DNA from: Microbacterium rhizosphaerae | GTDB lineage: Bacteria; Actinomycetota; Actinomycetes; Actinomycetales; Microbacteriaceae | Direction: 5' to 3' | DNA length: 64,000 nt | Assembly (NCBI RefSeq): GCF_034120055.1 | Contig: NZ_CP139368.1 | Span: forward strand, 2,356,001 to 2,420,000 | Part shown: positions 1 through 64,000 of the stretch, piece by piece | How positions within the stretch are numbered: the first letter of the stretch is position 1 | Layout: each line of letters begins with the position of its first letter | Program-made: the position numbers and the translations under genes | Notes under the pieces: generated by a model | Told to the model about the DNA's origin: nothing | Databases searched by the model: none | Seen by the model: the letters and a program-made list of their open reading frames with translations, nothing else

Positions 1-1402
1 TGGCCTCGTTGTGCTTCGAGACGTAGCTGACGAGGTCGCGCAGCGTGAAGCCGTCGTGCGCCGTGACGAAATTGACGGATGCCACCGGCCGGCGTCCCGA
101 GTGCTCGTACAGGTCGCTCGACCCGGTCAGCCGTGAGGCGAACTCCCCCAGCGCCTGGGGCTCGCCGCGCCAGAAGTCGCGCACCGTGTCGCGGTACTTC
201 CCGTTCCACTCGGTCCATTGCGGCGGGAAGTTGCCGACCTGGTATCCCCCGGGGCCGACGTCCCACGGCTCGGCGATGAGCTTCACCTGCGACACCACGG
301 GATCCTGCTGCACGAGTTCGAAGAAGGTCGCCAGGCGGTCGACGTCGTAGAACTCGCGCGCGAGCGCCGAGGCGAGGTCGAACCGGAAGCCGTCGACGTG
401 CATGTCGAGCACCCAGTACCGCAGCGAATCCATGATGAGCTGGAGGGAGTGCGGGCTGCGGACGTTGAGGCTGTTGCCCGTGCCCGTGTAGTCCGTGTAG
501 AACCGCCGGTCCTCCTCCAGCTTGTAGTACGCCGCATTGTCGATGCCGCGCATCGACAGCGTCGGCCCGAGGTGATTGCCCTCGGCGGTGTGGTTGTACA
601 CGACATCGAGGATCACCTCGATCCCCGCGCTGTGCAGTGCGCGGACCATCCCCTTGAACTCCTGCACCTGCTGGCCGGCGTCACCTGCCGCGGCGTAGCG
701 GTTGTGCGGCGCGAAGAACGAGATCGTGTTGTAGCCCCAGTAGTTCGACAGGCCCTTCTGCTGGAGCACGGAGTCGTCGACGAACTGGTGCACCGGCATG
801 AGCTCGATCGCGGTGACCCCGATCTTCGTCAGGTGATCGATGATCGCCGGGTGCGCGATGGCGCTGTAGGTGCCGCGCATCTCCTCGGGGATGGCGGGAT
901 GCCGCATGGTGAGACCGCGCACATGGGCCTCGTAGATGAACGTCTCGGCGTACGGCGTCGCCGGTCGGCGGTCGCCGGCCCAGTCGAAGTACGGGTTGAT
1001 GACGACGCCCTTCATCATGTCCGCCGCGGAGTCGTCATCGTTGCGCGAGTCGGGGTCGCCGAAGGTGTACCCGAACACCGGCTGCCCCCACGTGATCTGA
1101 CCCTCGACGGCCTTGGCGTACGGGTCGAGCAGCAGCTTGGCGGGGTTGAAGCGCAGGCCCTGCGCAGGGTCGTACGGGCCGTGGACCCGATAGCCGTAGC
1201 GCTGGCCGGGCTGGATGTTCGGGACGTAGGTGTGCCAGACGAAGGCATCGACCTCGTCGAGCGGCACGCGCGTCTCGCCGCCGCGTGCGCCGAACAGGCA
1301 CAGCTCGACGCGCTCGGCGCCCTCGCTGAACAGCCCGAAGTTGGTGCCACCCCCGTCGAAGGTCGCTCCCAGCGGGTAGGCGGATCCGGGCCACGTATGC
1401 AT
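1..1402 (-). CDS. glgX: Glycogen debranching enzyme GlgX, partial (C-terminus beyond left edge)
   Basis: Hydrolyses alpha-1,6 branches of phosphorylase-limit dextrins in glycogen breakdown in the cytoplasm (GH13 family). About 467 N-terminal codons are visible. They begin [14 protein letters not shown], typical of GlgX, followed by a CBM48-like domain and much of the (beta/alpha)8 barrel. I see [10 protein letters not shown] (nucleophile Asp), AEPWD (acid/base Glu) and VTAHDG. Two ATGs lie at 1408 and 1402. The GAAGGG ribosome site sits directly against the first and 6 nt before the second, so 1402 is preferred. The site overlaps the TGA of upstream pyk, so the two genes are probably coupled. 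Family assignment is firm; the C-terminal part is unseen. Confidence 0.93.
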
Positions 1403-1412
1403 CGTCATCCCT

Positions 1413-2834
1413 TCAGGCGCCGCCGAGCGCGCCGATCACATGTACGCGGACGTTGTTCGTCGACCCGGAGACTCCCGGTGGCGCTCCGGAGATGACGACG
1501 ACCCGATCGCCCTTCTCGACACGGCCGGCGGCGAGCATCATCTCGTCGAGGCCGCGGATGAGATCGTCCGTCGTCTCCGCGCGCGGCATGAGGAGCGGCT
1601 CGACACCCCAGACCAGGGCGAGCTGCGCCTGCGTCGCGGGGAGATCGGAGAAGGCCACGATCGGCGTGGCGTGTCGCAGGCGCGAGAGGCGCCGGGCGGA
1701 GTCGCCGCCGTGCGTGAACACGCAGAGGTACGAGGCATCCACGAACTCGGCGATCTCGAGCGCCGCGAGGGTGAGAGCACCGCCCTGCGTGTGCGGGCGC
1801 GTGCCGAGCGGCGGGATGCGGTCGAGCCCGCGCTCCTCGGTCGACGCGATGATGCGCGCCATCGTCTCGACCGTCTGCACTGGGTGCAGCCCGATGCTCG
1901 TCTCACCGGAGAGCATGACGGCATCCGCGCCGTCGATGACGGCGTTGGCGACATCGCTCGTCTCGGCCCGCGTGGGAACGGGGTTCGCGAGCATCGACTC
2001 GAGCATCTGCGTGGCGACGATCACGGGCTTGGCCCAGCGCCGGGCGAGCTCGATGGCGCGCTTCTGCACGATCGGGACCGACTCGAGCGGCAGCTCGGCG
2101 CCGAGGTCGCCGCGGGCGATCATGACGCCGTCGAAGGCGTCGATGATGTCCTGCAGCTGGTCGACGGCCGCCGGGCGCTCGATCTTGGCGATGACCGGCA
2201 CCTGACGCCCCTCTTCGGCCATGACGACCTGGACGCGCAGGGCGTCCTTCGGTCCCCGTACGAACGACAGTGCGACCATGTCGACACCGAGCCGCAGCGC
2301 CCAGCGCAGATCGGCGACGTCCTTCTCGGTGAGAGCGGGAGCCTCGACGTCGACGCCGGGGAGGTTGATCGCGGTGTGGTCCTGCACGAGTCCGCCGAGG
2401 ACCACCTCCGTGCGCACGCTGCGCTCGTCGGTGTCGCCCACGCGCAGGCGGACCCGCCCGTCGTTCAGCACGATCTCGTCCCCCGGTGCGACACTCGCGA
2501 TGAGAGCGGGGAACCGCGTGCTGACCCGCTCCTGCGTGCCCGGCACGTCGTCGGTGGTGATGGTGAACACGGCGCCCTCGACGAGGCGCTGCGGGCCCTC
2601 GGCGAAGGTGCCGACCCGCATCTTGGCGCCGGACAGATCCGCCAGGATGCCGACGGGGTGGCCGTTGGCGGCCGAGGCCTTGCGCACCGACTCGTACAGC
2701 CGTCGATGCCGGTCGTAGTCGCCGTGGGCGAAGTTGATGCGGGCGATGTCGATCCCCGCACGCACGAGGGCGTTGACGGTCTCGTCGTCCGTGGTCGCCG
2801 GTCCCAGGGTCGCCACGATCTTCGCGCGTCGCAT
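1413..2834 (-). CDS. pyk: Pyruvate kinase
   Basis: Converts phosphoenolpyruvate and ADP to pyruvate and ATP, the last step of glycolysis. The 473 residues start [18 protein letters not shown]. They carry the family landmarks: substrate-loop INFAHG, the metal and PEP region with [12 protein letters not shown] and [10 protein letters not shown], and the signature VATQMLESM followed by [12 protein letters not shown]. The length is normal for a bacterial enzyme with an A/B core and C-terminal allosteric domain. glgX follows 10 nt downstream and glycogen-derived sugar would feed this pathway. Divergent to nirB; its promoter should lie in 2835-3034. Confidence 0.97.
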
Positions 2835-2935
2835 CCCGCCGTCCCCCTTCCGCCGGCGCCGCAGCCGACGACCAGTTCAGTCTTCCATCTGCACGCGTGC
2901 GCGGGTCGGGTCCTCACAACTGTGACGTCGACGCT

Positions 2936-2962
2936 GTGAACGAATCGTTCCCTCGAGGTAAT
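2936..2962 (+). promoter_or_regulatory. Candidate GlnR-like operator upstream of nirB
   Basis: Three pentamers with 6-nt spacers, GTGAA-n6-GTTCC-n6-GTAAT, lie about 75-100 nt before nirB. On the reverse strand they read as imperfect copies of the actinobacterial nitrogen regulator GlnR motif (GTnAC-n6-GaAAC), each with one mismatch. A 13-bp palindrome (GAACGA-A-TCGTTC, 2938-2950) overlaps them. This is a match by eye only. The rest of 2835-3034 holds the divergent pyk and nirB promoters, with no element clear enough to place. Confidence 0.3.
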
Positions 2963-3034
2963 CGGGGCCGCGTCGGGCCGGAAACACCGTCGCCGTACGG
3001 TCGCTGCACGAGCACCGCCCACCGAGGAGGAACA

Positions 3035-5692
3035 ATGCCACGGCACGAGCACGTCAAGAGCCGGAAACATGGCGCTGACACGCAGGCAACATCGCTTGAA
3101 TACCGTGACGGGATGGGCAGCCCCTCCGCACACGGACCACGCATCGTCGTGGTGGGCGCCGGCATGGTCGCGCATCGGTTCGTCGAGAGCCTGCTCAGTC
3201 GCGCCGGCGAGGGGTGGCGGGTGACCATGATCGGCGAGGAGGATCGCGACCCCTACGACCGAGTCGGACTCACGGCGTTCTTCGCCGGCGCCGGCCCGGA
3301 GGACCTCACCCTCGATCGCGGGCTCTTCGATGACGAGCGCGTGGGATTCCTCCGCGGCGACCCGGTCGCACGCATCGATCGCCGTGCGCGCCGCGTGACG
3401 ACCAGGGCCGGGATCAGCGTCGGCTATGACATCCTCGTGCTCGCCACCGGCTCGTCGCCCTCGCGACTCGCGGTCGAAGGCTACGGTCTGCCCGGATGCT
3501 TCGTGTACCGCACGCTCGACGACGTCGAGGCGCTCGAGGCGTTCGTGCAGCGCAGGTCTGCCGCGCTCGGCCGGCCCCTCGTCGGAACCGTCATCGGCGG
3601 CGGACTGCTCGGCCTGGAGGCCGCCGGTGCGCTGCAGGGGCTCGGCGTCGACTGCACCGTCGTGCAGTCCTCGAGCAGACTGATGTCGGCTCAGCTGGAT
3701 CAGCCGGCCGCGGATGCGCTGCGCCGGCTCATCGAGGCGCGCGGCATCGCCGTGCGGACGGACTCGGTCACGACGCGGCTCGACCCGGACCGCAGCGGGT
3801 CGGTCGCCGGCCTCGAGTTCCGCGACGGCGACTACGCCGCGACCGACGTGGTCGTGTTCACCGTCGGCGTCCGGCCGCGGGACGAGCTGGCCCGCGCCGC
3901 GGAGCTGGACGTGCACCCGCGCGGCGGCGTCCTGATCGATGCGGGATGCCAGACATCGGACCCCCGCATCCTGGCCATCGGCGAGGTCGCGAACTACGCG
4001 GGGATGTGCGTGGGGCTCGTCGCCCCCGGGTACGCGATGGCCGAGGTCGCGGCGACGCGGCTCCTCGGCGGCGACGCATCCTTCCCCGGCTACGACCTGT
4101 CCACGAAGCTCAAGCTCTCGGGCGTCGACGTGGCGAGCTTCGGCGATGCGTTCGCCGAGACGCCGGGCGCACTCGACGTCGTGTACGCCGATCCCGTTGC
4201 GGGCGTCTACAAGAAGCTCGTGCTGTCCGACGACGCGAAGACGCTGCTCGGCGGCATCCTCGTGGGCGATGCGGCCGCCTACGGGTCGCTGCGGCCCCTT
4301 CTCGGGGCGCCCCTCGGGGCCGATCCGGCCGCCTACCTCCTCCCGGAGGGCGCCGGCGCGGCTCCCACCGGCGAACTGCCGGACGCCGCCCTGGTGTGCT
4401 CGTGCAACAGCGTCAGCGCGGGAGCGATCAGGGCCGTCGTGCACGACGACGGCTGCACCGACGTGGCGGGCGTGAAGGCATGCACCAAAGCGGGCGCGGC
4501 CTGCGGATCGTGCCTCGTGACGGTCAAGAAGATCGTGGGCGCGGAGCTCGTGAAGGCGGGCGCCACCGTGAGCACCGCGCTGTGCGAGCACTTCGATCTC
4601 TCCCGTCGTCAGCTCTTCGACGCGGTTCGCGTGTCGGGGCTGACGACGTTCAGCGCCGTCATCGAGCGGTTCGGTCGCGGTCGCGGCTGCGACATCTGCA
4701 AGCCCGTGCTGGCCAGCATCCTCTCCACCCTCGTCCACGGGCACGTGCTGGACGGGGAGAACGCGACGCTGCAGGACACGAACGACCACGTGATGGCGAA
4801 CCTGCAGAAGGACGGCAGCTACTCGGTCGTGCCGCGCATCCCCGGCGGGGAGATCACCCCCGAGGGCCTGCTCGTCATCGGCGCGGTCGCGCGTGACTTC
4901 GGGCTCTACACGAAGATCACGGGCGGCCAGCGCATCGACATGTTCGGCGCGCGGCTCGAACAGCTGCCCGACATCTGGCGGCGGCTGGTGGATGCGGGTT
5001 TCGAGTCCGGCCACGCGTACGGCAAGTCGCTGCGCACCGTCAAGTCGTGCGTCGGGTCGACCTGGTGCCGGTACGGCGTGCAGGACTCGGTCGGGATGGC
5101 TGTCGCGCTCGAGCTGCGCTACCGGGGGCTGCGCTCCCCCCACAAGCTCAAGCTCGGCGTGTCGGGATGCGCGCGGGAGTGCGCCGAGGCGCGCGGCAAG
5201 GACGTCGGGGTCATCGCCACGGAGGCGGGCTGGAACCTCTACGTCGGAGGCAACGGCGGATTCACGCCTCGGCATGCGGTCCTGCTCGCCGAGGGCCTGA
5301 GCGACGACGAGCTCGTGACGACCATCGACCGCTTCCTCATGTACTACATCTTCACCGCCGATCGCCTGCAGCGGACCGCTCCGTGGCTCGAGGAGCTCGA
5401 GGGCGGCGTGGACGGTCTGCGCGCGGTGGTCCTCGAGGACAGCCTGGGGATCTGCGCCGATCTGGATGCGGCCATGGCCGCCCACCTCGACCGCTACGAG
5501 GACGAGTGGAAGGCGACGCTCGACGACCCGGACAAGCTGCGGCGCTTCGCGTCGTTCGTCAACGAGCCGACGACCCCTGACCCGTCCCTCGCCTACACGG
5601 CGGAACGCGGACAGGCCCGGCCCGCCACAGCCGACGAGCGCGACAGCGGGCGCGTCCTCATCGCCGGCACGACTCTGGAGGTGCGGCGATGA
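3035..5692 (+). CDS. nirB: Assimilatory nitrite reductase [NAD(P)H], large subunit
   Basis: Six-electron reduction of nitrite to ammonium in the cytoplasm. The 885 residues give, in order, an FAD/NAD(P)-binding pyridine-nucleotide-disulfide oxidoreductase module (IVVVGAGMVA near the N-terminus and a second Rossmann motif GGGLLGLEAAG), BFD-like [2Fe-2S] domains (C455-S-C457 and following Cys pairs), and the ferredoxin-like nitrite/sulfite reductase half. There C672-x5-C678 and C712-x3-C716 bind the [4Fe-4S]-siroheme centre. ATG 3035 is chosen because GAGGAGG lies a few bases upstream; it adds about 26 residues before the first Rossmann strand, and an ATG at 3113 is a weaker alternative. The stop overlaps the nirD start (ATGA), so expression is coupled. 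Confidence 0.96.
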   Translation: MPRHEHVKSRKHGADTQATSLEYRDGMGSPSAHGPRIVVVGAGMVAHRFVESLLSRAGEGWRVTMIGEEDRDPYDRVGLTAFFAGAGPEDLTLDRGLFDDERVGFLRGDPVARIDRRARRVTTRAGISVGYDILVLATGSSPSRLAVEGYGLPGCFVYRTLDDVEALEAFVQRRSAALGRPLVGTVIGGGLLGLEAAGALQGLGVDCTVVQSSSRLMSAQLDQPAADALRRLIEARGIAVRTDSVTTRLDPDRSGSVAGLEFRDGDYAATDVVVFTVGVRPRDELARAAELDVHPRGGVLIDAGCQTSDPRILAIGEVANYAGMCVGLVAPGYAMAEVAATRLLGGDASFPGYDLSTKLKLSGVDVASFGDAFAETPGALDVVYADPVAGVYKKLVLSDDAKTLLGGILVGDAAAYGSLRPLLGAPLGADPAAYLLPEGAGAAPTGELPDAALVCSCNSVSAGAIRAVVHDDGCTDVAGVKACTKAGAACGSCLVTVKKIVGAELVKAGATVSTALCEHFDLSRRQLFDAVRVSGLTTFSAVIERFGRGRGCDICKPVLASILSTLVHGHVLDGENATLQDTNDHVMANLQKDGSYSVVPRIPGGEITPEGLLVIGAVARDFGLYTKITGGQRIDMFGARLEQLPDIWRRLVDAGFESGHAYGKSLRTVKSCVGSTWCRYGVQDSVGMAVALELRYRGLRSPHKLKLGVSGCARECAEARGKDVGVIATEAGWNLYVGGNGGFTPRHAVLLAEGLSDDELVTTIDRFLMYYIFTADRLQRTAPWLEELEGGVDGLRAVVLEDSLGICADLDAAMAAHLDRYEDEWKATLDDPDKLRRFASFVNEPTTPDPSLAYTAERGQARPATADERDSGRVLIAGTTLEVRR

Positions 5693-6054
5693 CCAATGTG
5701 GCCGAGCGTGTGACGACCTGGACCGACGTGTGCGGCCTGGACGACCTCGAGCTCGAGCGCGGCCGGGCCGCCCTCATCGACGGGACGCAGATCGCCCTGT
5801 TCCTCGTCCACGGCGGCCGCGTGCACGCCGTGTCCAATCTCGACCCGTACAGCGGCGCGAACGTCATCTCGCGCGGAATCGTCGGGACGCGCGGGGACGC
5901 GCCGACCGTCGCGTCGCCGATGTACAAGCAGGTCTTCGACCTCCGCACGGGGATGTGCGTGGACACGCAGGGCAAGGATGCGGCATCCCTCGCCGTCTGG
6001 CCCGTGGCCGTCGACGGCGATCGAGTGCTCGTGAAATGGGGAGGCACCGGATGA
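5689..6054 (+). CDS. nirD: Assimilatory nitrite reductase, small subunit
   Basis: Partner of NirB. The 121 residues form a Rieske-like ferredoxin fold. Only two scattered cysteines are present, so the [2Fe-2S] ligand set is absent, as expected for NirD, which acts structurally rather than as an electron carrier. SPMYKQVFDLRTGMC near the C-terminus is typical of the family. It starts on the ATGA shared with nirB and ends on the ATGA shared with the methyltransferase gene, so nirB, nirD and cobA form a tightly coupled operon. Confidence 0.95.
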   Translation: MTNVAERVTTWTDVCGLDDLELERGRAALIDGTQIALFLVHGGRVHAVSNLDPYSGANVISRGIVGTRGDAPTVASPMYKQVFDLRTGMCVDTQGKDAASLAVWPVAVDGDRVLVKWGGTG

Positions 6055-6821
6055 CGGTCACCGGACGTGTGGACATCGTGGGCGGCGGTCCGGGCGCTCT
6101 CGATCTGATGACGGTGCGCGCGTGGCGGCTGCTGGCGCGCGCCGACGTCGTCGTCATGGACCGCCTCGGTCCGACCGACATCGACGAGCTCCTCGGCCCC
6201 GGTGTCGAGATCATCGATGTCGGCAAGCATCCGGGCCACCACCCCGTGCCCCAGGACGAGATCAACGCGATCCTCGTCGCACGGGCGCGGGACGGGATGC
6301 GGGTCGTGCGACTGAAGGGCGGCGATCCGTTCGTCTTCGGCCGGGGCGGCGAGGAGGTGGCGGCGTGCCGCGCCGCCGGCGTGCCCGTCGAGGTCGTCCC
6401 CGGCGTCACGAGCGCCGTCGCGGTGCCGGAGGCGGCCGGCATCCCGGTCACGCATCGCGGACTGTCCTCGGGCTTCCATGTGGTGAACGGGCAGGCGGAG
6501 CTCACCCCGTCGACGCTGGCCGCCCTCGCCGACGACGCGGTGACGACGGTCGTGCTCATGGGCGTGTCCGCCCTGCCGCGGCTCATCGCCGCGGCCCTGC
6601 GCGCCGGGGCGAAGCCCGAGCGCCCGGTCGCGATCGTCGAGAGCGGGCACACGCCGTCCCAGCGGACGACACGCACGACCCTCGGCGCGGCGGTCACGGC
6701 GGCCGCGATCGCCGGGGTGCGCAATCCGGCGGTGATCGTGATCGGGGAGGTCGCCCGCGAGGGCCTGCTGGACGGCCTCGCGCTCGTGTCCGGAGCCTCC
6801 GTGGATCGGCAGGCCGGATGA
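6051..6821 (+). CDS. cobA: Uroporphyrinogen-III C-methyltransferase (SUMT)
   Basis: Transfers two methyl groups from S-adenosylmethionine to uroporphyrinogen III, giving precorrin-2, the precursor of the siroheme used by NirB. The 256 residues are a single SUMT domain without a CysG-type oxidase/ferrochelatase part. Motifs seen: VGGGPGALDLMTVRA (SAM site), RLKGGDPFVFGRGGEE, VVPGVTSA and PVTHRG. It overlaps nirD and the following gene by ATGA at both ends. The operon context argues for siroheme rather than cobalamin supply. The later oxidation and chelation enzymes are not in the window. Confidence 0.95.
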   Translation: MTVTGRVDIVGGGPGALDLMTVRAWRLLARADVVVMDRLGPTDIDELLGPGVEIIDVGKHPGHHPVPQDEINAILVARARDGMRVVRLKGGDPFVFGRGGEEVAACRAAGVPVEVVPGVTSAVAVPEAAGIPVTHRGLSSGFHVVNGQAELTPSTLAALADDAVTTVVLMGVSALPRLIAAALRAGAKPERPVAIVESGHTPSQRTTRTTLGAAVTAAAIAGVRNPAVIVIGEVAREGLLDGLALVSGASVDRQAG

Positions 6822-7951
6822 ACGACTCGCGGCCTGCCCTGTCCTCCGCACTCGAGGGATGCACGATCGTCATCGCGGTCGATCGGCGCTCGAGCGAGCT
6901 CGCGGCGGCCCTGCAGCGGCACGGAGCCGCGGTGCGTCATGCTCCCGCCCTGTCGATCGTGCCGCACATCGACGACGAGGCGCTGCTCGCCGCGACCCGC
7001 GAACTCATCGCGCGCCGGCCGGACATCGTCGTCGCGACGACCGGCGTCGGGTTCCGCGGGTGGATGGAGGCCGCCGACGAAGCCGGCCTCGTCGACGATC
7101 TCCACGAGGTGCTCGACCGGGCCCGGATCGTCGCGCGCGGGCCGAAGGCGCGCGGCGCCATCCAGCAGGCCGGCTTCACGGCCGACTGGGTCGCCGAGTC
7201 CGAGACATCCGCCGAGCTCGGCGAGTACCTGATCGCGGCGGGCGTGGCCGGGCGGCGCATCGCCGTGCAGCACCACGGCTCCGGGGCGGACGGGCTGGAC
7301 GATCTGTTCGCGGATGCCGGCGCCGACGTCGTGAGCCTCACCGTGTACCGCTGGGGACCACCGCCCGACCCGCTCGCGGTGTCGCGGTCGGTCCTCGCGG
7401 CGGCGCGCGGCGAGGTCGACGCGGTGCTGTTCACCTCGGCGCCCGGCGCGGCGGAATGGGTCGCGGCGGCGGAGCGCGAGGATGCGCTCGAAGACATCGT
7501 GGCGCGATCGCTCCGCGGCAGGCTGCTCCTGGCCGCCGTGGGTCCCATCACCGCGGGACCGCTCCTGGCGACCGGCGCCGACACCCTCGTCGCCGAGCGC
7601 GGCAGGCTCGGCTCGCTCGTACGGGCGGTGGTCACCCACTACAGCGGAGGCTCCGGCGCGTCGCTGCCGACCACCGCCGGCACGCTCGAGCTGCGCAGCG
7701 CGGGCGTGGTGCTCGACGGCCGGCACATCCCGCTCTCCCCCAGCGCCACCGGGATCATGGCGGCCCTGTTCGACGCATCCGGCGGCGTCGTCACGCGCCA
7801 CCGCCTGCACGCCGTGCTCCCGCGCTCCGGCGACAGCACGCACGCGGTCGAGATGGCGATCGCGCGGCTGCGCGAGTCGCTCGACGCCCCCGGGCTCGTG
7901 CGCACCGTGATCAAGCGGGGCTACCGCCTCGACGTCGTCGACGCCGCGTGA
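6818..7951 (+). CDS. Uroporphyrinogen-III synthase-like protein with C-terminal winged-helix DNA-binding domain
   Basis: 377 residues. Residues about 10-270 resemble HemD, the uroporphyrinogen-III synthase fold of two Rossmann-like halves. Residues about 285-377 look like an OmpR/PhoB-type transcriptional regulatory C domain, ending in the usual VIKRGYRLDVV wing. HemD-regulator fusions of this type are known in actinobacteria next to nitrate/nitrite genes (M. tuberculosis Rv0260c beside narK3). The likely role is a tetrapyrrole- or nitrogen-linked transcriptional regulator of this cluster; synthase activity is possible but not shown. It starts on the ATGA of cobA and precedes narK by 151 bp. 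Confidence 0.88.
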   Translation: MNDSRPALSSALEGCTIVIAVDRRSSELAAALQRHGAAVRHAPALSIVPHIDDEALLAATRELIARRPDIVVATTGVGFRGWMEAADEAGLVDDLHEVLDRARIVARGPKARGAIQQAGFTADWVAESETSAELGEYLIAAGVAGRRIAVQHHGSGADGLDDLFADAGADVVSLTVYRWGPPPDPLAVSRSVLAAARGEVDAVLFTSAPGAAEWVAAAEREDALEDIVARSLRGRLLLAAVGPITAGPLLATGADTLVAERGRLGSLVRAVVTHYSGGSGASLPTTAGTLELRSAGVVLDGRHIPLSPSATGIMAALFDASGGVVTRHRLHAVLPRSGDSTHAVEMAIARLRESLDAPGLVRTVIKRGYRLDVVDAA

Positions 7952-7955
7952 GCGT

Positions 7956-7971
7956 GTTTCGCGCGTGTGAC
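7956..7971 (-). promoter_or_regulatory. Candidate GlnR box between the HemD-regulator gene and narK
   Basis: On the reverse strand the sequence reads GTCAC-ACGCGC-GAAAC, an exact match to the core GlnR motif GTnAC-n6-GaAAC of actinobacterial nitrogen control. It lies about 130 nt before the narK start, just after the preceding stop codon. The same bases form a GTTTCG...CGAAAC inverted repeat (7956-7961 and 7971-7976). Only one motif pair is clear, whereas strong GlnR sites usually have two. Confidence 0.42.
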
Positions 7972-8102
7972 GAAACCCCCACCCGATGCCGCCGCCTCCG
8001 GTGACGAAGACGTGACCTCGGCGCAAGACGGCGCCCGATCGGCGGAAACGCGACGCTCATAGCGTGAGTGGCACTCGCCCGCTGACCCTCGAGGAGGCGC
8101 AC

Positions 8103-9518
8103 ATGACCACCACCACCACACCCCGCACGACAACCGGCTCGACACCGAGCACCGCGAGCCTGTCCCTGACCCGCCGACCCGGTCGCTGGATCGACGGATG
8201 GGACCCGGAGGACATCGGATTCTGGCAGGCCGAAGGCCGCGCGATCGCCCACCGCAACCTGCGCTGGTCGATCTTCGCGGAGTTCCTCGGCTTCATCGTC
8301 TGGCAGCTGTGGAGCATCGTCGTCGTGATGCTGCCGGCCGCAGGCTTCCACCTGACGACCTCGGAGTCCTTCTGGCTCATCTCCCTGCCGAGCCTCGTCG
8401 GCGCGACCCTCCGGTTCCCGTACACGTTCATGGTCGCGATCTTCGGCGGCCGCAACTGGACGATCGTGTCGGCCGGCCTGCTTCTCATCCCGACGGTGCT
8501 CCTCGGGATCGTCGTGTCGAACCCTGAGACGCCCTTCGGGGTGCTCCTGCTCGTCGCCGCCCTCGCAGGCGTCGGCGGCGGCAACTTCGCGAGCTCGATG
8601 GCGAACATCACGTACTTCTTCCCGCAGCGCGAGAAGGGCTGGGCGCTCGGCCTCAACGCCGCAGGCGGCAACCTCGGCACATCCGTCGCCCAGTTCGCCG
8701 TCCCGATCGTCGTGACGATCGGCGCCGCGGCCACCATCCGGCTTCCCCTTGCGGGATGGATGTGGATCCCCCTCATCCTCGTCGCCATGATCGGGGCGTG
8801 GCGCTGCATGGACAACCTGTCGTCGGCGAAGGCCGATGTCCGCGGATCCGCCGGTGCGCTGCGCGAACCGCACCTGTGGATCATGGCGCTCCTGTACATC
8901 GGCACGTTCGGCTCGTTCATCGGGTTCGCGAGCGTCTTCCCGAAGCTCATGACCGACCAGTTCCCGGCGATGTCGGCGATCCACGTCGGCGGCGCCATCG
9001 TCTCCCTCGCGTTCCTCGGTGCGCTCGTCGGGTCGCTCGCCCGACCGTTCGGCGGCCGCCTCGCCGACCGCTGGGGCGGCGCACGTGTGACCGCGGCCGC
9101 CTTCGCCCTCATGGCCGCGGCCACCGTCACGCTCATCCTCGTGATGCCCCTCCACGCCTTCGGCGCCTACCTGGCCTGCTTCCTGGTGCTCTTCGCGGCG
9201 ACGGGTGTCGGCAACGGCTCCGCATACCGGATGATCCCGAGCATCTTCGCCGCGCGGGCGCACGCGAAGGGCATCGCCGCCGGATCACCCGAGGCCGTGA
9301 CCGTGCAGCGCCGGGCGGCGGCATCCCTCGGCATCGTCGCAGCCATCGGCGCCTACGGAGGGTTCATCGTGCCGCAGATCCTGAACGCCTCGCAGGCGTC
9401 CACGGGCGGCTACGCGGCGGCCTTCACCGGCTTCGTCCTCGCGTACGCGGCGCTGTTCGCGCTCACGGTGGTGGTGTACGTCATCCCCCGCGCATCGCTC
9501 GCGAAGCAGCGCATCTGA
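8103..9518 (+). CDS. narK: Nitrate/nitrite transporter, NarK/NasA type (MFS)
   Basis: Membrane carrier of the nitrate/nitrite porter family that brings nitrate into the cell (or exchanges it for nitrite). The 471 residues have an approximately 50-residue soluble N-terminus and then about 12 hydrophobic segments. The two family signatures are present: GVGGGNFASSMANITYFFP near the middle of the first half, and VGNGSAYRMIPSIFAARA in the second. ATG 8103 is preceded by GAGGAGG at good spacing; an in-frame GTG at 8064 lacks one. It sits between the nitrite reductase operon and the convergent nitrate reductase, and a strong hairpin ends the unit. Confidence 0.95.
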   Translation: MTTTTTPRTTTGSTPSTASLSLTRRPGRWIDGWDPEDIGFWQAEGRAIAHRNLRWSIFAEFLGFIVWQLWSIVVVMLPAAGFHLTTSESFWLISLPSLVGATLRFPYTFMVAIFGGRNWTIVSAGLLLIPTVLLGIVVSNPETPFGVLLLVAALAGVGGGNFASSMANITYFFPQREKGWALGLNAAGGNLGTSVAQFAVPIVVTIGAAATIRLPLAGWMWIPLILVAMIGAWRCMDNLSSAKADVRGSAGALREPHLWIMALLYIGTFGSFIGFASVFPKLMTDQFPAMSAIHVGGAIVSLAFLGALVGSLARPFGGRLADRWGGARVTAAAFALMAAATVTLILVMPLHAFGAYLACFLVLFAATGVGNGSAYRMIPSIFAARAHAKGIAAGSPEAVTVQRRAAASLGIVAAIGAYGGFIVPQILNASQASTGGYAAAFTGFVLAYAALFALTVVVYVIPRASLAKQRI

Positions 9519-9530
9519 CACGACACGCAC

Positions 9531-9572
9531 GGGAGGAGGGATGCGTCGACCCGGCGCATCCCTCCTCCCTTT
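9531..9572 (+). terminator. Rho-independent-type terminator after narK
   Basis: A perfect 15-bp stem (GGGAGGAGGGATGCG at 9531-9545 pairing with 9555-9569) with a 9-nt loop, followed by TTT. It lies 12 nt after the narK stop and before the convergent nitrate reductase gene, so it may act in both directions. A purine-rich GAGCCG repeat tract (about 9596-9632) fills the remaining gap. Confidence 0.8.
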
Positions 9573-9633
9573 CGTGCGCCCCTCCTCTTCGTGCGCCGAG
9601 GAGCGGAGCCGGAGCCGAGCCGGAGCCGGAGGA

Positions 9634-12600
9634 TCAGTAGACGTCGCGGGCGTAGCGGCGGTCGGCTGCCATCCGCTGGACGTACTCCGCGGCACCGTCG
9701 GCCGACAGGCCGCCGTGCAGCTGCGCGATCGAGACGAGCGCCGCCTCCACGTCGGGCGCCATGCGCGTCGCGTCACCGCACACGTAGACGTGGGCGCCGT
9801 CCTCGAGCCAGCGCCACAGCTCCGAGCCGTGCTCGACCATGCGGTCCTGCACGTAGATCTTCTGCCGCTGATCCCGCGAGAACGCGACGTCGAGGCGCGT
9901 GAGGAAGCCGTCGGCGCGCATGGCCTCGAGCTCCTCGCGGTAGTAGAAGTCGGTGGACTCGTGCTGCTCGCCGAAGAACAGCCAGTTGCGTCCGGAGTGC
10001 CCGTCCGCGCGGCGGTCGTGAAGGAATCCGCGGAACGGCGCGATCCCCGTGCCGGGGCCGATCATGACCATCGGCGCGCCGGGGTCGCTCGGAGGCCGGA
10101 AGTCTGCGGAGCGCTGGAGGAAGACGGGCACCCCCGGCTCCTCGCCGTCGGCGAGGAAGGTCGAGCACACGCCGCCGCGGCGATCGCCCGCATCCGTCTC
10201 GAAGCGCACGACCGACACCGTGAGCTCGACCGTGCCGGCACCGGACTTCGGGCTCGACGAGATCGAGTACTGCCGAGGCTGCAGGCGCTTGAGCACGTCG
10301 ACCCACTCCGCGGCCGAGGCATCCACCGGGAACGCGCGGACGAGGTCGACGGCCTGACGGCCCCACAGGAACTGCTCCAGCCGACCCTTGTTCTCCCTGC
10401 GCAGGAGCGCCGCGAGCGTGCTGTCGCCGCTGCGCTCGGCGACGAAGCGCACGAGGTCGAGCGGGGTCCGGGTGATGTCGAGCCGCGTCCGCAGCGCATC
10501 GCCGAACGAGCGCTCCCGATCGTCGATCTCGACGATCGTCCCCGCCGGGATGCCGGTGGCCTCCAGCCACTCGGCGACCACGGAGGAGCTGTTCGCGCAC
10601 ACGACGCCGAGCGAGTCGCCCGCCTCGTAGGCGGCACCCGTGTCGGCGATGTCGAGGGCGAAGCGCCGGACCTCCTTCGCGGAGCCGCGCCCGCTCAGCA
10701 GATCGTTGCGCACGCGGGACGCGAACACGGGGTTCGTCCGCGTGAAGAGCCGCTGGGTGGATCGGGTCGCCTCGGCCGGCGCGGTGCCGGTGCCGAGCAG
10801 TCCGACGACCCGGTCGAGCCAGGCGTCGCGGCTCCCATCGGCGTCGGGCTCCACGTCGACCCGCTCCAGGATCGCGGATGCGCCGAGCGCACCGAGCCGC
10901 TCGTCGAGGCGGCGGCCGTGTCCGCAGAAGTCGTCGTAGTTCGAGTCGCCCAGGGCCAGCACCGCGTAGCTCAGGCCGGTGAGCTCCGGGGCGGTGTCGG
11001 CCGCGAGCTCGCTCCACAGCGCCGCCGCGTTGTCCGGCGGGCCGCCGTCGCCGAAGGTCGACGTGACGACGAGCAGGCGCCGCGCCTCCGCGAGTTCGTC
11101 CGCCCGGAGATCGGCCATGCTGCGCACGCTCACCGGGATGCCGTTGGCCCGCATCGTCTCCGCCGCCCCGGCGGCGAACTCCTCCGCCGAGCCCGTCTGC
11201 GATCCCCAGGCGAGGATGACCTCGTCCAGCGCCTCGACCGCCTCGGCCGAGCCGGCTCGCGCGCCCGCGAGCAGCCCGTCGGCCCAGGCGCGCGCGAGGG
11301 GCGACAGCGGCGCGGTGGGCGGGATGGCAGGCAGTCCTGCGACGGACGCCGTCGATGTCAGGAAGCCTGCGAGGTAGGCGGCTTCGACGTCCGTCAGGGC
11401 GGGCGGCGTGAGCCCGGCCGCCGCGAGGACGGAGGGCGCGGCCGGTGTCGCCACCGCGGCCGGCGGCGCATCCGTCGCCTGCCGTGGCGGTCCGACCCGC
11501 CGAACCGACACGGCCGCGTACTTGAGCTCGGGCTGCGCCGAGTACTCGTCGACGGCGTCGCTCGTGGCGGCGTTCACCGCGAGGTGCTCGCCGTGCTCGT
11601 CGTTCCAGTGGAACGGCGCGAAGAGGTTCCCGGGCTGCACCCGATCGGTCACGACCGCCGGAACGACGAAACGCCCCCGACGGGAGGCGACCTCGACCTC
11701 GTCGCCGTCCGCGATGCCGTGCGCCGCCGCATCCCTCGGGTGAAGCTCCACGAACGGGCCGGGATTCAGCTTCGTGAGCGCGCCGACCTTCCCGGTCTTC
11801 GTCATCGTGTGCCACTGATGCGGCAGCCGACCGGTGTTCAGCACCCAGGGGTGATCGTCATCGGGCAGCTCCGCGGCATCCATGTGGGGTCGCGCCAGGA
11901 ACTGCGCGCGACGCGACGGCGTCGGGAAGGCGAGCGCCGGGATCGATCCGTCCTCGGCGATGCGCAGGGTCTGGCTCACCCCGTCGTTCAGGTAGCGGAT
12001 GGGATGCCGGTCCGCCGCGTCGTCCGGCGGCGCCGGCCACTGCACCGGCCCTTTCCGCAGGCGGTCGTACGTGACGCCGCGCAGGTCCCACCCGGTCTGC
12101 GGGTTCCAGAACCGACGGATCTCGTCGAACACCTCCGCGCTGGTCTCGAAGTCGAATCCCTCGCCGTAGCCCATCGCCTTCGCCACACGGCAGATGGTGA
12201 GCCAGTCCGGCAGCGCCTCCCCGGGCGGCTCCAGCACCTCGCGCACCATCGTGAGCGTTCGATCGCTGCTCACCATGACGCCGTCGGACTCGATCCACAT
12301 CGCCGCCGGCAGCGCGATGTCGGCGTAGGCCGTCGTGGCGGTCTCGGCGTAGGCATCCTGCACGATCACGAGCTCGGCCGCCTCGAGGGCCTCGATCACG
12401 GTGCTCCGGTTGGCGACGGATGCGACGGGGTTGCTGCAGATGATCCAGACGGCCTTGATCTCGCCTGCCGCCACGCGCCGGAACATGTCGATGGTCCCCG
12501 TGCCCGAATCCGCGCGGATCGCACCGGGCTCCAACCCCCACACCTGCTCGACGAAGGCGCGGTCGTCCGCGCTGAAGACGGACCGCTGTCCGGGCAGTCC

Positions 12601-13632
12601 CGGCCCCATGTAGCCCATCTCGCGACCGCCCATGGCGTTGGGCTGTCCCGTGAGCGAGAACGGGCCGCTTCCCGGGCGGCAGATCGCGCCCGTCGCCAGG
12701 TGCAGGTTGCAGATCGCGTTCGTCGACCATGTGCCGTGGGTCGACTGGTTGAGGCCCATCGTCCACAGCGTCATCCATTCGCCCGCTTCCGCGATCCAGC
12801 GGGCGGCGGTGCGGATGTCGTCCTCGGCGAGCCCCGTGAGTCCGGCCACGACGGCCGGAGGATACTCGGCGAGGAATGCCGGCATGGCCTCCCAGCCCTC
12901 GGTGTGCGCCGCGATGAACTCCTCGTCGATGCACCCCGACTCGACGAGCAGGTGGAGCAGGCCGTTGAGCAGGGCGAGATCCGTTCCCGCGCGGATCTGC
13001 AGGAACAGGTCGGCCCGCTCGGCCGTGGTCGTCCGCCGCGGGTCGACGACGATCAGGCGCGCTCCCTGCTTCAGCCGGTCGGCCATCCGCAGGAACAGGA
13101 TGGGGTGGCAGTCGGCCATGTTGGAGCCGATGACGAAGAACAGGTCGGCGCGGTCGAGGTCCTCGTACGAGCCGGGAGGGCCGTCCGCGCCCAGCGACTG
13201 CTTGTAGCCCGTCCCGGCAGAGGCCATGCACAGGCGGGAGTTGGACTCGATGTGCATGCCGCGCACGTAGCCCTTCACGAGCTTGTTCGCGAGGTACTGC
13301 GCCTCGGTGCTCAGCTGGCCCGAGACGTAGAGGGCCACGGCATCCGGACCGTGCTCGGCGATGATCGCGCTCAGCCGGGCCGCGGCATCCGAGATCGCGT
13401 CATCGAGTGGCACGGGAGCAGGAGCCTCGCCCCGCACCGGGCGGACGAGAGCGGATGCCAGCCGCCCGGGTGCCCGCATCAGGTCGGCGTGCGTGGCGCC
13501 CTTCGTGCAGAGCCGACCGCGATTGGTCGGGTGCGACCTGTCGCCTGCCACCTTCAGTGCAGCGGGCGCCGCCGTCACGGCGATGCCGCAGCCGACTCCG
13601 CAGTACGAACAGACGGTGCGGGTCTCCGGCAT
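9634..13632 (-). CDS. Assimilatory nitrate reductase catalytic subunit fused to sulfite-reductase-type diflavin reductase
   Basis: A 1332-residue fusion. The N-terminal two-fifths to half is a molybdopterin nitrate reductase of NasA/NapA type: [4Fe-4S] ligands C8-x2-C11-x3-C15-x26-C42, and C135 in SRLCMASA as the predicted Mo ligand. From about residue 740 it matches CysJ: a short linker, flavodoxin domain (WGSQTGSAEEF near 805; VVTSTFGDGGPP; LGDSNYDDFC), FAD domain (RQYSISSSP), NAD(P)H domain (GPGTGIAPFRGF near 1189, CGDATRM near 1283) and the CysJ-like end YARDVY. Electrons should pass NAD(P)H to FAD to FMN to Fe-S to Mo, giving a self-contained nitrate to nitrite reductase. Known in some actinobacteria as a bifunctional nitrate reductase/sulfite reductase flavoprotein. 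Confidence 0.95.
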   Translation of the reverse strand: MPETRTVCSYCGVGCGIAVTAAPAALKVAGDRSHPTNRGRLCTKGATHADLMRAPGRLASALVRPVRGEAPAPVPLDDAISDAAARLSAIIAEHGPDAVALYVSGQLSTEAQYLANKLVKGYVRGMHIESNSRLCMASAGTGYKQSLGADGPPGSYEDLDRADLFFVIGSNMADCHPILFLRMADRLKQGARLIVVDPRRTTTAERADLFLQIRAGTDLALLNGLLHLLVESGCIDEEFIAAHTEGWEAMPAFLAEYPPAVVAGLTGLAEDDIRTAARWIAEAGEWMTLWTMGLNQSTHGTWSTNAICNLHLATGAICRPGSGPFSLTGQPNAMGGREMGYMGPGLPGQRSVFSADDRAFVEQVWGLEPGAIRADSGTGTIDMFRRVAAGEIKAVWIICSNPVASVANRSTVIEALEAAELVIVQDAYAETATTAYADIALPAAMWIESDGVMVSSDRTLTMVREVLEPPGEALPDWLTICRVAKAMGYGEGFDFETSAEVFDEIRRFWNPQTGWDLRGVTYDRLRKGPVQWPAPPDDAADRHPIRYLNDGVSQTLRIAEDGSIPALAFPTPSRRAQFLARPHMDAAELPDDDHPWVLNTGRLPHQWHTMTKTGKVGALTKLNPGPFVELHPRDAAAHGIADGDEVEVASRRGRFVVPAVVTDRVQPGNLFAPFHWNDEHGEHLAVNAATSDAVDEYSAQPELKYAAVSVRRVGPPRQATDAPPAAVATPAAPSVLAAAGLTPPALTDVEAAYLAGFLTSTASVAGLPAIPPTAPLSPLARAWADGLLAGARAGSAEAVEALDEVILAWGSQTGSAEEFAAGAAETMRANGIPVSVRSMADLRADELAEARRLLVVTSTFGDGGPPDNAAALWSELAADTAPELTGLSYAVLALGDSNYDDFCGHGRRLDERLGALGASAILERVDVEPDADGSRDAWLDRVVGLLGTGTAPAEATRSTQRLFTRTNPVFASRVRNDLLSGRGSAKEVRRFALDIADTGAAYEAGDSLGVVCANSSSVVAEWLEATGIPAGTIVEIDDRERSFGDALRTRLDITRTPLDLVRFVAERSGDSTLAALLRRENKGRLEQFLWGRQAVDLVRAFPVDASAAEWVDVLKRLQPRQYSISSSPKSGAGTVELTVSVVRFETDAGDRRGGVCSTFLADGEEPGVPVFLQRSADFRPPSDPGAPMVMIGPGTGIAPFRGFLHDRRADGHSGRNWLFFGEQHESTDFYYREELEAMRADGFLTRLDVAFSRDQRQKIYVQDRMVEHGSELWRWLEDGAHVYVCGDATRMAPDVEAALVSIAQLHGGLSADGAAEYVQRMAADRRYARDVY

Positions 13633-13688
13633 GCTCCGATCATCGGCGCACCACGTTCCGTGCCGTCGTCCATGGGGTTACCCCGTCA

Positions 13689-13725
13689 TCACATCCACCC
13701 CACAGCCGGTGAGCGGTGAATGTGA
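13689..13725. repeat. Inverted repeat between trmD end and nitrate reductase start
   Basis: TCACATCCACC (13689-13699) and GGTGAATGTGA (13715-13725) pair at 10 of 11 positions across a 15-nt loop. It sits 5 nt after the trmD stop and about 57 nt before the nitrate reductase start, so it could be a trmD terminator without a U-tract or an operator. A second small palindrome, GGGGTTACCCC, lies at about 13674-13684. Confidence 0.4.
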
Positions 13726-13730
13726 GGTCG

Positions 13731-14423
13731 TCACTCCTCGTCGACGAGGAGATCGGGCCGCCGCTCCCGCGTGCGCAGCAGCTGCTGCTCGTGCCGCCAC
13801 GCGGCGATCGCGCCGTGGTTGCCGCTCAGCAGGACCGGCGGCACCTCATAACCGCGCCAGGCCGACGGCTTCGTGTACGACGGGTACTCCAGCAGACCGT
13901 CCTCGTGCGACTCCTCGACGAGGCTGTCGGGATTGCCGACGACGCCGGGGATGAGCCGCCCCACGGCCTCGATCATGGCCATGGCCGCGACCTCTCCCCC
14001 GTTGAGGACGTAGTCGCCGAGGCTCATGAGCCGCACCTCGCCGAGCGTCGCGGCGTAGGCGAACACCCGCTCGTCGATGCCCTCGTACCGACCGCAGCCG
14101 AACACGAGGTGGTCCGTCTCGACGAACGCCCGCGCCGTGCGCTGCGTGAAGAGCTCGCCCGCCGGCGAGGGGAAGACGATCACGGGGCGCTCCGAGCCCG
14201 CCGTGACGGCATCCAGCGCCTCGCCCCAGGGCTCCGGCTTCATGACCATGCCCGCGCCGCCCCCGTAGGGCGTGTCGTCGACGGTGCGGTGACGGTCGTG
14301 CGTCCAGTCGCGCAGGTCGTGCACGCGGACATCGAGGAGACCCGCCCCGCGCGCCTTCCCGAGGAGCGAGACCTCGAGCACGTCGAAGAAGGAGGGGAAG
14401 ATCGTCAGGACGTCGATGCGCAC
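13731..14423 (-). CDS. trmD: tRNA (guanine(37)-N1)-methyltransferase
   Basis: Methylates G37 next to the anticodon and prevents +1 frameshifting. The 230 residues begin (GTG start) with [14 protein letters not shown]. They contain the knotted SPOUT motifs: [26 protein letters not shown] and [11 protein letters not shown]. The end [12 protein letters not shown] and the positively charged C-terminal domain are standard. It is last in the order rpsP-khpA-rimM-trmD, which is conserved in actinobacteria; rimM ends 23 nt before its start. Confidence 0.97.
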
Positions 14424-14446
14424 CCGACGATGCTAGCCGGGGAGGC

Positions 14447-15088
14447 TCACTCCCCGGAGTCGGCGTCCGTGGGGTCGGCGTCGGCTTCGGCGTCGCCCGG
14501 CTCGTCCTCGTCGGCGGCCAGGTCCTCGAAGAGGCCGGGCGGCGGGGTGACGACGACACGACCCGCCGCGATGTCGACCTCGGGGACGATCGCCTTCACG
14601 AACGGCACGAGCACCTCGCGCTCGCCGCTGCGCACGATCAGCAGATCCTGCGCGGGGAAGTGATCGATGCGCAGGACCCGGCCGATCGTCTCGCCGTCGC
14701 GGATGACCTCGAGGCCGACGAGCTGGTGGTCGTACCAGGCGTCGTCCTCGGACGATTCGGCGCCGGCATCCTGATCGATCCAGAGGATCGCGCGCACGAG
14801 GCTCTCCGCCGCTGTGCGGTCGTCGACGTCCTGGAGGAAGACGACGGGATGCGAGTTCATCCAGCGGAACTCGCGGACGGTGACCGACTTGCCGTGCCAC
14901 GGCGAGGACTCGGGCACCTGGAGGGTGAAGACCGCGCCGGGGACGAAGCGCCCGTCCGGGTCGTCGGTGTACAGCTCGAGCTTGAGCGCTCCCTTCAGGC
15001 CGTGGGCCTTCAGGAGCCGCCCGACGCGAAGCTGCGTACGCGCGGGCTTGGACTCGGAGGAGGAACGCGGGACCTTGACCTCGGCCAT
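14447..15088 (-). CDS. rimM: Ribosome maturation factor RimM
   Basis: Assists maturation of the 30S head, binding S19 and 16S rRNA. The 213 residues have the N-terminal RimM barrel (LRVGRLLKAHGLKGALKLELYT region) and the C-terminal PRC barrel (DHQLVGLEVIRDG...PAQDLLIVRSGEREVLVPFV in pieces). A strongly acidic tail rich in Asp and Glu extends past the PRC barrel, as in many actinobacterial homologues. The ATG overlaps the khpA stop (TGATG), so translation is coupled. Confidence 0.95.
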   Translation of the reverse strand: MAEVKVPRSSSESKPARTQLRVGRLLKAHGLKGALKLELYTDDPDGRFVPGAVFTLQVPESSPWHGKSVTVREFRWMNSHPVVFLQDVDDRTAAESLVRAILWIDQDAGAESSEDDAWYDHQLVGLEVIRDGETIGRVLRIDHFPAQDLLIVRSGEREVLVPFVKAIVPEVDIAAGRVVVTPPPGLFEDLAADEDEPGDAEADADPTDADSGE

Positions 15089-15318
15089 CAGTCGTCCGCG
15101 ACGTCGACGCGCACGCGCCGCCCATCCGCGAGAGCGGTGATGAGCGTGCGCAGGGCCTTGGCGGTACGGCCGCCGCGCCCGATCACGCGACCACGGTCGT
15201 CGGCGTGCACGTGCACCTGCAGCACGTCCCCGCGGGCCGACGTGGACGAGACGATCCGCACGTCGTCCGGGTGATCGACGATCCCCTTGACGACGTGCTC
15301 GAGCGCGGCGGCCAGCAC
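15088..15318 (-). CDS. khpA: KH-domain RNA-binding protein KhpA
   Basis: Small RNA-binding protein of 76 residues (GTG start) with a single type II KH domain. The GxxG loop is in GRVIGRGGRTAKAL. In firmicutes and actinobacteria KhpA pairs with KhpB/EloR in RNA-based control of cell elongation; that partner is not in this window. It lies 2 nt after rpsP and overlaps rimM. Confidence 0.93.
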   Translation of the reverse strand: MLAAALEHVVKGIVDHPDDVRIVSSTSARGDVLQVHVHADDRGRVIGRGGRTAKALRTLITALADGRRVRVDVADD

Positions 15319-15320
15319 GA

Positions 15321-15743
15321 CTATTCGGCCGACTCGGTCGACTCGGCCTCAGCGGCCTCGTCCGCGGCGGGAGCCGGCTCTTCGGTCTTCTTCTCCGCCT
15401 TGGGCTTGATGACCGACTTCTTGGCGTCGTCGATCTGGAACTCGCCCTTGACCTCGGCCGTCTTCACGGTCGAGACGGCGTTCTTGTCGCCCTTGAACCT
15501 GCCCCAGTCGCCCGTGAGCTTGAGGATGGCGAGCACCTGCTCGGTCGGCTGCGCGCCGACGCCCAGCCAGTACTGCGCGCGGTCGGAGTCGACCTCGATG
15601 AACGAGGGCTCCTCGGTGGGGTGGTACTTGCCGATCTCCTCGATGACACGACCATCGCGCTTGGTGCGCGAGTCGGCGACGACGATGCGGTAATACGGGG
15701 CACGGATCTTGCCGAGCCGCTTGAGGCGGATCTTGACAGCCAC
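15321..15743 (-). CDS. rpsP: 30S ribosomal protein S16
   Basis: Ribosomal small-subunit assembly protein, 140 residues. The start is GTG at 15743, preceded by AGGAGA; the protein then reads [20 protein letters not shown], the universal S16 opening. The core (about 80 residues) is followed by an Ala/Glu/Lys-rich tail of some 55 residues, a common actinobacterial extension. First gene of the rpsP-khpA-rimM-trmD operon. The 186-bp gap to the divergent gene at 15930 should hold its promoter. Confidence 0.96.
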
Positions 15744-15929
15744 AATTCTCCTGAACTGGTGTGTGTGAACGTCGAACGTCGCCAGAAGCGTGGGGTGCAC
15801 ACCCGGCGGAAGCTCTGTGGGTCGGTCCGCGCGTCGGATTAGAGGGTCGGACGGCGGTCCAACCATCAATTCTGCCAGATCATGACGGATGCCGCGAACC
15901 GGCGGCGAGCCTCGTGTCAGACTGTGCGC

Positions 15930-17093
15930 ATGACGGTGCCCTTCGCGCCATCCGCGCGCTCGACGGTGGGGATCGAGTGGGAGATCATGCTCGCCGACGG
16001 CGAGACAGGTGCTCTGGTTCCGCACGCCCCCGGGATCCTCAGCGCCCTCGCGGAGGAGACGGCCCACGAGCGGTTCAGCGTCACGGGAGAGCTGCTGACG
16101 AACACCGTGGAGGTGACGAGCGGCGTCGGCGACACGGTCGCCACCGCCGTCGACGACATCGCGGACGCGATCGCAGCCGTCCGTCGCGTGACGGACGGGC
16201 TCGGCGTGGAGCTGCTGTGCGCGGGCAGCCACCCCTTCGCCCAGTGGTACGAGCAGGGCGTCACCGATAAGACGCGCTATCACAAGCTCATCGAGCGGAC
16301 CCAGTGGTGGGGCCGCAACATGATGATCTGGGGCATCCACGTGCATGTCGGCGTCGACGACGTGCAGAAGGTGTTCCCGATCATGAACGCCCTTGCGATG
16401 TACCTGCCGCACCTTCAGGCGCTGTCGGCATCCAGCCCGTTCTGGGCCGGCGAGCGCACGGGCTATGCGTCGAACCGCGCGCTCGTCTTCCAGCAGCTGC
16501 CCACCGCGGGTCTGCCCTGGCCGTTGCAGTCCTGGGCGGAGTTCGAGGGATATCTGGATGACATGCAGCGCACGGGTGTGATGGCGGACGCGACGGAGGT
16601 GCGCTGGGACATCCGACCCGCGCCGCGCTGGGGCACGATCGAGGTCCGCGCGTGCGACGGCATGTCGACGCTGCCGGAGCTCGCGGCCGTCGCCGCGCTC
16701 ACCCAGGTGCTCGTGGAGCACTTCTCGCGCGAGCTCGACGAGGGCGCGACCCTCCCGTCCCTGCAGCCCTGGTATCTGCGGGAGAACAAGTGGCGCGCGG
16801 CCCGGTACGGCTTGGATGCCCGGGTGATCGTGGATGCGATCGGCACACAGCGCTCCGTCCGCGATCACCTCGCCGAGACGATGGAGGACCTCGCCGACAT
16901 CGCGATCGAGCTCAAGTGCTCCCGCGAGTTCGCCGGACTCCAGACGATCACGACCCAGGGTGCGAGCTACGCCCGCCAGACCATGGTCGCCGATGCCTCC
17001 GAGGGCGATCTGCGCGCCGTGGTCCAGCACCTCATCGGGGAGTTCCGCGAGGGTCCGACCCTGCGCGCGCACCTCGCCGCCCTCCGCCACTGA
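15930..17093 (+). CDS. Carboxylate-amine ligase, glutamate-cysteine ligase type 2 (YbdK) family
   Basis: ATP-grasp-like GCS2/YbdK protein of 387 residues. Visible landmarks are [11 protein letters not shown] at the N-terminus (metal/ATP Glu pair), the His-rich [12 protein letters not shown] motif, and the late [12 protein letters not shown] strand. Family members make gamma-glutamyl bonds, but most YbdK proteins have only weak glutamate-cysteine ligase activity and an unknown true substrate. Actinobacteria use mycothiol rather than glutathione, so a glutathione role is unlikely. The ATG at 15930 is preferred over one 48 nt upstream because it puts the conserved strand at the N-terminus; no clear ribosome site is seen and the mRNA may be leaderless. 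Confidence 0.88.
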
Positions 17094-17169
17094 GCGCGAG
17101 CCATCCTCCTCCTACGCATCCGCCATGGATGCCCGGCCGGATATGGCCGTGTCGCCGTCGAGGCGTACC

Positions 17170-17931
17170 GTGGAGCGAGTGCTGCTCCCCCGCCGTGCCC
17201 GTACCGCCGCCGTCCTCGCCGCCCTCGCCGTCGTCCTCACCGGGTGCGCGGCCACCGCCACCGCGAGCTCACCGACGGGCACACCCGCCGAGGCGGCGCA
17301 GGCGACAGCGACCGCGACGCCGGCTCCGTCCTCCTCGGCGACGGCCGCACCGGCACCGGCTTCCGGCGCGCAGCCGCAGGTCGTGGTCACCATCGGGGAC
17401 TCGATCATGGCCGGTCTCGGCCTCGACGAGCAGTACGCCTGGCCGTCCCTGCTGGCGACGGGAACGCCGACGAAGCTCGTCAACCTCGCGTGCAGCGGCG
17501 CCGGCTTCATCGCGATCGGCGGATGCGGCACGAACTACGCCGGCCTCATCGCGCAGGCCGCGCAGGCCCAGCCGACGCTCGTCATCGTGGAGTCGTCGAG
17601 CAACGACATCGGGCAGACGGATGCCGCGATCGATGAGGCGACGCAGGCCACGATGGCCGCGCTGCGCTCCGCCGTGCCCCACGCCACCATCGTCGCGCTC
17701 AGTACGGTCTGGAACGACGAGGACTCCTGGCCGGAGGAGGTGACGTCCTCGTCGACCGCGATCGAGCGCGCGGCGGCCGTCCAGCACGCCCTCTACCTCG
17801 ATCTCGGCCAGCCGCTCGAGGGACACCCGGAATGGATGCAGTCCGACGACGTGCATCCGACGATCGACGGTCAGCGGGTCCTCGCCGAGTCGGTGCGCCG
17901 CGCGCTGGCCGGCGTCGGCCTCGCTCTCTGA
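17170..17931 (+). CDS. SGNH/GDSL-family hydrolase lipoprotein
   Basis: Predicted secreted lipoprotein hydrolase (esterase or acyl/acetyl hydrolase) of 253 residues. From the GTG at 17170 the signal peptide has a basic n-region, a hydrophobic core and lipobox LTGC with C26 as the lipidated residue. An Ala/Thr/Pro/Ser-rich spacer follows to about residue 68. Catalytic blocks are IGDSIMAG (Ser78), SSSND (block III) and DDVHPT (Asp and His near the end). GAGG lies 6 nt before this GTG; the in-frame ATG at 17125 would give an unusually long n-region and has no ribosome site. The substrate cannot be inferred. Confidence 0.85.
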   Translation: MERVLLPRRARTAAVLAALAVVLTGCAATATASSPTGTPAEAAQATATATPAPSSSATAAPAPASGAQPQVVVTIGDSIMAGLGLDEQYAWPSLLATGTPTKLVNLACSGAGFIAIGGCGTNYAGLIAQAAQAQPTLVIVESSSNDIGQTDAAIDEATQATMAALRSAVPHATIVALSTVWNDEDSWPEEVTSSSTAIERAAAVQHALYLDLGQPLEGHPEWMQSDDVHPTIDGQRVLAESVRRALAGVGLAL

Positions 17932-18000
17932 CGCGCGGGACGGGCTCTCGGCGGCTGCCGCCTCGGTCGGCTCGGGCCGGGCTCTGGCGCGCCGGATGCC

Positions 18001-19557
18001 TCAGCGGTTGCCGAAGAGCTTCTGGATCTCGGCCATGTCGGCCTCGGTCGGCGCGCCCTGCGTCGCTCCCGCGAGCCCGAAGCCCGAACCGGTCGGTGCA
18101 GCGGGAGCCGCGGTGATCCCCGCGTTCTCGGCTGCGCGCTTGGCGGGGTTGCCCGAGCGCGAGCCGGAGCGGCCCTTCTGCGCCGTCTTGCCGCGCTTGC
18201 TCGACGCGCCGGGCTTGCCCATCGGACCCATGCCGGGGATGTTCGGCACACCGCCGCGAGCGACGGTCTTCATCATCTTCGCCGCCTGGTCGAAGCGCTG
18301 CACGAGCTGGTTGACGTCGGTGACCGTCATCCCGGAGCCGCGTGCGATGCGCAGTCGGCGCGAGCCGTTGAGGATCTTCGGGTTGCGTCGCTCGCCCGGA
18401 GTCATCGAGCGGATGATCGCCTCGGTGCGATCCATCTCGCTGTCGTCGAAGTTGTCGAGCTGCTGCTTCATCTGACCCATGCCCGGGAGCATCCCGAGCA
18501 TCTTCTTCATCGACCCCATCTTCTTCATCTGCTGAAGCTGGTCGAGGAAGTCCTCGAGGGTGAACTGATCGTTGGCGATCTTCTCCGCGACCTTGCGGGC
18601 CTCCTCCTCGTCGAACGCGGCCTGCGCCTGTTCGATGAGGGTGAGGATGTCGCCGAGGTCCAGGATGCGGCTGGCCATGCGGTCCGGGTAGAACGGCTCG
18701 AGGTCGTCGAGGCCCTCGCCCATGGACGCGTAGATGATCGGGCGTCCGGTCACCGAGGCGACCGAGAGCGCAGCGCCGCCGCGCGCGTCGCCGTCGAGCT
18801 TGGACAGGACCACGCCGGTGAAGTCGACGCCCTCCTGGAAGGCCTTGGCCGTGTTGACGGCATCCTGACCGATCATCGCGTCGATGACGAACAGCACCTC
18901 GTCCGGGTCGACGGCACGACGGATGTCGGCCGCCTGCTTCATCATCTCGGCGTCCACGCCGAGGCGGCCGGCGGTGTCGATGATGACGATGTCGTGCAGC
19001 GCCCGACGCGCCTGCTCGACGCCGTCCTTGGCGACCTTCACCGGGTCGCCCACGCCGTTGCCCGGCTCGGGAGCATAGATGGCTGCGCCCGCCTGCTGTG
19101 CGACCACCTGCAGCTGGTTGACGGCATTCGGTCGCTGCAGATCCGCGGCGACCAGGAGCGGTGTGTGTCCGTCCTTCTCGAGCTGCTTCGCCAGCTTGCC
19201 CGCGAAGGTCGTCTTGCCCGAGCCCTGCAGGCCCGCGAGCATGATGACCGTCGGCGGGTTCTTGGCGAACTGCAGCCGGCGCTGCTCCCCGCCGAGGATC
19301 GCCACGAGCTCCTCGTTGACGATCTGCACGACCTGCTGCGCGGGATTGAGCGCCCGATTGACCTCGTCGCCGAGAGCGCGTTCGCGCACCTTCGCGGTGA
19401 ACTCCTTGACGACGGGCAGCGCGACGTCGGCGTCGAGCAGGGCGCGCCGGATCTCCCGGACGGTGCCGTCCACGTCCGCGGGCGTGAGCTTGCCCTTGGT
19501 GCGAAGGTTGCGGAAGGTCTCGGTGAGCCGATCGGAGAGCGTGCCGAAGGTAGCCAT
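18001..19557 (-). CDS. ffh: Signal recognition particle protein Ffh (SRP54)
   Basis: GTPase that with 4.5S RNA targets nascent membrane proteins to FtsY. The 518 residues have the N domain, a G domain with P-loop AGLQGSGKTTFAGK, AADLQRPNAVNQL, DTAGRLG and the guanine motif SKLDGDARGGAAL, and a Met-rich M domain (MKKMLGMLPGMGQMKQ region; GSGM) that binds signal peptide and RNA. A basic then low-complexity tail of about 80 residues follows the M domain. Its partner gene ftsY is 3.5 kb away. Confidence 0.97.
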   Translation of the reverse strand: MATFGTLSDRLTETFRNLRTKGKLTPADVDGTVREIRRALLDADVALPVVKEFTAKVRERALGDEVNRALNPAQQVVQIVNEELVAILGGEQRRLQFAKNPPTVIMLAGLQGSGKTTFAGKLAKQLEKDGHTPLLVAADLQRPNAVNQLQVVAQQAGAAIYAPEPGNGVGDPVKVAKDGVEQARRALHDIVIIDTAGRLGVDAEMMKQAADIRRAVDPDEVLFVIDAMIGQDAVNTAKAFQEGVDFTGVVLSKLDGDARGGAALSVASVTGRPIIYASMGEGLDDLEPFYPDRMASRILDLGDILTLIEQAQAAFDEEEARKVAEKIANDQFTLEDFLDQLQQMKKMGSMKKMLGMLPGMGQMKQQLDNFDDSEMDRTEAIIRSMTPGERRNPKILNGSRRLRIARGSGMTVTDVNQLVQRFDQAAKMMKTVARGGVPNIPGMGPMGKPGASSKRGKTAQKGRSGSRSGNPAKRAAENAGITAAPAAPTGSGFGLAGATQGAPTEADMAEIQKLFGNR

Positions 19558-19631
19558 GATCCCTCGATTCTACGGGAGCGCACCCGGCGGTTCGTCGGTC
19601 CGCAGGCGGCTCGTCCGCCCGCGGCCCGCGC

Positions 19632-20600
19632 TCAGTCGGCCGGGCCGAGCTCCTGGAAGAGCGTGAGCTGCAGATCCGCGGGTCCCTGGAGGCGTGCGTT
19701 GAGCGAGCGCCACGGGGTCTCGCGGGCGGAGGCGAGGACCGTCGCCCCTGCGGCCTCCAGCCGCCGCGTCTCCGCCGCCGAGTCGGCCACTTCGAACGCG
19801 AGGCGGATGTGCGGGCTCGTCACGCCGTCCGTCTCGACGCGGTCGATGAAGCGCACCTGCGCCGCGTTCGCGAGCTCCAGCGTCGCCCTGCCCGCCCCGA
19901 GGATCGCGACGCGGGCGCCCCTGTCGCCGTCGTACGACTCCTGCTGCGCAAGCCCCAGGGCGTCACGGTAGAAGGCGAGCGCACCGTCGAGATCGTCTGC
20001 GGCGACCACGACGCGCAACTGGGACACGCGACTGGGCGCCGCCTCCGCCGCGATGTCCAGCGCGCGTCGGACGGTCGGCTCGAGAGGTGCACGCCCCGCG
20101 CCGTCGTGGGCCCACGACCAGACGGACGCGAGGACGGCGGCGGCGTATGCCGCTCCGGCGATCTCCGCGCGCAGCGTCTCCGCGCCGTCCCGCTCCAGGC
20201 GACGCGACACGGCGTGGGCGATGCGCGTCCGGCGCACCGACGCCTCGCGCGAGAGCTCCTCGTCGAGGCCCATCGCCTCGGCGTTGACGATGGCGAGGGC
20301 GAGGCTGTCCGGCACGAACCCGCTGAGAGCCGCGGAGAGCGCGACGCCCACGGGCGGCGCATCCGCCGCATCCAGTCGAGCCGCAGCATCCGCGAGCCGC
20401 TCGTCGAGACCCGACCAGAGGATGTCGGCCTTGGAGGAGAAGTAGTTGAAGAAGCTGGAGCGGCTCACGCCGGCGCGCGCGGCGATGTCGCCCACCGAGG
20501 TCGCCGCGTAGCCGCGCTCCAGGAAGAGCTCGCAGGCCGCCTCCGCCAGCGTCTCGCGCGACGACGCCTTCGGCCGGCCGGCCCGGGACTCGCTCGACAT
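19632..20600 (-). CDS. TetR-family regulator fused to a glyoxalase/VOC domain
   Basis: 322 residues in two parts. Residues 1-190 are a complete TetR regulator with a clear helix-turn-helix ([20 protein letters not shown], followed by FSSKADIL) and a helical dimer/ligand domain. Residues about 193-320 form one VOC-fold unit ([45 protein letters not shown]). His and two Glu positions of a VOC metal site can be seen, but the first strand (SQLRVVV) lacks the usual His, so metal binding may be altered. The VOC part could be a ligand-sensing or drug-binding module. It faces away from lipB across 267 bp; the target is unknown. Confidence 0.85.
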
Positions 20601-20867
20601 GGTCCCACCCTAGGACCGGTCGACGGCGGCGCAGGGATGCTTCGGCACTCCCCGGAGTGGCCCCCGGACTGCCGTCGCCTGCAGGACGCAGGATCTGACC
20701 TCCATCGGGAGGGCCGCACGAGCCTCGCCGTGACCGCCGAGGGTCGTCGCTCACTGCGCGAGCTGCGGGGAGTCGACGCTCAGCTCCTCGGCCGCCTGAG
20801 GCGGGAACGCCTCCTTCCGAGTATTGTTGGACGCGATCCACAAACGCGCCACAAGCGAAGGAGCAGC

Positions 20868-21506
20868 GTGCTCGAGATCCAGACCGTCGGCCTCGCCCCG
20901 GACTACATCCCCTATCTCGACGGATGGGCGCTGCAGCGCAGCATCCATTCCGATGTCGTCGCGGGAACGCGACCCGACACCCTGCTGCTCCTCGAGCACG
21001 AGCCCGTCTACACGGCCGGGGCGCGCACCGCCCGTCACGAGCGCCCGACCGACGGCACGCCCGTCGTCGACGTCGACCGCGGCGGCAAGATCACGTGGCA
21101 CGGCCCGGGCCAGCTCGTCGGATACCCGATCGTCCGGCTCCACGAGCCGATCGACGTCGTGGCGCACGTGCGGACGCTCGAGCATGTCCTCATCGGCGTG
21201 CTCGCGACCTACGGTGTCGAGGGCTACCGCGTCGAGGGGCGCAGCGGGGTCTGGGTGCGCCGGCCGCTCGGCGAGGACAAGGTCGCCGCGATCGGGGTCC
21301 GCGTGCAGCGGGGGGTGACGATGCACGGCTTCGCGCTCAACTGCGACAACTCGCTCGCCGCATTCCGCAGCATCATCCCGTGCGGGATCTCGGATGCAGG
21401 CGTCACGACGCTCAGCGAGGTCGCCGGGGCGGAGATCTCCCCGGCCGACGTCCTCGACACCGTGTCGCGCGCGTTCACCGCCGAGTACGCGGAGGTCGCG
21501 GCATGA
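20868..21506 (+). CDS. lipB: Octanoyl-[acyl-carrier-protein]:protein N-octanoyltransferase LipB
   Basis: Transfers octanoate from ACP to lipoyl domains of 2-oxoacid dehydrogenases, the first step of lipoate synthesis. The 212 residues contain [12 protein letters not shown] (71-82), the catalytic K138 in [11 protein letters not shown], and C172 in [10 protein letters not shown]. The GTG start is preceded by AAGGAG at suitable spacing. The stop overlaps the lipA start by ATGA, the standard lipB-lipA coupling. Confidence 0.96.
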
Positions 21507-22498
21507 GCGTTCCCGACGGCCGCAAGCTGCTGCGCCTCGAGGTCCGCAACGCGCAGACGCCGATCGAGCGCAAGCCGGAGTGGATCAAGACCAAGGCGAA
21601 GCTCGGTCCGGAGTATCAGGCGCTGCACTCCCTCGTGAAGGACGAGGGCCTGCACACGGTGTGCCAGGAGGCCGGCTGTCCCAACATCTACGAGTGCTGG
21701 GAGGACCGGGAGGCGACGTTCCTCATCGGCGGCTCGCAGTGCACGCGACGGTGCGACTTCTGTCAGATCGACACCGGAAAGCCCGCCGACTACGACGTCG
21801 ACGAGCCGCGGCGCGTGGCCGAGAGCGTGCAGCGGATGCAGCTGCGCTACGCGACCGTGACGTGCGTCGCGCGCGACGACCTGCCCGACGGCGGGGCATG
21901 GCTCAACGCCGAGACGGTCCGTCAGATCCATGCGCAGAACCCCGGGACCGGGGTCGAGCTGCTGGCGACCGACTTCAACGGCGACCCCGCGCTGCTGCGC
22001 GAGGTGTTCGACGCCCGCCCGGAGGTCTTCGCGCACAACGTCGAGACGGTTCCGCGCATCTTCAAGCGCATCCGCCCCGCGTTCCGCTACGAGCGCTCGC
22101 TCGACGTGCTGACGCAGGCGCGGGATGCGGGTCTCATCACGAAGTCGAACCTCATCCTCGGCATGGGCGAGGAGCCGGAGGAGGTCGTCCAGGCTCTTCA
22201 GGACCTGCACGATGCCGGCACCGACATCGTCACGATCACGCAGTACCTGCGTCCGTCGCCGCGCCACCTTCCGGTGGCCCGCTGGGTGCGCCCCGACGAG
22301 TTCGTCGGCTTCAAGGAGGAGGCGGAGCGCATCGGCTTCCTCGGCGTGCTCGCCGGTCCCCTCGTGCGCTCGTCGTACCGTGCGGGTCGCCTGTGGGCGC
22401 AGTCGATGATCTCGAAGGGACGCGACATCCCGCCGCACCTGTCGCACCTCGCGCGCGACATCGCCGAACACGGCCTCGGGTTCGCACAGGCGGTCTGA
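21503..22498 (+). CDS. lipA: Lipoyl synthase
   Basis: Radical SAM enzyme that inserts two sulfurs into the octanoyl chain. The 331 residues show the auxiliary [4Fe-4S] motif C54-x4-C59-x5-C65, the radical SAM cluster motif C80-x3-C84-x2-C87, and the C-terminal RSSYRAG, whose Ser ligates the sacrificed cluster. Length and order are typical. It is coupled to lipB and followed 12 nt later by a convergent gene, with no clear terminator between. Confidence 0.97.
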
Positions 22499-22510
22499 GA
22501 GCCGCTGTGC

Positions 22511-23011
22511 TCAGTCGGCGCTCGTGACCGAGAGCACCGACCCGTCGGAGTCGAGGTTCACCAGCAGCACGTCGTCCGTCGCATCCGGGTCGAGCGCGTA
22601 CTCGAGCACCGCGAACGGGTCGGATCCCCCGTGCTCGTCGGCGAGGATCGTCATGCTCATGAACTGCAGCGAGCGGATGACGTCGATGTGCAGGTCGCCC
22701 GAGACGTCCACGAGCAAGCTCTCGATGTCGTCGCCGAGTTCCTCCTGCTGTTGGAGGATGTACTCGGTCACCTCGCTCGTGCGGTCGTCCAATTCCGACA
22801 CCATCGCATTGCGTGCGGCGACATCGAGCGATTCGAGGGATGACACCATCGCCGCGGCCACATCCAGCGCCGCCTGAGAGACATCGTCCTGATCCGGCGC
22901 GGTCAGATCGACCGTCACCGCCTGGTCGCCGAGCTCCACCGTCTCGGACCAGAAGATGGACCCGTCCGGTCCGGATTCGAGGAGTCCGAAGAAGTCGTGC
23001 TCGATGGCCAT
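22511..23011 (-). CDS. DUF2004-like protein of unknown function
   Basis: 166 residues, acidic, with no signal peptide or membrane segment. The opening MAIEHDFFGLLES and the SIFWSETVELGDQAVTVDL region resemble proteins annotated as DUF2004 in Microbacteriaceae. A long central helix follows, then LEYALDPDATDDVLLVNLD. No catalytic motif is evident. It lies 107 bp downstream of ftsY on the same strand and ends next to the lipA stop. The family name is from memory and is moderately sure; function is unknown. Confidence 0.75.
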   Translation of the reverse strand: MAIEHDFFGLLESGPDGSIFWSETVELGDQAVTVDLTAPDQDDVSQAALDVAAAMVSSLESLDVAARNAMVSELDDRTSEVTEYILQQQEELGDDIESLLVDVSGDLHIDVIRSLQFMSMTILADEHGGSDPFAVLEYALDPDATDDVLLVNLDSDGSVLSVTSAD

Positions 23012-23118
23012 ATCCCCATAGAACCAGGGTCGGGGCGGATGCGGTAGACCGTCGCACGGCGCGTCGGCCGTCATTCCGAACAGGCCCCGGGCAGGCCCAT
23101 TCAGGCGAATGCGGACGA

Positions 23119-23991
23119 TCAGCCGACGAGGGATGCCGCGAAGACGTGGGGCGTGAATCCGGTGAGGTCGTCGATGCCCTCGCCCTGTCCCAGGAGCTTC
23201 ACCGGGATGCCCGTGCGCTCCTGCACGGCGAGCACGAAACCGCCCTTCGCGGAGCCGTCGAGCTTGGTCAGCACGAGACCCGTGACGCCGGCGTGCTCGA
23301 GGAACGCCTGGGCCTGCATCACGCCGTTCTGCCCGGTCGTGGCATCGAGCACGAGCAGCACCTCGCTGATCGGCGCGAGCTTCTCGATGACGCGGCGGAT
23401 CTTCGTGAGCTCGTCCATCAGTCCGCCCTTGGTGTGCAGGCGGCCCGCCGTGTCGACGATGACGATCTCGGTGCCGGTGCGCTGGGCGTACTCGACGGTC
23501 TGGAAGGCGACGGATGCCGGGTCCTGCCCCTCGCGCTCGGGACGCACGATCGCAACACCGGAGCGCTGCGCCCACGTGGCGAGCTGGTCGACCGCCGCGG
23601 CACGGAACGTGTCGGCCGCCCCGACGACGACGCTGCGCTGGTAGCGGCGGAGGAACTTCGCGAACTTGCCGATCGTGGTGGTCTTGCCCACGCCGTTGAC
23701 ACCGACCACGAGGACGACGGCCGGGCGCTCGGTGAGCTTCAGCGTCGTGTCGAACTTCGCGAAGTGCTCCTCGAGAGTCTCCGTCAGCATGCGCTGCAGA
23801 TCCTTCGGGTCGGTCGTGCGGTACCGCTCGACCTTCGCGCGCAGCTCGTCGACGAGCCGCTCGGTGATGTCGGGACCGAAGTCGGCCGTCAGCAGGGCCG
23901 TCTCGAGGTCCTCCCACGTGTTCTCGTCGATCGTGGGCTTGACGAACAGGCCGCGCAGCGCGCGACCGAGCGACCAGGAGCTGTCTGCCAT
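23119..23991 (-). CDS. ftsY: Signal recognition particle receptor FtsY (short form)
   Basis: Membrane-associated GTPase that receives SRP-ribosome complexes from Ffh. The 290 residues consist of the N and G domains only: P-loop GVNGVGKTTT (97-106), AADTFRAAAVDQL, DTAGRLHTKGG and TKLDGSAKGG. The long acidic N-terminal A domain of the E. coli protein is absent, as in many actinobacteria; membrane contact must come from a short N-terminal helix. It follows smc by 56 nt, the usual smc-ftsY pairing. Confidence 0.96.
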   Translation of the reverse strand: MADSSWSLGRALRGLFVKPTIDENTWEDLETALLTADFGPDITERLVDELRAKVERYRTTDPKDLQRMLTETLEEHFAKFDTTLKLTERPAVVLVVGVNGVGKTTTIGKFAKFLRRYQRSVVVGAADTFRAAAVDQLATWAQRSGVAIVRPEREGQDPASVAFQTVEYAQRTGTEIVIVDTAGRLHTKGGLMDELTKIRRVIEKLAPISEVLLVLDATTGQNGVMQAQAFLEHAGVTGLVLTKLDGSAKGGFVLAVQERTGIPVKLLGQGEGIDDLTGFTPHVFAASLVG

Positions 23992-24047
23992 GACTCCACC
24001 CTACGAGAGCCCGGCTGAGCGTCCGGCCGACGGACGCCCGCGTGCAC

Positions 24048-27000
24048 TCACGCAGAGGCCCGCTCACGCGCGACGCGCTGCCCGACCACGGCCGACACGC
24101 CGTCCTGCCGCATCGAGACGCCGTAGAGGGCGTCGGCGATCTCCATCGTCCGCTTCTGGTGCGTGATCACGATCAGCTGGCTGGAGGCGCGAAGCTCCTC
24201 GAACACCCCCAGCAGGCGGCCGAGGTTCGCGTCGTCGAGGGCCGCCTCGACCTCGTCGAGGATGTAGAACGGGCTCGGCCGTGCCATGAAGATCGCGGTG
24301 AGGAGGGCCACTGCCGCCAGCGAGCGCTCGCCGCCCGACAGCAGCGACAGCCGCTCGATCTTCTTGCCGACGGGGCGCACCGACACCTCGATGCCCGTCG
24401 TCAGCGGGCTGTCGGGATCGGTGAGGGCGATCTGCCCGGTGCCCCCGGGGAAGAGGATCGGGAAGACCTGGGTGAACGCGGCCTTCGTATCCTCGAACGC
24501 GGCGAGGAAGATCGCGACCATCCGCTCGTCCAGCTCGTCGATGATCGTGAGGAGATCCTTCCGCGTCTGGGTGAGATCGGCGAGCTGCTCGACGAGGAAC
24601 TTGTGCCGCTGCTCGAGCGCCGCGAACTCCTCGAGGGCGAGCGGGTTGACCCGGCCGAGCTGCGAGAGCTTGCGCTCGGCGTCCTGCAGGCGGCGGCGCT
24701 GCTGGGTCCGATCGAACGCGAGGGGCTCGGCATCCTCCTCCCCCGCCGGGATCTCCTGGTCGGGTCCGTATTCGGCGACGAGGACGCTCTCCTCGAGCCC
24801 CAGCTCGGACTGGACGCGCTCGACGAGGCTCGTGACGTGCAGCCGCTTCTCGTGGATCTGCAGCTCGAGCCCGTGCACGCTCTCGGTCAGGCCGCTGAGC
24901 TTCTCGCGCGCCGCGAGCTCCTGCCCGCGCAGCTCCGACAGCTCCGCCGTCACCGCGGTCCGGGCGCTCTCCGCGGTCGCGAGCTCGACGCGGGCCTGTG
25001 TGACGGAGCGGTCCACGGAATCGAGCAGCGGAGGCAGCCGGTCCGCGACGGATGCCGCGACCTCCCGCTGCAGCCGGCGGATGGCCGAGCGGCGCGCGGC
25101 CTGCTCCGCCGCCGCCCGCTCGCGCTCGCGCTGGCGCTCGAGCCCCGTGACGCGGGCCTCGCCGGCGCGGATGCGCTCCTTCATGGTCTCGACGTCGAGC
25201 CGGGCGCGCATCTCCGCGTCACGCGTCCGCTCCAGCGCGTCGAGCACGCCGTCGCGCGCCGACGCGTCGAGGATCGGGCGGGGCGCCTCGAGAGCCGCGT
25301 TAAGGCGCTCCTGCGCGGCGCGCGCGGTGGTCTCGGCGTCCGCCACCGCGCTCTGCGCCTGCCGCAGGCCCGTCTCCAGGCGCTCGCACTCGGCGACCGC
25401 CGCATCGTGGGTCACTGTCGCGCGGTTGACGCGCTCGGTGTGGGCGGCGAGTGCCGCGTCGTGCGCACGCAGCGCATCGAGCGCCTCCTTCGTGTGACGG
25501 CGCGCGGCCTCGAGCTCGTGTGACCGATCGGTGAGCGCCTCGCGCAGGGAGTCGGCGACGACGGTGATCTCGGCGAGGCGCTCGGCCGCCGCATCCCTCT
25601 CCGCCGCCAGCTCCAGCCGCGACCTGCCCGCGCCGGACCCGACGCGGAGGGCGTACTCGGTCATGACCTCGCCCGCCCTCGTCGCGACGGTGACGGGTCG
25701 GCCCGGCTCCGCCTCCGCCAGTCGCGTGACGGCTGCGAGCGCCGCATCCAGGTCATCGACGATCGCGACGTGCGAGAGGAGTGCGAGCAGGCCCGCCGGA
25801 GCCGTGACGACGTCGCGGGCTGCGACGATCCCCGCGAGCCCTGCGTGCTCGCGCACGGCGTCCGGCTCCGCGATCGCGATCTCGACGACGCCGATGTCGG
25901 CCCCTCGCACGGCGTTCGCCGCGGAGCGCGCGTCCGCGGGCGTGCCGACGAGGACGCCCTCCGCCAGCGGCCCGAGGACCGCGGCGATGGCCGCCTCATA
26001 GCCGGGACGCACCTGGACGTGGTCGCCGACGAGACCGCGGATGCCGTGTCCGCCCGCGGCGATGAGCTCGGTGGCGCCGTTGCGCACGTCGAGCGCGCGG
26101 CCGAGCGCCGTCGACTGCGCCCCCAGCGCGTCGATCTCCCGCTCGGTGGCGTGCAGGCGCTCACGCAGCTGGCCGACGCGGGTCTCGGCCTCCGTGGCCG
26201 CACGCTGAGCGCGCTCGTATGTCGCGGCATGCTCCGCCGACGTGCCCTCGGGCACGAGATCGGGGTCGAGTCCTTCGAGGGCCTCCTCGGCCTCCGCGCG
26301 GCGGGTGAGCGCCTGATCGAGCGCGGTCTGCTGTCGGGCGACGGCCGCCTCGACGGCGGCGAGGGCGGATGCGGCGGCATCGGCCTGTCCGCGCAGCGAC
26401 GTGATGCGCATGTCATGCTCGGAGACGAGCGCGCTCTGGGCGGCGATGTCGGCATCCAGCGCGTCGAGCTCGGCACGAGCCCGCGTCACCTCGCGCGCGG
26501 CGGCGGCCGCCGCATCCTGCGCCGTCCCCAGGCCGGCGCTGATCTCGTCGATCTCCGCGAGAGCCTCGTCGATCACGCCCTGCGTCACGGTGGTCTGGGG
26601 GCCGGCCCCGTCGTCGTCGGCCGCGAGCAGCGCCAATCGCTGCCCGGTGAGCGTGTAGAGGCCGCGCAGGCGCTCCTGCACCTGCTCCAGGGCGAAGGCG
26701 ACTCGGCGGGCGTCGTCGACACCCTCGGCGCGCTGCTGCTCCTCGAGCTGCTCGATGCGCGCGCGGACGACCTCGACCTGCTCCTGCAGCACGAGGCGTG
26801 CCTCGTGGCGCTCCTGCTCCGTGCGCGCGTGCGCGCCGAGCTCGGCGCGGAGGCCGACCAGCTCGTCGGCGAACAGCCGCGCCTTCGCATCCCGCACGAC
26901 AGCCGCGATGGTCGCCGCCTCACGAGCGATCTCGGCCTGTCGTCCGAGCGGCTTCAGCTGGCGGCGCAGCTCGCCGGCGAGGTCGCTGAGGCGGGTGAGA

Positions 27001-27560
27001 TTCGCCTCCATCGCCTCGAGCTTGCGGAGCGTTTTCTCCTTGCGACGGCGGTGCTTCAGGATGCCGGCGGCCTCTTCGATGAAGCCGCGGCGATCCTCGG
27101 GTGACGCCTGCAGCACCGAGTCCAGTCGCCCCTGCCCGACGATGACGTGCATCTCGCGACCGAGCCCGGAGTCGCTCAGCAGCTCCTGCACGTCGAGCAG
27201 GCGGCAGGCGTCGCCGTTGATCGCGTATTCGCTGGCCCCGTTGCGGAACAGCGTGCGGCTGATGGTCACCTCGGAGTACTCGATCGGCAGCGCGCCGTCG
27301 CTGTTGTCGATGGTGAGCTGCACCTCGGCGCGCCCGAGCGGCCCGCGCGTGGACGTGCCGGCGAAGATGACGTCCTCCATCTTCCCGCCGCGCAGCGTCT
27401 TGGCGCCCTGCTCCCCCATCACCCACGCGAGGGCGTCGACGACGTTGGACTTGCCTGAGCCGTTGGGTCCGACGATGCACGTGACGCCCGGCTCGAACGC
27501 GAAGGTCGTGGGCTGGGCGAACGACTTGAAGCCCTTGAGCGTCACGCTCTTGAGGTGCAT
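24048..27560 (-). CDS. smc: Chromosome segregation protein SMC
   Basis: Condensin ATPase for chromosome organisation, 1170 residues. The N-terminal half-ATPase starts MHLKSVTLKGFKSFAQPT and holds Walker A GPNGSGKSN. Two long Ala/Glu/Arg-rich coiled coils flank a hinge (GHGIRGLVGDHVQV, about residues 500-650). The C-terminal half has signature LSGGERSLAAVALL near 1073 and Walker B YILDEVEAALDD. Start at 27560 is preceded by a GGGAGGG tract. rnc and mutM normally sit directly upstream of smc in actinobacteria; here an accessory cassette intervenes. Confidence 0.97.
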   Translation of the reverse strand: MHLKSVTLKGFKSFAQPTTFAFEPGVTCIVGPNGSGKSNVVDALAWVMGEQGAKTLRGGKMEDVIFAGTSTRGPLGRAEVQLTIDNSDGALPIEYSEVTISRTLFRNGASEYAINGDACRLLDVQELLSDSGLGREMHVIVGQGRLDSVLQASPEDRRGFIEEAAGILKHRRRKEKTLRKLEAMEANLTRLSDLAGELRRQLKPLGRQAEIAREAATIAAVVRDAKARLFADELVGLRAELGAHARTEQERHEARLVLQEQVEVVRARIEQLEEQQRAEGVDDARRVAFALEQVQERLRGLYTLTGQRLALLAADDDGAGPQTTVTQGVIDEALAEIDEISAGLGTAQDAAAAAAREVTRARAELDALDADIAAQSALVSEHDMRITSLRGQADAAASALAAVEAAVARQQTALDQALTRRAEAEEALEGLDPDLVPEGTSAEHAATYERAQRAATEAETRVGQLRERLHATEREIDALGAQSTALGRALDVRNGATELIAAGGHGIRGLVGDHVQVRPGYEAAIAAVLGPLAEGVLVGTPADARSAANAVRGADIGVVEIAIAEPDAVREHAGLAGIVAARDVVTAPAGLLALLSHVAIVDDLDAALAAVTRLAEAEPGRPVTVATRAGEVMTEYALRVGSGAGRSRLELAAERDAAAERLAEITVVADSLREALTDRSHELEAARRHTKEALDALRAHDAALAAHTERVNRATVTHDAAVAECERLETGLRQAQSAVADAETTARAAQERLNAALEAPRPILDASARDGVLDALERTRDAEMRARLDVETMKERIRAGEARVTGLERQRERERAAAEQAARRSAIRRLQREVAASVADRLPPLLDSVDRSVTQARVELATAESARTAVTAELSELRGQELAAREKLSGLTESVHGLELQIHEKRLHVTSLVERVQSELGLEESVLVAEYGPDQEIPAGEEDAEPLAFDRTQQRRRLQDAERKLSQLGRVNPLALEEFAALEQRHKFLVEQLADLTQTRKDLLTIIDELDERMVAIFLAAFEDTKAAFTQVFPILFPGGTGQIALTDPDSPLTTGIEVSVRPVGKKIERLSLLSGGERSLAAVALLTAIFMARPSPFYILDEVEAALDDANLGRLLGVFEELRASSQLIVITHQKRTMEIADALYGVSMRQDGVSAVVGQRVARERASA

Positions 27561-27691
27561 GGATGCGCCCTCCCTCGCCGCGGCGCGCACAGCCGGACCG
27601 GCGCCGGTCTGCGTCGGCCGTTCACCACGGTACCCGACGCCGTGGGCGCGGCCGCGGATCGGCGCGACACGCCGGAAGTTCATCCAACCTC

Positions 27692-27721
27692 TTGACGACC
27701 TGTGAATCTCTGCGGTAGCGT
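27692..27721 (+). promoter_or_regulatory. Candidate sigma-70-type promoter for the GNAT cassette
   Basis: TTGACG (27692-27697) and TAGCGT (27716-27721) with 18 nt between, 36 nt before the small ORF at 27757. Only the -35 box is close to consensus. No other element in the 196 bp between smc and the small ORF stands out. Confidence 0.45.
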
Positions 27722-27756
27722 CGGGGACCGCATCGAGCGTTGAAAGGAGGTCACCG

Positions 27757-27876
27757 ATGATGCTCACGAACATTCCCCGCACGCGGCGTATGACGCCGCC
27801 GGCATTCCTTGCCGTCGCAGGAGGAGTCTGCCCGGTGACCTCTGCGTTCCGCTCTGCAGCTCTGACAGCGATCTGA
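27757..27876 (+). CDS. Small ORF (39 residues), possible leader peptide
   Basis: The ORF starts at paired ATGs 7 nt after GAAAGGAGG, one of the strongest ribosome sites in the window. It encodes MMLTNIPRTRRMTPPAFLAV and a further 19 residues ending in SAALTAI, then TGA. It has a basic N-terminus and a short hydrophobic stretch but no recognisable domain. A 6-bp hairpin (27901-27916) and a 7-bp hairpin (28003-28020) follow before the next gene. The arrangement of promoter, short ORF, hairpins and coding genes fits a regulatory leader ORF, but it could equally be a functional small protein. Confidence 0.55.
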   Translation: MMLTNIPRTRRMTPPAFLAVAGGVCPVTSAFRSAALTAI

Positions 27877-28039
27877 CGACTCGTCAGGAGAGCTCCGCCC
27901 GCCGCCCCTCGGCGGCTCGGCCTCACCGTTCCGGTTGAGCGCGCAGCTTCTGCGCATCCTCCCCCGCTCGCATCGAGCGGACACGACCCATCTCGTCTCT
28001 CCGAGGGCGCGACCGCCCTCCCCTTTCCGAAGGATTCCC

Positions 28040-28300
28040 ATGCATACCGCACTGTCCACCGTCCGATCGACCGATCAGGACGCCACCGTCTACATCGTCG
28101 ATCCCACGACCATCGACCATCACCTGCCCCTCGGCGAGCGACTGTCGCTGCGCCTGGCGGTCTGGCTGCTCGTTCGCGGCGCGCGTCTCGCGCACGCCGA
28201 GCGGCAGATCCACGCCCGCCACCACGAGAACGCCCGGGACCGCGAGCACCGCGAGCACTACGCGCTGCGCGCGACCGTCCTCGGCAGCCACCTCGACTGA
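28040..28300 (+). CDS. Hypothetical protein, 86 residues
   Basis: Not recognised. The ATG at 28040 follows AAGGA at normal spacing. The protein has a neutral N-terminal third (VYIVDPTTIDHHLPLGERL), a short Leu/Ala/Val helix (SLRLAVWLLVRGARLA) that could be amphipathic or membrane-associated, and then a very His/Arg/Glu-rich charged helix. It lies between the small ORF and the two acetyltransferases on the same strand. Its stop codon is inside the strong hairpin that separates it from the next gene. Composition matches neighbouring genes. Confidence 0.7.
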   Translation: MHTALSTVRSTDQDATVYIVDPTTIDHHLPLGERLSLRLAVWLLVRGARLAHAERQIHARHHENARDREHREHYALRATVLGSHLD

Positions 28301-28330
28301 TGCGGCGGCGCGACACCGCGCCGCCGCATC
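28299..28330 (+). terminator. Strong intercistronic hairpin before the first GNAT gene
   Basis: A perfect 14-bp stem (GATGCGGCGGCGCG, 28299-28312, with 28317-28330) and an ACAC loop, starting within the stop codon of the 86-residue gene. No U-run follows (CCTCACACG), so it may be a partial terminator, an attenuator or an mRNA-stabilising element. The ribosome site of the next gene begins about 10 nt later. Confidence 0.5.
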
Positions 28331-28352
28331 CCTCACACGAAAGAAGCGATCG

Positions 28353-29438
28353 ATGCACACCACGACCGTCGGCCTCGAACTGCGGCCGATGCCCGTACCC
28401 ACCACCCTCGACGCGGAAGATGCCGCCGACTTCGTCGACATGGTCCGCGTCCGCAACCTCGTCTACCGCGAGATCTCGGGCCACAGCGACTTCGACATCA
28501 CACCCGGCGAGCTGCTGCCGGCCCTGCAGCCGACGCCGTACACCGACCGGATGTTCTGGAACGTCCTCGTCGACGGGGAGCTCGTCGGGCGGGCGGGCCT
28601 CGACCTGCCGCTCGAAGACGGCTCTCGGGTCGGCTTCTGGCGCGTCGAGCTGCGGCGCGACGCATGGGGCCGGGGCGTCGGCACCGCGGCGTACGAGCTG
28701 ATCGAGCGCGTCGCGCGGGAGCGCGGACGCTCCGTGCTCCAGACGTCGGTGGACCACCCGCAATCGGACGGCCCGCGGCTCGACGCGCCGACCGGGTTCG
28801 GCAGCATCCCCGCCGATCGCGCCGCGCGCTTCCTCCGCGACCGCGGCTACGCCCTCGAGCAGGTGGTGCGCATGAGCGCGCTCACGCTCGACGACGACAC
28901 CTTCGCTCGGGTCGCCGAACACCTCGCTGCGGCCCGGGCGGCGTCGACCGACTACCGGCTGGTGTCGTGGGATGCGCCGACCCCGGCCGAGTTCGTCGCG
29001 GGCTACGGCACGGTGAAGGCCGCGATGAGCACGGACGCCCCCGCCGCCGGCATCGAGTACGACGCAGAGCAGTGGGATGCCGACCGCGTCGCCGCCCACG
29101 ACCGCCGGTACGTCGATGCCGGCCGTCGTCTGCACGTGACGGCAGCCCAGCACATCGCGACGGGAGAGCTCGTCGCGTTCACGGAGCTCGTCATCGGGCA
29201 CGACCTCGCGGCGACGACCCACCAGGAGGACACGCTCGTCGCGCGGGCGCACCGCGGCCACCGGCTCGGGATGCTCGTCAAGGCCGCGGCGCTGCTGGCC
29301 TGGCGCGACATCGCGCCCGACTCGCGGCGCGTCATCACGTTCAACGCGGAGGAGAACCGACCGATGCTCGACATCAACGAGGCGCTCGGCTTCACCCCGG
29401 TCTCCTACGAAGGCGAATGGAAGAAGGAACTCTCATGA
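28353..29438 (+). CDS. Tandem-domain GNAT N-acetyltransferase (copy 1)
   Basis: 361 residues containing two GCN5-type acetyltransferase folds. The first has an acetyl-CoA loop ([19 protein letters not shown]) near residue 110. The second has [15 protein letters not shown] near residue 305, followed by [20 protein letters not shown], the usual C-terminal strand and helix. Such double-GNAT proteins include mycothiol synthase and antibiotic- or peptide-modifying enzymes; the acceptor here is unknown. The stop overlaps the next gene by ATGA, and the two proteins share their architecture and C-terminus, so they are tandem paralogues. Confidence 0.88.
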
Positions 29439-30523
29439 GCGCCACGACGATGATCGAGACCAACCGGATCACGATCCCCCGGACGCTTCGTGCACCCGAC
29501 GCGGGCGACCTGCACGAATTCGTGCGCATCTGGAACGCCAGCGCGGCGGCGGATGCCGGTCACGACGCGCTGTACGAGGAGCCGGAGTCGATCCTCGGCT
29601 TCTGGCAGGCGACGGACGACTGGGTCAGCATCCCCTTCCTCGCGCGTGCCGATGGCGTCGTCGTCGGCGCCGCCGTCGTGCGGATCGCGACCGAGGACGG
29701 CCACACGACCGCGGAATCGGATGTGTGCGTGCTGCCGGAGAACCGAGGATCGGGTGCCGAAGAGGCGCTGCTGGCCGAGGTCGAGCGGACCGCACGCGAG
29801 CACGGACGCACCCGCATCCAGCACTTCACGCTGCATCGCGCGGAGGCGCCGGAGCACGAGCTGCGGCCGCCGAGCGGCTGGGGCGTCATCCCCGCCGACG
29901 ATCCGCAGACGCGGTTCATGCTCAAGAGCGGCTTCCAGCTGGGTCAGGTCGAGCGCAACAGCGCCTTCGATCTGCGGGCGGATCCCGCACCCGTCCAGCG
30001 CGCCTTCGACGAGGCCATCGCCTTCGCCGGCCCGGACTACCGATATGTCGAGTGGACCGCGCCGACCCCCGAGGAGCACCTCGACGGGTTCGCCTACGCG
30101 ATCTCGCGCATGGACACGGACGTCCCCGCAGGCTCGCTCGTCATCGAGCCGCAGCATTGGGACGCCGACCGTATCCGTCGGCGCGACGCGCGCCAGAAGG
30201 CGCAGGGGCTCAACGTCTCCGTCGCGGCGGTCGTCCATGTGCCGTCGGAGCGGATCGTGGCGTTCAACGAGCTCGTGATCGGCGGCGACCCGACGGCGGC
30301 GACATCGCAGTTCGGCACCCTGGTGCTGAAGGAACACCGCGGGCACCACCTCGGCATGGTCGTCAAGTGCGGCAACATCCTGCGCTGGCGTGGACTGTTC
30401 CCGCAGTCGCCGCGGATCTCGACCTTCAATGCGGAGGAGAATCGGCCGATGCTCGACATCAACGAGGCGATCGGGTTCGTCCCGATCTCGTACGCGGGCG
30501 CGTGGGAGAAAGAACTCGTGTGA
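29435..30523 (+). CDS. Tandem-domain GNAT N-acetyltransferase (copy 2)
   Basis: 362 residues, a paralogue of the preceding gene. The first GNAT fold has the weaker acetyl-CoA loop [18 protein letters not shown], and the second the stronger [18 protein letters not shown]. The end ([20 protein letters not shown], then a KELV terminus) nearly repeats copy 1 (KELS). The start overlaps the stop of copy 1, so the two are co-translated and may form a heterodimer. It ends 37 nt before the convergent mutM, where only a weak 6-bp hairpin is seen. Confidence 0.88.
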
Positions 30524-30560
30524 GGCCACTCGAGGATCGGGGGCGGAGCCGCCCGCGTGC

Positions 30561-31475
30561 TCAGCCGAGTGCGCGGGCGGCCAGCGCGAGCCGCTGGCAG
30601 TGGCGGCAGAAGTGGCTCGAGCGGTTCATGAACGCATCGCGCACGATGGGCCGCCCGCACCGCGCGCACGGCTGGCCGGTGCGTCCGTACGCGTTCAGGG
30701 AGTGCGCGAAATAGCCGGCCTGGCCGTTCACGTTGACGTACTGCGCGTCGAAGCTGGTCCCGCCCTCGGCGAGGGCCTTCTCGAGCACCGCGCGGACTTC
30801 GGTCAGGAGGCGACGGGCGGCGCGCGTCGAGAGCAGATTCGCCGGGGTCTCGGGATGGATGCGCGCTGCCCAGAGGGATTCATCGGCGTAGATGTTGCCG
30901 ACGCCGCTCACCACCGTCTGATCGAGCAGCACCCGCTTGATCGCGGAGTTCTTCCGTGCCAGTGTCGCGCGCCAGAGCCGGTCGTCGAACGCCGGATCGA
31001 GTGGGTCGCGTGCGATGTGCGCGACCTGGCTCGGCAGGAGCGCAGCATCCGTCCCCCACCCGGCGGCCGCGCCGTCGGCGGTCGGCACCAGCACGTCGAT
31101 CGCGAGCGATCCGAACGTGCGCTGGTCGGCGAACACCACGGCCAGCTCGCCGTGCTGCGCATGCACGATGTCGAGGCGGACCCGCTCATGCCGTTCGGGC
31201 GGAGCGCCGGCGGGGCGCAGGAGCAGCTGGCCGCTCATTCCGAGGTGGCCGATCAGGGCGTGGTCGCCGTCGTCGATGCCGAGCCACAGGAACTTCCCCC
31301 GCCGGGCGGCGCCCGTGAACGAGCGGCCCGTGAGACGCGCCTCGAACTCGGCCGCGGTCCCCTCGTGGCGCGTGATCGCTCGCTCGTCGATGACGGATGC
31401 CGCGACCACCGTGGCGCCGATCACCGCGGGAGCGAGGCCGGCGCGGACCACCTCGACCTCGGGGAGCTCCGGCAT
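30561..31475 (-). CDS. mutM: Formamidopyrimidine-DNA glycosylase
   Basis: Base-excision repair enzyme removing 8-oxoguanine and formamidopyrimidines, with AP-lyase activity. The 304 residues start MPELPEVEVVRAGL, giving catalytic Pro2 and Glu3. RRGKFLWLG holds the conserved Lys, and the C-terminal zinc finger has C-x2-C (PCARCGRP) and C-x2-C (HFCRHCQ). ATG 31475 overlaps the rnc stop, so the pair is coupled. Confidence 0.97.
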   Translation of the reverse strand: MPELPEVEVVRAGLAPAVIGATVVAASVIDERAITRHEGTAAEFEARLTGRSFTGAARRGKFLWLGIDDGDHALIGHLGMSGQLLLRPAGAPPERHERVRLDIVHAQHGELAVVFADQRTFGSLAIDVLVPTADGAAAGWGTDAALLPSQVAHIARDPLDPAFDDRLWRATLARKNSAIKRVLLDQTVVSGVGNIYADESLWAARIHPETPANLLSTRAARRLLTEVRAVLEKALAEGGTSFDAQYVNVNGQAGYFAHSLNAYGRTGQPCARCGRPIVRDAFMNRSSHFCRHCQRLALAARALG

Positions 31476-32176
31476 CAGCCGCCGTTCGCACCGCGGCCGC
31501 TGAGCTGCTGCCACGCGCGCAGGGCCGCCGCCATCTCGGCGTGCTTCTTGCTCGACCCGATGCCGTCCGTCGTGAGGTCGCCGACCGTCACGGTCGCGGT
31601 GAACGTGCGGTCGTGGTCCGGGCCGGTGGACGTGACCGAGTAGATCGGAGCGTGTCGGCCGAGACGGGCCGCCGTCTCCTGCAGAGCGGTCTTCGGATCC
31701 ACCGCGGCGCCGTAGCGCTCGGGGTCGGCCAGCAGCGGCTTGACGAGCCGCTGCACGAGCCCGGACGCGGCCTCCGGACCCGCCGACAGGTAGGTCGCAC
31801 CGATGAGGGCCTCGGTCGTGTCGGCGAGGATCGAGTCCTTGTCGCGGCCGCCTGTCTGATCCTCGCCGCGACCCAGCCGCACGAACGCGCCGATGCCGAT
31901 GCCGCGCGCGACTTCGGCCAGAGCGACGGTGGACACCACGCTCGCCCTGCGCTTGGCCAGGGAACCCTCGTCGAGATCCGGGAGCGTCGTGTAGAGCAGG
32001 ACCGTCACGGCCTGCCCGAGCACCGAGTCGCCGAGGAACTCGAGGCGCTCGTTGTGGGGCACGCCGCCGTGCTCGTACGCCCAGGAGCGATGGGTCAGAG
32101 CAAGAGAAAGAAGCTCGGGGTCGATGTCGACCCCGAGCTTCTCGAGGAGTTCGCGCTGACGCGCTCGGTCCGTCAA
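31475..32176 (-). CDS. rnc: Ribonuclease III
   Basis: Double-stranded RNA endonuclease for rRNA and mRNA processing. The 233 residues hold the catalytic signature HNERLEFLGDSVL, the second acidic cluster DTTEALIGATYL, and a C-terminal dsRNA-binding domain (DPKTALQETAARLG; GSSKKHAEMAAALRAW). The start is TTG at 32176, 10 nt after rpmF. The order rpmF-rnc-mutM is the usual one in actinobacteria. Confidence 0.96.
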   Translation of the reverse strand: MTDRARQRELLEKLGVDIDPELLSLALTHRSWAYEHGGVPHNERLEFLGDSVLGQAVTVLLYTTLPDLDEGSLAKRRASVVSTVALAEVARGIGIGAFVRLGRGEDQTGGRDKDSILADTTEALIGATYLSAGPEAASGLVQRLVKPLLADPERYGAAVDPKTALQETAARLGRHAPIYSVTSTGPDHDRTFTATVTVGDLTTDGIGSSKKHAEMAAALRAWQQLSGRGANGG

Positions 32177-32186
32177 CGGAGCCCGA

Positions 32187-32396
32187 TCAGATGTCGGCGA
32201 CCTTGCGGCCCTTGTACTCCAGGAACAGCTCGGTGCCCTGCGAGTCGGTGACGACCTTCGCCTGGTGCGGGCGGCTGTAGACGACCTTGCCGTTCTCGAC
32301 GGTCTTGACGAGCGTGGGGGCCTCGGCCTTCCACTGGGCGCGACGCGAGCGGGTGTTGGAGCGCGAAACCTTGCGCTTCGGAGGGTTGCCTGCCAT
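32187..32396 (-). CDS. rpmF: 50S ribosomal protein L32
   Basis: 69-residue ribosomal protein with the conserved opening [20 protein letters not shown]. The CxxC zinc motif is absent, so this is the zinc-free form. It is 18 nt downstream of the yceD gene, the usual pairing. Confidence 0.95.
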
Positions 32397-32414
32397 GGTT
32401 CTTCTCTTTCGTTC

Positions 32415-32972
32415 CTAGGTCATGGGTGTCGACTCGGAGCCCGAGTCCTCAGCCGGCTCCTCTGCGAATCCGGCGAGCGTGGCCCAGCGTGGATCGAGGG
32501 GCTCTCGCGATTCCGCATCGGCGTTGTCGGCACGCAGTTCGCCCGTGACGGGATCGAGTCCCGGGCAATCCGGCCGACAGACCGGCTGAAACGGAAGCGA
32601 GAGGACAATGGCGTCCCTGACCGCGGTTTCAAGATCCACGTGGTCGTCTTGAACCTCGAAGTCATTCGCTTCCTCTCCAGGATACGCGAAAAGCTCCTGG
32701 ATCTCGACTTCGACGGGCGCGGCGATGTCGGTCAGGCACCGGCCGCATACTCCCGAATAGGTGCCCCGGGCGTCCGCGGTCACGAGAATGCCCTCGTGCA
32801 CGGATTCGAGGCGCACGTCGATCTCGACCTTCGAGCCGGCCGGAAGGGACACGAGGCCCTCGCCCCACTGCTCGGTCAGCTGCGGGTCGAGCTCCACTTC
32901 GCGCATCTCACCGGGGTGTCGGACGATATCGCGCACATTGAGGCTGAACGGTCCGGGTCTGCGATTCCTCAC
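32415..32972 (-). CDS. yceD: YceD/DUF177 family protein
   Basis: 185 residues (GTG start). DUF177 proteins are encoded next to rpmF in most bacteria and are linked to 23S rRNA accumulation in plants and bacteria. Characteristic features are present: CGRCLTDI (C-x2-C), the acidic ELFAYPG region, a DLETAVRDAIVLSLPFQPVC strand and helix, and a final CRPDCPGL. The last 35 residues are a low-complexity acidic tail. Confidence 0.92.
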   Translation of the reverse strand: MRNRRPGPFSLNVRDIVRHPGEMREVELDPQLTEQWGEGLVSLPAGSKVEIDVRLESVHEGILVTADARGTYSGVCGRCLTDIAAPVEVEIQELFAYPGEEANDFEVQDDHVDLETAVRDAIVLSLPFQPVCRPDCPGLDPVTGELRADNADAESREPLDPRWATLAGFAEEPAEDSGSESTPMT

Positions 32973-33022
32973 CCGGGAATTCTAGCGGTGGCGCTGCCCC
33001 CGAGGGGCGGACCGGTGGCGTC

Positions 33023-33520
33023 TCAGATGCCGCGCGCGCCGGTGTCCAGGAACCGTGCGACGGCGGGCGGGACGAACGGGGACACGTCGCCGCCGAGCCC
33101 GGCGACCTGGCGCACGAGCGAGCTGGACACCAGCGCGTGCGCAGGGTCGGGCAGGAGGAACACGGTCTCGATGCCCGCCAGGTGACGGTTGACGATCGCC
33201 ATCGGGGTCTCGTACGCGACGTCTACCTGCGAGCGGATGCCCTTGACGAGCACGCCGGCGCCGACATCGGTGGCGTAGTCCACGAGGAGGCCCATGGCCC
33301 ACGACGCGAGCACCACGTCGCCCTCGACGCCGTCCTCGGCGATGGACTGCTCGAGCAGTGCCAGACGCTGCGCGATCGGCAGCATCGCCTCTTTGCCCGG
33401 ATTGTGCACCACCACGACGTGAGTCGTGTCGTACAGCGACGCTGCGCGACGGATGACGTCCAGATGACCGAGTGTCGGCGGGTCGAACGAACCCGGTACG
33501 ACCGCGATGCGGTTGCTCAC
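33023..33520 (-). CDS. coaD: Phosphopantetheine adenylyltransferase
   Basis: Fourth step of coenzyme A synthesis, making dephospho-CoA from 4'-phosphopantetheine and ATP. The 165 residues have the nucleotidyltransferase motif TLGH (16-19) in [15 protein letters not shown], the HNPGKEAM loop and the C-terminal [14 protein letters not shown] place the start at GTG 33520 because AGGGTGG lies 5 nt upstream. The ATG at 33529 is immediately after that site, so a 168-residue form is less likely. Confidence 0.95.
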
Positions 33521-33551
33521 GGCATCCACCCTATCGGGCGGTCCGGACCGC

Positions 33552-35723
33552 TCAGCTGCGCGCCATGGCTGCGCGCTCGGTCGCGTCCAGGCGTCGCTCG
33601 ATCGCGGCGGCGAGGCCGGGGTGCGACTTCAGCGCCGGATCCGCATCGAGGATCCGCTCGGCCTCCTGCCGCGCGAGCGCGATGAGATCGCCGTCCTTCA
33701 CGACGCGCAGCAGCCGCAGCGACGTCCGCGCGCCCGACTGCGCATCGCCCAGCACGTCGCCTTCGCCACGCAGCTCGAGGTCCACCTCCGCGAGCTGGAA
33801 GCCGTCGAGGGTTGCCGCGACGGCATCCACGCGCTCCCGCGCCGGCGAGCCCGTGGGCGCCTCCGTCACGAGCAGGCACAGGCCTGGGACCGCGCCGCGC
33901 CCGACGCGCCCGCGCAGCTGGTGCAACTGCGAGACGCCGAACCTGTCGGCCTCCAGGATGACGATCGTCGACGCGTTCGGCACATCGACACCGACCTCGA
34001 TCACGGTCGTGGCCACGAGCACGTCGATCTCGCCCGCCGCGACCGCCCGCATGGTGGCGTCCTTCTCGTCGGCCGACATCCTGCCGTGGAGGATCGCGAC
34101 CCGCAGGTCGGTGAACAGGGGATGCCGCGACAGCAGATCGGCCGCCTGCACGACGCCCCAGCGCGCTCTCGCCGCCTCCCCCGCCACCGGCTGCTCCGGC
34201 GCCTCGACGTCGTCGGTCGAGGAGGACGCCGAGGACGCCTCCGCATCGATCGCGGCGCACACGACGAACACCTGGTGGCCCTTGCCGACCTCCTCGGCGA
34301 CGCGCTCCCACACCCGCGCGAACCATGCGGGCTTCTCGTCGAGGGGTGCGACGAACGTCTCGATGCCCGCCCGGCCGGCCGGCATGGTGCGGATGGTCGA
34401 CACGTCGAGGTCGCCGAAGACCGTCATCGCGACGGTCCGCGGAATGGGGGTGGCGGTCAGCACCAGAGCGTGGGGGCTGGAGCCCTTCGCGCGCAGCGTC
34501 TCGCGCTGCTCCACCCCGAAGCGGTGCTGCTCGTCGACGACGACGAGACCGAGGTCGGCGAACGTCGTGCTGTCACTCAGGAGCGCGTGGGTTCCGACGA
34601 CGATGAGCGCTTGGCCGGCCGCGACGCGCAGCGCCGCCTTCCTGCGCTCCGCCGCGCCCATCTGTCCCGTCAGGAGCGTCGGCATGAGCTCCGGGGCGAG
34701 CCGGGGTCCCAGCATCCGGGTCATCGAGCGCAGATGCTGCGCCGCGAGCACCTCGGTGGGCGCGATCAGCGCCGACTGTCCGCCTGACTGGGCGACCTGC
34801 AGCATGGCGCGCAGCGCGACGAGCGTCTTGCCCGAGCCGACCTCGCCCTGCACGAGGCGGTTCATCGGCCAGTCGCCCTGCAGGTCGGCCGCGATCTGCG
34901 CGCCGACGGACTCCTGGTCGGGCGTCAGCGGGAACGGGAGACCCGCGTCGAAGCGTTCGAGCAGCGCACCGGGCGCGCGCGAGACGGCCGAGAGCGCGCG
35001 GACGAACTGCCGCTGCTGCAGAAGCGCGGTCTGCAGCACGAGAGCCTCGTGCATGCGGAGCGTTCGACGCGCGGGCGCGATCTGATCCTCGAAGTCCGGA
35101 CGGTGGATGCGCTCGAGCGCGTCGCGCGCCGGCAGGAGCTTGTGCCGCCGGCGCAGGTCGTCGGGCAGCGGGTCGGCCACGTCGCCGAGCCCGTCGAGCA
35201 CCAGCGCGATGACCTTCTGGATCTGCCACGTCGACATCGCGGAGGTCGCCGGGTAGATCGGGATCGGCAGATTCGCGTACGCCTCGGCGTTCATCTGCGC
35301 CTCGGCCTCGTCGTCGAACAGCTGATAGTCCGGATGCGCGAACTGCTTGCCGCCGCGGTACTCCCCCACCTTGCCCGCGAAGATGCCGCGGCGACCAGGG
35401 CGCAGTTCGCCCAGACGCCACGCCTGGTTGAAGAACGTCAGCGAGACCTCGCCGCGGCCGTCCCCGATGACGACCTCGAGGATGCTGCCTCTGCGGTTCT
35501 GCATGCGACGCTCGCCGGCGCTCTTGATCTGGGCGACGATCGTGACCTGGTCGCCGACGTTCAGGGACGAGATCGGCGTCAGCTCGCCGCGCGTCGCGTA
35601 CCGGCGCGGGTAGTGCGACAGCAGGTCGCCGACCGTGCGCATGCCGAAGGCGCGTTCGAGCGCCTTCGACGTCTTGCCGCCGACGACGCCGTCCAGGCGC
35701 GCGTCGAGCGTCGAGCCGGTCAC
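33552..35723 (-). CDS. recG: ATP-dependent DNA helicase RecG
   Basis: Remodels stalled replication forks and branched DNA. The 723 residues run through an OB-fold wedge domain, helicase core with Walker A GEVGSGKT (about 292-299), DEQH box in [10 protein letters not shown] (about 393), TATPIPRT, and the C-terminal motifs [14 protein letters not shown] and [11 protein letters not shown] at 35723 overlaps the TGA of the upstream hydrolase gene (GTGA). A Ser/Asp/Glu-rich insert lies between helicase halves (about residues 510-535). Confidence 0.96.
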
Positions 35724-37063
35724 GTCCGCACCGCTCCCGCCACCTCTGGCGCGCCCTCCCACTGCAGGGTGCGACCGTCGAAGGCGACATCCGTGTGAAG
35801 CTGCGCGCTGCCGTCCGCGGCGACGGTGAGCCGCTGCGTGAAGGGCTCCTCGAGCAGGCGGATGTCGACGATGAACCCGGCGCCCTGCCAGCCGCCGGAA
35901 GCGGCCGCCGGTCGCCCCTCACGGATGCCGGGGATCCACGCATCCGGGGCGAACTCCAGGGTGTCCTGCCCGATCAGCAGGGAGCGGCCCTCGATGCGGA
36001 TCCGCGGGATCTCACCCTCGTACGCGTGCTCGACGGGCTCGTCGCGCAGCTCGCCGCCGAGGGGGGCGATGTCGAGACGACCGGGGACCTCGACCGGATG
36101 CGTCGTCGGCGCGGTGCCCTCGAGCGCCGGGATCAGCGCGTCCCACAGCACGTCGAGCGGCTGCTGCATGTTCTGCAGCCCGCCCGTGATCGCGATGACC
36201 GCGTCGTGACGCGGCAGCACGACGACGTACTGGCCGAAGGCGCCGTCCGCACGGTAGCCGTCGTGTCGGCATCGCCAGAACTGATAGCCGTAGCCCTGCA
36301 CCGAGTCGGTCGCGCCGCCCCACGTCGAGTTGTCCGCGTGGGCGCTCGTCGCGGTGTCGATCCAGGCGGCCGGGATGATCTGCGCACCGTGCCACGCGCC
36401 GCGCTGCAGCAGCAGCTGCCCGAAGGCGGCCAGCTCCTCCGGGCGCGCGGACAGGCCGTAGCCGCCGACGTCGTATCCCTGGGGACTCTGCTCCCACGTG
36501 ACGTCGCCGAACCCGAGCGGGTCGAACAGCCGGGGCCGCAGATAGTCGACGAGCCGCATGCCCGCAGCCTGCTGCACGATGACGGCCAGGAGGTAGGTCG
36601 CAGCGGTGTTGTACGTCCAGTGCACCCCCGGCCGGTGGGCGAGCGGGGCGGCGAGGACGCTGCGTGCCCAGTCGCCCTCCTGCCAGCGGGCCGGCTCCGT
36701 CTCGTGCCCGACGGTCATCTCCAGCAGGTGCCGGACCCGCACGTCGCGCAGCTGCTCCGACGGAGCGGCGGGAGCGGCCTGCGGCAGCAGGTCGACGACG
36801 CGATCGTCGATGCCGAGAAGACCCTCGCCCAGTGCGAACCCCACCGCCATCGAGGTGAAGCTCTTGCTGACCGAGAAGAGCAGCTGGGGTGCATCCCGTT
36901 CGTACGGCGCCCACGTCGCCTCGCCGATGACGTGACCGTGACGCACGATCGTGACGGTGTGGATGTGCGGGACCGCATCGAGCCCGGCCACCACGGCGGC
37001 GACGGCGGCGGACGCGACGCCCTGGGACTCGGGGGATGCACGCAGGAGGAGATGCTGAGCCAT
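35720..37063 (-). CDS. Serine hydrolase, beta-lactamase/PBP-like (class C) family
   Basis: 447 residues with the penicillin-binding fold. SVSKSFTSM gives the catalytic S-x-x-K, WTYNTAATY the Y-x-N, and a Gly-rich stretch lies at the third-motif position. A C-terminal beta-rich domain of about 120 residues follows. No signal peptide is seen (start MAQHLLLRASPES), so it is probably a cytoplasmic esterase or peptidase-like enzyme rather than a beta-lactamase. It is coupled to recG and starts 85 nt from the divergent rsmD. Confidence 0.88.
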   Translation of the reverse strand: MAQHLLLRASPESQGVASAAVAAVVAGLDAVPHIHTVTIVRHGHVIGEATWAPYERDAPQLLFSVSKSFTSMAVGFALGEGLLGIDDRVVDLLPQAAPAAPSEQLRDVRVRHLLEMTVGHETEPARWQEGDWARSVLAAPLAHRPGVHWTYNTAATYLLAVIVQQAAGMRLVDYLRPRLFDPLGFGDVTWEQSPQGYDVGGYGLSARPEELAAFGQLLLQRGAWHGAQIIPAAWIDTATSAHADNSTWGGATDSVQGYGYQFWRCRHDGYRADGAFGQYVVVLPRHDAVIAITGGLQNMQQPLDVLWDALIPALEGTAPTTHPVEVPGRLDIAPLGGELRDEPVEHAYEGEIPRIRIEGRSLLIGQDTLEFAPDAWIPGIREGRPAAASGGWQGAGFIVDIRLLEEPFTQRLTVAADGSAQLHTDVAFDGRTLQWEGAPEVAGAVRT

Positions 37064-37148
37064 GGCGCCCAGACTATCCGCGGCCCGTGACACCGCGGCC
37101 GCGGTCGGAGCCGCGACGGGATCCGCGACTGCCCGGTAGGTTGTCGCT

Positions 37149-37715
37149 GTGACCCGCATCATCGCCGGACGCGCCGGATCCCTGACGCTCGAGGTGCCGG
37201 ATGCCGGAACGCGACCCACGAGCGACCGCGTGCGCGAGTCGCTCTTCGGCGCCCTCGAGTCCGCCGACGCCCTGCGCGGAGCGGTCGTCCTCGATCTGTA
37301 CGCCGGCTCGGGCGCGCTCGCTCTCGAGGCGGTCAGCCGTGGAGCGGCATCCGCCGACCTGGTCGAGAGGTCCGCTCGCGCCGCGGGTGTCGCGCAGCGC
37401 AATGCGGCCCGCGTCGCGAAGTCGACCGGCGGCGATGCCCCGATCCGCGTCCATCGCGTCCCGGCCGATGCCTTCCTCGCCGGCGCCGCCGGCGCCCCGA
37501 CCTGGACGCTCGCCTTCGTCGACCCGCCCTACGACCTCGGCGAGGTCGAACTCGCCACCACCCTCGGCCGGCTCGCCGGCCGGCTGTCCGAGGGGGCCCT
37601 CGTCGTGATCGAGCGGGCGAGCCGCTCCCCCGGGCCCTCGATGCCGGACACGTTGAGACTCACGCGGTCCAAGAAGTACGGCGACACCACCCTCTGGTGG
37701 GCCGAGCGGGTGTAG
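37149..37715 (+). CDS. rsmD: 16S rRNA (guanine(966)-N2)-methyltransferase
   Basis: SAM-dependent methyltransferase of 188 residues (GTG start). Motifs seen: TRIIAGRAGSLTLEVP, RPTSDRVRESLF, the SAM-binding VLDLYAGSGALALEA, and the catalytic FVDPPYDLG near residue 125. RsmD lies near recG and coaD in many actinobacteria. It ends 12 nt before the convergent thiL. Confidence 0.95.
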   Translation: MTRIIAGRAGSLTLEVPDAGTRPTSDRVRESLFGALESADALRGAVVLDLYAGSGALALEAVSRGAASADLVERSARAAGVAQRNAARVAKSTGGDAPIRVHRVPADAFLAGAAGAPTWTLAFVDPPYDLGEVELATTLGRLAGRLSEGALVVIERASRSPGPSMPDTLRLTRSKKYGDTTLWWAERV

Positions 37716-37727
37716 CGGGCCGGCCGC

Positions 37728-38714
37728 TCAGCCGCGCTGCTCGTCCCAGTCCGCGTACGGGTCCCATCCCCCGCGGCGGTCGAACGGCTCGCCGTCGACG
37801 AGCAGGGGTGCGCCGGCATCGGCGCGCACGGCGCCGATCGGACGGAATCCCGCAGGCAGGTCCGCTCTTGGGAAGCAGGCGAGCAGGGCATGATCCTCGC
37901 CGCCCGTGAGCGCACGGTCGAGATCGGGACCGAGCGCGCCCGCGTGCAGGTCGATGGACACGCCGGATGCCGTCGCCATCCGCCGCGCGTCCATCGCGAG
38001 GCCGTCGGACACGTCCATCATCGCCGTCGCACCGGCGATCGCCGCGACCGGCCCGAGACCGATGGGCGGGTGCGGCCGCAACTGGGCGTCCACCGCATCC
38101 CGCTCCCGCTCCGACAGCGCATCGCGGTCGACCGGGATCGGCGTGCCCGTCGCGTCCCGGAATCGCTCGAACAGGATGCGCAGCCCTTCCGCGGCGTGCC
38201 CCGCGTCGCCGGCGATCGCCACGACGTCCCCCGGCCGTGCACCGCCGCGCAGGACCGGTGCCCGACCGTCGAGCACCCCGAGCGCGGTGACGGCGATCGT
38301 GAGCGTCTCGGAGACCGTGAGGTCTCCGCCCTCCACCGCGCATCCGGGAGCGAGCTCGGCACAGCCGGCGCGCAGTCCCTGCGCGAACCCCTCGACGAAG
38401 GACAGACGGGTGTCCTCGGGCATCGCCAGCGCGACGAGCAGCGCCGTCGGGCGCGCACCCATGGCGGCGATGTCGGCCAGGTTGACCGCGGCCGCCTTGA
38501 AGCCGAGATCGGCGGCGCCCGACCAGGCCAGCCGGAAGTCCGGCCCGTGCACGAGGGTGTCGACGGTCGCGACGACGCGCCCGTCCGGCGTCGACAGGAC
38601 CGCGGCGTCGTCACCGGGGCCGATGAGGGCGCCGGACGGCCCGATGCGGCCCAGGATGCGGGAGAGGATCTCGCCCTCCGACAGTTCGGCGACAGTCGGG
38701 TCGGGCGCGGTCAT
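37728..38714 (-). CDS. thiL: Thiamine-monophosphate kinase
   Basis: Last step of thiamine diphosphate synthesis (PurM/ThiL fold, ATP-dependent). The 328 residues carry IGPGDDAAVL, the metal-binding Asp-rich segment near VDTLVHGPDF, NLADIAAMGARP, GGDLTVSETLTI and MDVSDGLAMDARR. The C-terminus has an extra Asp/Trp-rich tail. Divergent from the DUF3515 gene across 32 bp. Confidence 0.95.
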   Translation of the reverse strand: MTAPDPTVAELSEGEILSRILGRIGPSGALIGPGDDAAVLSTPDGRVVATVDTLVHGPDFRLAWSGAADLGFKAAAVNLADIAAMGARPTALLVALAMPEDTRLSFVEGFAQGLRAGCAELAPGCAVEGGDLTVSETLTIAVTALGVLDGRAPVLRGGARPGDVVAIAGDAGHAAEGLRILFERFRDATGTPIPVDRDALSERERDAVDAQLRPHPPIGLGPVAAIAGATAMMDVSDGLAMDARRMATASGVSIDLHAGALGPDLDRALTGGEDHALLACFPRADLPAGFRPIGAVRADAGAPLLVDGEPFDRRGGWDPYADWDEQRG

Positions 38715-38746
38715 CCCTCCACCGTAGCCCGGCGTAGCCTGGAGGA

Positions 38747-39220
38747 GTGACCCGCACCCGCCGCATCCTCGCCTGCGCTGCGCTGGCCGCGACCCTCGCT
38801 CTGGCCGGCTGCTCGACGACCGTGTCGCTCACCCCGGCGGACGATGCGAACAACCCGCACTGCGCCGACGTGATGGTGCGGCTGCCGGGCACGATCTCCA
38901 CGTCCGACCGCGTGTGGACGGATGCGCAGGCCACCGCGTCGTGGGGCACACCCTCTGCCGTGATCCTCGCGTGCGGAGTGGCGGTACCCGGTCCGACGAC
39001 GCTGAAGTGCGTCTCGTTCCACGGTGTGGACTGGATCATCCAGCCGGAGAAGGACAACACCTACCGTGTGACCACCTTCGGACGCAAGCCCGCTGTCCAG
39101 CTGCTCATCGACACGAGGAAGATCGACTCCAACGCGGTGCTCAGCGCCGTGAGCCTCGCGGCCACGACGCTGCCTCAGCACGGCGACGGCTGCACGGCGC
39201 CCGAGACGCCGGCCTCCTGA
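38747..39220 (+). CDS. DUF3515 family lipoprotein
   Basis: 157 residues with a type II signal peptide: basic start TRTRRI, a hydrophobic core and lipobox LAGC with C22. Family landmarks are CADVMVRLP, ATASWGTP, LACGV and DWIIQPEK. DUF3515 proteins are found beside ddl and thiL across actinobacteria, which fits the context; function is unknown, presumably in the cell envelope. The GTG start is very close to the GGAGGA ribosome site, so initiation may be weak. Confidence 0.9.
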   Translation: MTRTRRILACAALAATLALAGCSTTVSLTPADDANNPHCADVMVRLPGTISTSDRVWTDAQATASWGTPSAVILACGVAVPGPTTLKCVSFHGVDWIIQPEKDNTYRVTTFGRKPAVQLLIDTRKIDSNAVLSAVSLAATTLPQHGDGCTAPETPAS

Positions 39221-39260
39221 GCCGGCGGCCGCGCACCGTCTCCTGCGGGCGAGCGCCCCG

Positions 39261-40337
39261 TCAGCTGCGGGCGAGCGCCGTCTCGACGAGGTCGGTGATG
39301 AGCTCTCCGTAGGTCATGCCGCCGGCGATCCACACCTTCGGGAACATCGAGATCGGGGTGAACCCGGGCATCGTGTTGAGCTCGTTGACCACGGGGCCGT
39401 CGGCGGTGAGGAAGAAGTCGACGCGCGCGAGACCTCGGCCGTCGACCGCCTCGAAAGCGCGCAGCGCCATCTGCTGAAGCGCACACACGTCGCCGTCGGC
39501 CATCTCGGCCGGGCACACGACATCCACACCGTCGCCGCCCAGGTACTTGCCCTCGAAGTCGTAGAACTCACGCGTCGTCAGGACGATCTCGCCGGGCAGC
39601 GACACGCGCGCCGGCGCCCCGGCGCGGCTCTCGAGCACACCGAGCTCGACCTCGCGGCCGACGAGTCCCTCCTCGATGAGCACCTTGTCATCCTCCGCGA
39701 ACGCGACGCGCAGCGCGTCGTCCAGCTCCCCGAGGTCGTGCACCTTCGAGACGCCGACGCTCGAGCCGGCGCGCGCGGGCTTGACGAACCACGGCAGACG
39801 CAGCTCCGCCGCCGCGGCTGCCGCCGCGGCATCCTGTCCCGCCCGGACCGTGACCCACGGCGCCACGGGCACACCCGCGGCCTGGAGCACGATCTTCATG
39901 AAGTGCTTGTCCATGCAGATCGCCGAGTCGAGCACACCGCCGCCGGCGTACGGCAGATCGAGCGTGTCGAAGAAGCCCTGGATGGTGCCGTCCTCGCCGT
40001 GGGGACCGTGCAGGATCGGCAGCACGACGTCGAGTTCGCCCAGACTCTCGACCGCCCCGTCCGCGCGACGCACGCGCAGCTCCCGCACGCCGGATGCCTC
40101 CGGCCACAGGATGCGGGTGCCGTTGTCGAGGACCTCGGGCAGGCGGTCGGGATCGAGCGCGAACTTGTCGGGGTCGTCGTCCTCGAGGACGAATGCGCCG
40201 GTGCGCGTGAGACCTACCGGGACGACTCGGAAGCGATCACGATCGATCGCCCGGAGCACGCCGCCCGCCGTGGCGGAACTGATCGAGTGTTCGCTCGACC
40301 GCCCTCCGAAGAGCACCGCCACTGCCGGCTTGTCCAT
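39261..40337 (-). CDS. ddl: D-alanine--D-alanine ligase
   Basis: ATP-grasp enzyme making the D-Ala-D-Ala dipeptide of peptidoglycan. The 358 residues start MDKPAVAVLFGGRSSEHSIS and contain HGPHGEDGTIQG, MDKHFMK, WFVKPARAGSSVGVSKV and ELNTMPGFTPISMFP. The end is typical. The N-terminal 33 codons overlap the 3' end of gpsA in another frame, an unusually long overlap. Confidence 0.97.
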   Translation of the reverse strand: MDKPAVAVLFGGRSSEHSISSATAGGVLRAIDRDRFRVVPVGLTRTGAFVLEDDDPDKFALDPDRLPEVLDNGTRILWPEASGVRELRVRRADGAVESLGELDVVLPILHGPHGEDGTIQGFFDTLDLPYAGGGVLDSAICMDKHFMKIVLQAAGVPVAPWVTVRAGQDAAAAAAAAELRLPWFVKPARAGSSVGVSKVHDLGELDDALRVAFAEDDKVLIEEGLVGREVELGVLESRAGAPARVSLPGEIVLTTREFYDFEGKYLGGDGVDVVCPAEMADGDVCALQQMALRAFEAVDGRGLARVDFFLTADGPVVNELNTMPGFTPISMFPKVWIAGGMTYGELITDLVETALARS

Positions 40338-41379
40338 ACTCGGTCCTCTCTCCCTGCGGGGTGTCGTCGTCCGTCGTCAGGTGCGGCGCGATCTCGCGCG
40401 GGTTCATCGTGCCGTCGAGCACGCGCTTGACCTGCTCGACGATCGGCATCGAGACCCCCGCCTGCTTGGCCAGCTGGAGGATCGGAGCGACGGATGCGAG
40501 CCCCTCGGCTGTCTGGTTCATCTGCTTCACGACATCGTCGAAGCGGTAGCCCTGTCCGAGCAGACGCCCGGCCGTGTTGTTGCGGCTCAGCGGCGACTGG
40601 CACGTCGCGATGAGATCGCCGAGGCCGGCGAGCCCCTGGAGCGTCTCGGGGTGCGCGCCCTGGGCGACGGCGAAGTCCGTCATCTCCACCAGTCCGCGCG
40701 TGATGATCGACGCCTTGGTGTTCTCGCCGTACCCGACGCCGTCGACGATGCCGATGGCGACCGCGATCAGGTTCTTCAGGACCCCGCCGAACTCCGTGCC
40801 GATCACGTCGGTGTTGACGAAAGACCGGAAGTAGCGGTTGCGGGCACGACGAGCGACGTCCTCCGCGGTCTCGAGGCTCATCGATGAGATGACCGCCGCC
40901 GTCGGCTGCTCGCGGGCGATCTCGAGGGCGAGGTTCGGACCCGAGGCGACCGCGATGCGGTCGGGGTCGCATTGGAGCTCCTGCTCGATGACCTGGCTCA
41001 TCCGCAGGCCCGTGCGCTTCTCGACGCCCTTCATGAGCGACACGATCGGCACATCGGAGTGTGCGACGAGCGCGCGCAGCGCCTTCAGGTTCTCGCGCGC
41101 GGTCTGGCTCGGGATGGACAGGTAGATCTGCGTCGCACCATCGATCGCCTCGGAGAGGTGGGGCGTCGCCGTCATGGAGCGCGGCAGGTTGATGCCGGGC
41201 AGGTACTGGCTGTTGCGCTTCGCCTCGGCGATCTCGTGGGCGAGCTCGGGGCGGCGCGCCCACATCACGACCTGGGCGCCGCCGTCGGCGAGGATCTTGC
41301 CGAAGGTCGTACCCCAGCTGCCCGACCCGATCACGGCGACCCGGGGTCCGGCACCGCGGTGCTCGGGTCTAGGAGTCAA
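40237..41379 (-). CDS. gpsA: Glycerol-3-phosphate dehydrogenase [NAD(P)+]
   Basis: Makes sn-glycerol 3-phosphate from dihydroxyacetone phosphate for phospholipid synthesis. The 380 residues have the Rossmann motif VAVIGSGSWGTTFGKILA, MKGVEKRTGLRMSQV, ASGPNLALEIA, the catalytic Lys in GVLKNLIAVAIGI, and GLAGLGDLIATC. The best start is TTG at 41379, overlapping plsC by 11 nt; a later GTG would cut the first Rossmann strand. The last 34 residues (from about GQAGSGGALRR) lie inside ddl in a second frame and look like read-through past the ancestral end. Confidence 0.94.
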   Translation of the reverse strand: MTPRPEHRGAGPRVAVIGSGSWGTTFGKILADGGAQVVMWARRPELAHEIAEAKRNSQYLPGINLPRSMTATPHLSEAIDGATQIYLSIPSQTARENLKALRALVAHSDVPIVSLMKGVEKRTGLRMSQVIEQELQCDPDRIAVASGPNLALEIAREQPTAAVISSMSLETAEDVARRARNRYFRSFVNTDVIGTEFGGVLKNLIAVAIGIVDGVGYGENTKASIITRGLVEMTDFAVAQGAHPETLQGLAGLGDLIATCQSPLSRNNTAGRLLGQGYRFDDVVKQMNQTAEGLASVAPILQLAKQAGVSMPIVEQVKRVLDGTMNPREIAPHLTTDDDTPQGERTEYGQAGSGGALRRAVERTLDQFRHGGRRAPGDRS

Positions 41380-42148
41380 GGCGTCCCGTCTCGTTCTGCC
41401 CGTGCGTGGACGGGTTCCACCGCTCGGCGGGCGCGGGGATGCCGCGCACCTCCGCCAGCATCTCGGCGAGACGGCCCATGACGGCATCCGTCCCCTCCGC
41501 GAGGGCGTGCGGGTGCAGCGGGGTGTCGCGCTCGTACTCGGTGAGATCGACGGGATCGCCGAAGACGACGGTGATCGGCTTGCGCAGCGGCCACAGGCTG
41601 AACCTGCCGTAGCGCGGCAGGATCGCCTGCGTGCCCCACTGGACGACCGGGATCAGCGGGATGTTCCCGGCCATCGCGAGCCGCACCGCGCCGGTCTTGC
41701 CGCGCATCGGCCACATGTCGGGGTCGCGCGTGAGCGACCCCTCGGGGTAGACGATGAGACCGCGTCCGCGCTCGACGAGCATCTCGGCGGTGTCGAGCGT
41801 CTGCTTCGCCGAGGCGGCCGACGACGAGCGGGCGACCGGCACCATGCCCGTCAGCTTCAGCGCCAGGCCCACCACCGGCACGCGGAACAGGCTCTCCTTG
41901 GCCATGAACCGCGGCTGCCGGCCCAGTCGCCACACGGCGGCGGCGACGATCAGCGGGTCGAACTCGCTGTAGTGGTTGGGGGCGACGACGAACGCGCCCT
42001 CGCGGGGCAGCTTCTCACCGCCCTCGATCCGGATCTTGGCGAGGAGGCCCAGCACCGGCACCACGAGGGCGGCGAAGATCCACCAAAGAGTCGGGGTGGC
42101 CTTCTCGCGGGTGGCGAGCCGGCGTTTCGGTCGCGACACCGACGTCAT
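41369..42148 (-). CDS. plsC: 1-acyl-sn-glycerol-3-phosphate acyltransferase
   Basis: Membrane-associated acyltransferase that makes phosphatidic acid. The 259 residues have one hydrophobic N-terminal helix (WWIFAALVVPVLGLLA), the catalytic NHYSEFDP (NHxxxxD) and the substrate motif VYPEGSLTRDP (EGxxxR-like). It is next to gpsA, which supplies its glycerol phosphate backbone, and is coupled to murA by an ATGA overlap. Confidence 0.94.
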   Translation of the reverse strand: MTSVSRPKRRLATREKATPTLWWIFAALVVPVLGLLAKIRIEGGEKLPREGAFVVAPNHYSEFDPLIVAAAVWRLGRQPRFMAKESLFRVPVVGLALKLTGMVPVARSSSAASAKQTLDTAEMLVERGRGLIVYPEGSLTRDPDMWPMRGKTGAVRLAMAGNIPLIPVVQWGTQAILPRYGRFSLWPLRKPITVVFGDPVDLTEYERDTPLHPHALAEGTDAVMGRLAEMLAEVRGIPAPAERWNPSTHGQNETGRLDS

Positions 42149-43509
42149 CCGATGACGTCGAAGTCGGCGCCGACGGCGGCGAGCTTGTCGAAGAACTTCT
42201 CGTAGCCGCGTCGGATGATGCCGACATTGCGGACGGTCGACTCGCCCTCGGCGGTCAGCGCCGCGATGACGTGGCTGTAGCCGCCGCGCAGGTCGGGCAC
42301 GACGATGTCCGCGCCGTGCAGCGGCGTGGGTCCGTTGATGACCGCGGCCTGCTCCAGGTTGCGGCGCGGCACCCGGCGCGGGCCGCCCTGCAGACCGTGC
42401 GGGTGCACGACGATGTCCGCGCCCATCTTGACGAGGGCGTCGGTGAAGCCGAACCGGTTCTCGTACACCGTCTCGTGCACGATCGACTCGCCGTGCGCCT
42501 GCGTGAGCGCGACGATGAGCGGCTGCTGCCAGTCGGTCATGAAGCCCGGGTGCACGTCGGTCTCCACCGTGACCGGGCGCAGGTCGCCGTCCCGGCGGAA
42601 CAGGATGCCGTCCTCGCGGATCTCGAAGCCAGCACCCACCTTGCGCAGCACGTTCAGGAACGTGAGCATCTCGGGCTGGCGGGCGCCGCCGACGAAGATC
42701 TCGCCGTTCGTGGCGAGCGCGGCGCTCGCCCAGCTGGCAGCCTCGTTGCGGTCGAAGACGGCTCGGTGATCGTAGCCCTCGAGCCGGTCCACGCCCTCGA
42801 TGAGGATGACGCGGTTCGGCTCGTAGGAGATGATCGCGCCCATCTTCTGCAGGACCGCGATGAGATCCATGATCTCCGGCTCGATCGCCGCGTTGCGCAG
42901 CTCCGTGACGCCGTTCGCGCGGACGGCGGTCAGCAGCACCTGCTCGGTCGCGCCGACGCTCGGGTACGGCAGGTGGATGTTCGCACCGCGCAGGCCCGCC
43001 GGCGCCGAGAGGCGGATGCCGGTCGGCAGCTTGTCGACCACGGCGCCGAACTTGCGCAGGGCATCGAGGTGGAAGTCGATCGGGCGGTCGCCGATGCGGC
43101 ATCCACCGAGGTCGGGGATGAACGCCTGCCCCAGACGGTGCAGCAGCGGTCCGCAGAAGAGGATCGGGATGCGGGACGCCCCGGCGTGCGCGTCGATCTC
43201 CTCCATGTGCGCCGACTCGACGTCGCGCGGATCGAGCATGAGCGAGCCCGGCTCGTCCGCCTCCTGCACGCGGACACCGTGGACCTCCAGCAGGGAGCGG
43301 ACGACCGCGACATCGCTGATGTCCGGGACATCGCGCAGGATGCTGGGACTCTCGCCGAGCAGAGCAGCGACCATCGCCTTCGTGACGAGGTTCTTCGCGC
43401 CCTTCACCTCGACGCGACCGGTGAGGGGACGGCCGCCGCGGATCGAGAGGATCTCGCCTGCGCCTTCCTTACGACCGTCGGCCGAAATGGTGTCGTGCAG
43501 GAGAGTCAT
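42145..43509 (-). CDS. murA: UDP-N-acetylglucosamine 1-carboxyvinyltransferase
   Basis: First committed step of peptidoglycan synthesis, adding enolpyruvate to UDP-GlcNAc. The 454 residues have KGAKN (36-40) and catalytic C137 in DLGGCRIGDRPID. The Cys rather than the mycobacterial Asp at this position is the fosfomycin-alkylated type. An N-terminal extension of about 20 residues precedes the fold. The order murA-plsC-gpsA-ddl is conserved in actinobacteria. Confidence 0.95.
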   Translation of the reverse strand: MTLLHDTISADGRKEGAGEILSIRGGRPLTGRVEVKGAKNLVTKAMVAALLGESPSILRDVPDISDVAVVRSLLEVHGVRVQEADEPGSLMLDPRDVESAHMEEIDAHAGASRIPILFCGPLLHRLGQAFIPDLGGCRIGDRPIDFHLDALRKFGAVVDKLPTGIRLSAPAGLRGANIHLPYPSVGATEQVLLTAVRANGVTELRNAAIEPEIMDLIAVLQKMGAIISYEPNRVILIEGVDRLEGYDHRAVFDRNEAASWASAALATNGEIFVGGARQPEMLTFLNVLRKVGAGFEIREDGILFRRDGDLRPVTVETDVHPGFMTDWQQPLIVALTQAHGESIVHETVYENRFGFTDALVKMGADIVVHPHGLQGGPRRVPRRNLEQAAVINGPTPLHGADIVVPDLRGGYSHVIAALTAEGESTVRNVGIIRRGYEKFFDKLAAVGADFDVIG

Positions 43510-43530
43510 GCAGCCTCACAGGTGTCGGAA

Positions 43531-44142
43531 TCAGGGAGTTGGCAGGGGCGGCACCGGAAGTGTGCGCGGCCTCCAACTCTCGCGGCGCGCCTCGTAAGCG
43601 GCGATTCGGTCTTCGTTTCGGAGGGTGAGCCCGATGTCGTCGAGTCCCTCCAGGAGCCGCCACCTAGTGTAGCCGTCGATCTCGAACGGAACGCGGATAT
43701 CGCCCAGGACCGCCTCCTGCGCCTCCAGATCGACGGTCATCTCCACGCCGGGATGGGCCTCGATCGCGTCCCAGAGCCGCTCCACATCCGCCTCGCCGAC
43801 CACCCCGGCGAGCAGCCCCTGCTTGCCGGCGTTCCCGCGGAAGATGTCGGCGAAACGAGGGCTCAGCACGACGCGGAAGCCGTAGTCGCGAAGCGCCCAC
43901 ACGGCGTGCTCGCGGCTGGAACCGGTGCCGAAGTCAGGGCCGGCGACGAGGATCGATGCGTGGCGATACGGGTCCCGGTTCAGAACGAACTCGGGATCCT
44001 GCCGCCAGCTGGCGAACAGGGCATCCTCGAAGCCGGTCTTGGTGACCCGCTTGAGGTACACGGCCGGGATGATCTGGTCGGTGTCGACGGCGGAGCGACG
44101 CAGCGGTGCGGCGATGCCGGTGTGGGTCTCGAACGTGTCCAT
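43531..44142 (-). CDS. leuD: 3-isopropylmalate dehydratase, small subunit
   Basis: Swivel-domain subunit of isopropylmalate isomerase in leucine synthesis. The 203 residues show [36 protein letters not shown] (the substrate-recognition loop) and [18 protein letters not shown]. It starts one base after leuC ends, so the two subunits are co-translated. Confidence 0.97.
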
Positions 44143-44143
44143 G

Positions 44144-45628
44144 TCAGGCCTCCGCCCCGCTCGCGATGGGCTGTTGTGTGCTGATGGGCTCGAGATCCGA
44201 CGGACTCGAGAGCGTTCCGCGGACCGCGGTCGCGGCGGCGACCAGCGGCGATACGAGGTGCGTGCGCCCGCCCTTGCCCTGGCGGCCCTCGAAGTTGCGG
44301 TTGCTGGTGGATGCGCAGCGCTCCCCCGGTGCCAGCTGGTCGGGGTTCATGCCGAGGCACATCGAGCAGCCGGCGAAGCGCCACTCGGCGCCGAACTCGG
44401 TGATGATCTTGTCGAGGCCTTCGGCCTCTGCCTCGAGCCGCACGCGGGCCGAGCCCGGCACCACCATGACCCGGACGTTCTCCGCCTTCGTCCGGCCGCG
44501 GATGACCGAGGCGAAGGCGCGGAGGTCCTCGATGCGGCTGTTGGTGCACGACCCCATGAAGACGGCATCCACCGGGATGTCCTTCATGCGCGTGCCGGCC
44601 GTGAGATCCATGTACTCCAGGGCGCGCTCGGCGGCGGCGCGCTCGTTGGCGTCCGCGAAGTCCGACGGGGTCGGCACGACGTCGCTGAGCGACACGCCCT
44701 GTCCCGGGTTCGTGCCCCAGGTCACGAAGGGCTCGAGTTCGTTCGCGTCGAGGTAGACCTCGGCGTCGTAGACGGCGCCCTCGTCACTGGGCAGCGTGCG
44801 CCAGTAGGCGACGGCATCCTCCCAGTCCTTGCCCTGCGGGGCGTGCGGCTTGTCCTTGACGTACGCGAAGGTCGTCTCGTCGGGGGCGACCATGCCGGCG
44901 CGTGCGCCGGCCTCGATCGACATGTTGCAGATCGTCATGCGGCCCTCCATCGAGAGGGCGCGGATGGCGCTGCCGCGGTACTCGAGCACGTAGCCCTGCC
45001 CGCCGTTCGTGCCGATCTTCGCGATCACCGCGAGGATGATGTCCTTCGCCGTCACACCGGGCTTCAGCGCGCCCTCGACCGTGATCGCCATCGTCTTGAA
45101 GGGCTTCAGCGGGAGCGTCTGCGTGGCGAGCACATGCTCGACCTCGCTCGTGCCGATGCCGAACGCCATGGCGCCGAAGGCGCCGTGCGTGGAGGTGTGG
45201 CTGTCGCCGCAGACGACGGTGATGCCGGGCATGGTCAGACCCAGCTGGGGGCCGACGACGTGCACGATGCCCTGCTCACGGTCGCCCAGCGAGTGCAGGC
45301 GGACGCCGAACTCCTCGGCGTTGCGGCGCAGCGTCTCGATCTGCGTGCGGCTCGTGGGGTCGGCGATCGGCTTGTCGATCGCGAGGGTCGGCGTGTTGTG
45401 GTCCTCGGTCGCGATCGTCAGGTCGAGCCGCCGCACGGGGCGCCCCTCGGCGCGGAGGCCGTCGAAGGCCTGCGGGCTCGTGACCTCGTGGACGAGGTGC
45501 AGGTCGATGTAGACGAGGTCGGGCCGGCCGTCCTCGCCCTTGACCACCACGTGGTCGTCCCAGACCTTCTCGGCCAGTGTGCGCGGCCGATCGGGGATGA
45601 CGGATGCGTCGGAAACAGGCGTGCTCAT
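44144..45628 (-). CDS. leuC: 3-isopropylmalate dehydratase, large subunit
   Basis: [4Fe-4S] catalytic subunit, isomerising 2- to 3-isopropylmalate. The 494 residues show the aconitase-type pattern: [16 protein letters not shown], a first cluster Cys in MGSCTNSR, and the C-x2-C pair in [13 protein letters not shown] 25-residue Ser/Gln-rich tail extends the C-terminus. ATG is preceded by GAGGAGA. A leucine-rich leader peptide and hairpins lie upstream, suggesting attenuation by leucine supply. Confidence 0.97.
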
Positions 45629-45692
45629 GTGCTTCGTTCTCCTCGGATTGCCGGGCTGCTCTCCCGGCGAGAGATTCGGCCCGTAACGAACT

Positions 45693-45730
45693 CCGCGACG
45701 AGGGAGGCCTGGGACTAGGACTCGTCGCGG
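45693..45730 (-). promoter_or_regulatory. Leader hairpin upstream of leuC, overlapping the leader peptide
   Basis: CCGCGACGAG (45730-45721) and CTCGTCGCGG (45702-45693) form a perfect 10-bp stem with an 18-nt loop. The 5' arm covers the last codons of the leucine leader peptide, just after its Leu codons, so a ribosome stalled there would melt it. A second small hairpin (GCCGGG...CCCGGC, about 45649-45667) lies just before the leuC ribosome site. Confidence 0.6.
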
Positions 45731-45759
45731 CCGCTAAGAAGGAGGCGAGCGATCCGCAC
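45715..45759 (-). CDS. leuCD leader peptide (14 residues, three consecutive Leu codons)
   Basis: Reads GTG CGG ATC GCT CGC CTC CTT CTT, then AGC to the stop TAG, giving [14 protein letters not shown]. The run of three Leu codons includes two CTT codons, rare in this GC-rich genome, which suits a leucine-starvation sensor. It ends 86 nt before leuC and overlaps the leader hairpin. No strong ribosome site is visible; translation may start on a leaderless transcript. Leucine leader peptides upstream of leucine genes are known in actinobacteria. Confidence 0.6.
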
Positions 45760-45789
45760 GAGGCCAGGCTACCATCCTGGCCGAGACGG

Positions 45790-46815
45790 TCAGTCCGGTG
45801 AGTCGCCCGGTGCCGCCGCATCCGTCGCCACGGCCTTTTTCTCGCGACGCGACGAGATGACGCTCGCGACCGTCGCGACCGCCATCGCCGCGACGATCAC
45901 GACGAGCGACGCCCACGTCGAGATCTCCGGCGCCCACTCCACGGGCTCGCCGCCGTTGATGAACGGCACCGAGTTCTCGTGCAGGGCGTGGAAGAAGAGC
46001 TTCACGCCGATGAAGGCGAGGATGAACGCGATGCCGTAGTGCAGGTACTTCAGGCGCTCCAGCAGACCGCCGAGCAGGAAGTACAGCTGGCGCAGGCCCA
46101 TGAGCGCGAAGACGTTCGTCGCGAAGACGATGAACGCGCTGCGGGTGATGCCGAAGATCGCGGGGATCGAGTCGATCGCGAACATGAGGTCGGTGAAGCC
46201 GATGGCGACGAACACGAGCACCATCGGCGTCCAGATGAGCTTGCCGTCCACGCGCGTGCGCAGTCTCGAGCCGTCGTAGTGATCGCTGATGTCGATGAAG
46301 CGCCGCAGGAACCGCACGATCCCCGCCTCGGTCTGCGCGTCGTCCTCGAGCCTGCCCGGGAAGGCCTGCCGCCATGCCGTGTAGACGAGGAAGGCGCCGA
46401 AGACGTAGAAGATCCAGACGAAGTTCTCGATGAGGGCGGCGCCGAGCATGATGAACACCGCCCGCAGCACGAGCGCGATGATGATCCCGACCATCAGCAC
46501 CTCCTGCTGATAGCGACGCGGGACCGCGAACTGACTCATCAGCAGCACGAAGACGAAGAGGTTGTCGATCGACAGGCTGTACTCGGTGAGCCATCCGGCG
46601 ACGAACTGGCCGGCGGCGTCGGCGCTTCCCGTGACCCAGAACAGCAGCACGGCGAAGATGAGCGCCAGCACGACGTAGAACACGATCCATCCCGTCGCCT
46701 CCCTCATCGACGGGATGTGCGGGCGCTTCAGGATGAGGAGCAGATCCGCGACGAGGATCAGGGTCAGCACGATCAGCGAGGTGATCTCGAACCAGACGGG
46801 GATCTCGAATCCCAT
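45790..46815 (-). CDS. TerC family integral membrane protein
   Basis: 341 residues with about nine hydrophobic segments. The two family acidic motifs are LSIDNLFVF and FAIDSIPAIF, whose Asp residues are thought to handle metal ions. TerC proteins export manganese or supply it to secreted enzymes. A probable yybP-ykoY riboswitch directly upstream supports a manganese role over tellurite resistance. The C-terminus is a short basic/Ala/Asp-rich cytoplasmic tail. Confidence 0.93.
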   Translation of the reverse strand: MGFEIPVWFEITSLIVLTLILVADLLLILKRPHIPSMREATGWIVFYVVLALIFAVLLFWVTGSADAAGQFVAGWLTEYSLSIDNLFVFVLLMSQFAVPRRYQQEVLMVGIIIALVLRAVFIMLGAALIENFVWIFYVFGAFLVYTAWRQAFPGRLEDDAQTEAGIVRFLRRFIDISDHYDGSRLRTRVDGKLIWTPMVLVFVAIGFTDLMFAIDSIPAIFGITRSAFIVFATNVFALMGLRQLYFLLGGLLERLKYLHYGIAFILAFIGVKLFFHALHENSVPFINGGEPVEWAPEISTWASLVVIVAAMAVATVASVISSRREKKAVATDAAAPGDSPD

Positions 46816-46843
46816 GGAGGCGGCCTTTCGGGGTCGGCTGTTC

Positions 46844-46950
46844 GCCGAGAGTCTCTCCCCCGCCTGCCGGCGGTGCGCACCCGGAGCCCCTCCGACGGAG
46901 CTCGTGATGACGAGTGCGCGAGTGTGCGGGATACTCCCCCTCGCGCCCCC
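46844..46950 (-). ncRNA. Probable yybP-ykoY (manganese) riboswitch in the terC leader
   Basis: Reading toward terC: GGGGAGTATCCC at about 46945-46930, then CGTCATCACGAG at 46913-46902, further GC-rich stems, and GAGAGACTCTCGGCGAA at about 46859-46843. These match the conserved L1 GGGGAGUA, the CGUCA-ACG-type stem and the later GAGAC-type loop of the yybP-ykoY family, which binds Mn(II) and often precedes terC and mntP genes. Boundaries are approximate. The remaining upstream bases to 47053 hold the divergent sigma-factor leader; nothing else is clear. Confidence 0.72.
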
Positions 46951-47053
46951 AGCCTACGGGATGCACCGGGTGCGAGACGATCCGCCCGCTGCCGACACTT
47001 CCACAGAGAGACAATGAGATCCGCGGGCCCCATGGCTCGCGGGCGGAGGACCC

Positions 47054-47614
47054 ATGGCGATTCCCCTGCGCTCGGATGCCGAACTGGCCGCGCTCGCGGG
47101 CGGCGGCAGCGAGCTGGCGTTCCGTGAGATCTACCGCGCCTACGCACGGCCGGTGTACTGGCTGGCGCACGGCATCGTGGGGAACGCGCCGGATGCCGAG
47201 GACGTGCTGCAGGAGACGTTCCTCGTCGCGTGGCGCAAGCTGCCGCAGCTGACGCTCGCGGGCGACTCGCTGCTGCCGTGGCTCGCGACGATCTGCCGGT
47301 TCCAGGCGTCGAACCGCGCACGCATGCTGCAGCGCGACCGCCACCGGACGGCATCCGATCCCGAGGAAGCCGACCGCGTCGCCGCGCCCGTCGACGTCGC
47401 GCAGCAAGTGGTGGATGGACAGCTCGTCGAGCTCATCCTCGCCCAGGTCGCAGAACTGGGTCCGCTCGACCGCGAGATCTTCCGGCTGTGCGCTGCGGAG
47501 GGCTACGCCTATCAGGCGGCCGCCGAGGCGCTCGGGGTGTCGCACGGCGTCGTCCGCAATCGTCTCTCGCGCATCCGCACCCGGCTGCGCACGACAGCGC
47601 GAGAGGAAGCATGA
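47054..47614 (+). CDS. ECF-type RNA polymerase sigma factor
   Basis: 186 residues with sigma-70 region 2 (about 20-90; ELAFREIYRAYARPVYWLA, NAPDAEDVLQETFLVAW) and region 4 (about 125-180; LGPLDREIFRLCAAEG, then the helix-turn-helix AAEALGVSHGVVRNRLSRIR). GGAGG precedes the ATG. The stop overlaps the next gene (ATGA). The partner is an uncommon DUF4349 membrane protein instead of a classical zinc anti-sigma factor, so the signal is probably at the envelope. Confidence 0.92.
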   Translation: MAIPLRSDAELAALAGGGSELAFREIYRAYARPVYWLAHGIVGNAPDAEDVLQETFLVAWRKLPQLTLAGDSLLPWLATICRFQASNRARMLQRDRHRTASDPEEADRVAAPVDVAQQVVDGQLVELILAQVAELGPLDREIFRLCAAEGYAYQAAAEALGVSHGVVRNRLSRIRTRLRTTAREEA

Positions 47615-48750
47615 TGACCGGAATGGATGCCGCGTCCCCGCGGCTGCCCGAGATCGACGACGCGCGCCTGGACGTCGTCGAAGCGGGACTGTTCGCCGGC
47701 ATCGCCCGCGAACGCGAGGCACGCGGTCGCCGCAGGCGGAGGATCTGGATCGGCGCGGGAGCGGTGGCCGCCGTGGTCGTGGTCGCCCTGGTCATCGTGC
47801 CCGCGGCCGGGCTGCTGGGCGTCGGGGGCGCGACGAGCGGGTCCGGCGGCATCGCCGTCGCCCCCGTGCCGCCGCAGGGCGTGTCCGGCACCGGCGCCAA
47901 CGACTCGGAGAAGTCGGTCGGATCCGGCTCCGCCGGCTCCGGTGCTGCGAATTCCACGGCCGGCGGCTCGGGCGCGTCGAGCGGCTCGGGCACCAGCGCC
48001 TCCCCGCGTGATGTCGTGACGACGGCGTCGGCGACCGTGCAGGTGGCGGACGTGCGCACAGCGGCATCACGGATCGGCGCGAACGCCAAGAGCCATGGCG
48101 GCTACGTGCAGAGCATGAACGTCGGCCAGACGGGAGCGGCGCCGCTTCCGCAGACCGGTCAGGGCGTGTCCCAGCCGATCGAGCCGTCCCCGCCGGTGTC
48201 CGGCGCCTGGATCACGGTGCGGGTTCCCGCCGATCGCCTCGACGACGTCGTGACGTCGCTCTCCGACGTCGGCACGGTCGAGGCATCCACCGTCGATCGT
48301 CAGGACGTCACGGACCAGGCCACCGTGCTGCGTTCCCAGGTGGCGGCCTCGCAGGCATCCGTCGACCGGCTCACGGAGCTCATGGGCAAGGCCGGATCGG
48401 TCGCAGACCTCCTGGCGGCCGAGTCCGCCCTCACCGACCGGCAGGCGGCGCTCGCGTCCGAGCAGCAGCAGCTGAAGGCGCTCGACGACCAGGTGGCCAT
48501 GTCGACCCTCACCGTCACTCTCCTCCCGCACGAAGCGGCCAAGCCGGCGAGCGCCGCAGGCTTCGGCTCGGGGCTCGTCGCCGGCTGGAACAGCCTCGTC
48601 GCGGCACTGAACGGGATCGTGGTCGCGATCGGGTTCCTGCTGCCCTGGCTCGTCGTGGCGGCGATCGTCGCACTCGTCGTATGGGGCATCGTGGCGCTGG
48701 TGCGCAGGAGACGGCGCCCGTTGCCCCAGCCCATGCCGCCCGCGGAATAG
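47611..48750 (+). CDS. DUF4349 membrane protein, candidate anti-sigma factor
   Basis: 379 residues. A cytoplasmic N-terminus of about 45 residues ends in a basic patch, followed by a membrane helix (about 46-70), a long Gly/Ser-rich linker (about 70-140), a DUF4349 extracytoplasmic domain with a coiled-coil-like middle (VTDQATVLRSQVAAS; ASEQQQLKALDDQ), then C-terminal membrane helices and a basic/Pro tail. Translational coupling to the ECF gene and the short cytoplasmic segment suggest it holds or senses for that sigma factor. DUF4349 itself has no proven function. Confidence 0.82.
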   Translation: MMTGMDAASPRLPEIDDARLDVVEAGLFAGIAREREARGRRRRRIWIGAGAVAAVVVVALVIVPAAGLLGVGGATSGSGGIAVAPVPPQGVSGTGANDSEKSVGSGSAGSGAANSTAGGSGASSGSGTSASPRDVVTTASATVQVADVRTAASRIGANAKSHGGYVQSMNVGQTGAAPLPQTGQGVSQPIEPSPPVSGAWITVRVPADRLDDVVTSLSDVGTVEASTVDRQDVTDQATVLRSQVAASQASVDRLTELMGKAGSVADLLAAESALTDRQAALASEQQQLKALDDQVAMSTLTVTLLPHEAAKPASAAGFGSGLVAGWNSLVAALNGIVVAIGFLLPWLVVAAIVALVVWGIVALVRRRRRPLPQPMPPAE

Positions 48751-48790
48751 GCCGGCCGGTCGGCGCCGGCATGGCGCAGCGCGCATGCCG

Positions 48791-48823
48791 AAAAGCCCTC
48801 CGGATCATGAGATTCGGAGGGCT
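48791..48823 (-). terminator. Terminator downstream of tRNA-Glu
   Basis: AGCCCTCCG (48794-48802) pairs with CGGAGGGCT (48815-48823), a 9-bp stem with a 12-nt loop. On the minus strand it is followed by TTTT, 9 nt beyond the tRNA CCA end. Confidence 0.8.
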
Positions 48824-48831
48824 CTTCGTGT

Positions 48832-48907
48832 TGGTGACCCCAGCGGGATTCGAACCCGCGTTACCGCCGTGAGAGGGCGGCGTACTAGGCCGCTATACGA
48901 TGGGGCC
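48832..48907 (-). tRNA. tRNA-Glu (anticodon CTC), CCA encoded
   Basis: The minus strand folds as a full cloverleaf. The 7-bp acceptor stem GGCCCCA/TGGGGTC has one G-U pair. The anticodon arm CCGCC-CTCTCAC-GGCGG gives anticodon CTC. The T arm contains GGTTCGAATCC. Discriminator A is followed by an encoded CCA. It decodes GAG, the major Glu codon of this genome. Confidence 0.96.
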
Positions 48908-49015
48908 GCGTTCGCAACCGTTCAATTATGGCATGGGCTCGGACAGGGACAAAATCGAGCCGCTCGGGCATCCCTCGCCCTTGCCGACTGCCGGACGGCG
49001 CGGTTGACTCGAGGT

Positions 49016-49654
49016 ATGCGAGTCACCAAGCACGAGCACGCAGCGCTGCTCGTCGAGGACGCCGGCAAGGCCCTCATCGTCGATCCCGGATCCTTCACGA
49101 ACCCCTTCACGGAGCTGCACAACGTGATCGGCATCGTGATCACGCACGAGCACGCCGACCATTGGACGCCCGAGCACCTCGAGCGCATCCTCAAGCAGAC
49201 CGGACCCATCCCGATCCTCGGACCGGCCGGCGTCGTGACGGCCGCAGCCGACTTCGATGTCACCGAGGTGAGCCCCGGCGACACGGTGACGATCGACCCG
49301 TTCACGCTCCGGTTCTTCGGCGGCAGGCACGCCGTCATCCACGAGAGCATCCCCGTGGTCGACAACGTGGGAGTGCTCTTCAACGACGTCTTCTACTACC
49401 CCGGGGACTCGTACGCCGTGCCCGAGGGCGTCGACGTGAAGCTTCTCGCCGCGCCGGTGGGCGCCCCCTGGCTGAAGATCGGCGAGGCGATGGACTTCGT
49501 CCTCGCGGTGAAGCCGCGTCGCGTGTTCGGCACCCACGACATGACCCTGTCGGTGGCCGGTCGCGACATGGGGCGCGCCCGACTGGGCTGGGCGGCGGAA
49601 CAGGACGGCGGAGAGCTCGTGGCACTCGATCCCGGCGACTCCGCGGATGTCTGA
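49016..49654 (+). CDS. Metallo-beta-lactamase-fold hydrolase (UlaG/RomA-like)
   Basis: 212 residues beginning MRVTKHEHAALLVEDAGKAL. The metal motif THEHADHW supplies H44, H46, D48 and H49. Later HAVIHE, YPGDSY and GTHDM supply further ligand candidates. No signal peptide is visible. UlaG/RomA-like proteins act on varied phosphodiester, lactone or N-acyl substrates, so the substrate is open. It lies head-to-head with the tRNA-Glu gene. Confidence 0.88.
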   Translation: MRVTKHEHAALLVEDAGKALIVDPGSFTNPFTELHNVIGIVITHEHADHWTPEHLERILKQTGPIPILGPAGVVTAAADFDVTEVSPGDTVTIDPFTLRFFGGRHAVIHESIPVVDNVGVLFNDVFYYPGDSYAVPEGVDVKLLAAPVGAPWLKIGEAMDFVLAVKPRRVFGTHDMTLSVAGRDMGRARLGWAAEQDGGELVALDPGDSADV

Positions 49655-49686
49655 ACGGCCGCTCTCGAACCTCGCGAACCCCTGAC

Positions 49687-50598
49687 GTGGCGGAGCGACC
49701 GCCTGCGGAGGTCCGGATCGACGAGTCCGTCGTGCGCGGGCTCGTCGCGACACTGGGCGACGCGGTCCCGGATGCGCGCGGCCTCGCGCTCGCGCATGTC
49801 GCCGAGGGCTGGGACTGCAGCGTCTGGCGGCTCGGCGACGACCTGGCGCTGCGGGTTCCTCGCCGCCGGGCGGTGGCCGACCTGCTGGTCGGAGAGTCTC
49901 GCGCGCTTGCGGAGGTGGCGCCGTACGTCGAGGCGACCGGGGTCCATGTGGCCGCCGCAGTCGTCGTCGGGCAGCCGTCGGAGGACTTCCCGTGGCCGTG
50001 GACCCTCGTGCGCTTCCACCCGGGAACATCCGGTCTAAACGTGCCGCGCGAACGACGCGCCCCCTGGGCTGCGCCGCTGGCAGCGGCACTCGCAGCGCTT
50101 CACCGTCCCGCAGCCGACGAGCATCCGCGCAATCCGTTCCGCGGGGTTCCGCTCGCCGACCGGGCGGCAGCGGTCGGGGAACGACTCGATCGGGTCGCCG
50201 ATGCGCTCACCCCCGAGGAGCACCGCGCCCTCGTCGAAGCGTGGCGCGACGGGCTCGGCGCCGCACCGTGGGCAGGACGACCCCTCTGGATCCACGGGGA
50301 CCTGCATCCGGGCAACGTGATCGCCCGCGGCGCGGAGCTCGTCGCGATCATCGACTTCGTGGACATCACGGGCGGCGACCCCGCTTACGACCTCGCGGCC
50401 GGGTGGCTCGTGTTCGACGAGGCCGGGCGGCGTGACTTCGTGGATGCCTCGCCCCACGTGGATTCCCACACCTGGGCGCGTGCGCGCGGCTGGGCGGCCG
50501 CGATGGCCGCGATGCTGCTCCTCGCCGGCGACGACGATCCGTCCTACGCGCGGCTCGCGCGCGAAACGGTCACAGGCTTGGCGCAGTCGTCGGCATGA
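49687..50598 (+). CDS. Aminoglycoside phosphotransferase (APH)-fold kinase
   Basis: 303 residues (GTG start, no clear ribosome site). The kinase catalytic loop is WIHGDLHPGNV (near residue 203), and the DFG-equivalent is AIIDFVDITGGDPAYDLA. The N-terminal lobe has GWDCSVWRLGDDLALRVPRR, supplying the ATP-binding Lys/Arg. APH-like enzymes phosphorylate aminoglycosides, macrolides, sugars or amines; nothing here points to one of them, so antibiotic resistance should not be assumed. The end overlaps the convergent gene by 29 bp. Confidence 0.87.
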   Translation: MAERPPAEVRIDESVVRGLVATLGDAVPDARGLALAHVAEGWDCSVWRLGDDLALRVPRRRAVADLLVGESRALAEVAPYVEATGVHVAAAVVVGQPSEDFPWPWTLVRFHPGTSGLNVPRERRAPWAAPLAAALAALHRPAADEHPRNPFRGVPLADRAAAVGERLDRVADALTPEEHRALVEAWRDGLGAAPWAGRPLWIHGDLHPGNVIARGAELVAIIDFVDITGGDPAYDLAAGWLVFDEAGRRDFVDASPHVDSHTWARARGWAAAMAAMLLLAGDDDPSYARLARETVTGLAQSSA

Positions 50599-51322
50599 TC
50601 GCCGTCCAGACCTCCACGGCGTCACCGGACTGGACGAAGCGCACGATCGAGCCGGCCGGCAGATCGAGGCCCGTGTACGTCTTCGTCCAGCCGGGGAAGA
50701 TGAACAGGTCGACGCTCGCGGGGAGGGGACGCGGCGAGCAGCTCGTGCCGACCGCATCCTCCGTTCCGATCATGAGCACCATGCACTCCGAGCCGTCGCG
50801 GGCGGTCCCGGTGAACACATGGACGTGTCCGTACGCCTCGTGGCCGCGGAATGAGCCGGTGATGCCGTACATCTCCTTCAGCCACAGATCGGTGCCTTGC
50901 ACGACAGGGGTGTAGTGCGAGTCGTCGGCGGCCAGGATGCGATCGGGGTGCGGCTGTGCGGCCGCCCAGCCGATCGCGCCGCCGACCGCGGCGATCACGA
51001 CGCCCGCCGCGAGGATCGACGCGATGCGCCCAGGGCGCCTCGCAGTGAATCGGGCGGCGCCGTCCCGCAGGCGGGCGGAGAGCCGGGCGGGCTGCGGCTG
51101 CTCGAGGGCGTCGGGCTCGTCGCGCGGGGTGCCGCCGATCCGTTCCTCGGCGGCGGCAGGCATCGACACCGCAGCGAGGGGCGGCAGGACGATCTCCTCC
51201 AACTCGCGCAGGCGCTCCAGCGCCGCCGGATCGTCGAAGATGTCGGCATCCGGCCCGAACGCGCGTCGCCGCAGTACGGCGAGTTCGGCGCGTCCCTCAT
51301 CATTGAGAACGGCACCGTTCAC
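50570..51322 (-). CDS. Single-pass membrane protein of unknown function
   Basis: 250 residues from the GTG at 51322. A cytoplasmic part of about 95 residues starts VNGAVLNDEGRAELAVLRRR and includes an acidic Pro-rich stretch. One membrane helix (about 100-122, IASILAAGVVIAAVGGAIGW) leads to an external C-terminal domain with two Cys (GSECMVLM, GTSCSPRP) and several Trp. No family is recognised. The organisation resembles anti-sigma or sensor-like proteins but no DNA-binding or kinase motif is present. It is divergent from the GT39 gene across 84 bp. Confidence 0.75.
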   Translation of the reverse strand: MNGAVLNDEGRAELAVLRRRAFGPDADIFDDPAALERLRELEEIVLPPLAAVSMPAAAEERIGGTPRDEPDALEQPQPARLSARLRDGAARFTARRPGRIASILAAGVVIAAVGGAIGWAAAQPHPDRILAADDSHYTPVVQGTDLWLKEMYGITGSFRGHEAYGHVHVFTGTARDGSECMVLMIGTEDAVGTSCSPRPLPASVDLFIFPGWTKTYTGLDLPAGSIVRFVQSGDAVEVWTAIMPTTAPSL

Positions 51323-51406
51323 ATGTCCAGTATCCGCTTTTCTGCACACAGGAACCGCACAAACAGCGCAAAGGACGGGCCTCAACCGCTCCCCTACGTT
51401 CGCATC

Positions 51407-53407
51407 ATGACCATCACCGTTCCCGTCGCCCCCTCCGTGCCGGGCCCGCCGCTCGCCGAACCGACGACCGCGTCCGCGGCTCGGCCGGCGCGATCGGGCC
51501 GATGGCTGTGGACGGGCGGCCTCATCGCCCTCACACTCCTCGCCGCCGGCCTCACCGTGTGGGGGATCGGCAGCGGCTCCCGCTCCGAGTACTACGCATC
51601 CATCGCCCTGTCGATGAGCAAGAGCTGGTCGAACTTCTTCTTCGGCTCGTTCGACCCGGCCGGCACCGTCACCCTCGACAAGATTCCGGGCTCGTACTGG
51701 CTCCCCGCGCTGTTCGTGAAGGTCTTCGGCTTCTCGACCTGGTCGATCATCCTGCCGAACGCGCTCGCCGCGATCGGCGCCGCCGTTCTGACGGCCTTCG
51801 CGGGCAAGCGGCTCGCCGGACCCACCGCGGGACTGCTGGCGGGCGCCGCCGTGGCGACGACCCCGATCCTCGTGGCGGTCTCGCGGTCGAACCAGCCCGA
51901 GACGTTCTTCGTCCTCGGTCTCGCGCTCACCGCGTGGGCGGCGGTCAAGGCGCTGACGAGGTCCAGCTTCGGATGGCTGATCGTGGCGGGGCTGTTCATC
52001 GCCCTCTCGTTCCAGACCTACATGCTCGAGGCGTGGGCGGTGTGGCCGGCGCTCGCTGCCGCGTACCTCTGCACCCGGCAGCCGTGGGTGCGCAAGATCT
52101 GGCACACGCTCGCAGCGGGCGTCGTCAGCCTCGCGGCGTCGCTGTCCTGGATCGCCGTGGTGTCGCTGGTGCCCGCATCCTCCCGCCCCTACATCGGCTC
52201 GACCCTGCACAACAGTGCGTGGGAGATGGTGTTCGGCTACAACGGCCTGGGCCGTTTCGGCGACAGCACGGCGGATTCCACGGCGTACCGCTCGTTCACT
52301 CCCCCGTTCTCGGGCGACCCGGGCGCGTTCCGCCTGTTCAACGAGCAGCTCGCCGGCCAGATCGCCTGGCTGCTGCCGGCCGCGGCCCTCGGCATCGTGA
52401 TCCTCGCGGTGCTGCGCTACCGCCCGGCGGTCACGGTCTTCCTCGGCGTCTGGTTCGCGACGTTCGCGGCGATGTTCTCGGTCGTCGCCGGAATGCACCA
52501 GTTCTACACGGCGGCCCTCTCGGTGCCGGTGGCCCTGTCGGTGGGCGTGGCGTTCGCCGTGGCGCGCCGGCGAGGCGTGCGCTGGGCGCAGATCTCGCTG
52601 ATCGGGGTCGCAGCGGCCACCGCATTAAGCATCTCGTTCATCTACGGCGGCTACTCCATCGCCTTCGCCGTGGCCCAGCTCGTCACGGCCGTCATCGCTG
52701 TCGCGCTCATCGTCTGGGGGCGCGGGCGCATCGTCCGCGGTGCCACGTCTCTCGTGGCCGGAATCGCCATGCTCCTCACGCCCCTCGCCTGGTCGGTCGT
52801 CACGATCTCGCACCCGAGCTCGATCAACCCGGTCGCGGGCGGCGTCGCGGACATGGGCGGCGGCGGCGGCCAAGGGGGTCCCGGTGGCTTCGCCGGCGGT
52901 CAGGGCGGGCCCGGCGGCTTCACCGGCCCGCGGGGCGGCCAGGCGGGCCCGGGCGGTGCGCAGGGCGGGACTCCCCCGCAAGCGGGCTCCGGTCGGGGCG
53001 GCTTCACGGGCGGACAGACAGGCCCCGGCGGCGGTGCGGGCGGTGACACGGCGTCGTCGAGCCTGCTCTCCTACCTCGAGCAGAATCGCGGCACCGCGAA
53101 GTACCTCGTGGCGGTGTTCGGTGCGCAGAGCGCGGCGAGCCTCATCACGGCCACCGACGGCGAGTCGGTACTGCCCATCGGCGGATTCAACGGCACCGAC
53201 CCCGCGCCGACCTTCGCCGCCTTCACCGAGATGGTCGCAAGCGGCGAGCTGAAGTACGTGATGGTGTCCGGCCAGGGCGGCTTCGGCGGCGGATTCGGAG
53301 GCGGCTCCCAGTCGGGCGAGGCCGCGCAGATCCGCTCGTGGGTCGAGCAGAACTGCACGCAGGTGACGGATGCGGGCACCTCCGGCCTCTACGCGTGCAC
53401 CCCGTAG
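51407..53407 (+). CDS. GT39-type membrane glycosyltransferase with glycine-rich linker
   Basis: 666 residues. About ten hydrophobic segments span residues 30-475. The conserved periplasmic loop has SGSRSEYYASIALSMSKSW with acidic residues nearby (FGSFDPAGTVTLDKIPG), typical of ArnT/PMT-like (YkcB) transferases that use polyprenyl-phosphate sugars; SNQPETFFVLGLALTAW lies near residue 161. A collagen-like Gly/Gln/Pro-rich region (about 483-547) then links to an external C-terminal domain (SSLLSYLEQNRGTAKYLVAV...NCTQVTDA in pieces). Probable role: adding sugar to an envelope glycan or protein; the acceptor is unknown. Confidence 0.9.
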   Translation: MTITVPVAPSVPGPPLAEPTTASAARPARSGRWLWTGGLIALTLLAAGLTVWGIGSGSRSEYYASIALSMSKSWSNFFFGSFDPAGTVTLDKIPGSYWLPALFVKVFGFSTWSIILPNALAAIGAAVLTAFAGKRLAGPTAGLLAGAAVATTPILVAVSRSNQPETFFVLGLALTAWAAVKALTRSSFGWLIVAGLFIALSFQTYMLEAWAVWPALAAAYLCTRQPWVRKIWHTLAAGVVSLAASLSWIAVVSLVPASSRPYIGSTLHNSAWEMVFGYNGLGRFGDSTADSTAYRSFTPPFSGDPGAFRLFNEQLAGQIAWLLPAAALGIVILAVLRYRPAVTVFLGVWFATFAAMFSVVAGMHQFYTAALSVPVALSVGVAFAVARRRGVRWAQISLIGVAAATALSISFIYGGYSIAFAVAQLVTAVIAVALIVWGRGRIVRGATSLVAGIAMLLTPLAWSVVTISHPSSINPVAGGVADMGGGGGQGGPGGFAGGQGGPGGFTGPRGGQAGPGGAQGGTPPQAGSGRGGFTGGQTGPGGGAGGDTASSSLLSYLEQNRGTAKYLVAVFGAQSAASLITATDGESVLPIGGFNGTDPAPTFAAFTEMVASGELKYVMVSGQGGFGGGFGGGSQSGEAAQIRSWVEQNCTQVTDAGTSGLYACTP

Positions 53408-53418
53408 CATCCGCGCAG

Positions 53419-53456
53419 ACGGCGGGGCCGGTCGCACACGCGACCGGCCCCGCCGT
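53419..53456. terminator. Bidirectional terminator between the GT39 and csbD genes
   Basis: A perfect 17-bp stem, core GGCGGGGCCGGTCGC (53421-53435) with 53440-53454, closed by an ACAC loop and extended by two A/C-T/G pairs. It starts 12 nt after the GT39 stop and precedes the convergent csbD end. GTTCGTT follows; no long U-run. Confidence 0.8.
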
Positions 53457-53469
53457 TCGTTCAGACCGC

Positions 53470-53649
53470 TCAGCGGTCGTCGGTGAGGTCGTCCTTGACG
53501 TCCTCGACACCGTTCTTCATGTCGGCCGACGCCTGGTCGACCTTGCCCTTGACTCGCGTGGAGTCATCGCCCGTGACCTTGCCCCAGGCCTCCTCGGCCT
53601 GACCCTTCAGGTGCTGAGCATCGTTCTCGATACGGTCGCCTTCACCCAT
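53470..53649 (-). CDS. CsbD family stress-response protein
   Basis: 59 residues, highly charged, with the family core DAQHLKGQAEEAWGKVTGDD and KGKVDQ. CsbD proteins are small and abundant under general stress (sigma-B regulon in Bacillus), with no known biochemical activity. AAGGAG precedes the ATG at good spacing. The 173 bp upstream to the BrkB gene hold no element I can place. Confidence 0.9.
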   Translation of the reverse strand: MGEGDRIENDAQHLKGQAEEAWGKVTGDDSTRVKGKVDQASADMKNGVEDVKDDLTDDR

Positions 53650-53822
53650 TGGAACGCTCCTTCCCGCGGTGGGTCTCACCGCCCTCACGCTGTGCGCATC
53701 CTGGTCGGCGCGCAGCATCCAGTGAACCCGGCGTCCCCGGACAGGTCACGGGGATTGCCACCGGAGCACGCGGCGGGTACCCTCTGGCGCCTGGCGCCGA
53801 GACCGCCGCGCGGTCCCGAGGC

Positions 53823-54911
53823 TCAGCGCTCGCGCTCCTGCTGCTCCGCCTTCTGCGCGTCCTCGACCGCGAACCGGGCCTCCTCGAGGAGGAACTGCGC
53901 ACGCCGCACGCGACGCTGAGCCAAGGTCGCCGCGGGCTCCAGGTGCGGGCCGCGACTCTCCGCCTCCTCGGTGGCGGTGATGATGTAGCTGCTGGACAGG
54001 AGGATCACCTGCGCCGACAGGTTGAACCAGAGCAGCAGCGCGACGAGCGATGCGAACGAGGCGAGGAGCGGGTTCGAGGATGCACCGCGCACGAACAGAC
54101 CCGACAAGACCTGCAGGACGGTCAGCCCGATTCCTCCCAGAGCCGCGCCGACCCAGAGGTCGCGCGCCCGCGACCTGACTCCGGAGAGCAGGCGGAACAC
54201 GAGCGCGATCGCCACCGTGTCGATGACGAACACGATGACCACGCCGAACGTCTGCGTGCCGACGACGGCCGGCCAGTCGTTCGGCGAGACGCCGAACCAT
54301 CCGAGGACGGCTGCGATGCCCGCGGAGCCGAGGAAGGTCGCGGCGGCGGCGGCGAGGAGGAGCACGCCGAAGGCGAGGCCGACCAGCACGTTCCGGAGGA
54401 TGACAGAGAGCCAGAGCGTATCGTCGACGAACTCGTCGGCGAGCACGCGCAGCGCCGTGCGCAGGCTCGTGATCGCACCGATCGCCGCACCGATCAGAGC
54501 GATGAGCGACACGATCCCCACCACGGTGAATCCGGCGGGCGCCTGGATCTTGTTGACGTCGACCACGTTGGCGATGCCCGGGATCACCGCCTCGAGAGCC
54601 TTCGTCAGAGCGTGCATGGCACTCGGGTTGTTCCCGAGCCAGATCGCGGCGAGCGAGAAGCCGAGGAGCACGCCGGCGAAGACGCTGAACAGCGCCCGGT
54701 ACGTGACGCTGTCGGCGAGCATCGGACCGCGGTGCTCGGTGTAGAGCAGGACGGCCCGCACGACCCGGAATCGGAGGGCCCACGCCACCGCCGTGCGCTG
54801 CAGGGCCACGAACCCGCCCGGCCTCTTCTTCGCCCGGGCATCCCCCGCGCGACTCTGCTCGTCCACGTGCTTGCCGTCCACCACATGCTCGCTGTCCACC
54901 ACGGGTGCCAC
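53823..54911 (-). CDS. YihY/BrkB family membrane protein
   Basis: 362 residues (GTG start). A cytoplasmic N-terminus of about 60 residues is followed by six hydrophobic segments (SVTYRALFSVFAGVLLGFSL; VVGIVSLIALIGAAIGAI; ILRNVLVGLAFGVLLLAA and others). LLLWFNLSAQVILLSSSYI is the family end motif. A Glu/Arg/Gln-rich helix forms the tail. Once called ribonuclease BN in error, the family has unknown transport or envelope function. The 164 bp between this gene and the next (54912-55075) show nothing recognisable. Confidence 0.92.
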   Translation of the reverse strand: MAPVVDSEHVVDGKHVDEQSRAGDARAKKRPGGFVALQRTAVAWALRFRVVRAVLLYTEHRGPMLADSVTYRALFSVFAGVLLGFSLAAIWLGNNPSAMHALTKALEAVIPGIANVVDVNKIQAPAGFTVVGIVSLIALIGAAIGAITSLRTALRVLADEFVDDTLWLSVILRNVLVGLAFGVLLLAAAAATFLGSAGIAAVLGWFGVSPNDWPAVVGTQTFGVVIVFVIDTVAIALVFRLLSGVRSRARDLWVGAALGGIGLTVLQVLSGLFVRGASSNPLLASFASLVALLLWFNLSAQVILLSSSYIITATEEAESRGPHLEPAATLAQRRVRRAQFLLEEARFAVEDAQKAEQQERER

Positions 54912-55075
54912 GATAATCGCGCAGCTCTCCGGTGCAGTGGGGCTCGACAGCCCGCGCCCGGGCGGCTATTGAGAGCGTTCGGGAGCGCGCATGCCTGCAC
55001 GTGGAGGATGTCACCACCCGCGCGATCATCCACCGCGGCGCCATGGGGACGAGCCGCCCGCTCGTCTCGTGCGTC

Positions 55076-56083
55076 TCAGAGGGCGACGTGGAATTTGGGT
55101 CCGGCGCCGGCACCGGCGGGCCGTGCGCCGGCGAGGATCCCGGGGAGCTCGTCGAGCGTGACCGTGGCGGCGATCAGGGGACGGGGGTCGACAGCGCCCG
55201 ACGCATACGCCTCGATCGTCCCGGCGAGCCCGGGAGAGCCGCTGAGCACGCCCACCGCCGTGACATCCCGGAGCACGATCTCGCGGGTGTCGATGACACT
55301 CGGCACGCCGGCGAGGCCGATGTAGACGACCCGCCTCCCGGGTTCGACCAGCTCCAGCGCGCGACCGGGCAGGTGGGATGCGTTGGACGCGTCGATCACG
55401 GCATCCCACGGCAGATCCGGAAGCTCGTCCTGCCCCCACACGCCCGCGAACCCCAGCGAGCGGGCGAAGGCGAGCGAGCGCTCGCCGCGACCCAGGAGAT
55501 GCACCTCGGCGCCGGCGGCCTGGGCGAACAGGGCGGACAGCAGCCCGATGGTGCCCGGGCCGAGAACCAGGCACCGATCACCGAGATGGATGTCGGCGCC
55601 CTGAGCGGCCCGGAACGCGTTGCCGCCCGGCTCGACCATCGCTCCCGCCGCATCGTCCACCGAGCCGGGAAGCCGGTGCAGGGAGGTCGCGGGGACGGCC
55701 ACCTGCTCGGCGAGCGCACCGTGCCAACCTCCCCGGATGCCCACCTCGTGACGGAACTCGCACACGTGCTGATAGCCCCGGAGACAGCGGCGGCAGACGC
55801 CGCATCCCAGCATCGTGTCGCCCGTGACCCGCACGCCGACCCACGTCTCCTCGACGCCCGCGCCGACGGCGGCGACCGTGCCCATCCATTCGTGCCCGAT
55901 GCGGATCGGATACGCCGCGTGGCCGCTGTGCAGGTAGGCCATCCCGCCCGTGAGAAACTCGACGTCGGTACCGCAGATGCCCGCGCGCTGCACATCGACC
56001 ACGACCTGGCCGGCGGCGGGCTCGGGCCGTGCGACGTCCTGCACCTCCGCACGGTTCGGGCCGGTGATGACGAGGGCCCTCAT
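55076..56083 (-). CDS. Zinc-binding medium-chain dehydrogenase
   Basis: 335-residue MDR enzyme, NAD(P)-dependent oxidation of an alcohol or sugar alcohol. Catalytic zinc ligands: C37 in GICGTD and H64-E65 in GHEW. Structural zinc: C94, C97, C100 and C108. Nucleotide motif: LGPGTIGLLSALFA. Coupled to a short ORF and then the IlvD/Edd-type dehydratase, so a sugar (lactone) dehydrogenase of an oxidative pentose or hexose route is likely; the substrate is unproven. Confidence 0.88.
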   Translation of the reverse strand: MRALVITGPNRAEVQDVARPEPAAGQVVVDVQRAGICGTDVEFLTGGMAYLHSGHAAYPIRIGHEWMGTVAAVGAGVEETWVGVRVTGDTMLGCGVCRRCLRGYQHVCEFRHEVGIRGGWHGALAEQVAVPATSLHRLPGSVDDAAGAMVEPGGNAFRAAQGADIHLGDRCLVLGPGTIGLLSALFAQAAGAEVHLLGRGERSLAFARSLGFAGVWGQDELPDLPWDAVIDASNASHLPGRALELVEPGRRVVYIGLAGVPSVIDTREIVLRDVTAVGVLSGSPGLAGTIEAYASGAVDPRPLIAATVTLDELPGILAGARPAGAGAGPKFHVAL

Positions 56084-56193
56084 CGCCGCCCGAACCCGCC
56101 CTCGATCAGCCGCCTGCCGTCACGGATGGATCCGTCGACGTCGATGCGATGCAGCCCGTCGGTGCCCGCGACGCCGGTGTCAGTGGGATTCAC
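56080..56193 (-). CDS. Small ORF (37 residues) bridging the dehydratase and dehydrogenase genes
   Basis: GTG at 56193 lies within the last codons of the dehydratase gene. The ORF reads NPTDTGVAGTDGLHRIDVDG, then further residues ending in a basic EGGFGRR, and stops on the ATGA shared with the dehydrogenase start. It fills the 96-nt gap completely and keeps translation continuous. It could be a coupling ORF or the remnant of a lost gene. No ribosome site or domain is seen, so it may not be made. Confidence 0.35.
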   Translation of the reverse strand: MNPTDTGVAGTDGLHRIDVDGSIRDGRRLIEGGFGRR

Positions 56194-57895
56194 GGGTGAC
56201 CTGTGATCCGCTGGAGCCGACGAGGAAGTCCAGGTCGGCGCCCCGGTCGGCTTGGAGGACGTGGTCGACGTAGAGGCGCTCCCATCCGCGCCGCGGTGTC
56301 GCGTATCCGTCGAGGGTCGCCTGGTTCGGGGTCCTGGCGGCGAGTTCGTCGGCGGGCACGTCCAGATCGAGCCTCCCGGCGCGCACGTCGAGGCTGATCC
56401 AGTCCCCGGTCTGCACGAGTGCGAGCGGGCCGCCGGCGGCGGCCTCCGGGGTGACATGCAGCACCACGGTGCCGTACGCGGTGCCCGACATGCGTCCGTC
56501 GCAGATGCGCACCATGTCCCGCACGCCCTTCTCGAGGAGCTTGGTGGGCAGCGGCATGTTGGACACCTCGGGCATGCCGGGGTATCCCTTGGGACCGCAT
56601 CCGCGCAGGACCATCACGCTGTTCTCGTCGATGTCGAGGTCCGGGTCGTCGACGCGGGCGTGGAAGTCCTCGATGGAGTCGAACACCACCGCGCGTCCGC
56701 GATGCTTGAGCAGGTGCGGCGAGGCGGCGGCCGGCTTGACCAACGCGCCGCCGGGGGCCAGCGACCCGCGCAGCACCGTGATCCCCGCATGCGGCTGCAG
56801 CGGGTTGTCACGCGGAGTGATCACGTCGGGGTCCCAGATCTGCGCGTCGTCGAGGTAGTCGACCAGCGGGCGGCCGGTGATCGTCAGCGCGTCCGGGTCG
56901 AGCAGGTCGCGCACCTCCCGCATCACGGCCAGGAACCCGCCCGCGCGGTACAGGTCGTCCATCAGGTAGCGCCCGGCAGGCTGCAGGTTCACCAGCAACG
57001 GCACCTGTGCCCCGATGCGGTCGAAATCGTCGACCGTCAGCTCGATCCCGAGTCGTCCGGCGATCGCGAGCAGGTGCACCACCGCGTTCGTGGAGCCCCC
57101 GATCGCGGCCAGCGCGACGATCGCGTTGTGGAAGCTTCCCTTCGTGAGGAAGGTGGACGGACGCCGATCCTCCGCGACGAGCCGGACCGCCAGCATCCCC
57201 GTCTCGTGGGCTGCTTCCAGCAGTCGCGCATCCGGTGCCGGCGTGCCGGCCAGCCCCGGCAGCACCGTGCCCAGCGCCTCGGCGACGAGGGCCATCGTGG
57301 ACGCGGTGCCCATCGTGTTGCAGTGCCCCTTCGAGCGGATCATCGACGACTCGCTCCTGAGGAACGCCGCCTCGCTGAGCGTGCCTGCACGCACCTCTTC
57401 GCTCAGGCGCCACACATCCGTCCCGCAGCCCAGCGCCTCATTGCGGAAATGCCCGGTCAGCATCGGGCCGCCCGGCACCACCACCGCGGGCAGGTCGACG
57501 GATGAGGCGGCCATCAGCAGAGACGGGATCGTCTTGTCGCATCCGCCGAGCAGCACCACGCCGTCGATCGGGTTCGCGCGGAGCATCTCCTCCGTCGCCA
57601 TCGCCGCCATGTTGCGCCACAGCATGGCGGTCGGACGCACCTGCGTCTCCCCCAGTGACACCACCGGGAGCTCGAGCGGGATGCCTCCCGCCTCGTAGAT
57701 CCCGTTCTTCACCGACTGCGCCACCTCCGTCAGGTGCGCGTTGCACGGCGTCAGATCCGACGCCGTGTTCGCGATCGCGATCTGCGGCCGTCCCTCGAAC
57801 GCGCTCGACGGCACGCCCCGCCGCATCCACGCCCGATGGATGTATGCATTCCGGTCATCACCCGAATACCACTCAGAACTGCGCAACGAAGACAT
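56180..57895 (-). CDS. IlvD/Edd family dehydratase, probably a sugar-acid dehydratase
   Basis: 571 residues with the three cluster cysteines of the family: C51 in TPCNAHL, C119 in GGCDKT and C192 in GHCNTMGTAST. GCGPKGYPGMPE and DGRMSGTAYG lie in the C-terminal domain. The N-terminal RSSEWYSGDDRNAYIHRAWM pattern is closer to L-arabinonate/D-xylonate dehydratases than to the branched-chain amino-acid enzyme, and no ilv genes are nearby. It removes water from an aldonate to give a 2-keto-3-deoxy acid. Shares a 61-bp divergent promoter region with the aldo/keto reductase. Confidence 0.85.
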   Translation of the reverse strand: MSSLRSSEWYSGDDRNAYIHRAWMRRGVPSSAFEGRPQIAIANTASDLTPCNAHLTEVAQSVKNGIYEAGGIPLELPVVSLGETQVRPTAMLWRNMAAMATEEMLRANPIDGVVLLGGCDKTIPSLLMAASSVDLPAVVVPGGPMLTGHFRNEALGCGTDVWRLSEEVRAGTLSEAAFLRSESSMIRSKGHCNTMGTASTMALVAEALGTVLPGLAGTPAPDARLLEAAHETGMLAVRLVAEDRRPSTFLTKGSFHNAIVALAAIGGSTNAVVHLLAIAGRLGIELTVDDFDRIGAQVPLLVNLQPAGRYLMDDLYRAGGFLAVMREVRDLLDPDALTITGRPLVDYLDDAQIWDPDVITPRDNPLQPHAGITVLRGSLAPGGALVKPAAASPHLLKHRGRAVVFDSIEDFHARVDDPDLDIDENSVMVLRGCGPKGYPGMPEVSNMPLPTKLLEKGVRDMVRICDGRMSGTAYGTVVLHVTPEAAAGGPLALVQTGDWISLDVRAGRLDLDVPADELAARTPNQATLDGYATPRRGWERLYVDHVLQADRGADLDFLVGSSGSQVTRESH

Positions 57896-57956
57896 GCATT
57901 CACCAAAGCGTGAGCGAGCCCGTCTGGCAAGGGGCGATCTGGGCGAGGATGGAGTC

Positions 57957-58790
57957 ATGGTCAGCATTCCGACGATCTCGCTGAACGATGCCACGTGGTT
58001 CCCGGAACTGGGGCTGGGCACCTATGGCCTGCGCGGCGATCACGGCATCGCCGCGATGGTCTCGGCGGTCGAATCGGGCTACCGTCTGCTCGACACGGCC
58101 GTCAACTACGAGAACGAAGCCGAGGTCGGCGAGGCCGTGCGCCGCTGCGGACTCGACCGCGACGAGCTCCTGGTGACCTCCAAGATCCCCGGACGCGATC
58201 ATGGCTTCCAGAAGGCGATCGCGAGCATCGAGCGGTCGCTGAAGACGCTCCGCCTCGAGCGCATCGACCTGCAGCTCATCCACTGGCCCAACCCCGGCGT
58301 CGGCAGATGGCTGGACACGTGGCGGGGCATGATCGAGGCGCGCGAGCGCGGACTCGTGCGCTCGATCGGCGTATCGAACTTCACCGAGCAGATGCTCACG
58401 ACGCTCATCGACGAGACCGGCGTGACGCCGGCCGTCAATCAGGTGGAGTTGCACCCGTACTTCCCGCAGGGCCCACTGCGCGCCTTCCACCGCGAGCACG
58501 GCATCCGCACCGAGAGCTGGAGCCCGCTCGCGCGTCGGACGGAGTTGGCCTCCGAGGCCGTCGTCGAGCAGATCGCCTCCGGGCACGGCGTCACCCCGAC
58601 GCAGGCGGTGCTGCGGTGGCACGTCCAGATCGGGTCGACCCCGATCCCGAAGTCGGCGTCGCCGCAACGACAGATCGAGAACGCCGACGTGTTCGGGTTC
58701 GCGTTGACGCCGGAGGAGGTCGACGCGCTCACCGCGCTCGAGCGCGGACGCCTGTGGAACGGCGACCCGAACCACCACGAGGAGATGTAG
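57957..58790 (+). CDS. Aldo/keto reductase
   Basis: 277-residue (beta/alpha)8 NADPH-dependent oxidoreductase, 2,5-diketo-gluconate-reductase type. The catalytic tetrad is complete: D46 (LLDTAVNYEN), Y51, K76 (TSKIPG) and H109 (LIHWPNPG). The coenzyme motif is TPIPKSASPQRQIENADVF. ATG 57957 follows AGGATGGAG. Divergent from the sugar-acid dehydratase, so it may reduce an aldose or keto acid in the same route. Confidence 0.9.
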   Translation: MVSIPTISLNDATWFPELGLGTYGLRGDHGIAAMVSAVESGYRLLDTAVNYENEAEVGEAVRRCGLDRDELLVTSKIPGRDHGFQKAIASIERSLKTLRLERIDLQLIHWPNPGVGRWLDTWRGMIEARERGLVRSIGVSNFTEQMLTTLIDETGVTPAVNQVELHPYFPQGPLRAFHREHGIRTESWSPLARRTELASEAVVEQIASGHGVTPTQAVLRWHVQIGSTPIPKSASPQRQIENADVFGFALTPEEVDALTALERGRLWNGDPNHHEEM

Positions 58791-58808
58791 CCGGCGGCGG
58801 GCGGCTCG

Positions 58809-59444
58809 TCAGACCCGGCGATCGCGTTCGATCTCGAACACGGCGGCCTGCGTGCGGTGCTCGAATCCCAGCTTCGACAGCAGGGACGACACGTAGTTCT
58901 TCACGGTCTTCTCCGCCAGGCCGAGATGCTCGCCGATCTGACGGTTCGTGAGCCCGTCGGCGATGAGCGCCAGGATCTGACGCTCACGGAGACTGAGCGA
59001 TCCGAAGCGCGGATCCTCGTCGGGAGCCGCCCGCAGCAGCTGCGTCGCCTGCCGCTCCGCCGCCGGATGCAGCAGGCGCTTTCCGGATGCCACGGCTCGC
59101 ACGGCCTGGGTGAGCTCATCGCCGCGAACGGCCTTGAGGAGGTAACCGGACGCGTCCGCGAGGACCGCCGCGAACACCGCCTCGTCGTCGTCGTACGCCG
59201 TGAGGATCAGGCAGCGGACGGACGGGAACTCCTGGCGGATCTGACGGCACACGTCGATGCCGCTCCCGTCGGGCAGGTGCACGTCGAGGATGGCGACGTC
59301 GGGAGTCGTCGCGGTGATCCGGGTCATCGCATCCCGGCACGTCGCGGCCTCGCCGACGACCGTCATGTCCGCCTGACCGTCGAGCAGCTCCGAGATGCCG
59401 CGTCGCACGATCTCATGATCGTCCACCAGGAACACCGTGATCAT
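58809..59444 (-). CDS. NarL/DevR-type response regulator
   Basis: 211 residues. The receiver domain has acidic D8-D9, phospho-acceptor D54 in AILDVHLPDG, T82 and K104, a complete active set. The LuxR-type helix-turn-helix ends GLAEKTVKNYVSSLLSKLGF, then EHRTQAAVFE, closely resembling mycobacterial DevR/DosR. No histidine kinase gene is next to it in this window. Downstream of the flavodoxin and stress-protein genes on the same strand; a palindrome lies 14 nt before its start. It is the natural candidate to bind the palindromes at 60487-60540 and 63056-63130. Confidence 0.92.
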   Translation of the reverse strand: MITVFLVDDHEIVRRGISELLDGQADMTVVGEAATCRDAMTRITATTPDVAILDVHLPDGSGIDVCRQIRQEFPSVRCLILTAYDDDEAVFAAVLADASGYLLKAVRGDELTQAVRAVASGKRLLHPAAERQATQLLRAAPDEDPRFGSLSLRERQILALIADGLTNRQIGEHLGLAEKTVKNYVSSLLSKLGFEHRTQAAVFEIERDRRV

Positions 59445-59457
59445 GGGAGGACCTTAC

Positions 59458-59473
59458 CGGTCCTCGGGGACCG
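59458..59473. repeat. Palindrome between the flavodoxin and response regulator genes
   Basis: CGGTCC-TCGG-GGACCG is a perfect 6-bp inverted repeat with a 4-nt centre. It has the same 5-4-5 spacing as the DevR-like boxes nearby but with the arms in reverse sense. It may be a small hairpin that limits read-through, or an operator. Confidence 0.35.
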
Positions 59474-59490
59474 CTCACCCGATTCGCTGT

Positions 59491-59997
59491 TCACTCGCCC
59501 GTGATCACCCTTCCGACGCCCTCCCCCCATCGGCGTGCACGCTCCAGTTCGCCCTCCACGAGCGGACCCTCATAGCCCTCGACGAGGAAGCTCTGCGGCT
59601 CGAGCACGCGAAAGCCTCGCTTCCTGGCATAGCGCGTCGCACTGTGCGAGGCCGCGCCGGGCATGAGCGGCATGTCGACCTTCGTGTCGAAGGCCACGAA
59701 GACGACGGGATGCTCCGGGTCGGGCAGAGCTTGCATCCATTCCCGGATGCCGATCGGGACGTCGCCCTCGGCGGCGCCCCGGCCGGCCGCCTCTCTCCGG
59801 GTGGAGAGCCGTGACATCGAGAACGCGTGCGTCGGCCCGCCCACCACGAGCGCGGCCACGTCCGCGGAAAGCTCGCGAGGCGCTTCCGCGACATCCTCGA
59901 CGGTGACCTCGGCGACACCGGACATCCCGTCCGCGACCGCCTCGGCGATCTGCTTCGTGTTGCCGAACATCGACTCGAACACCAGCCGGATCCTCAT
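59491..59997 (-). CDS. Flavodoxin-fold protein
   Basis: 168 residues. The FMN phosphate loop is ESMFGNTKQIAEAVADGM, near the start after strand RIRLVF. VVGGPTHAFSMSR is the second FMN-contact loop, and VAFDTKVDMP follows. Probably a low-potential electron carrier or menaquinone-linked flavodoxin under low oxygen. The start overlaps the stop of the upstream universal stress protein (ATGA), so the two are made together. Confidence 0.88.
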   Translation of the reverse strand: MRIRLVFESMFGNTKQIAEAVADGMSGVAEVTVEDVAEAPRELSADVAALVVGGPTHAFSMSRLSTRREAAGRGAAEGDVPIGIREWMQALPDPEHPVVFVAFDTKVDMPLMPGAASHSATRYARKRGFRVLEPQSFLVEGYEGPLVEGELERARRWGEGVGRVITGE

Positions 59998-60452
59998 GGC
60001 GTGTCCTCGGATGCGCCGACGGCACGCCGCTCATGCACGATGAGCACCGGGCAGTGCGCGTGTTCGGCGCACGCGGCACTCACGGATCCGAGCAGGAGTC
60101 CCGCGAAGCCGCCGTGTCCCCTGCTGCCGAGGACGAGCATCGCACTGTCGGCACTGAGATCGATCAGCGTGCGCGACGGCGGGCCGGCGATGACGTGACG
60201 GGTCAGCTCGGGGGGATCGTCGGCGAACGCTTCCGCGATCGCCTGGTCGAGGATGTCCGCCGCGTCTTGCTGCGGCGACCAGTCCGTCGCGAACTCGAAC
60301 TCGGTGAAGGCCGGGTAATACCACGTGGTCACGGCCTCGAGGGGGGCGTCGAACGCCTCCGCCATCCGTGCGGCGTACCGCAGTGCGTGGATCGAGGACG
60401 CAGACCCGTCCACGCCGACGAGGATCCGGTCGGAGTCGGTGAGCTCTTCCAT
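59994..60452 (-). CDS. Universal stress protein (single UspA domain)
   Basis: 152 residues. The fold starts RILVGVDGSASSIHALRYAA. The ATP-binding motif G-x2-G-x9-G-S is complete in GSRGHGGFAGLLLGSVS, and PVLIVHE closes the sheet. The start at 60452 puts the first strand near the N-terminus with GAGGGTGGG upstream; an in-frame ATG at 60548 lacks support and would run into the operator region. A DevR-like box lies 35 nt upstream. Confidence 0.9.
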   Translation of the reverse strand: MEELTDSDRILVGVDGSASSIHALRYAARMAEAFDAPLEAVTTWYYPAFTEFEFATDWSPQQDAADILDQAIAEAFADDPPELTRHVIAGPPSRTLIDLSADSAMLVLGSRGHGGFAGLLLGSVSAACAEHAHCPVLIVHERRAVGASEDTP

Positions 60453-60486
60453 GCGCCCACCCTCACGCCGACGGCGACCGATGGAC

Positions 60487-60500
60487 GGGACGAAAGTCAC
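60487..60500 (-). promoter_or_regulatory. DevR/DosR-like box 1 (faces the universal stress protein gene)
   Basis: On the minus strand: GTGAC-TTTC-GTCCC, one mismatch from a perfect palindrome and close to the DosR core GGGACTWWAGTCCC. It ends 35 nt before the 60452 start and begins 40 bp from box 2. Confidence 0.55.
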
Positions 60501-60526
60501 ATCGGCCGCGATGCGCATCCGTCGAC

Positions 60527-60540
60527 GGGACTTTCGTCCC
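60527..60540 (+). promoter_or_regulatory. DevR/DosR-like box 2 (faces the PPOX gene)
   Basis: GGGAC-TTTC-GTCCC, perfect 5+5 arms, oriented toward the gene at 60609 and ending 68 nt before it. Confidence 0.62.
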
Positions 60541-60608
60541 GCGACCACGCAACAGCGCGCCGTTGACTGATCCGAGGCTTCGGCAGGAACGACAGGAAGG
60601 ACGCCCGG

Positions 60609-61181
60609 ATGTCTGCATCCGCGTATTCAGCCGATTCCCGCGGTCAAGAGGTGGAGACGCTGGGTGTCGAGGAGTGCTGGCGACTCCTGCGCCTGGCGAC
60701 GATCGGCCGCCTCGCCGTCTCCGGTCTGGATGGCGGCCTCGACATCGTCCCCCTCAACTACCTCACCTACGAGCGCTGCGTCTACTTCCGCACCGCTCCC
60801 GGCAGCAAGCTCGGAAAGCTTCAGGCGCACCCCGAGGTCGCCTTCGAGATCGACGGACAGGACGACCGGCGCCGCTGGAGCGTGGTCGTCCACGGCACCG
60901 CGCACCTCGTGCTGGACCCCGCCGAGATCGAGCGGTCCGGCATCGACTGGCTCATCTCCTGGAATCCGACGGCGAAGTCGCACTTCGTCCGCATCGACCC
61001 GGATGCCGTCACCGGCCGCCGCTTCCCCAAGCACTACCACGCCTCGTCTCTCGCCGAGCCGATGACGCCGGCCGCGGATGCGGCGCCGGACGACGACGCG
61101 CGCGAGTTCACTTCGCACGACGGCGTCCTCCCGAAGCCCTGGCCCATTCCGCATCGCACGCCGACGACGCCGGGCGACTGA
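60609..61181 (+). CDS. Pyridoxamine 5'-phosphate oxidase-fold flavin/F420-type protein
   Basis: 190 residues with the split-barrel PPOX fold: EECWRLLRLATIGRLAVSG, DIVPLNYLTYERCVYFRTAPGSK in pieces, HPEVAFEIDG and WSVVVHGTAHL. Relatives bind FMN or F420 and include proteins in mycobacterial and Streptomyces hypoxia regulons. A Pro/Asp-rich tail of about 40 residues has no known fold. AGGAAGG precedes the ATG. The stop overlaps the alcohol dehydrogenase start (TGATG). Confidence 0.88.
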   Translation: MSASAYSADSRGQEVETLGVEECWRLLRLATIGRLAVSGLDGGLDIVPLNYLTYERCVYFRTAPGSKLGKLQAHPEVAFEIDGQDDRRRWSVVVHGTAHLVLDPAEIERSGIDWLISWNPTAKSHFVRIDPDAVTGRRFPKHYHASSLAEPMTPAADAAPDDDAREFTSHDGVLPKPWPIPHRTPTTPGD

Positions 61182-62215
61182 TGGACGAGTCGGCCGCGGC
61201 ATCGCCCCCGCGCTCGGCGACGGGGCGGATGGCGGCGTGGGTCACCGACGCGGCTGCGGGATCCCTGACGCTCGGCGCGCGCCCGGTACCGGTGCCCCGA
61301 GCCGACGAGGTCCTCGTGCGCGTCGAGGCATGCGGCGTGTGCCGCACCGATCTCCACGTCATCGACCAGGAGCTTCCGGTGCACCGGCCGGGCGTCATCC
61401 CCGGTCATCAGGTCGTCGGCATCGTCGTCGATGCCGGTGCGCGCGTCTCGCAGCTGGCGCGCGGCGACCGCGTGGGGATCGCATGGCTGCGACGCACGTG
61501 CGGCTCGTGCCGCTGGTGCCGTGAGGGCCGGGAGAACCTGTGCCCGTCCTCGTCGTACACCGGCTGGGATGCCGACGGCGGCTTCGCGCAGTTCACGACC
61601 GTGCCGGAGGCCTTCGCCTACGCCCTGCCCGCCGACGCGGACGCGGCCCGCACCGCGCCGCTGCTGTGCGCCGGCATCATCGGGTACCGGGCGCTCTCCC
61701 GCACCGGGCTCCCGCCCGGCGGTCGTCTGGGCATCTACGGCTTCGGTTCGAGTGCGCACATCACGGCGCAGCTCGCCCGGGCGGCCGGGGCGCAGATCTA
61801 CGCGATGTCGCGGGCTGAGCAGGACCGCACGCTGGCGCGGCAGCTCGGCGCGGTCTTCGTCGGGGATGCGACGGCCGAGCCGCCCGATCCGCTCGATGCG
61901 GCGATCGTCTTCGCGCCGGCGGGCGAGCTCGTCCCCGTGGCGCTGCGAGCGGTCACCCGGGGAGGAACCGTCGTGCTGGCCGGCATCCACATGTCCGACA
62001 TTCCGGCGATGGACTACACGGAGGAGCTCTTCTACGAGCGCGACCTGCGCACCGTGACGGCGAACACGCGCGCGGACGGGGCCGCACTGCTGCGCCTCGC
62101 CCGCAACCTCGACGTCGGCCCGACGGTCACCGGGTACTCGTTCGCGCGGGCCGGGGAGGCCGTCTCCGCGCTGCGCGACGGGCGCGCATCCGGCTCGCTC
62201 GTCATCGTCATGTGA
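61181..62215 (+). CDS. Zinc-dependent alcohol dehydrogenase
   Basis: 344-residue MDR enzyme. The catalytic zinc site has C51 in EACGVCRTDLHV and H76 in PGHQVVG. The structural zinc site is C107, C110, C113 and C121. The NAD(P) motif is GIYGFGSSAHITAQLARAAG. The form is close to the AdhX/AdhA-like proteins that scavenge NADH by reducing aldehydes at low oxygen. Co-translated with the PPOX protein and under the same DevR-like box; ends 6 nt from the convergent stress protein gene. Confidence 0.92.
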   Translation: MDESAAASPPRSATGRMAAWVTDAAAGSLTLGARPVPVPRADEVLVRVEACGVCRTDLHVIDQELPVHRPGVIPGHQVVGIVVDAGARVSQLARGDRVGIAWLRRTCGSCRWCREGRENLCPSSSYTGWDADGGFAQFTTVPEAFAYALPADADAARTAPLLCAGIIGYRALSRTGLPPGGRLGIYGFGSSAHITAQLARAAGAQIYAMSRAEQDRTLARQLGAVFVGDATAEPPDPLDAAIVFAPAGELVPVALRAVTRGGTVVLAGIHMSDIPAMDYTEELFYERDLRTVTANTRADGAALLRLARNLDVGPTVTGYSFARAGEAVSALRDGRASGSLVIVM

Positions 62216-62221
62216 TGCGAC

Positions 62222-62989
62222 TCATTCGACCCACGACGGCTGCCGGTCCCCCGCGCGCGGGCGCGTGATCAGGATCGGCGCATTCGCGTTGAACAGCACA
62301 TCCAGTGCGATGTCACCCGGGCCCCCGCTCCGGCGGTCGGATTGCGCCAGTCCGGGATCGATCACGAGCAGGGTCGCCGCCTGGGCCGCGTCGAGAAGCG
62401 CCGTCGCGGTATCGGCCGTCCGCGCTCGCGTACGCACCGTGAGCTGCGGCCATCCGTCGTGGATGACGCGCTCCGCGACCTTGACGGCGTCATCATCGCT
62501 ATCAGAGCCGCCGCGACGTCCTGCGGATGAGATCACCTGGACGGCCTCGCCCCGTCGCGCAGCCTCCGTGGCAGCCATCGCGGCCGACGCCGCGGCGGTC
62601 TCGGCACCGTCGACGCCCAGAACGACGCCCGAGCGGAACCGGAGATCGACATCCGGGATCACGACGACCGGACACGGCGCCAAGGCCACGATCCGCACCC
62701 CGGTGAATCCGAACACACGTCCGTGCGCGAAGCCCGTCTTGCCCGTGCCGATGACGAGTACATCGTCGGGCCCGGCGAACGCCGCCAGCGTCTCGGGAAC
62801 CTCGCCGGTCAGATGGACCGCCTCCGACGGTTCGCGACCCGGAGGGCGATCGTCCGTCCCCCGATCGTCGGCGAGGACGTGCACGGCGACGCACTGCACG
62901 CCTTCCGCGTCGGCGCGCGTACGCGCCCATTCCCATGCGAGCCGGGCGGGGTGGGAATCGTCGAAGGCCACCACATATCGCCGCACCAT
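62222..62989 (-). CDS. Tandem universal stress protein (two Usp domains)
   Basis: 255 residues. Domain 1 (about 1-125) starts RRYVVAFDDSHPARLAWEWA and has a degenerate ATP loop (GTGKTGFAHGRVFGFTG). Domain 2 (about 130-255) starts SGVVLGVDGAETAAASAAMA and ends NANAPILITRPR. GGGGGGAG precedes ATG 62989. A DevR-like box lies 66 nt upstream. In mycobacteria tandem Usp proteins are among the main DosR targets. Confidence 0.88.
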   Translation of the reverse strand: MVRRYVVAFDDSHPARLAWEWARTRADAEGVQCVAVHVLADDRGTDDRPPGREPSEAVHLTGEVPETLAAFAGPDDVLVIGTGKTGFAHGRVFGFTGVRIVALAPCPVVVIPDVDLRFRSGVVLGVDGAETAAASAAMAATEAARRGEAVQVISSAGRRGGSDSDDDAVKVAERVIHDGWPQLTVRTRARTADTATALLDAAQAATLLVIDPGLAQSDRRSGGPGDIALDVLFNANAPILITRPRAGDRQPSWVE

Positions 62990-63055
62990 GGGACTCCCCC
63001 CGATCCACTTCGCCGTCCGGAACATCATCGTGCGCGACGCCGGGCCGCCCTCGCA

Positions 63056-63069
63056 GGGCCGAAAGTCCC
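63056..63069 (-). promoter_or_regulatory. DevR/DosR-like box 3 (faces the tandem stress protein gene)
   Basis: On the minus strand: GGGAC-TTTC-GGCCC, one mismatch from palindromic. It ends 66 nt before the 62989 start. Confidence 0.55.
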
Positions 63070-63116
63070 GTCGACCGCGACGACGTCGAAGCCGCACCCG
63101 CGTCACGCGTCCGGAC

Positions 63117-63130
63117 AGGACCTTCGTCCC
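63117..63130 (+). promoter_or_regulatory. DevR/DosR-like box 4 (faces the small membrane protein and cytochrome b genes)
   Basis: AGGAC-CTTC-GTCCC followed by GAA, matching the CCCSAA flank of the DosR consensus. It ends 50 nt before ATG 63181. TACGGT at 63153-63158, 22 nt further on, is a plausible -10 box. Confidence 0.55.
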
Positions 63131-63180
63131 GAACCGAGAGTCTGAGGCCTCCTACGGTGGCGACGAAAGAGGAGGCCAAT

Positions 63181-63330
63181 ATGGTCATCGTCGCCAGCGC
63201 GCCGGGAATCTACCTCGGCTGGGGCCCATACACCATCCAGCTCGGCAATCTCATCGTCATCGTGACCATGCTCCTGCTGTTCGCCCTGGCGCTGCTGCTG
63301 CCCTTCCCGAAGCCGAGGCGCCGGCGATGA
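63181..63330 (+). CDS. Small single-pass membrane protein, 49 residues
   Basis: MVIVASAPGIYLGWGPYTIQ leads into a single hydrophobic helix (LIVIVTMLLLFALALLLPF) and a basic end KPRRRR, which places the C-terminus in the cytoplasm. GAGGAGG lies upstream at good spacing. The stop overlaps the cytochrome b gene start by ATGA, so it is co-translated and may be a small subunit or assembly factor of that cytochrome. No family recognised. Confidence 0.75.
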   Translation: MVIVASAPGIYLGWGPYTIQLGNLIVIVTMLLLFALALLLPFPKPRRRR

Positions 63331-64000
63331 GCGCGCGGCAGTCTCAGTCCGAGCGGTCGCCGGAGCGCGGCGTATGGCCGTCGGAACCGCCCGCTCAGCC
63401 GGAGGACGAGATCTACACGTGGACCGGGCGCGCGCGCCGCTGGCTTCTGAAGCGTCTCCCCCCGGACAAGCTGCTCCCCCAGGACCAGCCGAGCTACGTC
63501 GCGTCGTGGATCTACGTCTTCGGGATGGCGTCGCTGACGTCCCTGGCGGTCGTGATCATCTCCGGATTCGTACTCGCCCTCAATGGACCGGCCTGGTACC
63601 ACCTGTCGAGCCTCGGGAGATTCACCAACAGCACGCATCTGTGGAGCGTCGAGCTGTTCTTCCTCTTCATGGTCGTGCACCTCTGGGGCAAGTACTGGAT
63701 GGCGGCCTGGCGCGGCGGCCGGGTGCTCACCTGGATCACCGGTGTGATCGCGTTCGCGGTCTCGATCGCCGCGGCGTTCACCGGCTACCTCCTGCAGACG
63801 AACTTCGACTCCCAGTGGATCGCCTTCGAGGCCAAGGACGCCCTCAACGCCGTCGGCATCGGCGCGTGGTTCAATGTGGCCGACCTCGGGCAGATGTTCA
63901 CGTGGCACATCGTGCTGCTGCCGCTCGGCGTGGGCGCCGTCGTCGCGCTCCACGTGCTGCTCGTGCGCATGCACGGCGTCGTGCCCCCCATCGATGCGAA
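63327..64000 (+). CDS. Cytochrome b N-terminal-domain protein, partial (continues past right edge)
   Basis: About 224 residues visible, starting MSARQSQSERSPERGVWPSE. A soluble N-terminus of about 60 residues is followed by four membrane segments of a cytochrome b/b6 core. Heme His pairs: THLWSVELFFLFMVVHLWGK gives H-x13-H, and WHIVLLPLGVGAVVALHVLL gives H-x14-H. The conserved GYLLQ (GYxLPW-like) follows the third segment. It should accept electrons from menaquinol. No Rieske or cytochrome c gene is visible; the 3' end lies outside. Confidence 0.88.
   Translation, partial: MSARQSQSERSPERGVWPSEPPAQPEDEIYTWTGRARRWLLKRLPPDKLLPQDQPSYVASWIYVFGMASLTSLAVVIISGFVLALNGPAWYHLSSLGRFTNSTHLWSVELFFLFMVVHLWGKYWMAAWRGGRVLTWITGVIAFAVSIAAAFTGYLLQTNFDSQWIAFEAKDALNAVGIGAWFNVADLGQMFTWHIVLLPLGVGAVVALHVLLVRMHGVVPPIDA

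Follow-up and report, generated by a model that had tools for sequence, protein, structure and literature searches.

The OsdR/OsdK system of Streptomyces coelicolor consists of a DevR-type regulator and a GAF kinase, as in the locus described here (PMC5069765). In the excerpted account, its island also contains Usp, alcohol dehydrogenase, PPOX and pyruvate phosphate dikinase-type genes, as the present island does, and its boxes likewise lie in divergent promoters. The regulon includes the nitrate reductase nar2. Its consensus is AGGGCCGATCGGCCCT, which differs from the boxes here, and some sites read AGGGACCTTCGGCCCC, which is one base off our island site 2449881 (PMC5069765). AGGGACCTTCGGCCCC contains the box form that recurs in related genera. 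No nitrate reductase gene was seen by eye in the island stretch that was read.

The second described system is DevR/DosR-DosS-DosT of mycobacteria. The excerpts of these sources give the consensus GGGACTTNNGNCCCT, shared with the locus described here (PMC6448022), and a site over the -35 element, a heme GAF-A domain with His and Tyr, and K179, K182 and N183, all as found or, for the -35 site, predicted here (PMC5360333, PMC4082495, PMC5999986). They describe a DosR site that overlaps -35 and lies 34 bp upstream of a start site (PMC5360333), and name K179, K182 and N183 as DNA-contact residues of DevR (PMC5999986). The mycobacterial regulon likewise has Usp and Hsp20 genes (PMC6448022, PMC5360333, PMC4082495, PMC5999986). 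PolS-PolR of Microlunatus phosphovorus are DevR/DevS homologues in another actinobacterium; the excerpted report calls PolR 76% identical to DevR and gives it a target, GTTCACn5GTTCaC, that is unlike the boxes here, and ties it to phosphate genes (PMC6754071). No title on DevR in Microbacteriaceae was present among the matches listed in the open-licence literature.

The window is the whole 64,000-nucleotide stretch of DNA analyzed here. It appears to contain the left end of a ~48-kb DevR/DosR-type regulon island in a Microbacterium-like actinobacterium. A low-oxygen DevR-type circuit with an unlinked heme kinase is the best explanation of the sequence (probability about 0.88). The system is of the OsdR/DevR kind, which is already known. 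It is unusual in two respects: devS is detached from devR, and a box precedes a gene pair that encodes a membrane microprotein of 49 aa together with a half cytochrome b. The edge of the island contains the following genes and boxes.

58809..59444, minus strand: devR-like response regulator, 211 aa, with receiver and LuxR/NarL HTH (Pfam Response_reg, GerE)
59491..59997, minus strand: flavodoxin-like protein, 168 aa, the first of three in the island (weak Pfam Flavodoxin_1; island paralogues)
59994..60452, minus strand: universal stress protein usp1 (Pfam Usp, 2.3e-30)
60487..60500, minus strand: box A, GTGACTTTCGTCCC, from a window scan for the 14-mer
60527..60540, plus strand: box B, GGGACTTTCGTCCC, from the window scan; faces PPOX, without a -10 at 21-23 nt
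60609..61181, plus strand: PPOX (pyridoxamine phosphate oxidase-like) protein (Pfam Pyridox_ox_2, 2.4e-26)
61181..62215, plus strand: zinc alcohol dehydrogenase family protein (Pfam ADH_N; NCBIfam TIGR02822 above cut-off)
62222..62989, minus strand: longer universal stress protein usp2, 255 aa (Pfam Usp, 4.4e-9, whole protein; start chosen)
63056..63069, minus strand: box C, GGGACTTTCGGCCC, from the window scan; matches the published stringent DosR consensus
63117..63130, plus strand: box D, AGGACCTTCGTCCC, from window and genome scans
63181..63330, plus strand: membrane microprotein, 49 aa (no Pfam or NCBIfam family)
63327..64000, plus strand: stand-alone N-terminal half of cytochrome b (Pfam Cytochrom_B_N_2, 1.8e-14)

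The best solved-structure match of the regulator was M. tuberculosis DevR (3c3w, E 1.3e-64), followed by VraR (1.4e-41). This bears out its initial annotation as DevR-like. It keeps D54, K104, K179, K182 and N183; D54 is presumably the phospho-acceptor of DevR. It is the single DevR in the genome (E up to 1e-40). The best 25 of 100 NCBIfam matches contained no DevR equivalog, and the top one, MadR, was far under its cut-off. NCBIfam gave no family above cut-off for the regulator, kinase, microprotein or half cytochrome. The usp1 gene overlaps the flavodoxin gene by 4 nt, and a further 46 nt lead to devR. It is likely the first gene of usp1-flavodoxin-devR. The Flavodoxin_1 score of 59491..59997 was 24.8 bits against a cut-off of 25.

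The four boxes in the window are confirmed as real. They exist at all four positions first proposed, and the exact form proposed is found only at 60527 and 63117; 60487 and 63056 have one arm mismatch each. All four (4/4) are directed toward their own gene, as claimed. The distances to the start codons were 34, 68, 66 and 50 nt (60487, 60527, 63056 and 63117); we picked these starts from open frames, which favors neat distances. The narK2-Rv1738 divergent promoter of mycobacteria reportedly has multiple DevR/DosR sites too. The likeness to the mycobacterial DosR core held up, and the published stringent consensus GGGACTTNNGNCCCT, as excerpted, fits better than GGGACTWWAGTCCC. Boxes B and C fit it, A is off by 1 position, and D is off by 2. 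The DevR/DosR reading of boxes and regulator is well supported.

The bare palindrome is unremarkable in the window, since the arms alone occur about as often as expected: GGACNNNNGTCC was found 4 times (3.38 expected) and GGGACNNNNGTCCC, with up to 1 mismatch, 8 times (7.04 expected). The chance argument of the initial annotation (~0.3 perfect arm matches expected per 64 kb) has to be corrected: it is the full 14-mer that is enriched. Allowing up to 2 mismatches, GGGACTTTCGTCCC was found 4 times against 0.73 expected, and 1 of 100 shuffled windows reached 4 copies. All 4 matches are confined to the two divergent intergenic regions.

The motif is not equally common across the genome. All exact matches to RGGACYTTSGTCCC, a pattern widened after the island sites had been inspected, lie inside 2416527-2460014 (7/7), a 43-kb stretch that starts in the window. 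If 1 mismatch is allowed, the genome has 34 distinct places, and 17 of them fall within 1.2% of its length. For a held-out check we used RGGACYTTCGTCCC, which was derived from the window. It has 3 exact matches beyond the window in the 4.06-Mb genome, at 2426766, 2448636 and 2460001, none of them more than 41 kb downstream of it. Such clustering has a probability of ~1.4e-6, estimated by simple proportion for a 45-kb stretch. The published DosR consensus, as excerpted, served as an outside standard; its 14-mer core, GGGACTTNNGNCCC, has 7 genome matches. Four are in the island, and 2 of these four fall inside the window; when reversed, the pattern matches at 2 places genome-wide.

The 80 kb that was read contained 24 places with up to 3 mismatches. 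The distance count omits four 3-mismatch places (2422530, 2445310, 2445640 and 2479121); every retained site has a chosen start codon 42-152 bp downstream (20/20). Past the window end the island encodes Usp, flavodoxin-like, PPOX, BON, Hsp20, baeRF and P-type-ATPase proteins. The core content of such a regulon is present: several Usp, Hsp20, PPOX and alcohol dehydrogenase. The final 15 kb of the island stretch, from ~2450400, is mostly unrelated by eye and contains only two boxes. Outside the island there are 17 more places with up to 1 mismatch, some within mechanically called frames; for 10 of the 17, a -10-like hexamer lies 21-23 nt away on one or both sides. Control stretches of the same genome contained 0 boxes in 100 kb, or 2 in 120 kb once a sixth stretch, with 551627 and 553344, is counted. 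These two places flank a phosphoribosyltransferase-like gene (named by eye).

A strict gene-facing rule was rejected. Island sites with a YTTC core face their gene in 10 of 11 cases. The YTTG-core sites 2425455, 2426625, 2429351, 2440231 and 2442084 face away from the closest start codon, and no clear direction could be assigned to 2432608. Gene-facing orientation is therefore only a tendency. The firmer rule, not noted before, is a spacing: at 16 of 19 island sites a -10-like NANNNT begins 21-23 nt beyond the box in the direction of the gene, and on the opposite side this is so at 3 of 19. The rule was spotted on the same island sites later counted, which are 19 of the 20; the omitted site, 2429351, is a second box in its promoter. 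In relatives, as held-out material, the spacing was found on the forward side at 29 of 42 boxes (4.1 expected), and in a further box count at held-out loci at 22 of 46 (4.6 expected). Three hexamers are predicted in the window.

60459..60464, minus strand: predicted -10 hexamer (NANNNT), 22 nt past box A
63027..63032, minus strand: predicted -10 hexamer, 23 nt past box C
63153..63158, plus strand: predicted -10 hexamer TACGGT, 22 nt past box D

Because NANNNT follows at a fixed distance, the promoter-proximal box would lie over -35, as in mycobacteria, as placed by the predicted -10; the distance matches that of PMC5360333. The usp1 transcription start is predicted at or beside the usp1 ATG (60452, leaderless), that of usp2 at about 63020 on the minus strand, and that of the microprotein-cytochrome b pair at about 63165. 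Three boxes have no -10 at 21-23 nt: box B before PPOX, the one of flavodoxin-3 and the one of devS. Since the -10 is absent there, box B may instead act secondarily on the usp1 promoter.

A DosS/DosT-like heme-GAF kinase is encoded past the window end, 24.9 kb from devR. The best match of its GAF-A domain was 2vzw (5.5e-42), labelled probable histidine kinase, which we take to be the DosT domain; named DevS chains follow from 8.6e-39. By sequence it is a two-GAF heme kinase with a proximal His and a distal Tyr. These are equivalent to DosS H149 and Y171 as given in the excerpted source, and are 22 residues apart (PMC4082495). In S. coelicolor, osdR-osdK is one operon (PMC5069765), whereas devR and devS are separated here. 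Unlike in mycobacteria, the gene order here puts usp and flavodoxin-like genes ahead of devR, which is last, with devS far off. Of 20 other family genomes with DevS, 19 have the two genes within ~120 bp of each other. Adjacency is common yet not required, because DosT of M. tuberculosis is also unlinked from its regulator.

The separation gives the strongest alternative its footing. The circuit may be decaying or rewired, with devS 25 kb off, no second devR, and DevR either phosphorylated by another kinase or acting unphosphorylated. We consider this unlikely. The usual -10 is missing at the devS box, and the devR of this genome clusters (support 0.977) with DevRs outside operon-like devS arrays (G095, G061, G073, G064 and G060), of which G060, G061 and G073 additionally retain devR directly behind devS; the tree lacks 2 of 52 rows (the second copy of G082, and G105). 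Against decay, devS and devR are both open frames, and the genome has one DevS (E up to 1e-60) and, as noted above, one DevR. Within the genus, DevS and DevR were found in the same 23 of 59 genomes and are jointly present or jointly absent in 59/59, own genome included.

A still less probable alternative is that the boxes serve another NarL/LuxR-type regulator, or that DevR senses a non-oxygen signal such as redox state or phosphate. The genome has 19 LuxR-type HTH matches, devR and devS are apart, and the close DevR relative PolR is tied to phosphate genes in the excerpted report (PMC6754071). In relatives, however, the boxes follow DevR. Exact GGGACYTTSGKCCC was found in 15 of 23 DevR+ and 2 of 37 other genomes (60 family genomes, own included), or in 14 of 22 and 2 of 37 without the own genome; reversed, it was found in 4 of 23 and 12 of 37. 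DevR+ means a match above 200 bits, and matches of 140-155 bits were treated as other regulators; G009, with devR and devS fragments only, was scored DevR+, and otherwise the counts are 14/22 and 3/38 (Fisher 7e-6). The strict box form was not found in 8 of the 23 DevR+ genomes. The boxes also surround devR/devS. In ten neighborhoods there were 42 boxes (up to 1 mismatch), whereas the reversed pattern gave 1 and a scrambled spacer gave 2; the neighborhoods were hand-picked from 44 other DevR+ genomes by DevR similarity and presence of the cytochrome pair. The DNA-contact residues of DevR and the heme His and Tyr of the kinase are kept as well. We rejected chance GC-rich palindromes, which would fit the unenriched arms in the window, as almost certainly wrong: genome clustering, held-out matches, 14-mer enrichment, DosR-consensus hits, conservation in relatives and the fixed -10 spacing already contradict them.

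The boxes, their enrichment, their conservation with DevR, the box-to-(-10) spacing, and the DNA- and heme-contact residues are established by sequence. The low-oxygen DevR circuit built on them would work as follows. The heme-GAF kinase 25 kb away would lose oxygen, or bind NO or CO, and would then phosphorylate DevR (58809-59444). DevR~P dimers would occupy the 14-bp boxes ~42 bp upstream of the transcription start, over -35, and recruit RNA polymerase to promoters with a weak -10. The paired boxes of the first divergent region would serve usp1-flavodoxin-devR and PPOX-ADH. Those of the second would serve usp2 and microprotein-cytochrome b. Since devR lies behind usp1, the circuit is expected to be self-amplifying. 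DNA binding, phosphotransfer between separated partners, the oxygen response, the operon structure and the start sites are all predictions of this scheme.

Unlike the mycobacterial regulon, the island contains three flavodoxin-like genes and the microprotein-half cytochrome b pair. The half cytochrome b runs past the window to genome position 2420055 and has 242 aa. It retains four heme-ligand-type His in alignments, one of them with cytochrome b6. The two genes share an ATGA overlap, by which the microprotein is presumed to be translationally coupled to the half cytochrome b; box D is upstream. The pair is kept in Leifsonia, Cryobacterium, Arthrobacter and Sinomonas-type genera, with boxes upstream in several. 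One relative has the pair, with an upstream DevR box, ~860 kb from devR. The phrase 'cytochrome b N-terminal domain' was not found among the literature matches listed. We tentatively suggest, as a possibility we ourselves doubt somewhat, that the single-helix microprotein and the half cytochrome b form an undescribed membrane redox unit of two parts, which is driven by the DevR circuit and might move electrons across the membrane at low oxygen. The flavodoxin-like island proteins are candidate soluble partners of that unit.

The locus adds a Microbacterium-like bacterium to the carriers of the dormancy-type DevR circuit. The grammar of box, 21-23 nt and NANNNT could serve to predict which genes of GC-rich actinobacteria belong to the regulon, with no need for expression data. 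Regulators loosened from their kinase are natural cases for how partner specificity is kept. The microprotein-cytochrome b pair is a conserved, unnamed candidate part of hypoxic electron transfer.

The island is a stretch of about 48 kb of box-bearing stress genes. It starts in the window at devR and runs past the window end. Its main features are as follows, in window coordinates or in those of two fetched stretches of the same genome (L009 and L020).

58809-59444: devR, DevR/DosR-like response regulator
59491-59997: first flavodoxin-like gene
60487, minus strand: box A, facing usp1
60527, plus strand: box B, facing the PPOX gene
63056, minus strand: box C, facing usp2
63117, plus strand: box D, facing the microprotein gene
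63181-64000, continuing to genome 2420055: 49-aa membrane microprotein and 242-aa half cytochrome b, behind box D
L009:14553-15101: second flavodoxin-like paralogue
L009:15599-16561 and 16890-17981: two divergent release-factor-like baeRF genes, with boxes between them
L020:206-1963: devS, DosS/DosT-like heme kinase
L020:9207-9773: third flavodoxin-like paralogue

The four sites in the initial annotation (60487, 60527, 63056, and 63117) were all located by a pattern search of the window. The form given for them, RGGAC-YTTC-GTCCC, is exact in two boxes, and the other two have one arm mismatch each. The rarity estimated by hand fails when only the arms are counted: GGACNNNNGTCC has 4 matches in the window versus 3.38 expected, and GGGACNNNNGTCCC with up to one mismatch has 8 versus 7.04. 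Counting the spacer too sets the four apart (4 versus 0.73 expected; a count of 4 was reached by 1 of 100 shuffles). All four spacer-inclusive matches lie within two intergenic regions.

The genome searched is a single 4.06-Mb contig, with the window at 2356001-2420000. The proposed genome-wide scan, run with search patterns, shows the boxes concentrated in the island. All seven exact matches to RGGACYTTSGTCCC, a pattern widened once island sites were known, lie inside 2416527-2460014. Allowing up to one mismatch gives 36 matches at 34 distinct places, and a stretch of 48.4 kb, or 1.2% of the genome, contains 17 of these places; the reversed control has 6 matches. The form derived from the window alone, RGGACYTTCGTCCC, matches at three places beyond the window, none more than 41 kb past its end. 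The stringent mycobacterial DosR consensus, given as GGGACTTNNGNCCCT in PMC6448022, is independent of the window sequences. Without its final T it has 7 matches genome-wide, 4 of them in the island (reversed pattern, 2).

Outside the island, an ABC-transporter-like operon has three box-like sites around it within about 5 kb (L022; genome 2777219, 2780401, and 2782289). Two of them have a -10-like hexamer at 22-23 nt. Far from the island, two box-like sites (L025; 551627 and 553344) lie on either side of a phosphoribosyltransferase-like gene, a possible distant regulon member.

The regulator near the boxes is DevR-like, as claimed. Its top match among solved structures is M. tuberculosis DevR (3c3w, E 1.3e-64), followed by VraR (1.4e-41). 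The kinase GAF-A domain best matches 2vzw (5.5e-42), which we take to be DosT, with DevS structures next (from 8.6e-39). Its HHPPM motif has its second His 22 residues from the Tyr of GNLYL, the same spacing as between H149 and Y171 of DosS (residue roles from PMC4082495). DevR keeps D54, K104, K179, K182, and N183, the last three forming the core of its DNA contacts (PMC5999986, in part).

The family set contained 60 genomes, one per genus, our own included. DevR (>200 bits, plus a fragment in G009) was present in 23, and DevS (E up to 1e-60) in 21, all DevR positive. These genomes share ancestry and their box and DevR counts are not independent events; exact GGGACYTTSGKCCC occurred in 15/23 DevR-positive versus 2/37 other genomes (Fisher 8.7e-7), or 14/22 versus 2/37 with our own genome left out (2.0e-6). 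The reversed control occurred in 4/23 and 12/37. Ten devR/devS neighbourhoods (196 kb), hand-picked out of 44 other DevR-positive genomes, contained 42 boxes with up to one mismatch, versus 1 reversed and 2 scrambled-spacer matches. Many island gene kinds recur there in shuffled order.

Here devR and devS are 24.9 kb apart, versus at most about 120 bp in 19 of the 20 other DevS-positive family genomes. G009 has partial matches to both genes, 0.7 kb apart. DevR and DevS are present in the same 23 of 59 genomes in the genus set (own included). Three genomes (G060, G061, and G073) have two devR copies, one immediately behind devS and one 1.5-2.3 kb away. The sole devR of G064 is 2.2 kb from devS, and that of G095 is divergent from devS, 0.2 kb apart. 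In a tree of 50 DevR rows, our devR clusters with copies from these five genomes (support 0.977); the node uniting it with four of the five is weak (0.544). Read most simply, a second DevR arose in this clade, and our lineage later lost the devS-adjacent copy.

Beyond the window, families were assigned by Pfam. The island encodes an erythromycin-esterase-family protein, a phosphoribosyltransferase protein, a DUF805 protein, two BON-domain proteins, Hsp20, two P-type ATPases, and a GyrI-like protein. It also encodes an AMP-binding (acyl-CoA synthetase-type) enzyme, an ABC1-type kinase, 2-oxoacid dehydrogenase subunits (transketolase-type and lipoyl acyltransferase), the two-GAF histidine kinase DevS, a beta-CASP metallo-hydrolase, a PPDK/PEP-utilising enzyme, a second PPOX protein, and a second zinc alcohol dehydrogenase. 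The DosR regulon too has a protein of baeRF type, Rv2629. Each of the three flavodoxin-like genes is in a box-led gene run or immediately 3' of a box. The 20 retained boxes are each 42-152 bp upstream of a hand-chosen start codon. Past about 2450400 the genes are by eye mostly unrelated (e.g., ABC transport), with just two boxes left (2460001 and 2464861).

The microprotein matched no Pfam or NCBIfam family. Its stop overlaps the start of the cytochrome b N-terminal half, and the pair is translationally coupled. The half cytochrome matches cytochrome b6 and b chains (2e-9 and weaker); the top-ranked structure, 8pjs, was rejected as a spurious repeat match. An alignment of 17 sequences (two being the same protein) shows no change at heme-ligand-type His 104, 118, 194, and 209. 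The closest named relatives of both proteins are from Microbacterium sp. B2969. The half cytochrome is present in 5/60 family genomes, all DevR positive, with the microprotein upstream in all five and a perfect RGGACYTTSGKCCC box in three. In G055 the boxed pair is about 860 kb from devR. The two genes form a conserved pair, with a DevR box ahead in several genera.

A wider survey covered the best 80 of 431 named cytochrome loci. A microprotein-like frame was found in 64 by loose pattern (that of L102 is probably false) and 63 by tblastn. A box lies within about 500 bp upstream in 11 (exact) or 17 (up to one mismatch), versus 0 and 1 for the reversed pattern. Another regulon-type gene is in the fetched flank of 24/80. 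No Arthrobacter-named locus among these 80 shows an upstream box (within about 500 bp, up to one mismatch). Either DevR does not control the pair everywhere, or Arthrobacter uses a different form of the box.

A hexamer NANNNT starting 21-23 nt past the box is present on the gene side of 16/19 island boxes and on the opposite side of 3/19 (background about 5% per site). This rule was first spotted on the same 19 sites, so it was tested in other loci. It was met forward at 29/42 and backward at 13/42 boxes in the ten neighbourhoods (4.1 expected per side), and at 22 (forward) and 15 (backward) of 46 distinct boxes around the 80 cytochrome loci (4.6 expected per side). The spacing puts the box centre at about -42 from the predicted start and the box edge about 34 nt upstream. 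In agreement with this, a DosR site that overlaps the -35 lies 34 bp ahead of the DrrS start (PMC5360333, in part). The box centre is 42 bp from the chosen start codon of usp1, DUF805, the metallo-hydrolase, and the PEP-utilising enzyme, so by predicted start these transcripts should be leaderless. The boxes had been described as gene-facing. In small numbers noticed post hoc, this stands for YTTC cores (10/11) and not for YTTG cores, which point away in 5/6, the sixth being ambiguous. The original impression reflects the forward bias of the boxes.

No title on DevR in Microbacteriaceae was among the open-licence matches listed. PolR, whose reported identity to DevR is 76%, is reported to recognise a direct repeat and not a palindrome of the DevR kind (PMC6754071, in part). 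This target is hard to square with the conserved boxes here. The closest described case is OsdR of Streptomyces, where some promoters have boxes almost the same as these (PMC5069765, Table 1). By the features testable from sequence, the island is a DevR/DosR/OsdR-type regulon.
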